Shown here piece by piece: positions 1 through 33,069 of a DNA stretch of 33,069 nt. The position numbers were made by a program, and so were the translations under genes. How positions within the stretch are numbered: the stretch's first letter is position 1; each line of letters begins with the position of its first letter. The stretch is taken from NCBI GenBank assembly GCA_027306925.1, contig DAHUXW010000028.1, positions 1-33,069 of the forward strand, given 5' to 3'. The stretch comes from Acidimicrobiaceae bacterium. GTDB taxonomy: Bacteria; Actinomycetota; Acidimicrobiia; Acidimicrobiales; Bog-793. The notes below the pieces were generated by a model. The model searched no databases and was not told the DNA's origin. It saw only the letters and a program-made list of their open reading frames with translations.

Positions 1-65
1 AGCCCGCCGGGCCGCGGGGGGAGAGGATCGTCACGTGCTTCGTCCGCGGACCGTGACGCTTCCTG

Positions 66-1172
66 CTACTGGACGATGTTCGCCGTGAACCACGAGTTCA
101 CCGCGTTCTCCCGCGCGCCCCACGTGTACGGGTCGATCGTGAGGAGCACCGACGCCGCAGGCAGCGGCGGGAGGGCCTTGCGCGGCGCGACGCCCTGGAC
201 GACCGGGTAGTAGAGCGAGTCGCCGGTCGGGTCGCCGAACTGCATCTCCTTCTGCCCCGCGGGCGACAGCACGTACTGCTCGAAGAGCTTTGCCTCCGCC
301 TGCTCGGCCTTCGGCGCCTTCGAGTCGATTCCCATGACACCGGGGAGCAGAGTCGCCGGCTTCAGGTACATGACCTTCAGGTTCTTGTCCGAGAACGTGG
401 CGCCGACGGCGGCGGAGCTCTGGACGAGCGCGAGCTGGATCTGACCCGACCCGAGCGCGGCGAGCGTCGGCCCGTTCGTCGGGTTGATCACGAGGCCGTT
501 CGCCTTCAGCTTGGAGAAGTACGCCTCGCCCTGGCTCACGCCACCGAAGTACTGCATCATCCCGGCGATGAGCGGGTAGGTCGGCCCGGACTGGCTCGGG
601 TCGTTCATCCCGACCTTGCCCTTCCAGGCCGGCGAGAGCAGCTGCTGCCACGAGGTCGGCGGGTGCTTCACCTTCGTCGAGTCGTAGATGATCGCCGCCA
701 CGAGCGTGACGCCCGACGGCGTGAAGCTCTTGTCCTTCGGGATCGACTGGGTGCCGAGCGCGTTCCACTTCACGTTGGGCTCCCAGTTGCGAAGGAGCAT
801 GCCCTGCTGGTCGAGCGCGGCGAAGGCCGTCGGGCCGTCCACCCACAGAAGGCCCCACTTCGGGTTGTTCTTCGACGCCTCGATCTGGGTGAGCAGCGGT
901 CCCGTCGAGTTGTCGTCGAGCTGGACGGGGATGTGGTACTTCTTCGCGAACGTGGTCGTCACGAGTTTGTCGTAGCCCTGCGCCGAGTAGACGACGAGCG
1001 GCACGACGTTCGCACGCGCCGTCGAACGGTGCGTCGAGCTCGCGGCCGCGACCCCGGCGGTCGACGCCATCGCCGCGACGAGTGCCCCCGCCGTCGTCAC
1101 CGCTACGGCCGTCGGCGCGACTCTCCGCCGGCCCGGCCGGCGCGGGCGCGTCGATCCATACGCATTTTCCAT
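66..1172 (-). CDS. ABC transporter substrate-binding protein, iron(III)/FbpA-like
   Basis: This 368-residue exported protein looks like the periplasmic-binding-fold component of an ABC importer. Residues 8-45 form a signal sequence with an Arg-rich n-region (RRPGRRR) and an Ala-rich hydrophobic core. The mature part opens with VPLVVYSAQGYDKL and continues with a target-of-specificity segment like that of FbpA/AfuA-type (type II fold) iron-binding proteins. I chose the ATG at 1172 because GGGAGA lies about 9 nt upstream and the signal peptide starts just after it. A longer reading frame back to 1361 adds 63 residues unlike any leader. Partner permease and ATPase genes would lie to the left, outside the window. 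Iron is the best guess for the ligand; thiamine, phosphonate or sulfate binders of the same fold are alternatives. Confidence 0.85.
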   Translation of the reverse strand: MENAYGSTRPRRPGRRRVAPTAVAVTTAGALVAAMASTAGVAAASSTHRSTARANVVPLVVYSAQGYDKLVTTTFAKKYHIPVQLDDNSTGPLLTQIEASKNNPKWGLLWVDGPTAFAALDQQGMLLRNWEPNVKWNALGTQSIPKDKSFTPSGVTLVAAIIYDSTKVKHPPTSWQQLLSPAWKGKVGMNDPSQSGPTYPLIAGMMQYFGGVSQGEAYFSKLKANGLVINPTNGPTLAALGSGQIQLALVQSSAAVGATFSDKNLKVMYLKPATLLPGVMGIDSKAPKAEQAEAKLFEQYVLSPAGQKEMQFGDPTGDSLYYPVVQGVAPRKALPPLPAASVLLTIDPYTWGARENAVNSWFTANIVQ

Positions 1173-1223
1173 CACGATTGTTCTCCCGTCGAGCGTCGGT
1201 TCATTGCCAAGCGACGCCCAGGA

Positions 1224-1229
1224 CCTTAG
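1224..1229 (-). promoter_or_regulatory. Candidate -10 box of the binding-protein gene
   Basis: On the minus strand the hexamer reads TAAGGT, a good actinobacterial TANNNT box. It would give a leader of about 45 nt before the ATG at 1172. No clear -35 element is visible. Confidence 0.4.
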
Positions 1230-1386
1230 GAAGCGACCGTTACGCGATTTCCACCGGATGGCGACCGGTTGCTGAACAGTTGGTTGCCGGTCGAGAGACA
1301 TCGCGCGACACCGAAGCGCGGGGACGGGACGCTGGGCCGGGGCGCGGGGGCCGACCGCCATCGCCGTCAGGGGCCCTACCGGCTAC

Positions 1387-1392
1387 TAGGGT
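1387..1392 (+). promoter_or_regulatory. Candidate -10 box of pfkA
   Basis: The hexamer TAGGGT lies about 105 nt upstream of the pfkA ATG. It overlaps the right arm of a CCCTA/TAGGG inverted repeat with an 8-nt loop, which could be an operator. No -35 element stands out. Confidence 0.35.
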
Positions 1393-1496
1393 TGCGCACC
1401 GGCACCCGCGATCGCCCGGCACCGGACGGCGCCGCACCCGCTGGCACGTCGAGCAGGAGCGACGCGGGCGTGCACGAGACGAAAGGGTCCGAAGCG

Positions 1497-2528
1497 ATGC
1501 GCGTGGCTGTTCTGACCGGAGGGGGCGACTGCCCGGGGCTCAACGCCGCTATCCGAGCGGTCGTGCGCAAGTCGACGGTTGCGTACTCGGACGACGTGAT
1601 CGGGTTCCGCAACGGCTGGCACGGCGTCATCGAGGACGACGCGATCCCGCTCGACGTCGCGCGGTGCCGCGGGATCCTTCCCCGGGGCGGCACGATCCTC
1701 GGCACGTCGCGGGTGAACCCGTTCAAGGTCCCGGGAGGCGTGGAACGCTCGATCGCGACCCTCGAGCGCCGCGGCGTCGACGCGGTCGTCGCGATCGGCG
1801 GCGAGGGAACGCTCAGCGTCTCGCGCCAGCTCGCCGAGGCCGGCGTCCCCGTGGTCGGCATCCCGAAGACGATCGACAACGACGTGAACTGCACGGACTA
1901 CACGATCGGCTTCGACACCGCCGTCCAGATCGCTGTCGAGGCGATCGACCGGCTCCACACGACGGCCGAGTCCCACGACCGCGTGATGGTCTGCGAGGTC
2001 ATGGGGCGCCACGTCGGGTGGATCGCGCTCTACAGCGGGCTCGCGGCGGGCGCGGCCGTCGTGATCGTGCCCGAGGAGCCCTTCGACCTCGCGCTCGTCG
2101 CGGGCCATCTTGCCCGGCGGCACGAGAAGGGGCGGTTCGCCTCGATCGTCGTCGTCGCCGAGGGCGCGAAGCCGAAGGAGGGGACGCTCGACCTGCCGCC
2201 GGCGGAGATCGACCAGTTCGACCACGAGCGGCTCGGCGGGATCGGGAGCATCGTGGCACGCGAGCTCGAGGACCTCACGCGCCTCGAGTGCCGCGTCACG
2301 ATCCTCGGCCACGTGCTCCGCGGCGGGACCCCGTCCGCGTTCGACCGCGTGCTTGCGACCCGCTTCGGCATCGCTGCCGTCGACGCGGCCCACGACGGGG
2401 CGTTCGGCCACATGGTCGCGCTGAAGGGCGCGAAGATCGAGCGCGTGACGCTCGCGGCGGCGACCGCGGAGCTGAAGCGCCTCGACCGCTCGCTCGTCGA
2501 GGACGTCGCGAGAGTCTTCCTCGAGTAG
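1497..2528 (+). CDS. pfkA: 6-phosphofructokinase, ATP-type with mixed active-site signature
   Basis: This 343-residue enzyme phosphorylates fructose 6-phosphate to fructose 1,6-bisphosphate in the cytoplasm. The phosphate-donor loop GGGDCPGLN is at residues 8-16, GGEGT at 101-105, PKTIDND with the catalytic Asp127 at 123-129, and MGRHVG at 169-174. Gly104 is the residue linked to ATP use, whereas PPi enzymes carry Asp there. Lys124, however, is typical of the PPi-type group. This Gly/Lys pairing is known from ATP-dependent actinobacterial enzymes such as that of Streptomyces, so ATP is the likely donor. The start is the ATG at 1497, with an AAAGGG about 10 nt upstream and the family N-terminus MRVAVLTGGGD right after it. 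The gene is convergent with pncB. Confidence 0.95.
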   Translation: MRVAVLTGGGDCPGLNAAIRAVVRKSTVAYSDDVIGFRNGWHGVIEDDAIPLDVARCRGILPRGGTILGTSRVNPFKVPGGVERSIATLERRGVDAVVAIGGEGTLSVSRQLAEAGVPVVGIPKTIDNDVNCTDYTIGFDTAVQIAVEAIDRLHTTAESHDRVMVCEVMGRHVGWIALYSGLAAGAAVVIVPEEPFDLALVAGHLARRHEKGRFASIVVVAEGAKPKEGTLDLPPAEIDQFDHERLGGIGSIVARELEDLTRLECRVTILGHVLRGGTPSAFDRVLATRFGIAAVDAAHDGAFGHMVALKGAKIERVTLAAATAELKRLDRSLVEDVARVFLE

Positions 2529-2537
2529 AGGAGAGAC

Positions 2538-2568
2538 GCGCCGCGCGGGTGCGCGACGTGCGCGGCGC
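2538..2568. terminator. Hairpin between convergent pfkA and pncB
   Basis: A perfect 9-bp inverted repeat has arms GCGCCGCGC (2538-2546) and GCGCGGCGC (2560-2568) around a 13-nt loop. It lies in the 54-nt gap between two converging genes, so it could end transcription in both directions. There is no T-run, so intrinsic termination is uncertain. Confidence 0.45.
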
Positions 2569-2582
2569 CCGCGCGACCGGCC

Positions 2583-4028
2583 CTAGCAGGACGGGTGGGT
2601 CACGAGCTCGACGACGAGCGCGGGCGACCCCGGAGCCACGTCGAGCGCCTCGGGACCGAGCTCGTTGAGCGAGGCCCACACGCGGTCGCGGGCGACCGTG
2701 AGCTCCTCGCGCCCGAGCACCTCGCCGCCGTCCACGACGCGCCGCTGGAGCGCGCGCACCGTCGCACCGTCGCCGGCGACCGTCGTCGCCACGGCGCGCA
2801 CTGCCGCGTCCGTCGACATCTCGGCCGGCGCAACGCGCGCGCGGGGGGCGGCGTCGGCACGCGCCGCGACGGGCCCGGCGCCGGCCGCGGCGCCGGAACG
2901 TGGCGCGTGTGCGACGACCAGAAGCTCGGCGCGGGCCGTGCCCGACGCGTCGAGCGCCCGGAACGCGTGCTTTCGGCCCCCGGACCCGGCCTTTCCGACC
3001 GAGCGCTTCGCGACCGGCCGCAGCACGTCCGCGCCGCTCTCACTGCGGGCGATCGCGACGAGCTTGTACACGAAGCCGGCCGTCGGCGCGCCGGAGCCCG
3101 TCGCCACGCTCGTGCCGACGCCGTACGCGTCGACGGGTGCGGCGCGAAGCTCGGCGAGCAGGTGCTCGTCGAGGTCCGAGCTCACGACGATACGCGTCGC
3201 TCGCGCGCCTAGGCGGTCGAGCTGGTGCCTCGCGCGCGACGCGCCAGACGCGAGGTCGCCGGAGTCGATCCGCACGCCCCCCGGGCCCGCGGCGCCCACC
3301 CGACGCGCTGCGGCGACCGCGCGCTCGATCCCGGTCGCGACGTCGAAGGTGTCGACGAGCAGTGTCGTAGCCGCACCGGACGACGCGAGCTGCGCGTCGA
3401 ACGCCTCGTTCTCGCTCGGGTACGCGAGCGAGAACGCGTGCGACGCCGTCCCCGCGGTCGGGATGCCGTAGCGCATCCCGGCCTCCAGGCTCGAGGTGGA
3501 CGAGAAGCCGGCGAGGTACGCGGCTCGCGCGCAGGCGGGCGCGGCGGCCTCGTGCACGCGGCGGCTTCCCATCTCGACGAGGTCGCGGCCGCCGGCGGCG
3601 GCGACCATACGCGCCGCCGCAGACGCGACCGCGCTGTCGGCGTTGAGCACGGAGAGGACGAGGGTCTCGAGCAGAAGGCCCTCGGCGAACGGCCCCTCGA
3701 GCGTGAGGACGGGGCTGCCGGCGAAGTAGCACTCCCCCTCCTCGTACGCATCGATCGACGCCGAGAGCCGGAACGCCTCGAGCCACTCGAGCGCCGCGGC
3801 AGACACCACCCGCTCGCGCCGCAGCCAGTCGAGCTCCCGCGGGCCGAACCGGAACTCGCCGAGCTCGTCGAGCAGCCGGCCGAGCCCGGCAACGACCCCG
3901 TAGCGCCGTCCCGGCGGGAGCGAGCGGGCGAACACCTCGAACACCGCTCGACGCGACGCGACGCCCGAGCGGAGCGCCGCGTCGAGCATCGTCAGCTCGT
4001 ACCTGTCGGTCATGAGGGCGGTCGACAT
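2583..4028 (-). CDS. pncB: Nicotinate phosphoribosyltransferase
   Basis: This 481-residue enzyme joins nicotinate to PRPP to make nicotinate mononucleotide, the salvage entry to NAD. The family N-terminus TDRYELTM is at residues 7-14. EMGSRRVH is at 152-159, the GTASHAF loop with its His is at 193-199, VRIDSGDL is at 252-259, and a YGVGTSVATG phosphate-binding stretch follows. The length suits the actinobacterial PncB type. I chose the ATG at 4028 because GGGAGG lies just upstream, though with a tight 4-nt spacing. The alternative ATG at 4013 has no ribosome binding site. The leader contains a 13-bp tandem repeat, and the gene stands alone between convergent and divergent neighbours. Confidence 0.94.
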   Translation of the reverse strand: MSTALMTDRYELTMLDAALRSGVASRRAVFEVFARSLPPGRRYGVVAGLGRLLDELGEFRFGPRELDWLRRERVVSAAALEWLEAFRLSASIDAYEEGECYFAGSPVLTLEGPFAEGLLLETLVLSVLNADSAVASAAARMVAAAGGRDLVEMGSRRVHEAAAPACARAAYLAGFSSTSSLEAGMRYGIPTAGTASHAFSLAYPSENEAFDAQLASSGAATTLLVDTFDVATGIERAVAAARRVGAAGPGGVRIDSGDLASGASRARHQLDRLGARATRIVVSSDLDEHLLAELRAAPVDAYGVGTSVATGSGAPTAGFVYKLVAIARSESGADVLRPVAKRSVGKAGSGGRKHAFRALDASGTARAELLVVAHAPRSGAAAGAGPVAARADAAPRARVAPAEMSTDAAVRAVATTVAGDGATVRALQRRVVDGGEVLGREELTVARDRVWASLNELGPEALDVAPGSPALVVELVTHPSC

Positions 4029-4066
4029 CTGGCCTCCCTGCTCGCGGGCGCGGCGCCGCGCGCCTG

Positions 4067-4124
4067 TCGGCGGACCGCGTCGGCGGACCGCGTCGGCGGA
4101 CCGCGTCGGCGGACCGCGTCGGCG
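4067..4124. repeat. 13-bp tandem repeat in the pncB leader, 4.5 copies
   Basis: The unit TCGGCGGACCGCG occurs as four exact head-to-tail copies at 4067-4118, followed by a 6-nt partial copy. It lies 39 nt upstream of the pncB start and just downstream of a TAGGCT box on the same strand, so it would be transcribed as part of the pncB leader. Confidence 0.9.
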
Positions 4125-4130
4125 AGCCTA
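4125..4130 (-). promoter_or_regulatory. Candidate -10 box of pncB
   Basis: The minus strand reads TAGGCT directly upstream of the tandem repeat. Transcription starting about 7 nt further on would put the whole repeat in the pncB 5' untranslated region. Confidence 0.35.
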
Positions 4131-4251
4131 ACAACCGGTCCCCCGGCGGCCTCGGGGGACGTGGGAGCGCGCGGGGCTTGCGAGGCGGCCGCGCGCGGAC
4201 GCCGTCGGTAGCATTCGCGCGACGTCATCGAGGCCCGGCAGTCGCTGGAAG

Positions 4252-4479
4252 GTGCTCGCGAGCTACCAGACCGCCGATGCCGTCCGACGCGTCGACGTCT
4301 TCCGCCGACCGGACGGGACCTCCGGGTTCGAGGAGTACCGACGCGACCCGGAGGACATGGCCACCTGGACCTCTGTCCACCGTCTCTCCGGCGCCCGCGA
4401 CGCGTCGCGCGCGGTCGCGGCCGACGATGCCCGGCACGCGGTCCCCTGGGCCGCCGCGCCAATCGACGACCACGGCTGA
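4252..4479 (+). CDS. Small conserved-looking hypothetical protein
   Basis: I do not know a function for this short frame, but its composition differs from the surrounding shadow frames. It reads VLASYQTADAVRRVDVFRRP, then a GFEEYRRDPED segment, and ends near VPWAAAP. This aromatic and acidic pattern resembles small uncharacterised actinobacterial proteins I recall from memory. The start is unclear. The GTG at 4252 has only GGAA almost touching it. The frame stays open upstream to an ACG at 4222, which lies 8 nt after a TAGCAT box ending at 4214 and would add TSSRPGSRWK. The true product may therefore be about ten residues longer with an unusual or misread start. Confidence 0.45.
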   Translation: MLASYQTADAVRRVDVFRRPDGTSGFEEYRRDPEDMATWTSVHRLSGARDASRAVAADDARHAVPWAAAPIDDHG

Positions 4480-4554
4480 CCCGTCGGTCCGCGGCGGACG
4501 CGACCGCGCCCCGCGGTGCGCCGTCGCGTCCGCCGCGCTGACGCCTCGTGTTGC

Positions 4555-4560
4555 TAGGTT
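4555..4560 (+). promoter_or_regulatory. Candidate -10 box, leaderless arrangement
   Basis: TAGGTT ends 6 nt before the GTG at 4567. That spacing would place the transcription start at or next to the start codon. No ribosome binding site is present, which fits a leaderless mRNA. Confidence 0.45.
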
Positions 4561-4566
4561 CGCTCC

Positions 4567-5004
4567 GTGACCCCGGGAGCTTCGGCCGCGCTCCTCGCGT
4601 CGCTCGCGCCGGCGACGACGGCCGTCCGGATGTCGCTCCACGTGCTCGCCGCGGCTGTGTGGGTCGGCGGTCAGATCACCGTGGCGGGGCTGCTCGGAAC
4701 CGTCCGCGGATTCGGCGAGGGCGGACCGAGAGCCGTCGGACGGGCTTTCGGCCGCCTCGAGTGGCCCGCGTACGCGGTCCTCATCGCGACGGGCGTGTGG
4801 AACGTCGTCGCGTCGCGCCCCTCCACGCAGGGCGGGGCGTGGAACGCGGTGCTCGGCGTGAAGATCGCGGTCGCGCTCGCGGCAGGGGTCGCGGCGTGGT
4901 TGCACCAGCGCTCGCGGACCCGTGCCGGGCTCGCGGCCTACGGCGCGCTGACCGGCGTCGCGTCGGTCGCCGCCCTCGTGCTCGGTGTGGTGCTCGCCGG
5001 CTGA
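4567..5004 (+). CDS. Four-helix membrane protein, CopD-like
   Basis: This 145-residue protein is predicted to lie almost entirely in the membrane. Hydrophobic segments fall at about 18-42, 66-82, 94-112 and 123-144. The first carries SLHVLAAAVWVGG, a His followed by a small-residue/Trp motif like that of the copper-resistance D (CopD) and related integral-membrane families. It has no catalytic motif that I recognise. The GTG start at 4567 follows a -10-like box at leaderless spacing. The Fur-family gene lies about 90 nt downstream but seems to have its own promoter, so joint metal handling is only a suggestion from proximity. Confidence 0.65.
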   Translation: MTPGASAALLASLAPATTAVRMSLHVLAAAVWVGGQITVAGLLGTVRGFGEGGPRAVGRAFGRLEWPAYAVLIATGVWNVVASRPSTQGGAWNAVLGVKIAVALAAGVAAWLHQRSRTRAGLAAYGALTGVASVAALVLGVVLAG

Positions 5005-5019
5005 CCGGCCCTCGCCGGC

Positions 5020-5025
5020 TAGAAT
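5020..5025 (+). promoter_or_regulatory. Candidate -10 box of the Fur-family gene
   Basis: TAGAAT lies just after the stop of the membrane-protein gene. It would give a leader of about 60 nt before the proposed Fur start. A GTG at 5035 lies at near-leaderless spacing but is in a different frame from Fur. Confidence 0.4.
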
Positions 5026-5093
5026 CGTTCCAAGGTGCGAGAAGCGCCAGCCGGCGCGGCGCGCGTGCCCGGGGAGACGGCGAGGGGTCAACG

Positions 5094-5507
5094 ATCAGCG
5101 ATCTGCTGGAGCGGCTGCGAGAGCGACAGTGGAGGGTCACGCCGCAGCGCCGCGTCATCGCGGAGGTCCTGGACGGCGAGCACATACACCTCAGCGCAGA
5201 CGCAGTGCACAGCCGCGCGCACGAGCTGCTCCCGGAGATCAGCCTCGCGACCGTGTACAACACGTTGAACGAGCTCGTTGCGATGGGCGAGCTGCTCGAG
5301 GTCTCGGCCGGCGCGGGTCCGAAGCGCTACGACCCGAACGTCACCGCGCCGCACCACCACCTCGTCTGCACGTCGTGCGGCACGCTGCGGGACGTGTTCA
5401 CGAGCGCGCACGCGCCCGACCTCGACCCGGACCAGGCGCACGGCTTCGTCGTCACCGGAGTCGACGTCGTCTACCAGGGGCGATGCCCGGAGTGCGCCGG
5501 CGCCTGA
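5094..5507 (+). CDS. Fur-family metal- or peroxide-responsive repressor, apparent ATC start
   Basis: This protein of about 137 residues is a dimeric DNA-binding metalloregulator. The winged helix spans about residues 1-80 with TPQRRVIAEVLD and SLATVYNTLNELVAMGEL. The dimerisation/metal domain has HHHLVCTSCG and a C-terminal CPEC pair, giving the two CxxC sites for structural zinc. Homologues begin with M-x-DLLERLRER, and here the equivalent position is ATC (Ile) at 5094, 6 nt after a strong GAGGGG ribosome binding site. No ATG, GTG or TTG occurs in this frame between the -10 box at 5020 and the winged helix. A rare ATC start, or a sequencing error for ATG, is therefore likely. Whether it is a Fur, Zur or PerR type cannot be decided from the sequence. 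Confidence 0.88.
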   Translation: MSDLLERLRERQWRVTPQRRVIAEVLDGEHIHLSADAVHSRAHELLPEISLATVYNTLNELVAMGELLEVSAGAGPKRYDPNVTAPHHHLVCTSCGTLRDVFTSAHAPDLDPDQAHGFVVTGVDVVYQGRCPECAGA

Positions 5508-5532
5508 GCCGACGCACCGCCCGGGCGTTCCC

Positions 5533-5548
5533 GGGGCGGACCCGCCCC
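5533..5548. terminator. GC hairpin between convergent Fur and cyclodeaminase genes
   Basis: Arms GGGGCG and CGCCCC enclose a 4-nt loop in the 44-nt gap between two converging genes. There is no following T-run. Confidence 0.4.
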
Positions 5549-5551
5549 GAG

Positions 5552-6502
5552 TCACCGAGGCGCCCGGGACGCCTCCACGACGGCCGCCCGAGCGACCGCC
5601 AGGTCCTCGAAGCCCATGCCGACGGACTTGAACAGCGTCGGTCGCCCGCCCAGGTCGAGCGCGAGCCCGGAAGCCAGCTCGAACAGGTCGGCGGCCACGT
5701 CACCCGGCGAGAACCTGCCTTCGAGCGCCGGAATGCCGAGGTCGCCGGCCGCGAGCGCGCTCGCTCGGTCCTCGACGACGACGACCGAGCGCACGACGGT
5801 CTCGGTGTCGACCTCGCGGCGCTCCGGACGGTGCGACCCGACGGCCACGACGTGCGCCCCCTCTCGGAGCAGGCGGCCGTCGAACAGCGGGTCCGCGCTC
5901 GACGTGCAACAGCAGACGAGGTCGGCGCCCGCGACGGCTTCGGGACCGGCGGCGCTCGCGTCGAGCGCGAGCCCACCGGCGAGCTCGACGAGGGCCTGCA
6001 CGCGGGCCGGATCTCGGCCGACGACGAGGACGCGCCGCAGCGGGCGGACCGCCGCGAGCGCGCGCAGGTGCGCTCGCGCCTGCGGGCCGGTGCCGAAGAG
6101 CGCGAGCACCGACGCGTCGGGCCGGGCGAGGGCGTCGGTCGCCCACGCGGAGACGGCCCCCGTGCGCAGCTCGGTGAGCGCGGCCGCGTCGAGCACCGCG
6201 ACCGGCGCGAGCGACTCGGCGTCGAACACGACGTAGACACCGGCCGCCATCGGCGCGCCCGACGCCGGAGCCGTTGCGAGGGCGAGGACCTTGACCCCGG
6301 CCGCCGAAGCCGACTCCGCCGGCATGAGGAGCAGCTCGCCGCCCGAAAGCTCGACCGACGTGCGCTCGATGTGCCGGGAGGCACCTGCCGCGAGCGCGCC
6401 CGCGATCGCGGCCATCGCTGCGCGCGACGATACGAGCTGCTCGAGGTCCGCGCGTGCGAGGTGCACGATCGCGTCTGGCGCGGGCGCGCCGAGCTCGCTC
6501 AC
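5552..6502 (-). CDS. Ornithine cyclodeaminase/mu-crystallin family protein
   Basis: This 316-residue NAD(P)-dependent protein belongs to the family of ornithine cyclodeaminase, alanine dehydrogenase (archaeal type) and ketimine reductases. The substrate-site Lys71 (VKVL) and Arg113 (LRTGA) are present. The Rossmann motif GTGPQA is at 137-142, VGSHRPERREVD at 222-232, GDLGIP at 253-258, and the typical C-terminal KSVGMGFEDLA follows. The exact substrate cannot be read from sequence; ketimine reduction or amino-acid cyclodeamination are the main options. The GTG start at 6502 lacks a ribosome binding site. It is linked to the stop of the pirin gene 13 nt upstream through a 6-codon micro-ORF overlapping both genes. 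Confidence 0.88.
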   Translation of the reverse strand: MSELGAPAPDAIVHLARADLEQLVSSRAAMAAIAGALAAGASRHIERTSVELSGGELLLMPAESASAAGVKVLALATAPASGAPMAAGVYVVFDAESLAPVAVLDAAALTELRTGAVSAWATDALARPDASVLALFGTGPQARAHLRALAAVRPLRRVLVVGRDPARVQALVELAGGLALDASAAGPEAVAGADLVCCCTSSADPLFDGRLLREGAHVVAVGSHRPERREVDTETVVRSVVVVEDRASALAAGDLGIPALEGRFSPGDVAADLFELASGLALDLGGRPTLFKSVGMGFEDLAVARAAVVEASRAPR

Positions 6503-6519
6503 GCGCGCCGTGGGTTCAC
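6499..6519 (-). other. 6-codon relay micro-ORF between pirin and cyclodeaminase genes
   Basis: A GTG overlaps the pirin TGA as GTGA. Six codons (VNPRRA) later a TGA overlaps the GTG of the next gene, again as GTGA. The downstream gene has no ribosome binding site, so the frame could carry ribosomes across the gap. It may equally be a chance frame. Confidence 0.3.
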
Positions 6520-7481
6520 GAGCCGATGTGGTTCGCCGGGATCTGGCCGAGCTTGCCCTTCTGGTAGTCGTCGAAGGCCTGGCGCAGCTCGTCCTCGGTG
6601 TTCATCACGAACGGTCCGTACCACGCGACCGGCTCGCCGATCGGCACCCCGCCGAGCAGCAGGACCTCGAGCTTCGGCGTGTGGCTATCCTGCCTTGCGT
6701 CGGCGCTCACGACCAGGTGGTCGCCCGTCCCGAGCACCGCGAGCCGCCCGGTGCTCACCGGGTGGGCCGCGCTCCCGACGGCCCCGGAGCCCGCGAGAAC
6801 GTAGACGAGCGCGTTCTGCTCGCGGGGCCACGGAAGCTCCAGCCGGGCGCCGGGCTCGACGGTGGCGTGGAGGAGCGTGATCGGCGTGTACGTCGCACCC
6901 GGGCCGCCGTGGCCGCCGACCGTGCCGGCGATGATCCGGACGAGCGCACCGCCGTCGTGCGAGGCGACCAGCGTCTGGTTCGAACGGCCGATGTCCTGGT
7001 AACGAGGAGGCTCCCACTTGCTCGCGGCCGGAAGGTTCACCCAGAGCTGGATGCCGTGGAAGAGCCCGCCGCTCACGACGAGCTCCTCGGGCGGCGCCTC
7101 GATGTGCAGGATCCCCGCGCCCGCGGTCATCCACTGGGTGTCGCCGTCGGTGATCACCCCCCCGCCGCCGATGGAGTCCTGGTGGCGGAACACGCCGTCG
7201 ATAAGGTAGGTCACCGTCTCGAAGCCCCGGTGCGGATGCCACGGCGTCCCCTTCGGCTCACCCGGCGCGTAGTCGACCTCACCCATCTGGTCCATGTGGA
7301 TGAACGGGTCGAGGTCGCTCTGCGGGACGCCGGCGAACGCGCGGCGGACGGGGAAGCCCTCTCCCTCGAGACCGCTCGGGGCAACGGTCACCAAGCGTAC
7401 CGGGCGCTCGGCGGACGCGGCCGGGTCAGGGCGCTCGACGCGCGGGAGCACGAGGATGTCGTCCACGGTCACTGCGGGCAC
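6516..7481 (-). CDS. Pirin family bicupin protein
   Basis: This 321-residue bicupin has all four pirin metal ligands in the N-terminal cupin: His82 and His84 in WHPHRGFETV, and His126 and Glu128 in GILHIE. GDTQWMTAGAGI precedes them, and a Pirin_C domain follows, ending in GEPVAWYGPFVMNTEDEL. Known pirins bind Fe or Ni; some have quercetin dioxygenase activity and others act as redox regulators, and the sequence does not choose between these. The GTG start at 7481 has a GGAGGT ribosome binding site 6 nt upstream. It lies downstream of the RidA-like gene by 219 nt and directly upstream of the cyclodeaminase gene, suggesting a shared transcript with the latter. Confidence 0.93.
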   Translation of the reverse strand: MPAVTVDDILVLPRVERPDPAASAERPVRLVTVAPSGLEGEGFPVRRAFAGVPQSDLDPFIHMDQMGEVDYAPGEPKGTPWHPHRGFETVTYLIDGVFRHQDSIGGGGVITDGDTQWMTAGAGILHIEAPPEELVVSGGLFHGIQLWVNLPAASKWEPPRYQDIGRSNQTLVASHDGGALVRIIAGTVGGHGGPGATYTPITLLHATVEPGARLELPWPREQNALVYVLAGSGAVGSAAHPVSTGRLAVLGTGDHLVVSADARQDSHTPKLEVLLLGGVPIGEPVAWYGPFVMNTEDELRQAFDDYQKGKLGQIPANHIGS

Positions 7482-7700
7482 GGCGCTACCTCCAGTCGAT
7501 CCTGGTACAGCCGGCGCGTCCGCTCGTCGTGCGCGGCCGGCGCTTCGGGAGCCCGCCGGTCCGGCCCCCCGACCGGTACGAGCCGACCGAGCTGCCGCCC
7601 GCGACGGGCGCTGCGTTCCCGTTGCGTGGAACGCCGTCGGAGCCGCAGTTGTTCCGATCGCGGCCCGCGCGGCACGGCCGCGACGCAGCGTGCTCGGGCG

Positions 7701-8093
7701 TCACGGGCCCGCCAGGACGGCCTCGGCCTCGATCTCGACGCGCCAACGCGGGTCGAGGAGCCCGGCGACGAGCACCATCGTCGCCGCGGGACGCACGTCG
7801 CCGAGCACGTCGTGGTGGGCGCGTGCGACGCCGTCCACGTCCGACGCGCTCGTGAGGTACATGCGTGTGCGCACGACGTCGGCGATCGCAGCGCCCGCGC
7901 CCTCGAGCGCTCCGGCGATGATCTCGAAACACCGCCGCGCCTGGACCTCGGCGTCGTCCGCGCACGAGCCGTCCGGCCACACCGGGCCGGTGCCCGAGAC
8001 GACGACGCGATCGCCGGTCCTCACCGCACGGCTGAACCCGATGATCGGCTCGAAGGGCGAACCGGAGGACACGAGCTGCCTCGGCGCGGACAT
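7701..8093 (-). CDS. RidA (YjgF/YER057c/UK114) family protein without the usual catalytic Arg
   Basis: This 130-residue protein has the Rid fold markers VVVSGTGPVWPDG at about 30-42, VVRTRMYLTSASD at 73-85 and the C-terminal VEIEAEAVL at 119-127. RidA proper hydrolyses reactive enamines and imines released by PLP enzymes, using an Arg in the VARLP motif. Here the matching position reads VAGLL, with Gly111 in place of Arg. It therefore more likely belongs to one of the Rid4-7-like subfamilies that lack deaminase activity. The ATG at 8093 has no spaced ribosome binding site but sits 6 nt after a GATACT box, consistent with a leaderless transcript. Its neighbours, pirin and a cyclodeaminase homologue, fit amine or imine chemistry. 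Confidence 0.88.
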   Translation of the reverse strand: MSAPRQLVSSGSPFEPIIGFSRAVRTGDRVVVSGTGPVWPDGSCADDAEVQARRCFEIIAGALEGAGAAIADVVRTRMYLTSASDVDGVARAHHDVLGDVRPAATMVLVAGLLDPRWRVEIEAEAVLAGP

Positions 8094-8099
8094 CCCCCG

Positions 8100-8105
8100 A
8101 GTATC
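8100..8105 (-). promoter_or_regulatory. Candidate -10 box, leaderless arrangement
   Basis: The minus strand reads GATACT, followed by six nucleotides and then the ATG of the RidA-like gene. The spacing would put the transcription start at the start codon. Confidence 0.4.
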
Positions 8106-8142
8106 GCCGACGCCCGGCCTCGCGTGCCCGGGGCGGTCGCGG

Positions 8143-8181
8143 GCCCGGCCGGGTCGCTCCTGCGCCCGGCCGGGCCGCTCC
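8143..8181. repeat. Two 18-bp direct repeats, each with a palindromic core
   Basis: Copies at 8143-8160 and 8164-8181 differ at one base and have a 21-bp period. Each contains the perfect palindrome CCCGGCCGGG. They lie in the 116-nt gap after the surface-protein gene and could form 3' hairpins for that transcript. Confidence 0.6.
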
Positions 8182-8209
8182 GCACGGTTCCCGCCGTGAT
8201 CTCCACCCG

Positions 8210-11200
8210 CTACCCGCCCGGTCGGGCGTCCCGGGAGTCGCCGCTCCGACGGCGCCCGAGCGCGAGGAGCACCGCCCCCGCGACGGCCGCGCACGCGGCA
8301 CCTACGAGCAGCTGCTCGATCGGGAACCCCGTGTAGGGAAGCTCGGGCGCCGGTGGCGCGGCGCCGGGAACGTGCGTCGGAAGCTCGGGGAGCGCGACCT
8401 CGACCGCCGAGAGCGGGCTGCGCGCCGTGAGGACCGCGGTGCAGTGCAGCGCGGCGTCGAAACGGTAACCGGGCGGCGCGCGCACCTCCTTCAGGCACCA
8501 CGCGTGGCCGGCGGGCACTTCGACGACCATCCGGCCGTCGGCACGAGTCACGCCCGTCGCGTAGAACACGCCGTCGCGGATGCCGGCCGGGACGGTTCGA
8601 CCAGGCGCCCGGCCGGCGCCCGGCGCGGGACCGCCGACCGAGTACACGTCGTACTCGGCACCCGGGATCCCGGTGTCGGGCTGCAGCGAGTTGAACTTGT
8701 GCGCCTGGATTTCGACCATGCGCGGCCGCTCGGGTAGCGGCATGCGGAACGCGCTCGCAGGGCTCGCCGCGCCGAGCACCGTCGTGCAATGGGGTCGGGG
8801 GTCGGCGACGAAGTCGGGTGGCGCGGTGACCTCGACGAGGCACCAGGCGTGGCCGTCGGGCACGACGAGGTCGATGCCGCCCGCCCTGCCGGTGCGGGCG
8901 CGCCCCACCCAGGTGTCCCCGGCGAGCGGGCGCGGTGGCGGATCGGCGGGCCGCGGCCGCGGCGCGCCGGTGAGCGGCGGCCCGACGACGTACAGGTCGT
9001 AGACAGCCCCCGCGATCGGGCTCGTCGGCATCAGCGCGTCGTACGTGTGCGCCCGGATCGTGACGGTCGCCGGAGCGGCGGCCCGCCCCCGCCGGCGCCG
9101 CGCCGGTGCCCGGGGCGGCGCCGCCCCCCGTGGGCCCGGGGCCACAGGAGGAGCCGCGACGGGCGACGCCGCCGCTCGCACGTCGGCGATCGTCACGGCG
9201 GACGCGACCGGTGGCACGACGGTGCTCCCGGCGAGCACGGGCGTGCACGCGGGCGCAGCGTTGCGCACGTAGCCGGCAGGTGGCGAGGCCTCGACGACGC
9301 AGTACGCGTACCCGGGCAGCTCCAGCGGGAAGCTGACGGCGCCCGACCCGCTCGACGTCGCGCTCGCGACCCACGTCCCGCCCGCGAGCACCGGCGCACC
9401 CGCGGGCGGTGACGGCGGCGCAGGGACCCCGCCGGCGCCCATCCGGTAGAGGTCGAGAAGCGCGCCCGCGAGCAGGCCGTGCGGAGGACCCGCGTCGACC
9501 TTGTCGGCTGTGATCGCGACGTACTCGCCGGGCTCGGCGACGGCGACTGGCGCCGCACCCGTCGTGTCGCTCGCGACAAGGCATCCGCTCTCGCCACCGG
9601 CGAACCCTGCGGGGGCGACGGCCTCGTCCCAGCAGTAGCGCTGGCCCGCGACCAGCACGTCGGCGGTCGTGCAGGTCCCCGATGCCGACGTGGTGCAGGT
9701 CGCGACGACCGGTCCCGACGCTCCCCCGGTGCGCACGTCGAAGCGGGCGCCGGCGAGGTCGGGCGACGCCGGGTCGAAGTTGCCGGTCGGGTGCTTCGCG
9801 AACGAGATCGGGACCAGCTTCGGGTCCGCGAAGTCGAGCACCGCGACCGCTCCCGGGTCGAGCACGACGTCGCGGGTGGACGCGGTCGGATCGAGCGCGA
9901 ATCCGGCCGGAGCGGACACCTCGGTCACCTCGTAACGGCCCGGGAGCAGGCCGAGGCCGGAGCTCGCGCCCGGGGAGCACGCGCCGATCGAGTCGGTCGT
10001 GCAGCGACCCAGATCCTCGTCGTAGACACCCGACGCGCTCGAGTCGTACCGCACGTCGAACACGCCGCCCACGATCGGCGCGCTCGTCCCTGCGTCGAGG
10101 TTGTAGATGTCGAGCGACGCGGGGTCGACCGTGTCAGTCACGTCGACCATCGTCGTGGTGTGACCGAGCGCGACGACGGCGGTGAACGGCGGCAACGCGG
10201 AGTAGCCGGGGGGCGGATGCGTCTCGGTGAGGGTGTACGTTCCGGGCTGAAGGGACGCGACCACGTTCGAGGTGCCTGCGCTCGAAATTGCAAGCGTGCC
10301 GACAATTCCATTCGAAGGTGCGGCACCTTTTACGCTGAAGACGGCTCCGCCAACCGAGTAGTATGATTCGTCATTTCCCGCCATATTCACGGAAATTGAT
10401 CCGAATGCATAATTGGAGATGGACACCGCGTCAGAAGCGCCAGCATTCACGCTCACCATCTGCGTAGGTGCTGATCCCGATAAGTAGTAGCCAGTTGGCG
10501 ATGACACCTCTGTGACCTCATACATTCCGGGTAACAGCCCAGAGCCATCGTTTGGTGGTGATAGACATCTGCCTGATACACCGGTAAAACAAGAACCGAT
10601 GTTTTGCGTGAACACTGAATTGTTGAGCGGTGCATACGAGAACATGACTCGTCCACCGCTGAGAAATGTGCCGGTCTGCGAATCAGAGAGCTGTGCCGAC
10701 AACGTCCCTGGGATGGCGCGGTTCTCATTTGCGCCAGTGAAGTGCGCGGTCACATTGCCCCCGTCGATGACGGTCACGCTCTCGTCCGAGGCGGCGGCGT
10801 AACCCGGGGGCGGCGTCTCCTCGTGCACCGTGTAGGTCCCCGTCGGAAGTAGCTGGCTCGGGCCCGCGGCGCCGTTGCCGTCCGTCGTGAGCGTCGCGAC
10901 GACGGACCCTTGCGAGTCGATGACCTGGTACACGCCGCCTGCGAGGCCGAGGTATGCGACGTCATCCCCGCCTTCGTCGATCGACACTGTTCCCGCCGTC
11001 GGCGCGCCGCCGGTCGGGGAGATCGTGTCCGAGTTCGCCGCGGCCACGGGGGCCTCGGGGCCGACGATCGCGGCGCCGCTTCCGGTGGTGTCGTAGTACT
11101 GGAGCCCGAGCGCGCCGACGGTCGCCGTCGCGCTGATGCTCACGGCGGTCGACGCGCTGTCCGCGTAGATCTCCGCGCTCGCCTCGCCCAGCGAGTCGGT

Positions 11201-11914
11201 CGTGAACGCGGCGGTCGTCGCCCCACCCACGAAGGTGCCGCCCTGCACGCTCAGCGAGACGGACTGGCCCGCCGCCGCAGTACCCGAGCCAGGGAACACG
11301 ACTCGAAGCTGGAAGATCGCACCGGCCGTCGGCACTGACGAGATCCCGGTCGTGTTGAGGTCGACCGTCGGACTGCCCGTCGCTCCGCCGGCCTGCGAGT
11401 ACCAGGTCTCGAGTTGGTCGTACGCCGCGAGGAGGCCGCCGCTCGTCGGCAAGGTCGGCGCGCCCCAGGCTGCCTGGTCGTAGAGCAGCTGCGCAGCCTC
11501 GGCGATGTCGTCCGCGCTGTACTGGGCGGTTCCATCCCACGACCCGGTGGCGTCGGCCTCGCTGAACGCGAAGCCGATCGCGGCGAGCGTCGAGGAGTCC
11601 ACCCCCGTCGGCACGCCTCCCGGGGCGAAGGCGAGCGTCGGGTCCGGCGACACGGGCGCGCCAGCCGCCGCCGCCTCGAGCGCCCAACCGGTCGAGGTGG
11701 GGAAACCCGGGCCGTACGTCCCGTACCACCCCGACGACCCGTCGTAGTTGCCACACGCGCCGTGGAACGCGTAGGCAACGGAGGTCGATCCGCACACCGT
11801 CGCGGCGGACGCGGCCACAGACGAGATCTCGGCGCTCACGGCGATGGCACCCGCGGTCGCGGCAGCGAGCACCGCCGCGCGCCACACGATCCTCGCCACC
11901 GGTCTGCCTCGCAT
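8210..11914 (-). CDS. LPXTG-type surface protein with eight prealbumin-like (SpaA/CnaB) repeats
   Basis: This 1234-residue protein looks like a wall-anchored adhesin or pilus-like stalk. A signal peptide fills about residues 6-39. An N-terminal domain (40-170) contains Cys41, Cys54 and a LLYDQAAW segment with Gln147, which resembles a thioester domain. A beta-rich region (195-300) follows. Then come eight repeats, at about 308-399, 402-503, 504-595, 598-698, 701-796, 797-912, 949-1062 and 1066-1176. Each carries Glu followed three residues later by a Pro-rich GY/GF turn (Glu365, 469, 564, 665, 764, 875, 1028, 1143). A sorting signal LPYTG (1192-1196), a transmembrane helix and an Arg-rich tail end the protein. 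No sortase is in the window. The start may be ATG 11914 or GTG 11899, which has the better-spaced GAGG. A central segment is markedly poorer in GC. Confidence 0.9.
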   Translation of the reverse strand: MRGRPVARIVWRAAVLAAATAGAIAVSAEISSVAASAATVCGSTSVAYAFHGACGNYDGSSGWYGTYGPGFPTSTGWALEAAAAGAPVSPDPTLAFAPGGVPTGVDSSTLAAIGFAFSEADATGSWDGTAQYSADDIAEAAQLLYDQAAWGAPTLPTSGGLLAAYDQLETWYSQAGGATGSPTVDLNTTGISSVPTAGAIFQLRVVFPGSGTAAAGQSVSLSVQGGTFVGGATTAAFTTDSLGEASAEIYADSASTAVSISATATVGALGLQYYDTTGSGAAIVGPEAPVAAANSDTISPTGGAPTAGTVSIDEGGDDVAYLGLAGGVYQVIDSQGSVVATLTTDGNGAAGPSQLLPTGTYTVHEETPPPGYAAASDESVTVIDGGNVTAHFTGANENRAIPGTLSAQLSDSQTGTFLSGGRVMFSYAPLNNSVFTQNIGSCFTGVSGRCLSPPNDGSGLLPGMYEVTEVSSPTGYYLSGSAPTQMVSVNAGASDAVSISNYAFGSISVNMAGNDESYYSVGGAVFSVKGAAPSNGIVGTLAISSAGTSNVVASLQPGTYTLTETHPPPGYSALPPFTAVVALGHTTTMVDVTDTVDPASLDIYNLDAGTSAPIVGGVFDVRYDSSASGVYDEDLGRCTTDSIGACSPGASSGLGLLPGRYEVTEVSAPAGFALDPTASTRDVVLDPGAVAVLDFADPKLVPISFAKHPTGNFDPASPDLAGARFDVRTGGASGPVVATCTTSASGTCTTADVLVAGQRYCWDEAVAPAGFAGGESGCLVASDTTGAAPVAVAEPGEYVAITADKVDAGPPHGLLAGALLDLYRMGAGGVPAPPSPPAGAPVLAGGTWVASATSSGSGAVSFPLELPGYAYCVVEASPPAGYVRNAAPACTPVLAGSTVVPPVASAVTIADVRAAASPVAAPPVAPGPRGAAPPRAPARRRRGRAAAPATVTIRAHTYDALMPTSPIAGAVYDLYVVGPPLTGAPRPRPADPPPRPLAGDTWVGRARTGRAGGIDLVVPDGHAWCLVEVTAPPDFVADPRPHCTTVLGAASPASAFRMPLPERPRMVEIQAHKFNSLQPDTGIPGAEYDVYSVGGPAPGAGRAPGRTVPAGIRDGVFYATGVTRADGRMVVEVPAGHAWCLKEVRAPPGYRFDAALHCTAVLTARSPLSAVEVALPELPTHVPGAAPPAPELPYTGFPIEQLLVGAACAAVAGAVLLALGRRRSGDSRDARPGG
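10270..10790. other. Low-GC mosaic segment inside the surface-protein gene
   Basis: Within an otherwise GC-rich gene this stretch uses AT-rich codons throughout. By hand count 10561-10620 has 25 G/C of 60, against 43 of 60 at 9961-10020. It stays in frame and covers residues of about 375-549, namely repeat 2 and the first half of repeat 3. The edges are approximate. Confidence 0.75.
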
Positions 11915-11915
11915 A

Positions 11916-11960
11916 CTACGAAATCAATCCTCGTTGAGTCGTGATCTTCCACGGATTCAT
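11916..11960 (-). other. 14-codon upstream ORF before the surface-protein gene
   Basis: An ATG preceded by AGGAG with only a 3-nt spacer opens MNPWKITTQRGLIS. Its TAG ends 1 nt before the ATG of the surface protein. The tight placement would allow coupling or attenuation. Expression is not shown by the sequence alone, and the AGGAG overlaps a possible -10 box. Confidence 0.35.
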
Positions 11961-12170
11961 TTGCTCCTATAAGTAATGGGCTCGCGACGAACGGGATCGG
12001 TGAAATCTTCTCAGCCAGGGCTGTGTCAGGTAGCCACCGACTGTCACCTACATCGATGTGCTGCGAGAACAGATCGCATGGCTCAGGACAACGCGCCGCA
12101 TCCGTCATGCTTCGAGAAAACGTGAGGTGTGGCGTGAACGAGCGGCTCGCGACGAATCACTCTGGATTAG

Positions 12171-12206
12171 AGCGTGAATACCAGCGTGATGCGGAGCGTG
12201 AATTGG
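12171..12206 (+). promoter_or_regulatory. Three AGCGTGA heptamers at 12-bp period
   Basis: AGCGTGA begins at 12171, 12183 and 12195, exactly 12 bp apart. Further GCGTGA copies occur at 12132 and 12221. SARP-type regulators, which share the winged-helix/BTAD architecture of the third gene of the downstream operon, bind tandem heptamer repeats at about 11-bp period. This array is therefore a candidate operator for autoregulation and for control of the divergent surface protein. Confidence 0.45.
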
Positions 12207-12225
12207 ACGTGGCAGAGTCGGCGTG

Positions 12226-12945
12226 ATGAAACTACGCGCGCTCGACGCGATCCGGATCGAGTGGGAGCTCGTCGCGGCGTCGGACCGCGCCCGGCAAGTG
12301 CTCGACGACCTGGCACGGCTCGAGCCGGCGATCGGCCGGCTCGGCGTCACGGACCTCGCCGGCGTCGTCGCGACGACAAGCGGTCGGCTCGGGCCGGTGC
12401 CGGCGTCGGTCGTCCGCGAGGTGGTCGCGGGACTCGTCCGGCAGTTCGGCGCGGACGAGCTCGTCGGCGTCACCCTGGTCCGTTTGCTGCTCCCGGGGCT
12501 CGCGTCCGTCGCACGCGGTCTTCGATGGGGAGTCGGTGGGCCGTGGGCCGGCAGAGACGAGTTCGAGACCGATCTGGTCGCCGCCGCGTGGCACTCGCTC
12601 TATCTTCACGCCGGCGCGTCGCTCGGCCACCCGTGCAAGGTGATCCTCGAGCAGGCGAGGCGTTCACTGCGGACGGACCTCGAGCGTCACCGGCGGCACT
12701 TGGCCCGAAACCGTTCCGGCGAGGATCTGGACGACCTCGTCGCGCCGGGGCTCGACCACCTGAGCGAGCTCGCCCGGGCGCTCTCGCTCGTCTCGGGCTC
12801 TCTGATCACGAAGCGCGACGCGGCGCTCCTGCTCGCGAACCGCGTGTACGGCTACCGGCTGTCCGAGCTCGCGGAGCTCACCGGCGAAAGCGTCGCCCAG
12901 CTCAGCTATCGGAGACGCCTCGCTGAGCGAGCGGTGTGCCGGTGA
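12226..12945 (+). CDS. Sigma-70-like regulatory protein with C-terminal helix-turn-helix
   Basis: I recognise no named family, but the 239-residue protein has the outline of a divergent sigma factor. A region at 83-128 (LVRLLLPGLASVARGLRW, then DEFETDLVAAAWHSL) resembles sigma region 2. A basic segment with PCKVILEQARRSLRTDLERH (136-155) could be region 2.4. A C-terminal HTH at 196-236 (RLSELAELTGESVAQLSYRRR) resembles region 4. Starts are GTG 12223 or the adjoining ATG 12226, neither with a strong ribosome binding site. Its TGA overlaps the GTG of the next gene as GTGA, so the pair should be translationally coupled. It heads the operon divergent from the surface protein. It could direct polymerase to those promoters or be a non-sigma HTH regulator. 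Confidence 0.6.
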   Translation: MKLRALDAIRIEWELVAASDRARQVLDDLARLEPAIGRLGVTDLAGVVATTSGRLGPVPASVVREVVAGLVRQFGADELVGVTLVRLLLPGLASVARGLRWGVGGPWAGRDEFETDLVAAAWHSLYLHAGASLGHPCKVILEQARRSLRTDLERHRRHLARNRSGEDLDDLVAPGLDHLSELARALSLVSGSLITKRDAALLLANRVYGYRLSELAELTGESVAQLSYRRRLAERAVCR

Positions 12946-13856
12946 GCGCCGGTGCTCGTGCGCGCCCGCAGCCGGCGCGTGCACGGGTCCGACCGCGCGC
13001 TCCCGAGCTGGGCGGACACCGACGGGAGTACGCGTCATGGCTCACGCTCGGCCTCGTCGTCGCCGCGATCGTCGTCCTCACGACCTCACCGATGACTCGG
13101 CCACCGCACGCGGACGCCAGCCGCTCGTCGGCGCCCCGCCACGCGCGGGCGGTGCGCGGCGCGGGCGGTGCGCGACCCACGACCCCGGACGGGCCGGCGC
13201 GCGTGGTGCGCGGCGGTGCCGACGCGCGACGCCCGAGCCCGAGCGGGTCGGCGAGCGCGCCCCGGGTCGGGCCGAGCGCGCCGATCGCGACAACGACGAC
13301 CACGGCCACGCCACGCGCGGCGGCTCCGTCCACCGCGCCACCGGCCGTGGCCCGCGCTCCGGCGCCGACCGCGGCACCACCGCCCACGACCGTCGCCTCG
13401 ACGACCTCGACGACCTCGACGACCTCGACGACCTCGACGACCTCGACGACCTCGACGACCTCGACCGTGCCACTACCTGCCCGGACGACCACGACCAAGC
13501 CGGTACCGACAGGTGCGCGCGGGCAGGGATCCCCGCCGCACGCGCCGGCGGTCGCGAGCGTCGTCTCGCAGTCCTGGCCGGGCAACCTCGAGTACCCGGA
13601 CGACGTCGCCGCGACGTTCGCGCTGCGCACCTCCGGCGGGGTCGTGTCCGCGACCGCGGCCTGGTCCGGGACACCGGCGCTCAGCATCTCCGTGCGCTGC
13701 GACGGCGCGGGGCGCACCGCGACCGGGACGACCGGCCTGTACGTCGCGGCGGTAGCCGGACCGGGAACGTGCGCGGTCACGATCGCCGAGCCGGCCGGCA
13801 CCGAAGCGGTCGTGTCGTACTCGCTCGTCACCCACTATCCGGCCGTGCGGAGGTAG
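12942..13856 (+). CDS. Membrane-anchored stalk protein with Ser/Thr/Pro linker and C-terminal beta domain
   Basis: This 304-residue protein of unknown function has a basic N-terminus, one transmembrane helix at about 32-48 (WLTLGLVVAAIVVLTT), and a long Pro/Ala/Thr/Ser-rich linker. The linker contains a perfect Thr-Thr-Ser repeat of seven units. A folded domain of about 100 residues (206-304) follows, rich in beta-prone stretches with two Cys (about 253 and 277). Topology suggests an external domain on an extended stalk anchored in the membrane. GTG 12942 overlaps the upstream stop; GTG 12936 is an alternative. It is the middle gene of a coupled three-gene operon, between the sigma-like gene and the LysM-BTAD gene, and may be a partner of the latter at the cell surface. 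Confidence 0.7.
   Translation: MSAGARARPQPARARVRPRAPELGGHRREYASWLTLGLVVAAIVVLTTSPMTRPPHADASRSSAPRHARAVRGAGGARPTTPDGPARVVRGGADARRPSPSGSASAPRVGPSAPIATTTTTATPRAAAPSTAPPAVARAPAPTAAPPPTTVASTTSTTSTTSTTSTTSTTSTTSTVPLPARTTTTKPVPTGARGQGSPPHAPAVASVVSQSWPGNLEYPDDVAATFALRTSGGVVSATAAWSGTPALSISVRCDGAGRTATGTTGLYVAAVAGPGTCAVTIAEPAGTEAVVSYSLVTHYPAVRR
13396..13465. repeat. 9-bp tandem repeat encoding Thr-Thr-Ser, 7.8 copies
   Basis: The unit CCTCGACGA repeats exactly seven times, then breaks off after seven bases of an eighth copy. As 9 bp is three codons, changes in copy number lengthen or shorten the stalk of the encoded protein without shifting the frame. Confidence 0.95.
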
Positions 13857-13862
13857 TCGACG

Positions 13863-16595
13863 TTGACCAGCCGATCGAGAACGCTCGTGGCCGGCATCAG
13901 CGCGCTCGCGAAGTGTGCGCTCCTGCTCCTCGGCGTGCCGCTCGCCGTAGCCCGGCTCTGGACGCTCGCGCCCGGCCCGAGCGTCCTCGCACGGCCCGAG
14001 AGCTGGCTCGACCGCGCGACCGTGGACCACGCGGTGCTCGGGATCGTGGGCGCGCTCTGGGTCGTCGCGGCCACAAGCCTCGTCCGCGACGTGGCGAGGG
14101 CGCTGCGCGGCCGGCTCGTCGCGCCGCAGAGCTCCTGGTCTGCACGGTGGGCCTCCCGCGTCGCCGGACTGCTGCTCCTCATCTCGACGGGCTCCGCGAT
14201 CGCAGCGACCGGCGCGGTGGCGACCGCACGTGCGCCGCACCAGGCCTCTGTCGTCGCGGCGCTCCCCGTGGACGCCGGCGCACGCCCGCCTGACCCCCAT
14301 CCCGGCGCCGACCGAAGCGGGCCGGCGGTCGCGGCCGGCAGAGCGACCAGCCAGCCCGATCGCACGGCGACCAGGTCGTACGTCGTGCGCGCCGGCGACT
14401 GCCTCGCGAGCATCGCCGCCCGCGAGCTCGGCGACGCATCCGAGTGGACCGTGCTGTCGCGCTTGAACATGGGCCGCGTCCAGCCGGACGGACGGCGGAT
14501 GGTCGACCCGAGCCTCATCTACCCCGGTTGGGTCCTCGTCGTGCCCGCGTTCCCATCCGGAGAGCCGCCGGTGTCCGGACCCTCGCCCGCGCCGCGACCG
14601 GCGACGGCTCGCGACACGGCGCCGCGACCTGGCGGCCCGCTCCGGCCGGCCGGCCGTGCCGTGCTCCGACGCCCGGCTCCCGCTGCACGTGGCCCTCGCG
14701 CGTCCGGGCACGTGATGGCCGGTTCCGAGGCGCACCAGGCAGTCGACACCCCGACCGGCGAGCCCGTGCGAGCACTCGCCGAGCTCGCGATCCTCGGCCT
14801 CGGTGTGCTCACGACCGCGTCGATCGCCCGCCGTCTGCGCGCGTCACGGCGGGCGGCCGAGTGCCTGCGAATGCCCGGCGAGCGCGCGATCGGTCGATCC
14901 GGTGCGACCGCGGCCGCTGCTGCATCGATCGACCCGCTCGCGGACAGCGCGCTGCTCGACTGGGTGGACGGAGCGAACCGTCTCCTCTGGCGGACGTGCC
15001 GCGACCGGCGCACGAGCGCAGAGCTGCCGGTCGTGCGCCTCGTGCGCGCCGGGCCCGATGGGGTGCAGTGCGTGCTCCAAGAGCCGCTGCCCGCCGCACC
15101 CGAGGGGTTCGTCGCGACCGACGGCGGAAGGCAGTGGACGCTCGCGCCGGGCCTCGACCTCGACGACCTCGCCGCGCTCACGGCCGGTTGCGGGCGCTAC
15201 GTCCCCACGCTCGTCCCGCTCGGCGACGCCGCGGACGCCTCGTACCTCGCTGCGGTCGGTCCGGGGCACCACCTGACGCTCCAGCCGGACGGCGGCGACG
15301 CCGTCCGTGCGCTCGACGCCCTCGTCGTGGCGTTGCGGACGCTCCCGTGGGCGCACGAGGTCCAGGTCGAGCTCCTCGGGGTCGCTCCCCCGCCCGTGTC
15401 GCACGGGTGCCACTTCGTCGCTCGGACGACCGGGGCGGAGCTAGCCGAGATCGCGCGCGCTCCGCTGCCCGACCCGCGGCAGCGGCTCGAGGCCGCCTGG
15501 TCCGACGACGTCGTCGTCGTGCTCGGCGACGAGGCGACGCACGAGCTTCCCGAGCACGTCCTCGCCGCCGTCGGCGAGCGCGCCGGTATCGTCTCGATCG
15601 GCGGGCCGGGAGCGGTCTCGCTCGTCGTCCGCCAGGATCGGCTCGTCATCCTGCCCGACGGCGTCGAGCTGGAGCGTCGCGAGCCGACGCCGAGCCAGGC
15701 GGCGCTCGCCGAGGACCTCCTCGAGCTGCCGGTGCTCGTGGCGGCGCCCGAGTCGCCCGCGGCGGTGGTGCGCGCTGCAGCACCTGCCGCGCGCACGACG
15801 CGAGCGGGGCGTGTCGAGGTGCGCGTGCTCGCGCCGGTCCCGTCGCTCGACGGGCTCACCGTGCAACCGTCCAGCAAGGACCGCAGCCGGGTCGTCGAGC
15901 TCGTCGCGTACCTCGCGCTCTCAGGGCACGTCGCGACGACCGACTCCATCCGAGAGCAGGTCTTCGGCCGCAGTGACCGGGTCGCGTCGCTCGGCAGGGT
16001 GCACAACGTCTGCTCAGCCGCCCGCGCCGCGCTCGGATCGACCATCGACGGTCGCAGCCTGCTCCCCGCTGGCGCCGGCGGGCGCTACCGCCTCGACTCG
16101 GAGGTCAGCTGTGACTGGCTCCGCTTCGAGGTCATGCGCTCCGAGGCTCGGGTCGCGGCAGTGCCCGACGCGATCGCCCTGCTCGGCGACGCGCTCCGTC
16201 TCGTGGACGGCGCTCCGTGCGCGGACGTGGCTTCGGGGTGGGACTGGCTCATCTCGCGGGGCCTTCTCACCTCGATGATCTCGGCGATCGTCGACGCGGG
16301 CCACCACCTCGCCTCGCTGTCGATCGCCGGGCACGACCTCGAGCTTGCGGGCTGGGCCGTCGAAAAGGGGCGGCTCGCCGAGCCGTGCTCCGAGATGCTC
16401 GCGCGCGACGCGATGATCGTCGCGGACCTGCGCAGCGACCCGGACACGATCCGGCGCGAGTGGCGCGACCTCGAGCGCGGGCTGGCCCGCCTCGACGGCG
16501 ACGAGCCGTCCGCCGAGACCCGTGCGCTCTACGACGAGCTCGTCGCCGGTCGGACGGGCACGGCGGCGCGCTATCGGTCTGCGAGGAACGGGTAG
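13863..16595 (+). CDS. Membrane protein joining external LysM to cytoplasmic winged-helix/BTAD activator
   Basis: This 910-residue protein has hydrophobic helices at about 8-32, 56-74 and 97-120. A LysM domain at 172-229 (SYVVRAGDCLASIAARELG, ending PGWVLVVPA) and a Pro-rich linker follow. A fourth helix lies at 304-322, then a large middle domain (330-645), an OmpR-like winged helix (652-745) and a BTAD tetratricopeptide-like region (750-893). With the N-terminus inside, three helices put LysM outside and the fourth returns the chain to the cytoplasm. Peptidoglycan binding could thus be linked to DNA binding as in SARP activators. The TTG start at 13863 is supported by GGAGG 9 nt upstream; GTG 13887 is an alternative. 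It is the last gene of the operon. Its 3' end overlaps the convergent nitrilase gene by 25 nt. Confidence 0.85.
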   Translation: MTSRSRTLVAGISALAKCALLLLGVPLAVARLWTLAPGPSVLARPESWLDRATVDHAVLGIVGALWVVAATSLVRDVARALRGRLVAPQSSWSARWASRVAGLLLLISTGSAIAATGAVATARAPHQASVVAALPVDAGARPPDPHPGADRSGPAVAAGRATSQPDRTATRSYVVRAGDCLASIAARELGDASEWTVLSRLNMGRVQPDGRRMVDPSLIYPGWVLVVPAFPSGEPPVSGPSPAPRPATARDTAPRPGGPLRPAGRAVLRRPAPAARGPRASGHVMAGSEAHQAVDTPTGEPVRALAELAILGLGVLTTASIARRLRASRRAAECLRMPGERAIGRSGATAAAAASIDPLADSALLDWVDGANRLLWRTCRDRRTSAELPVVRLVRAGPDGVQCVLQEPLPAAPEGFVATDGGRQWTLAPGLDLDDLAALTAGCGRYVPTLVPLGDAADASYLAAVGPGHHLTLQPDGGDAVRALDALVVALRTLPWAHEVQVELLGVAPPPVSHGCHFVARTTGAELAEIARAPLPDPRQRLEAAWSDDVVVVLGDEATHELPEHVLAAVGERAGIVSIGGPGAVSLVVRQDRLVILPDGVELERREPTPSQAALAEDLLELPVLVAAPESPAAVVRAAAPAARTTRAGRVEVRVLAPVPSLDGLTVQPSSKDRSRVVELVAYLALSGHVATTDSIREQVFGRSDRVASLGRVHNVCSAARAALGSTIDGRSLLPAGAGGRYRLDSEVSCDWLRFEVMRSEARVAAVPDAIALLGDALRLVDGAPCADVASGWDWLISRGLLTSMISAIVDAGHHLASLSIAGHDLELAGWAVEKGRLAEPCSEMLARDAMIVADLRSDPDTIRREWRDLERGLARLDGDEPSAETRALYDELVAGRTGTAARYRSARNG

Positions 16596-17398
16596 CGCGA
16601 CCGCACCTCACGGACCCGGGAGGCGTCGACCGTGGCGACGAGGAGCTCCGGCACGCCTGCCGCCTCCGCCACGACGCCCCCGAACGGATCGAGCACGACG
16701 CTTCCACCCCGGTAGTCGATCCCGCCGCCCGAGCCCGTGCGGTTCACGCCGACCACGTACGCCTGGTTCTCGATGGCTCGCGCGATCAGCAGCGCTCGCC
16801 AGTGCGATTGTCGCGCCGAGGGCCAGCTCGCGACGACCACGTAGCAGTCGGTGCCCGACGCGGCGCCCCAGAACGAGTCGGCGAAGCGCAGGTCGTAGCA
16901 GACGAACGGCGTCACGCGCACGCCGTCGACGACTGCGGTCACGATCGTCGAGCCCGCAGCGTAGTGCTCGTCCTCGCCACCGAAGGAGAACGGGTGGATT
17001 TTGTCGTAGACAGTGACCTGGCCACTAGGGCCGACCAGGAGGAACCGATTCACCGGGAGCGGAAGGTCCGGCGTGCGGCAGGCGAAGGATCCGCCGACCC
17101 AGAGCCCGAGCCCGCTCGCCTGCTCGTGGAGGAACGTCGCCGTCGCCGCCTCGGGCCCCTCCGCGACGACTTCGGTGCGCATCGAGAAGCCGGTCGGGAA
17201 CATCTCCGGGAACAGCACGAGCTGGGCGCCCACCGCAGCTGCGGCGGCGACGTCCCGAGCGGCGCGGGAGAGGTTCGCCGCACGGTCCTCCCACTCGACG
17301 TCGCACTGGACCGCGGCCACTGCGAGCCGGGGTGCGACGCCCCCGTCCGCGCCCGCGTCCCGTCCCACGCGCACGCCCCCGGTATCGCCCGGGCTCAC
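16571..17398 (-). CDS. Nitrilase-superfamily omega-amidase
   Basis: This 275-residue amidohydrolase has the Glu-Lys-Cys triad of the nitrilase fold: Glu65 in LVLFPEMFPTGF, Lys133 in YDKIHPFSFGGEDEHY, and Cys167 in FVCYDLRF. The GEDEHY segment after the Lys and CYDLRF are typical of Nit2/YafV omega-amidases, which hydrolyse 2-oxoglutaramate and 2-oxosuccinamate. The GTG at 17398 overlaps the TGA of the aminotransferase as GTGA. This tight pairing supports the glutamine transaminase/omega-amidase (glutaminase II) route, in which the amidase clears the omega-amide keto acid formed by transamination with glutamine. Its 3' end overlaps the convergent LysM-BTAD gene. Confidence 0.9.
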   Translation of the reverse strand: MSPGDTGGVRVGRDAGADGGVAPRLAVAAVQCDVEWEDRAANLSRAARDVAAAAAVGAQLVLFPEMFPTGFSMRTEVVAEGPEAATATFLHEQASGLGLWVGGSFACRTPDLPLPVNRFLLVGPSGQVTVYDKIHPFSFGGEDEHYAAGSTIVTAVVDGVRVTPFVCYDLRFADSFWGAASGTDCYVVVASWPSARQSHWRALLIARAIENQAYVVGVNRTGSGGGIDYRGGSVVLDPFGGVVAEAAGVPELLVATVDASRVREVRSRYPFLADR

Positions 17399-18558
17399 GC
17401 GGTCAGCGCCGAGAGCCGGCCGAGCGCGTCGTCGATGACCTGTTCGCTCTTGCAGAACGCCCAGCGCACGAGCGTGCGGCCGGCCTCGGCGTCGTCGTAG
17501 AACACGGAGCTCGGGATGGCGACGACGCCGCAACGCCCCGGGAGCGCCGCGCAGAACTGCGCGCCGTCGCGAAACCCGAGCGAACCGACGTCGGTGGTCA
17601 CGAAGTACCCGCCCTGCGGGCGTGCGACCTCGAACCCGAGCGCCTCGAGCCCGTCGGCGAGCTGGTCCCGCCGCGGGCGCAGCGTCGCCGCGACGCGCTC
17701 GTGCCAGTCGCCGTCGTCGAGTGCTCGTGCGATCGCGTGCTGGAAGGGCGCCCCGCTCACGTAGGTGAGGAACTGCTTCGCGGTCCGCACGGCGCCGAGC
17801 AGCGGAGCGGGCGCGCACGCCCACCCGATCTTCCAGCCGGTGAGCGCATAGGTCTTGCCCGCGGACGAGATCGTGACGGTGCGCTCCCGCATCCCGGGCA
17901 ACGTCGCGAGCGGGACGTGCTCGCCTTCGTAGACGAGGTGCTCGTAGACCTCGTCGGTGACCGCGAGCAGGTCGTGCTCGACGCACCGGCTCGCGACGAC
18001 CTCGAGCTCGTCGCGCCCGAGCACGCGCCCCGTGGGGTTGTGCGGGCTGTTCACGAGCACGAGGCGCGTGCGGGGCGTGATCGCAGCGTCGAGGTCGGCG
18101 GGGTCGAGGCGCCAATCCGGGTAGCGCAGCGGCACGACGCGCCGGGTCGCGCCGGCCATGGCCGTGCACGCCGCGTACGAGTCGTAGTAGGGCTCGAGCA
18201 TGACGACCTCGTCGCCCGGCTCGCACAGCGCGAGCAATGCGGCGGCGACGGCCTCGGTCGCTCCCGAGGTGACGAGGACCTCCTCCTCGGGGTCGTACTC
18301 GAGGTCGTAGCAGCGGCGCTCGTGACCGGCGACGGCGCGCCGAAGCTCGGGGATTCCCCTGCCCGGCGGGTACTGGTTGTGGCCGGCGAGGATCGCGTCC
18401 ACCGCCCACTGCTTCACCTCGTCCGGGCCGTCCACGTCGGGAAATCCCTGGCCGAGATTGACCGAGCGCGTCGCCTCGGCGAGCGCGGACATCTCGGCGA
18501 AGATCGTCGTCGAGAAGCCCTGGAGACGGGAGCTCAGATCGGGCGCGCGCCGGGCCAT
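17395..18558 (-). CDS. Class I/II PLP aminotransferase, glutamine/methionine type
   Basis: This 387-residue fold-type I enzyme has NLGQGFPD at 34-41, NSPHNPTG with the conserved Asn174 at 170-177, TDEVYEHL with Asp202 and Tyr205 at 201-208, and the PLP Lys235 in SSAGKTYALTGWKIGW. The FPD and YEHLVY segments resemble kynurenine/glutamine transaminase K and MtnE-type methionine aminotransferases. Coupling by a GTGA overlap to the omega-amidase gene makes glutamine a likely amino donor, perhaps for methionine salvage, though no other salvage gene is in view. The ATG at 18558 lies 8 nt after a TACGAT box, so the mRNA may be nearly leaderless. It lies 40 nt downstream of ald on the same strand. 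Confidence 0.93.
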   Translation of the reverse strand: MARRAPDLSSRLQGFSTTIFAEMSALAEATRSVNLGQGFPDVDGPDEVKQWAVDAILAGHNQYPPGRGIPELRRAVAGHERRCYDLEYDPEEEVLVTSGATEAVAAALLALCEPGDEVVMLEPYYDSYAACTAMAGATRRVVPLRYPDWRLDPADLDAAITPRTRLVLVNSPHNPTGRVLGRDELEVVASRCVEHDLLAVTDEVYEHLVYEGEHVPLATLPGMRERTVTISSAGKTYALTGWKIGWACAPAPLLGAVRTAKQFLTYVSGAPFQHAIARALDDGDWHERVAATLRPRRDQLADGLEALGFEVARPQGGYFVTTDVGSLGFRDGAQFCAALPGRCGVVAIPSSVFYDDAEAGRTLVRWAFCKSEQVIDDALGRLSALTA

Positions 18559-18566
18559 CGCGCGGG

Positions 18567-18572
18567 ATCGTA
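18567..18572 (-). promoter_or_regulatory. Candidate -10 box of the aminotransferase operon
   Basis: The minus strand reads TACGAT, ending 8 nt before the ATG at 18558, in the 40-nt gap after ald. There is no ribosome binding site, so the transcript would be leaderless or nearly so. Confidence 0.4.
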
Positions 18573-18598
18573 GCGGTGCGCCGGGCGACGGCGCGAGC

Positions 18599-19714
18599 TC
18601 AGCCGAGGACGTCGGCGAGCTGCACGGCCTCGAGGCCGTGGGCGTCCGCGACCGGCGCGTAGGTGACGGAGCCCTCGACCGTGTTCACGCCGAGCGCGAG
18701 CGCGGTGTCGAGCCGGGCGGCCTCACGCCACCCGTGCGCGGCGATCGCGGCCGTGTAGCGGAGCGTCGCGTTCGTGAGCGCGTGCGTCGAGGTGTGCGGA
18801 ACCGCGCCGGGCATGTTGGCGACGCAGTAGAAGACCGAGCCGTGCACCATGAACGTCGGGCTGGAGTGCGTCGTCGGGTGCGTCGACTCGAAGCATCCGC
18901 CCTGGTCGACCGAGATGTCGACGAGCACCGACCCGGGTCGCATCCGGGCGACGAGGTCGTCGGTCACGAGCCGCGGCGCCTTCGCGCCTGGGACGAGGAC
19001 GGCACCGATGACGAGGTCGGCCTCGAGACAGGCCTCCTCGATCGCGTGCTCGCTCGACGCGACCGTCGTGAGCCGGCCCTGGTAGTGCGCGTCCACCGCG
19101 CGCAGCTTCGTCAGGTCGCGGTCGAGCACCTGCACGTCGGCGTGCATGCCGACGGCGATCATCGCCGCGTTCACGCCGGACACGCCCGCGCCGATCACGA
19201 CGACCTGCGCGGGCCGGACGCCCGGCACGCCGCTCATCAGCACGCCCCGGCCGCCGCCCGGCCGCTGGAGGTGCTCGGCGCCAGCGAGCGGGGCCATCCG
19301 CCCGGCGACCTCGCTCATCGGCGCGAGCAGCGGCAGCGATCCGTCACGGACCTGGACGGTCTCGTAGGCGATGCCGACGGTTCCTGCCCCGAGGAGCGCC
19401 TCGGTGCACTCGCGGGACGCGGCGAGGTGCAGGTAGGTGAACAGGACGAGATCGCGCCGCAGCCGGTGGAACTCCTCGGCCACAGGCTCCTTCACCTTGC
19501 AGACGACCTCCGCGCCGCCCCACAGCTCGTCCGCGTCGCCGACGATCGTCGCGCCCGCGCGCTCGTACTCGGCGTCCGTGATCGACGAGCCGACACCGGC
19601 CGCGCGCTCGACGCGCACCGTGTGACCTGCGGACACGAGCTCGCGGACGCCGGCGGGTGTCATCGACACGCGGAACTCGTTGTCCTTCACCTCACGGGGG
19701 ATCCCGATCCTCAT
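18599..19714 (-). CDS. ald: Alanine dehydrogenase
   Basis: This 371-residue NAD-dependent enzyme interconverts L-alanine and pyruvate plus ammonia. The N-terminus [16 protein letters not shown] is the family signature. Lys75 (KVKEP), His96 (YLHLA) and Asp270 (ISVDQGG) match the catalytic residues of the Mycobacterium enzyme at the same numbers. The nucleotide motif GAGVSG is at 175-180. The ATG at 19714 has GAGGAG 5-6 nt upstream. The gene lies 163 nt after an FAD oxidoreductase gene on the same strand. I see no adjacent AldR-type regulator, although an Lrp-family gene occurs about 8 kb away in the polyamine island. Confidence 0.96.
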
Positions 19715-19877
19715 CGCTGCTCCTCGCTTCGTGCCAGGTCGCGACGACCGCGACCGACCGACGCGGCTCCGGCCGCACGTTCGCTACGAATCGTTGCAGC
19801 CCGAACGTCAGCCTGCAAGCGGATCCGTCGTCTCAGCGTGCGTCTACGACGGTATTCTCCAGCCCCGGCAACGGCGG

Positions 19878-21314
19878 TCACGAGTCGAAGCCGAGGCCGA
19901 GACGGTCGAGGAGCCGTAGCCATGCGCCGCGGCGGCCGTCGGCTGCGTCCGCGCGGGCGATCGCGTGCCGCGTCATCGCGACGACCACGGACCGCAGGGG
20001 CTCCGGCGGGAACGGGACCGGCATGGACCGCACCATCTCGAGCGACGTGCGCTCCGTCTCGGCGCCCGAGATCAGGTCGAGCAGCACGTCCGCCGCGAAC
20101 CGGGAGGCGCCGACACCGAGGCCGGTGAACCCTGCCGCGTACGCGACGCGCCCGTCGTGCGCGGTCCCGTAGAACGCGCAGAACCGAGAGCAGGTGTCGA
20201 TCGCGCCGCCCCAGGCGTGGGTGAACCGCACACCGGCGAGCTGCGGGAACGTCTCGAAGAAGTGGCCCGCGAGGAGGGCGAACGTCGCGGGGCGGACCTC
20301 GCGGCGCGCACCCATCGAACCGTTGAAGTAGTAGAGCGCGTCGTAGCCACCGAACAGGACGCGGTCGTCGGGCGTGAGCCGGTAGTAGTGGAACTGGTTC
20401 CCCATGTCGGAGAGCCCCTCACGCCCCTGCCAGCGAAGCGCGTCACGGCGACGCGCGTCGAGCGGTTCGGTCGCGAGCACGTAGTCGTACACGGGGATGA
20501 CGTAGCGGCGCACCCTTCGCACGAGCGGCGGGAACGCGCTCGTCGCGACGACCGCTCGGTCGGCGACGACCGTCCCGCGCTCGGTGCTGCAGCGCACCGC
20601 GCCGTCGACGGCCTCGAGCGAGGCCACGGGCGAGCGCTCGAGCACGATCCCGCCGCGCGCCTCGATCGCGGACGCGAGCCCCCACGCGAGACGCGCAGGG
20701 TCGACGAGTGAGGTCGTGCGGCGGTGGAAGACGCCGCCCAGGTAGGTCGGCGAGTCCACCCGGTCACGGAGCGCGCTCCGATCGAGCACCTCGACGTCCT
20801 CGCCGTGGGCGAGCGCGAGACGTGCGGCGTCCTCGACCGACGCGGCCTGCCACGGCGCGGTCGCGACGTCGATCGACCCGACCCGCTCGAAGCCGCAGTC
20901 GATGCGCTCGCGCGCGATCGTCGCCTCGATCCCGTCGAGGTTGTCCGCGCCCATCGCGACGAGCCGGTCGATCTCCGACGCGAAGCGAGCGACGCCGTTC
21001 TCGAGCCCGTGGGTGAGGCTCGCGTCGACGAAGCCGCCGTTGCGCCCGGACGCCGCCGACGCGATCCGCGCGCCCTCGACGACCACGACCTTGCGCCCCG
21101 GGTCGCGCTCGAGCGCCCGGAGCGCGCTCCACAGGCCGGTGAAGCCCGCGCCGACCACGACGAGGTCCGCGCGCCGCGCGCCCACGAGGGCGTCGCGAGC
21201 GTCCGGAGCGGCGCTCGAGTCGAGCCAGAGCGGGACGTGCGCCGCGCCCCGAAGTGCGCCGCGGACCCCGTGGGGCACGACGCCGTTCGTACCGGCCGGC
21301 TGCGGATTTCGCAA
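19878..21314 (-). CDS. FAD-dependent amine oxidoreductase, DAO/PuuB-like
   Basis: This 478-residue flavoenzyme of the D-amino-acid oxidase family has the FAD-binding GAGFTG (Gly55, Gly57, Gly60) and SGRNGGF at 89-95. The C-terminal AYAAGFTGLGVGAS motif places the second FAD-binding stretch. The family includes gamma-glutamylputrescine oxidase (PuuB) and other secondary-amine oxidases. Location beside the potADBC genes favours an amine or polyamine-derived substrate. The TTG start at 21314 is chosen because AGGAG lies 5 nt upstream. It is divergent from potA across about 250 nt. A paralogue with the same motif spacing lies at the far end of the island. Confidence 0.88.
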   Translation of the reverse strand: MRNPQPAGTNGVVPHGVRGALRGAAHVPLWLDSSAAPDARDALVGARRADLVVVGAGFTGLWSALRALERDPGRKVVVVEGARIASAASGRNGGFVDASLTHGLENGVARFASEIDRLVAMGADNLDGIEATIARERIDCGFERVGSIDVATAPWQAASVEDAARLALAHGEDVEVLDRSALRDRVDSPTYLGGVFHRRTTSLVDPARLAWGLASAIEARGGIVLERSPVASLEAVDGAVRCSTERGTVVADRAVVATSAFPPLVRRVRRYVIPVYDYVLATEPLDARRRDALRWQGREGLSDMGNQFHYYRLTPDDRVLFGGYDALYYFNGSMGARREVRPATFALLAGHFFETFPQLAGVRFTHAWGGAIDTCSRFCAFYGTAHDGRVAYAAGFTGLGVGASRFAADVLLDLISGAETERTSLEMVRSMPVPFPPEPLRSVVVAMTRHAIARADAADGRRGAWLRLLDRLGLGFDS

Positions 21315-21490
21315 CGATACTCCTGATTGCTAGGCGGATCAGTCGGCCGTTCACAATCGAGCTATGGAAAAGCTCCTCGCCATGATGCAAGCTACCGGAG
21401 TGGCCCGGGTCGTGCCGGGTGCTGACCGCGGTGGCCGACGGACGCGTCCCGAACACGTGTGCGTCCCGCGCACCGCGAGTGGGGGCGCTC

Positions 21491-21550
21491 GTCGGGCCGT
21501 GCAGCGGTCCGGGGGAACGGGTCGGGCCGTGCAGCGGTCCGGGGGAAAGG
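21491..21550. repeat. Two 30-bp direct repeats upstream of potA
   Basis: Copies at 21491-21520 and 21521-21550 abut and differ at one base (position 28, C to A). Each contains the near-palindromic CCGTGCAGCGG. They end 16 nt before the proposed potA start, so they lie in its leader or promoter. Confidence 0.9.
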
Positions 21551-21566
21551 ATCGAGAGACGGCTAC

Positions 21567-22733
21567 GTGGGACCCGCTGTGGTAACCGAAGGAACCTCGT
21601 CGGACGGGCGCGCGACGGCACCGGCCGTGCTCGGCACGGCAATCGAGCTCGTCGGCGTCGCGAAGGACTACGGCGCGCGCGCCGGCGACGCACCCGCCGT
21701 GGAGCGGGTCGACCTCGCGATCGGCGCGGGCGAGTTCTTCTCGCTGCTCGGGCCGTCGGGGTGCGGCAAGACCACGACGCTGCGCATGATCGCGGGCTTC
21801 GAGGAGCCCACGAGCGGCCGGATCCTGCTCTACGGCAAGGACGTCGTCGGGGTGCCCCCCCACCACCGCGACGTGAACCTCGTGTTCCAGAGCTACGCGC
21901 TCTTCCCGCACATGAACGTCTACGACAACGTCGCGTTCGGCCTGAGGCGACGGCACGTCGCGAAGGACGAGATCGACGCGCGCGTCCGGCGGATACTCCA
22001 CCTCGTGGGCCTCGAGGGCAAGGAGCGGAGCCGGCCTCGGGAGCTCTCGGGCGGCCAGCAGCAGCGCGTCGCGCTGGCGCGCGCCGTCGTGAACGAGCCC
22101 CGCGCGCTGCTCCTCGACGAACCGCTCGGCGCGCTCGACCTGAAGCTGCGCCAGGCGATGCAGCTCGAGCTCAAGCGGATCCAGCGCGAGGTCGGGATCA
22201 CCTTCGTGTACGTGACCCACGACCAGGGCGAGGCGCTCACGATGTCCGACCGGATCGCGGTCATGAACCACGGGCGCGTCGAGCAGCTCGGGACGCCGCG
22301 CGAGATCTACGAGACGCCGGCCACGCGCTTCGTCGCGGGCTTCATCGGCACGTCGAACCTGCTCACCGCGAAGGTCGAGCGCGTCGACGGCCGAGTCGCG
22401 GTGCTCGGCTCGTCGGCCGACGAGCGGCTCGTCGTCGTCGCGCGGCGCGCGGTCGAGCCGGGAGACGTGGTCGAGCTCACCGTGCGGCCCGAGAAGATCA
22501 CGCTCAGCGCCGAGCGTCCGGAACCCGGCTCGTGCGCGCTGCGTGGACGGGTGACCGACGTGGTCTACCTCGGGACGTCGACGAGCTTCACGGTGCGGAC
22601 CTCGGCGGGCGCGGACATCGTCGCCCACCGACAGAACCTGTCGACGAGCCCGGCAGCGATCGGCGAGGGAAGCGACGTGTGGATCTCCTGGGACGACGAC
22701 CACTCGTACGCGCTCGACCGGGTGGAACCGTGA
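21567..22733 (+). CDS. potA: Spermidine/putrescine ABC transporter ATP-binding protein
   Basis: This 388-residue ATPase powers polyamine import. Walker A GPSGCGKT is at 62-69, the Q-loop Gln at 108, the signature LSGGQQQR at 160-167, Walker B LLLDEP at 181-186 and the H-loop His at 218 (VTHDQGEA). A C-terminal TOBE domain (about 300-388) ends with WISWDDDHSYAL, typical of PotA. The GTG at 21567 is the best start, with GAGAG 8 nt upstream; GTG 21579 is possible. The frame is open to 21459 but runs through the 30-bp repeats. Its last codon forms GTGA with the stop, opening a 22-codon micro-ORF (22730-22798) that ends before potD. Confidence 0.94.
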   Translation: MGPAVVTEGTSSDGRATAPAVLGTAIELVGVAKDYGARAGDAPAVERVDLAIGAGEFFSLLGPSGCGKTTTLRMIAGFEEPTSGRILLYGKDVVGVPPHHRDVNLVFQSYALFPHMNVYDNVAFGLRRRHVAKDEIDARVRRILHLVGLEGKERSRPRELSGGQQQRVALARAVVNEPRALLLDEPLGALDLKLRQAMQLELKRIQREVGITFVYVTHDQGEALTMSDRIAVMNHGRVEQLGTPREIYETPATRFVAGFIGTSNLLTAKVERVDGRVAVLGSSADERLVVVARRAVEPGDVVELTVRPEKITLSAERPEPGSCALRGRVTDVVYLGTSTSFTVRTSAGADIVAHRQNLSTSPAAIGEGSDVWISWDDDHSYALDRVEP

Positions 22734-22861
22734 GCCCGCGCGCCGGCAGTCGGGACGCAGGCAGTGCCGAGCTGCGCGCGCCCGGGTCGCGCGCGTAAGC
22801 GCATCGCCGAGTGATGCACCGCCCGCCAGGACGCGCGGGCACGAGACAGGAGGGCCGCGAG

Positions 22862-24136
22862 ATGGACGAACACGAGGCGTTGATCGACCCCGCGATGCTT
22901 CGCGGGCTGACCGGACGCCGCTACTCGCGGCGCGACGTGCTCAGGCTCACGGGCGCCGGCGCAGGCGCCCTCGGCGTCGGTGCGCTGCTGTCGGCGTGCG
23001 GCGTCTCCGGCGGCGGGAAGAAGGTGAGCACTTCGAAGGACGCGATCGCGGCGTTCTGGGACAAGCAGAAGCCGACCGGGCAGTTCAACTTCGCGAACTG
23101 GCCGCTCTACATCGACGTCGGCTCGAACAAGAACGACCATCCGACGATCGACATGTTCGAGAAGAAGACGGGCATCAAGGTCAAGTACTTCGAGGTCATC
23201 CAGGACGACGGGCCGTTCTTCGCACAGGTCTCCCCCGCGCTGAAGGCACACCAGTACTCGGGGTACGACCTCGCGGTCATCACGAACGGCGTGTACCTCT
23301 CGGACTTCGTCGACCTCGGGTACCTCGTCCCGCTCGACCACGCGAAGCTCCCGAACTTCTTCAAGTACGCGAGCGCGAAGTACCAGAACCCCACCTACGA
23401 CCCGGGCAACAAGTTCTCCGTGCCGTGGCAGTCGGGCATGACCGGCATCGGCTACAACCGCAAGCTCGTCGGGCGGAAGATCACGAGCTTCTACGACCTG
23501 TTCGACCCGGCCTTCAAGGGCAAGGTCGGCATGTTCGCCGACAACGAGGACCTGCCGAACGCGATGCTCGTCGCGATGGGACTCGACCCGGCGAAGACCA
23601 CCGAGAGGGACTGGCGCAAGGCCGCGACGAAGCTCGAAGCGCAGAAGAACGCCGGGATCGTCCGCAAGTACTACACGCAGGACTACATCACCGCGCTCTC
23701 CAACGGGGACACCTGGATCTCCCAGGCCTGGTCCGGGGACATCTTCCAGGCCAACGCGTCGGGCGCGAGCGACCTCGAGTTCATCATCCCGAAGGAGGGG
23801 GGCCTGCTCTGGACCGACAACATGGTGATCCTGCAGCAGGCGAAGAACGCGCTGTCGGCGATCGAGTGGATGAACTTCGTGTACCAGCCCCGGATCGCCG
23901 CGCTGCTCGCCGAGGGCATCAACTACGTGACGCCGGTCCCGGGAGCGAAAGCCTACATCGAGCGTGACGCGGCCGCGTCGACGGGGTCGACGAGGGCGGG
24001 ACTCCTGCACCTCGCGCAGAGCCCACTCATCTTCCCGACGGCGGCCGACTACGACAAGCTCTACCGGTACCGCGTGCTCAGCCAGAGCGAGCTCACGACC
24101 TGGAACTCGATCTTCCAGCCGATCTACCAGTCGTGA
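22862..24136 (+). CDS. potD: Polyamine-binding lipoprotein of ABC transporter
   Basis: This 424-residue substrate-binding protein of the PotD family starts at ATG 22862, with AGGAGG 8 nt upstream. Residues 22-46 form a twin-arginine lipoprotein signal: SRRDVL, a Gly/Ala-rich core and the lipobox LLSAC with Cys46. The mature protein begins the binding fold with FNFANWPLYID, and later has SYDL/GYDLAVITNG and WISQAWSGDIFQA, as expected for this family. It should be attached to the outer face of the membrane and hand putrescine or spermidine to PotBC. Its stop overlaps the potB GTG as GTGA. Confidence 0.93.
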   Translation: MDEHEALIDPAMLRGLTGRRYSRRDVLRLTGAGAGALGVGALLSACGVSGGGKKVSTSKDAIAAFWDKQKPTGQFNFANWPLYIDVGSNKNDHPTIDMFEKKTGIKVKYFEVIQDDGPFFAQVSPALKAHQYSGYDLAVITNGVYLSDFVDLGYLVPLDHAKLPNFFKYASAKYQNPTYDPGNKFSVPWQSGMTGIGYNRKLVGRKITSFYDLFDPAFKGKVGMFADNEDLPNAMLVAMGLDPAKTTERDWRKAATKLEAQKNAGIVRKYYTQDYITALSNGDTWISQAWSGDIFQANASGASDLEFIIPKEGGLLWTDNMVILQQAKNALSAIEWMNFVYQPRIAALLAEGINYVTPVPGAKAYIERDAAASTGSTRAGLLHLAQSPLIFPTAADYDKLYRYRVLSQSELTTWNSIFQPIYQS

Positions 24137-24999
24137 TCCGCCGCCTGCGCTCGGCGCTCGTCCCGTACGCGCTCGCGCTCCCCGCAGGGCTGTGGCTCGC
24201 GATCTTCTTCGTCGCGCCGATGATCGTGATGCTCTCGGTCGCGCTCGAGACCGGGAACCTCATCTCGGGCTTCACGCTGACCTGGCACTTCGCGACGTTC
24301 TGGCAGGCGATCGACCTGTACCACGTCCAGTTCATCCGCTCGTTCGTCTACGGCCTCGTCACGACCGTGCTGACGATCGTGATCGGCTACCCGGTCGCGT
24401 ACTGGATCGCGTTCCGCGGGGGCAGGCGCAAGTCCACCTACCTGCTGCTGATCCTCCTGCCGTTCTTCGTGAGCTTCGTGATCCGCACGGTCTCGTGGCA
24501 GTTCCTGCTCGCGGACAACGGGATCCTGCTCGGCCACCTGAAGGCGTGGCATCTCGTCTCGCAGAACTTCCACGTGCTCGCGACGTCATTCGCGGTCGTC
24601 CTCGGGCTCACGTACAACTTCCTGCCGTTCATGATCCTGCCGATCTACGTGGGCCTCGAGCGCGTCGACGAGAGCCTGCTCGACGCCGCGGCGGACCTGT
24701 ACTCGAGCAAGCGCGAGGCATTTCTTCGCGTCGTGCTGCCGCTCTCGGTCCCCGGGGTCTTCGCGGGGGTGCTGCTCACCTTCGTCCCGGCGGTGTCGGA
24801 CTACGTGAACGCCCAGATCCTCGGCGGCACGAGCACGACGATGATCGGGAACATCATCGAGACCGTCTACCTCGAGAACAACCAGTACCCGACCGCAGCG
24901 GCGCTCTCGTTCGTCCTGCTCGCCGCACTCTTGATCGGCATCTTCGCGTACGCGCGCGCGCTCGGCACCGAGGACGTCTTCGAGGCGGCCGCGGCATGA
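24133..24999 (+). CDS. potB: Polyamine ABC transporter permease
   Basis: This 288-residue inner-membrane permease has about six hydrophobic helices, beginning at 11-38. The cytoplasmic EAA loop (DAAADLYSSKREAFLRVVLP, 184-203) contacts PotA. The GTG start overlaps the potD stop by four bases, so translation is coupled. The end overlaps a 14-codon micro-ORF leading to potC. Residues such as ETGNLISGFTLTWHF near the first loop are typical of PotB. Confidence 0.94.
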   Translation: MIRRLRSALVPYALALPAGLWLAIFFVAPMIVMLSVALETGNLISGFTLTWHFATFWQAIDLYHVQFIRSFVYGLVTTVLTIVIGYPVAYWIAFRGGRRKSTYLLLILLPFFVSFVIRTVSWQFLLADNGILLGHLKAWHLVSQNFHVLATSFAVVLGLTYNFLPFMILPIYVGLERVDESLLDAAADLYSSKREAFLRVVLPLSVPGVFAGVLLTFVPAVSDYVNAQILGGTSTTMIGNIIETVYLENNQYPTAAALSFVLLAALLIGIFAYARALGTEDVFEAAAA

Positions 25000-25040
25000 C
25001 CGCCGACGCCACCGGGGCGGCGCGGGCGGCGGGGGCGTGA
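24996..25040 (+). other. 14-codon relay micro-ORF between potB and potC
   Basis: ATG overlaps the potB TGA as ATGA. The 14 codons (MTADATGAARAAGA) end in a TGA that overlaps the potC GTG as GTGA. PotC has no well-placed ribosome binding site, so the micro-ORF could deliver ribosomes to it by termination-reinitiation. Chance is a real alternative in this GC-rich sequence. Confidence 0.35.
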
Positions 25041-25939
25041 GCACGCCACAGCCAGTCGCCGCCGCGCGGGACGAGGGCTTCGGCGACGACGCGCCCGAAC
25101 CGGGTACCCGCCTGCGCGGCGGTCGCCGGTCGCGCGGCCTCCACATCTACACGTGGGTCGTGATCGGCTGGCTCATGCTGCCGATCGTCGTGATGATCGC
25201 CTTCGGGTTCAACAACACGACGGGCAAGTTCAACTTCGCCTGGCAAGGCTTCACGCTCCGCTGGTGGGAGCACCCGTTCGCGATCCAGGACCTCACGGGC
25301 GCGCTCGTCAACTCGATCACGATCGCCCTCATCGCGACGGCGCTGGCCACGATCTTCGGCACGCTGCTCGGCATCGCGCTCGGCCGCCACCGCTTCCGCG
25401 GCAAGGGGCTCGTCGATCTCGTGCTGTTCGCGAACATCGCGGCGCCCGAGATCGTGCTCGGCGCCGCGCTGCTCTCGCTGTTCGTGACGCTCGGGGTGAA
25501 CCGCGGCTACGTCACAATCGTCATCGCGCACGTGATGTTCGACATCGCGTACGTCGCGGTGACCGTGCGGGCGAGGATGGCCGGGGTGGACCCGTCGATC
25601 GAGGAGGCGGCCCGAGACCTCGGCGCCGGACCCTGGGCGACGTTCCGCCTCGTCACGATCCCGGTCATTCTGCCCGGGATCGTCGCCGGCGCGCTCCTCG
25701 CGTTCGCGCTGTCGATCGACGACTACATCATCACGCAGTTCAACGCGGGCCAGACGCTCACGTTCCCGCTCTGGGTGTACGGCGCGACGCGCTTCGGCGT
25801 TCCGCCCCAGGTGAACGTCATCGGCACGATGATCTTCACCGTGGGCGTGCTGCTCGCGGTCGCGAACGGGCTCGTCGTCCAGCGCCGGCGGACGTGGAAG
25901 CCGCTGAGCCCCGCGCTCGACGAGGGCGCGACCGAGTAG
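25037..25939 (+). CDS. potC: Polyamine ABC transporter permease
   Basis: This 300-residue permease has a charged N-terminal tail of about 35 residues, then about six membrane helices. The EAA loop (EEAARDLGAGPWATFRLVTI, 189-208) is followed by IDDYIITQF, typical of PotC. It pairs with PotB to form the channel. The GTG start at 25037 overlaps the end of the bridging micro-ORF. A possible terminator hairpin follows the gene, in the gap before the convergent aldehyde dehydrogenase. Confidence 0.94.
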   Translation: MSTPQPVAAARDEGFGDDAPEPGTRLRGGRRSRGLHIYTWVVIGWLMLPIVVMIAFGFNNTTGKFNFAWQGFTLRWWEHPFAIQDLTGALVNSITIALIATALATIFGTLLGIALGRHRFRGKGLVDLVLFANIAAPEIVLGAALLSLFVTLGVNRGYVTIVIAHVMFDIAYVAVTVRARMAGVDPSIEEAARDLGAGPWATFRLVTIPVILPGIVAGALLAFALSIDDYIITQFNAGQTLTFPLWVYGATRFGVPPQVNVIGTMIFTVGVLLAVANGLVVQRRRTWKPLSPALDEGATE

Positions 25940-25974
25940 TCCCGAGCGGCCCCCGGTCCCGATCTCGGTCTCCG

Positions 25975-25993
25975 GGCGCGCGGGCCGCGCGCC
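25975..25993. terminator. Perfect GC hairpin between potC and the aldehyde dehydrogenase
   Basis: Nine-base arms GGCGCGCGG (25975-25983) and CCGCGCGCC (25985-25993) form a near-continuous palindrome in the 84-nt gap between converging genes. No T-run follows on either strand. Confidence 0.45.
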
Positions 25994-26023
25994 GGTCCGC
26001 ACGGCGCCGCGACGGGCAGGCCG

Positions 26024-27475
26024 CTACGAGTGGAGGCTGGACATCACGTGCTTGAGGCGCGTGTAGTCCTCGAAGCCGTACATGGAGAGGTCCTTTCCGT
26101 ATCCGGAGCTCTTGAAACCGCCGTGGGGCATCTCGGCGACGATCGGGATGTGGGTGTTGATCCACACCGCGCCGAAGTCGAGGGCCTTCGCCATGCGCAT
26201 CGCGCGGCCATGGTCCTTCGTCCACACACTCGAGGCGAGTCCGTAACGCACGCCGTTCGCCCAGGTGATCGCCTCGGCCTCGTCCGTGAAGCGCTGCACC
26301 GTGATGACCGGGCCGAAGATCTCGTCCTGGATCATCTCGTCGTCCTGGCGCAGGCCCGCGACGACCGTCGGCGCGTAGAGGTAGCCCCGGTCGCCGAGGC
26401 GACGTCCCCCGGTCACGATCTCCGCGTGCGCGGGCGTCCGGTCGAGGAAGCCTGCGACGCGCGCGAGCTGGCCCGAGTTGTTGAGCGGCCCGACGTCCGC
26501 GTCCTCGACGTCGGTCCCGCCGACCTTGGTCGCGTCCGCCCGCTCGGCGAGCGCCGCCACGAACTCGTCGTGGAGCGCGGGCGCCACGAGCACGCGGGTC
26601 GCCGCGGTGCAGTCCTGGCCCGCGTTGAAGTAGCCGGCCATCGCGATCCCCTCGGCGGCGGCCTCGACGTCGGCGTCGTCGAAGACCACGACCGGCGCCT
26701 TGCCACCGAGCTCGAGGTGCACCCGCTTGAGCGACGGTGCCGCGGCCGTCGCGACCTCGATGCCCGCGCGCACGCTACCGGTGATCGAGACCATCTGCGG
26801 GACGTCGTGCGCGACGAGCGCCCGACCGGTCTCGCGGTCTCCACAGACCACGTTGAACACCCCGGGCGGCAGGTGCTCCGCCATGATCTCGGCCATGTAC
26901 AGCGCGGAGGCCGGGGTCGTGTCGGACGGCTTGAGCACCATCGTGTTCCCGGCGGCGAGCGCGGGGGCCCACTTCCACACGGCCATCATGAACGGGTAGT
27001 TCCACGGCGTGACCGCGGCGCACACCCCGATCGGCTCACGCCGCACGTAGGAGGTGTGGCCGGCCATGTACTCGGCCGCGGCGCGGCCCTCGAGCATGCG
27101 CGCGGCCGCGGCGAAGAACCGGATCTGGTCCGCGCTCGGCGGGACCTCCTCGGACAGCATGAGCGCGAGCGGCTTGCCCGTGTCGCGACACTCGATCCGG
27201 GCGATCTCGTCCGCGTGCTCCTCGACCGCGTCCGCGATGCGCAGCAGCGCGAGGGACCGCTCGGAGGGCGTCGCGTCGCGCCACGCGGGAAATGCCTGCT
27301 CGGCGGCGCGCACCGCGTCGTCGACGTCCTGCGCGCCGGACACCGGCGCGAGCGCGTACGCCTCCGCGCTGCTCGGATCGACGATCTCGGACACCTGGCC
27401 CGAGTGCGCAACCACGCGACGCCCCCCGACGAAGTTCTCGAAGCGCTCGAGCGACGAAGCTCCAGCCGATGCCAC
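26024..27475 (-). CDS. NAD-dependent aldehyde dehydrogenase, gamma-aminobutyraldehyde type
   Basis: This 483-residue ALDH-fold enzyme has the oxyanion Asn159 (TPWNYP), Lys182 (LKPSD), Glu255 in LELGGK and the nucleophile Cys289 in [29 protein letters not shown] near the end is typical of PatD/PuuC-like aminobutyraldehyde dehydrogenases. It would oxidise 4-aminobutanal from putrescine to GABA. I chose GTG 27475 because GGGAGGGG lies just upstream. The longer frame to 27559 covers the likely promoter. It is divergent from the Lrp/aminotransferase operon and probably shares its control. Confidence 0.93.
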
Positions 27476-27516
27476 CGATCCCCTCCCGCGACGTTGAGCC
27501 GACCACCTCTGGCGCC

Positions 27517-27545
27517 ATCCTGGCAGAACAACCGGGTATCGACAA
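27517..27545 (-). promoter_or_regulatory. Candidate promoter of the aldehyde dehydrogenase
   Basis: On the minus strand TTGTCG (27545-27540) and CAGGAT (27522-27517) are separated by exactly 17 bp. The surrounding sequence is AT-richer than its flanks. The Lrp-family regulator encoded next door could bind here, but I see no clear palindrome. Confidence 0.35.
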
Positions 27546-27633
27546 GCGATTTCGTACATCTCGAGCCGCAGCGCGACGGATTCACTTGACGAGAGGCCCG
27601 TCCATGGCGCACGGTTGACGGGAGGAGGTCGGC

Positions 27634-28083
27634 GTGGACGTGCTCGACGAGGCGAACCGGGCGATCATCGAGGAGCTGCAACGCGACGGCCGGCGGCCGT
27701 ACAGCGCGATCGCCGCGGTCGTCGGCCTGTCCGAGGCCGCGGTGCGCCAACGAGTCCAGCGTCTGCGCGACGCCGGGGTCATCGAGATCGTCGCGGTCAC
27801 GGACCCGAAGCAGGTCGGCTTCGCGCGCCAGGCGATGGTCGGCATCCGAGCGGACGGCGACGTCCGCCAGCTGGCCTCGATGCTCGCACGCATCCCCGAG
27901 GTCGACTACGTCGTCGTCTGCGCGGGCGGCTTCGACATCCTCGTCGAGGTCGTCTGCGAGGACGACACCCACCTGCTCGAGATCCTGAACTCGACGGTGC
28001 GCACCCTGCCGGGCGTCCGCCACGCCGAGACGTTCGTCTACCTAGAGCTGACCAAGCAGACCTACACCTGGGGGACCAGATGA
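27634..28083 (+). CDS. Lrp/AsnC family transcriptional regulator
   Basis: This 149-residue regulator has the N-terminal [20 protein letters not shown] and HTH (about 21-47, [21 protein letters not shown]). An effector-binding RAM domain follows (65-140) with [16 protein letters not shown]. Family members bind amino acids or related amines and act as octamers on nearby promoters. GTG 27634 is preceded by GGAGGAGG at 6 nt. Its TGA overlaps the ATG of the class III aminotransferase as ATGA, so it is co-translated with it. Its position between that operon and the divergent aldehyde dehydrogenase makes it the likely local regulator of polyamine breakdown. Confidence 0.93.
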
Positions 28084-29453
28084 CGCCGATGACGAACGAC
28101 GAGCTCCAGAGCGCGGCACGCAGTCACCTGTGGATGCACTTCACGCGCCTCTCCTCCTACACGACCCACGACATCCCGGTGATCGTGCGCGGCGAGGGCG
28201 CGTACGTGTTCGACCAGGCCGGGCGTCGCTATCTCGACGGGCTCTCCGGGCTGTTCACCGTGCAGATCGGGCACGGTCGCACCGAGCTCGCCCAGGCCGC
28301 CGCGAAGCAGGCCGCCGAGCTCGCGTACTTCCCGCTTTGGAGCTACGCGCACCCCCGGGGCATCGAGCTCGCGGACCGGATCGCGGGGATCGCTCCGGGC
28401 AACTGCAACCGGGTGTTCTTCATGACCGGCGGCTCGGAAGCAGTCGAGTCCGCCTGGAAGCTCGCTCGCCAGTACTTCAAGGCGGTCGGCCAGCCGCAGC
28501 GCTGGAAGGTCGTGAGCAGGGACATCTCGTACCACGGCACCACGATGGGCGCGCTGTCGATCACCGGTGTGCCGGACCTCAAGTCGGTGTTCGAGCCCCT
28601 CGTCCCCGGCGCGGTGAAGGTCCCGAACACGAACTTCTACCGCGCGCCCGAGCACGGGGACGACGAGACCGCGTTCGGCGTGTGGGCCGCGGACGAGATC
28701 GAGCGCGCGATCCTGCGCGAGGGCCCGGACTCGGTCGCCGCGGTCTTCCTCGAGCCCGTGCAGAACAGCGGGGGGTGCTTCACGCCCCCGCCCGGGTACT
28801 TCCCGCGCGTCCGGGAGATCTGCGACCGCTACGGCGTCCTCCTCGTCTCCGACGAGGTGATCTGCGCGTTCGGCCGCCTCGGTCACTACTTCGCCGGCGA
28901 GCGCTACGGCTACCAGCCGGACATGATCACAACCGCGAAAGGCCTCACGAGCGGCTACTCGCCGCTCGGGGCCCTCATCGTCGGCGACCACCTCGTCGAG
29001 CCGTTCCTCACGGGCGAGCGCACGTTCCTCCACGGGATCACGTTCGCGGGCCACCCGGTGTCGTGCGCGGTCGCGCTCGCGAACCTCGACGTCATCGAGC
29101 GCGAGGACCTGCTCGGGCACGTCCGCCGGAACGAGCCCACGTTCCGCGCCGAGCTCGAGGCGCTGCGCGACCTCCCGATCGTCGGCGACGTACGCGGCGC
29201 GGGCTACTTCTACGGGATCGAGCTCGTAAAGGACAAGGCGACCAAGGCGACGTTCTCGGACGAGGAGTCCGAGCGGCTCCTCCGCGGCTTTCTGTCGCCG
29301 CGGCTGTTCGAGGCAGGGCTCGTCTGCCGTGCTGACGACCGCGGGGACCCGGTCATCCAGCTCGCCCCACCACTCGTCTGCGGCGAGGAGCAGTTTGCCG
29401 AGATCTCCCAGATCCTGCGCACGGTCCTCGAGGAGGCGTGGAAGCAGCTGTGA
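28080..29453 (+). CDS. Class III aminotransferase, putrescine/diamine-pyruvate type
   Basis: This 457-residue PLP enzyme of the omega-aminotransferase group has LDGLSGLFTVQIGHG at 52-66, FMTGGSEAVESAWKLAR at 114-130, YHGTT at 151-155, the cofactor Asp258 (SDEVICAFGR) and the PLP Lys287 (TTAKGLTSGYSPLGA). It closely resembles SpuC-like putrescine- or other amine-pyruvate aminotransferases. These would turn putrescine into 4-aminobutanal, the substrate of the divergent dehydrogenase. ATG 28080 overlaps the lrp stop; ATG 28089 is an alternative. Beta-alanine or taurine transamination by this subgroup cannot be excluded. Confidence 0.92.
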   Translation: MTPMTNDELQSAARSHLWMHFTRLSSYTTHDIPVIVRGEGAYVFDQAGRRYLDGLSGLFTVQIGHGRTELAQAAAKQAAELAYFPLWSYAHPRGIELADRIAGIAPGNCNRVFFMTGGSEAVESAWKLARQYFKAVGQPQRWKVVSRDISYHGTTMGALSITGVPDLKSVFEPLVPGAVKVPNTNFYRAPEHGDDETAFGVWAADEIERAILREGPDSVAAVFLEPVQNSGGCFTPPPGYFPRVREICDRYGVLLVSDEVICAFGRLGHYFAGERYGYQPDMITTAKGLTSGYSPLGALIVGDHLVEPFLTGERTFLHGITFAGHPVSCAVALANLDVIEREDLLGHVRRNEPTFRAELEALRDLPIVGDVRGAGYFYGIELVKDKATKATFSDEESERLLRGFLSPRLFEAGLVCRADDRGDPVIQLAPPLVCGEEQFAEISQILRTVLEEAWKQL

Positions 29454-29494
29454 ACGGTGCCGCGACCGCCGAGGCGCCCGGCGGCACCGCGTGA
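29450..29494 (+). other. 14-codon relay micro-ORF between aminotransferase and FAD oxidase
   Basis: GTG overlaps the aminotransferase TGA as GTGA. Fourteen codons (VNGAATAEAPGGTA) end in a TGA that overlaps the next gene's GTG as GTGA. The stop-to-start gap is 37 nt, identical to potB-potC. No ribosome binding site precedes the downstream start. Confidence 0.35.
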
Positions 29495-30924
29495 GCGCCT
29501 CGCCGGCGCGTCGGCGCCCGCCCGCGGCACACGGCGCGCCCGCGGAGCCGAGACCGCTCGCGGACCTGTCGTACTGGTTCGCGTCGCTCGGCTCGCCGGT
29601 CGTCGCCCGGCCGCCGCTCGGCGGCGACGCCGCCGTCGACGTCGCGATCGTCGGCGGCGGCTTCACCGGATTGTGGACCGCGTACTACCTGCTGACGAAG
29701 GAGCCGTCGACGCGGATCGCCGTGCTCGAGGCCGAGGTCGCGGGCTTCGGCGCGTCCGGCCGAAACGGCGGCTGGTGCTCGGCGCTCTTCGCCGCGTCCG
29801 ACGGGCGGATCGCGCGCTCGTTCGGGCCCGGCGCGGCGAAGGCGATGCGCGCGGCGATGCGCGCGTCGGTCGACGAGGTAGGCCGCGTCGCCGCGCGCGA
29901 GGGCATCGACTGTCACTTCGCGAAGGGCGGGACGGTCGGCGCGATCCGCAGCGCGGCGCAGCTCGCGAGGGCCCGGGCGGAGCTCGAGGAGGCCCGGGCG
30001 CTGGGCGTCGGAGCGGACGACCTCGCGCTCCTCGGCCCCGACGAGGCGAGCGCGATGCTCGCGGCCGAGCGAATGCTCGGCGCGACCTACACGCCGCACT
30101 GCGCGGCGATCCACCCCGCGCGCCTCGTACGCGGGCTCGCGGACTGCGTCGAGCGGCTCGGCGCGACCGTGTTCGAGGGAACGCGCGCCCGGGCGATCGC
30201 ACCGGGACGCGTCGAGACCGACCACGGCACCGTCCGGGCGGACGTCGTCGTACGGGCGACCGAGGGCTACACCGCCCGCCTGCGGGGCCAGCGACGCGCG
30301 GTCGCCCCCGTCTACTCGCTCATGATCGCGACCGAGCCGCTCCCCGAGCAGACTTGGGACGAGATCGGTCTCGGGCGCCGGGAGACCTTCTCCGACCACC
30401 GGCACCTCGTGATCTACGGCCAGCGCACCGCCGACGGCCGGATCGCCTTCGGCGGCCGCGGCGCGCCGTACCACTTCGGATCCGCGATCCGGGCCGCGCA
30501 CGAGCGCGTGCCGCGGGTCCACGACATGTTGGCCGCGACGCTCGTCGAGCTGTTCCCGGCACTGCGCGACGCGGCGGTCACGCACCGGTGGGGCGGTCCA
30601 CTCGGCATCCCGCGCGACTGGTTCTCGTCGGTCGCGTTCGACCGGCGCACGGGGATGGCCGCGGCGGGCGGCTACGTCGGCGACGGGGTGTCCACGGCGA
30701 ACCTCGCAGGCCGGACGCTCGCGGATCTCGTGCTCGGGAGCGACTCCGAGCTCACGCGACTGCCGTGGGTCGGCCACCGCTCACGGCCCTGGGAGCCGGA
30801 GCCCCTGAGATTCCTCGGGGTGAACGCGGGGCTCGCGGTGATCGCCTCGGCGGACCGCGTCGAGCAGCGGACGGGCCGCCCTGCGCGCCGGGCGGCGTGG
30901 TTCGAGCGCGTCACGGGCGGCTGA
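29491..30924 (+). CDS. FAD-dependent amine oxidoreductase, DAO/PuuB-like
   Basis: This 477-residue paralogue of the flavoenzyme at 19878-21314 has GGGFTG (Gly55, Gly57, Gly60) and SGRNGGW at 89-95, at the same residue numbers. IHPARLVRGLA and a C-terminal AAGGYVGDGVSTANLAGRT follow. It probably oxidises an amine such as gamma-glutamylputrescine, or an N-substituted amino acid. Third in the lrp-aminotransferase run, it is coupled upstream through a 14-codon micro-ORF. The N-terminal 20 residues are Pro/Arg-rich and may not be folded; a later start is possible. Confidence 0.88.
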   Translation: MSASPARRRPPAAHGAPAEPRPLADLSYWFASLGSPVVARPPLGGDAAVDVAIVGGGFTGLWTAYYLLTKEPSTRIAVLEAEVAGFGASGRNGGWCSALFAASDGRIARSFGPGAAKAMRAAMRASVDEVGRVAAREGIDCHFAKGGTVGAIRSAAQLARARAELEEARALGVGADDLALLGPDEASAMLAAERMLGATYTPHCAAIHPARLVRGLADCVERLGATVFEGTRARAIAPGRVETDHGTVRADVVVRATEGYTARLRGQRRAVAPVYSLMIATEPLPEQTWDEIGLGRRETFSDHRHLVIYGQRTADGRIAFGGRGAPYHFGSAIRAAHERVPRVHDMLAATLVELFPALRDAAVTHRWGGPLGIPRDWFSSVAFDRRTGMAAAGGYVGDGVSTANLAGRTLADLVLGSDSELTRLPWVGHRSRPWEPEPLRFLGVNAGLAVIASADRVEQRTGRPARRAAWFERVTGG

Positions 30925-30984
30925 GCGCGCCGGTCGGACGTGTCGCCGGCCGTGCCCGCCCGACGGCTCCCGAGCGAGTCGCAG

Positions 30985-31018
30985 TTGACACCACCTCGGG
31001 CGCGCGAGCCACTACCGT
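30985..31018 (+). promoter_or_regulatory. Candidate promoter of the DUF3048 gene
   Basis: A consensus -35 TTGACA (30985-30990) and a TACCGT box (31013-31018) precede the GTG at 31025. The box ends 6 nt before the start, a leaderless spacing. The 22-bp spacer is longer than usual, which lowers confidence. Confidence 0.35.
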
Positions 31019-31024
31019 GCCCTC

Positions 31025-32149
31025 GTGCCCTCGACGCCTCGCAGCAACCCGACGCATCGCGCCCCCCGATCCGGACCGAACCGGCGGCTGATCGCCGCAG
31101 GCGCCGCCGTGGTCGTCGTCGCCGCGGTCCTCGCCGTCGTCCTCTCCAGTACGCCGAAGAAGGCTGCGGGCGGCAAGGCCGCGAGCGCGACGACCCCCAC
31201 GACCGCGGCGCTCGCGTCCGACGTCTGCCCGCTCACGGACACGAGGGCGCCCGGTGGGACTCCGCCGCGGCGGCCGGCGATCGCCGTCAAGATCGGCAAC
31301 GAGCCGCAGGGCGCACGTCCGCAGAGCGGGCTGAACGAGGCGGACATCGTCTACGACACGCCCGCCGAGGGCGGGATCATGCGCTACGAGGCGATCTACC
31401 AGTGCAACAGCGCGTCCTCGATCGGCCCCGTGCGCTCGCTCCGCTGGGTCGACTGGCACATCCTCGCGATGTACCGGAACCTCCCGCTGCTCGTCCACGC
31501 CGGCGGGATCATCCCCGACGTCAACGCGCTCGACGCGCTGCGCTACGTGAAGGACGTGAACCTGCTGAGCACGTACGCCGCGGACGGCACGCGCATCACG
31601 AGCCGGGTGCCACCGGACAACCTCTACACGAGCACCGCCCAGGTCTGGGCGTCCTTCCCGAACGAGAAGGCGCCGCCGGCACCGGTGTTCCGCTACTCGG
31701 GCAGCCTCCCCGCTGCTGCGAAGCCGGCGAAGAGCATCGAGATCAACTTCTCCCTCGGCACGGACAGCGTGTGGACCTGGAACGCCGCGACGTCGACCTG
31801 GCTGCACAGCTACGCGGGCTCAGGACCCGACATCGACGCGCTCACGAACGCCCAGGTCTCGACCGACAACGTCGTGGTCCAGATCGTGAAGTACCAGCTC
31901 GGGCCCTACTCGGAGAGCCCGGGCGGCTCCGGTGACGTCGAGAGCGTGCTCACGGGCAACGGAGCGGGCTACCTGCTGCGCGACGGCAAGGAGATCCCGG
32001 TGACCTGGCATCGCCCGAACGCGAGCACGATGACGACGTTCACGGACGCCCACGGCGCCGCGGTCGACCTCGCGCCCGGGCGGACCTTCGTCGAGATCGT
32101 CCTCGACACGACCGCCGCGCAGAAGGGCGCGATCACGATCACGCCGTAG
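31025..32149 (+). CDS. DUF3048 domain-containing membrane-anchored protein
   Basis: This 374-residue protein carries the YerB-like DUF3048 region. Its hallmark stretches are CPLTDTRAP (68-76), RRPAIAVKI (82-90), ARPQSGLNEADIVYD (97-111) and IGPVRSLRWVDW (133-144). The C-terminal half holds TWHRPN and DLAPGRTFVEIVL, usual for the second DUF3048 domain. One transmembrane helix lies at about 20-41 after a basic N-terminus. Bacillus YerB is a lipoprotein, but no lipobox Cys is present here, so the domain would be held outside the cell by the helix. Function is not established. The gene stands alone between the amine island and the ALDH3 gene. Confidence 0.9.
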   Translation: MPSTPRSNPTHRAPRSGPNRRLIAAGAAVVVVAAVLAVVLSSTPKKAAGGKAASATTPTTAALASDVCPLTDTRAPGGTPPRRPAIAVKIGNEPQGARPQSGLNEADIVYDTPAEGGIMRYEAIYQCNSASSIGPVRSLRWVDWHILAMYRNLPLLVHAGGIIPDVNALDALRYVKDVNLLSTYAADGTRITSRVPPDNLYTSTAQVWASFPNEKAPPAPVFRYSGSLPAAAKPAKSIEINFSLGTDSVWTWNAATSTWLHSYAGSGPDIDALTNAQVSTDNVVVQIVKYQLGPYSESPGGSGDVESVLTGNGAGYLLRDGKEIPVTWHRPNASTMTTFTDAHGAAVDLAPGRTFVEIVLDTTAAQKGAITITP

Positions 32150-32178
32150 ACGGGCCGGACCGGCACCACCTGGCGTCT

Positions 32179-32194
32179 GGCGCGTGCGGGCGCC
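32179..32194. terminator. Short hairpin between DUF3048 and ALDH3 genes
   Basis: Arms GGCGC (32179-32183) and GCGCC (32190-32194) with a 6-nt loop lie in the 55-nt gap between converging genes. The short stem makes the call weak. Confidence 0.25.
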
Positions 32195-32204
32195 CCGTGT
32201 CGCG

Positions 32205-33069
32205 CTAGCGGGGCACGACCGGCTCGGACGGGCGGGGGGCGCGGGTCCGGCGGCGGGACGCGCCGAGCGCGCGGGCGAGGACGAAGTCCCGCAGCGCCGA
32301 GTAGGGCGGACGGTGCACCGAGATGTCCGGGCGCGCGCCCCGCTCGAGCACGGACCTCACCTGGGTGAGCGACTCGACGCCGAGGCGACCGTGCGACACG
32401 CCCGCGCCCGACTCGCCGACGCCGCCGAACGGCAGGCCGGACACGCCGAGCTGGGTCATCGCGTCGTTCACGCAGAACGCGCCCGACCGCGTCCCGCGCT
32501 CGATCCGGGTGCGGTCGGCGACGCTCTCCGAGAACGCGTACACCGCGAGCGGAGGCGGCAGGCCGGCGACGACACGGAGCGCGTCGGACACGTCCTCGAC
32601 CGTTAGGACCGGCAGGATCGGACCGAAGATCTCCTCGCGCATCACGTCCGAGGCGAGCTCGGGGTCGCGCAGCACCGTCGGCGCGAGGTACCGGCGGGAC
32701 GCGTCGTGCTCGCCCCCGGCCACGACCCGGTCGGCGTGGCGCGCGACGAGCGCTGCGAGCCGGTCGTGGTGCGCGGCGTCGACGATGCGCGGGTAGTCCG
32801 GGCTCGCGGAGGGATCGGGCCCGTACATCGCGCGGATCGCCCGCACGAGCTCGTCGACGAAGCAGTCCGCCACCGGACGCGAGACGAGGACGTAGTCGGG
32901 CGCAACGCAGGTCTGACCGGCGTTCACGAACTTCGCCCACGCGATCCGCCGAGCGGCCGGGCGGATCGCCGCCGTCGCGTCGACGATCGCCGGGCACTTC
33001 CCGCCGAGCTCGAGCGTCGCCGGCGTGAGGTGGCGGGCGGCGGCCTCGGCGACGACACGCCCGACCTTC
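32205..33069 (-). CDS. ALDH3-type aldehyde dehydrogenase, partial at the window edge
   Basis: The C-terminal 288 codons are present; the N-terminus lies beyond base 33069. Reading from the edge, KVGRVVAEAAARHLTP leads into LELGGK with the general base Glu. KFVNAGQTCVAPDYVL then carries the nucleophile Cys, and EEIFGPILPVL and LPFGGVGESGAG follow. The FVNAGQTCVAPDY and GGVGESG segments are characteristic of class 3 enzymes (fatty, benzylic or coniferyl aldehydes) rather than of the polyamine-type enzyme at 26024-27475. The substrate and any operon partner upstream cannot be seen. Confidence 0.92.
   Translation of the reverse strand, partial: KVGRVVAEAAARHLTPATLELGGKCPAIVDATAAIRPAARRIAWAKFVNAGQTCVAPDYVLVSRPVADCFVDELVRAIRAMYGPDPSASPDYPRIVDAAHHDRLAALVARHADRVVAGGEHDASRRYLAPTVLRDPELASDVMREEIFGPILPVLTVEDVSDALRVVAGLPPPLAVYAFSESVADRTRIERGTRSGAFCVNDAMTQLGVSGLPFGGVGESGAGVSHGRLGVESLTQVRSVLERGARPDISVHRPPYSALRDFVLARALGASRRRTRAPRPSEPVVPR

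Follow-up and report, generated by a model that had tools for sequence, protein, structure and literature searches.

ToxR/CadC-type regulators join a cytoplasmic OmpR-type winged helix to a sensor domain outside the cytoplasm, and a gene beside theirs encodes a small membrane partner. Proteins of the SARP/EmbR type (EmbR, AfsR, PimR, ActII-ORF4) carry a winged helix followed by a BTAD domain, and their classical operators repeat every 11 bp (PMC5930380), although spacers of 4-15 nt (PMC10972967), as well as 10-bp units and wider spacers (PMC5930380, PMC10972967), are also on record. Tandem head-to-tail repeats of 2-4 units are a hallmark of SARP-type winged helices and not of region-4 HTHs (PMC5930380, PMC10972967). 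Proteins that combine LysM and BTAD domains appear in the literature examined in passing annotation only; one of them, PAGK_2369 in the Tad locus of a P. acnes plasmid, is listed as TadB with LysM and BTAD domains (PMC3666418).

Architecture of the divergon

The window, that is, the whole stretch of 33,069 nucleotides that was analysed, is an entire contig (C6) of a 2.87 Mb draft genome (G000). The nearest named record is the MAG 'Actinomycetes bacterium isolate JA1.bin31', which contains the congener locus (L002). The features are as follows, with 'sig' standing for the sig-like gene and its homologs.

8210-11914, minus strand: surface protein (adhesin), 1234 aa, with a signal peptide, about seven SpaA prealbumin-like repeats and an LPYTG sorting signal
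11915-12225: shared intergenic region of the divergon, read directly and aligned with four relatives
11940-11944, plus strand: single CGTGA, 26 bp from the adhesin start codon and at the same distance in L002
12121-12137, plus strand: repeat array 1, CGTGAGGTGTGGCGTGA, two copies with a 12-bp period, conserved in position across the five genomes aligned
12172-12203, plus strand: repeat array 2, GCGTGAATACCAGCGTGATGCGGAGCGTGAAT, three copies with a 12-bp period, ending about 22 bp before the sig start
12226-12945, plus strand: sig-like protein, 239 aa, helical, with a C-terminal region-4-like HTH (alignment of nine homologs)
12936-13856, plus strand: stalk protein, with one TM segment, a Ser/Thr/Pro-rich stalk and a small external domain with two invariant Cys
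13863-16595, plus strand: LysM/BTAD membrane regulator (putative), 910 aa, four TM segments
14355-14549, plus strand: LysM domain of LysM/BTAD, aa 165-229, predicted extracytoplasmic
15825-16502, plus strand: winged-helix and BTAD region of LysM/BTAD, about aa 655-880, predicted cytoplasmic, EmbR-like

The sequence-only reading of this DNA had taken all four ORFs to be real and the repeat surface protein, with its LPYTG signal, to diverge from a tightly coupled sig-like/stalk/LysM-BTAD operon. Both points are confirmed: the ORFs are conserved in alignments with relatives, the sig-like and stalk genes overlap, and 6 bases separate stalk from LysM/BTAD. The sig-like ATG at 12226 aligns with the congener start (an alternative GTG lies at 12223), and the TTG start of LysM/BTAD is backed by alignment to the congener's ATG. 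Elsewhere in the window, two FAD-dependent oxidoreductase (DAO) genes (19878-21314 and 29491-30924) enclose a set encoding an ABC transporter, a solute-binding protein, an aldehyde dehydrogenase and a class-III aminotransferase, which suggests a polyamine or amino-acid breakdown cluster.

The encoded proteins

The adhesin shares SpaA prealbumin-like repeats, an LPXTG motif and a hydrophobic anchor with SpaA/SpaH-type sortase-anchored surface proteins. Pfam SpaA matches it over seven stretches (E 4e-45), and the signal peptide and repeats are followed by a C terminus of LPYTG, a hydrophobic stretch and a positively charged RRR; the sorting signal is LPFTG in the adhesins of L002 and L023. It differs from those proteins in scoring 50 bits with the SpaH/EbpB pilin model, whose cut-off is 95, and in having no sortase C adjoining it. 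No sortase of any kind was found within the window, and the two PF04203 matches in the genome lie on contigs C35 and C8, unlinked to the divergon. Neither the pilin score nor the gene's surroundings, which lack a sortase C, support a role as major subunit of a sortase-assembled pilus. A thioester domain in the N terminus was rejected, as its candidate Gln (YDQAAW) is replaced by His in L002 and by Glu in L023.

In the LysM/BTAD protein, four hydrophobic segments (12-30, 52-70, 100-118 and 304-322) were identified, with the LysM domain (NCBIfam match, 6e-6) between the third and fourth. A Pfam search of the window protein did not reach its wHTH/BTAD half; winged helix and BTAD are present by the family profile, which matches EmbR (PDB 2fez) at E 4.6e-9 over chain 38-255, and by Pfam BTAD matches in 4 of 13 homologs. 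This half is also the best conserved part of the protein between window and congener, and the EmbR similarity extends over both of its domains. Positive charges and the hydrophobic segments fit a predicted topology with LysM outside and the C-terminal BTAD half inside, as the sequence-only reading had proposed. The domains, and the topology as a prediction, are shown by these analyses. The protein resembles SARP/EmbR-type regulators in the succession of winged helix and BTAD and in the tandem direct repeats that are its presumed operator, but it is membrane-anchored, carries an external LysM domain and lies outside an antibiotic cluster, and the repeats have a 12-bp instead of the classical 11-bp period. 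We liken it to ToxR/CadC in its working only and claim no membership by sequence; the window protein differs in its four TM segments, BTAD and LysM domain.

The stalk protein has a single N-terminal membrane segment (33-49), a low-complexity stalk and an external domain whose two Cys are invariant in all 10 of the 10 loci compared. Sigma-70 region 4/ECF-like proteins resemble the sig-like protein in its small helical form and its candidate C-terminal HTH with a GY.L.ELA..tG pattern, but the family evidence is weak: Sigma70_r4_2 matched one homolog only, at E 0.023, and the alignment of nine homologs gave no significant Pfam or PDB match, including for sigma region 2, which is not demonstrable. 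Pfam and NCBIfam gave no significant match to the sig-like and stalk proteins themselves. AlphaFold models of two sequences each reached a mean pLDDT of 35 for the cytoplasmic part of LysM/BTAD and 46 for the sig-like protein, and were not used.

Gene order in relatives

The four genes recur in unchanged order in the congener locus L002, with identities to the window of 57% (adhesin), 67% (sig), 78% (stalk, C-terminal part/external domain) and 57% (LysM/BTAD). In a second genus, two loci (L022, L023) carry all four genes up to the contig ends and a third (L024) carries three of the four before its contig ends, and the flanks are syntenic in the order PFK, pirin, [adhesin, sig], stalk, LysM/BTAD, AlaDH. 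The four-gene order, whose conservation the sequence-only reading had put forward as a check, is thus kept within two genera. Its further proposal of a self-contained four-gene unit fared less well, as the adhesin is not fixed and most relatives' cassettes do without it. Searches of 35 family genomes recovered the adhesin N terminus in 4, with homologs only in G001, G029 and G031; the adhesin is confined to two genera, so that its link with the cassette represents one evolutionary event. Within the family, it occurs only where sig, stalk and LysM/BTAD are all present.

Four loci from other family genera (L058, L061, L062, L066) have stalk and LysM/BTAD directly after pirin, with neither adhesin nor sig. 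Since these relatives keep both genes there, stalk and LysM/BTAD are, as far as the compared loci show, old at the pirin-AlaDH site, and adhesin and sig are a clade-specific state. In genome G011 (L014, L015), PFK and AlaDH enclose sig, and adhesin, stalk, LysM/BTAD and array are all missing from the site; a profile search located a LysM/BTAD of this genome on another contig, and the sig gene is possibly a leftover of the cassette. The four-gene set is not the old unit: sig-like and LysM/BTAD genes are neighbours across the order, and the 'adhesin circuit' is one particular instance of a more widespread regulatory cassette.

Repeat arrays with a 12-bp period

Within 308 bp, the shared intergenic region holds six copies of CGTGA, for which a Markov model gives a P of about 1e-4. 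Pairs spaced at 12 bp start at 12121, 12173 and 12185 on the plus strand, against 0.14 expected in the whole window, and a genome-wide search for the strict form GCGTGA-N6-GCGTGA gave a single further match. For array 2, L002 likewise has an array of copies. The sequence-only reading had described a heptamer array of the kind that SARPs bind. The repeats are indeed real, conserved and site-specific, but their unit is (G)CGTGA-N6/7 at 12 bp and not the SARP heptamer at 11; the classical operator form of heptamer direct repeats with an 11-bp period does not occur, the period being 12 bp here and in relatives. A scan of the intergenic region for Sigma-70 promoters found none, and CGTGA counts in the genome's own Tad cluster (L145), which served as a control, gave scattered coding pairs only. 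The region also contains an exact 13-nt direct repeat, GGCTCGCGACGAA, at 11979-11991 and 12144-12156, 165 bases apart and not seen in the congener.

Exact k-mer lags were compared between 41 sig upstream regions and 3409 matched control segments. Exact 7-mers are repeated at lag 12 in 22 of the 41 regions and in 10.5% of controls, and exact 9-mers at this lag in 10 of the 41 and in 1.9%; a comparable excess is seen at no other lag but 24 (2 x 12). The binomial value for 7-mers is 1e-11, which is overstated because the 41 loci are related and hence not independent. Counted by genus, clear arrays are present in at least 10 genera, and both of two paralog loci that were added later carry them at a 12-bp period. 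No clear array was evident in about half of the sig loci, a good many of which belong to one genus (g38). Array sequence differs by lineage, and the period of 12 bp is constant save in L140:

TCGGGAA: G005, two sig paralogs, 12-bp period
TGTGAGG: G007, 12-bp period
GGGAGAACC: L123, 12-bp period
GGGGAGC: L124, 12-bp period
GGCAACAAC: L126, 12-bp period
GGGGAAG: L128 and L132, 12-bp period
GTTGAGG: L141, 12-bp period
CGGGAGG: L142 and L147, 12-bp period
CACGAC: L139, 12-bp period
GTGCAGAC: L140, about 10050, upstream of sig, 13-bp period instead of 12

Because they are found before sig homologs, in 22 of 41 regions against 10.5% of controls, the arrays are most likely an operator of the cassette. 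Gene-order and array conservation, and the tie of arrays to sig homologs, are direct results of these comparisons.

Association with Tad pili and conjugation genes

Of 296 genomes of the class, 35 contain sig homologs, and LysM/BTAD was present in 6 of 6 sig-bearing genomes tested. In family f12 (L124, L125, L127, L129, L130, L133-L137) and in L123, sig immediately precedes LysM/BTAD, whether stalk is present or not. In three loci (L140, L141, L142), sig opens a Tad cluster that LysM/BTAD closes; in two others (L138, L139) sig adjoins Tad genes (T2SSE, T2SSF, TadE). Further homologs stand beside TraG/TraD (L128, L132), TrwC relaxase (L126, L139, L142) or prim-pol and integrase (L016). In G013 both sig and LysM/BTAD are present twice, and the members of each pair lie within some 10 kb. 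One of its sig homologs shares 91% identity with a homolog encoded on an Iamia plasmid, and Iamia is therefore probably a member of the order. Given these neighbours, sig and LysM/BTAD appear to form a pair of regulators that moves together with pilus and conjugation genes; in the window the pair stands on its own next to another type of surface structure.

Streptomyces and Microbacterium plasmids carry LysM/BTAD without sig, directly after a Tad operon. These proteins and PAGK_2369 have the same architecture as the window protein at 24-36% identity, with homology over LysM, BTAD and membrane segments, and are encoded by the last gene of their Tad operons. The window gene, in contrast, occupies a fixed chromosomal place beside a SpaA adhesin, after sig-like and stalk genes. 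No Tad genes were found within the window, and the genome's Tad cluster lies on contig C91.

A candidate regulatory cassette and its alternatives

Our preferred reading, with a probability of about 0.5, is that sig-like, stalk and LysM/BTAD form an actinobacterial surface-structure regulatory cassette with the array as operator, paired here with an adhesin. LysM/BTAD would be a membrane-spanning one-component regulator, with LysM outside and the SARP/EmbR-type winged helix and BTAD inside, and stalk would probably partner it on the outside. Depending on the state of the wall or envelope, LysM/BTAD would change and bind the 12-bp array before the sig-like gene, the presumed cassette operator, and set transcription of that gene and possibly, from the shared region, of the adhesin; the sig-like protein may then act further on surface genes. 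In other families the same regulators accompany Tad-pilus operons and conjugation genes. In this clade the cassette keeps a constant chromosomal position and has acquired a divergent, sortase-anchored adhesin as its counterpart. We infer wall sensing by LysM/BTAD, its reading of the arrays and adhesin control from this context, and the last of these is the weakest step, because sig is nearer to the arrays than the adhesin is.

That distance, 20-110 bp from the sig start and about 205-290 bp from the adhesin start, also speaks for the adhesin being a mere neighbour with its own far-end promoter while the cassette controls itself and perhaps genes elsewhere. Most relatives' cassettes lack an adhesin, which occurs in two genera only. 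The divergent order is nevertheless kept down to 57% protein identity across two genera, the family has no adhesin except where the other three genes are present, and elsewhere the cassette accompanies a surface structure of another kind, Tad pili; we regard mere neighbourhood as a serious contender that falls short of an even chance. It is quite unlikely, in our view, that LysM/BTAD is an envelope assembly or scaffold part with a degenerate wHTH-BTAD fold and not a DNA-binding regulator. Its place at the end of Tad operons, the annotation of PAGK_2369 as a pilus-assembly protein (PMC3666418) and a middle region unlike known regulators would suit such a role, yet the conserved, EmbR-like wHTH-BTAD half and the association with a further HTH protein and with repeat arrays argue for regulation.

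Which protein reads the arrays is a separate matter. The sequence-only reading had simply assigned the array to the BTAD protein, and as the sole reading this was dropped, since arrays track the sig-like gene across the class. Their strict linkage to sig favours the sig-like protein as reader, regulating its own operon while LysM/BTAD acts on other targets: arrays precede sig even without an adjacent LysM/BTAD (L017, L018, L126, L128, L132), six f1 loci with stalk and LysM/BTAD and without sig have no 12-bp array near the stalk start, and the three sig paralogs of G264 differ in array sequence. However, tandem repeats of 2-4 units are typical of SARP-type winged helices and not of region-4 HTHs, which favours LysM/BTAD, and the spacers of 4-15 nt reported for SARPs make the 12-bp period compatible with such a reader. 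The two G005 paralogs, moreover, share the TCGGGAA array and not the recognition helix, and LysM/BTAD is present in every sig-bearing genome tested, so that sig as the necessary reader was dropped as well; reading by sig keeps a substantial chance, although below that of the cassette as we propose it.

Mobile-element relatives and significance

Together, the divergon and the recurring 12-base repeats point to a real and so far undescribed control switch for surface structures, and the pattern is, across the genomes compared, conserved and more general than the sequence-only reading could show. If the proposed cassette holds, actinobacteria would possess a membrane-bound, peptidoglycan-binding version of a SARP that ties the state of the wall to adhesins and Tad pili, and a sigma-like family without described function, which adjoins Tad, relaxase and TraG genes on mobile elements, would gain a precise operator in the 12-bp arrays. 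More tentatively, and somewhat doubtful as yet, a two-tier regulator of Tad pili and conjugation, composed of the membrane LysM/BTAD and the sigma-like protein and working via lineage-specific 12-bp operator arrays, may have derived from mobile elements, become chromosomal and been rewired here to wall-dependent adhesin control. In G005, the TCGGGAA array also lies before a prim-pol gene with an integrase alongside (L016, 6787-6930), and for this reason its sig-stalk-LysM/BTAD cassette seems to be part of a mobile element.

Sig-type 12-bp arrays also recur inside the adjacent TrwC relaxase coding region, at the corresponding place, in L139 (11038-11090) and L142 (7736-7812), where they could represent a second operator or an oriT-related site.
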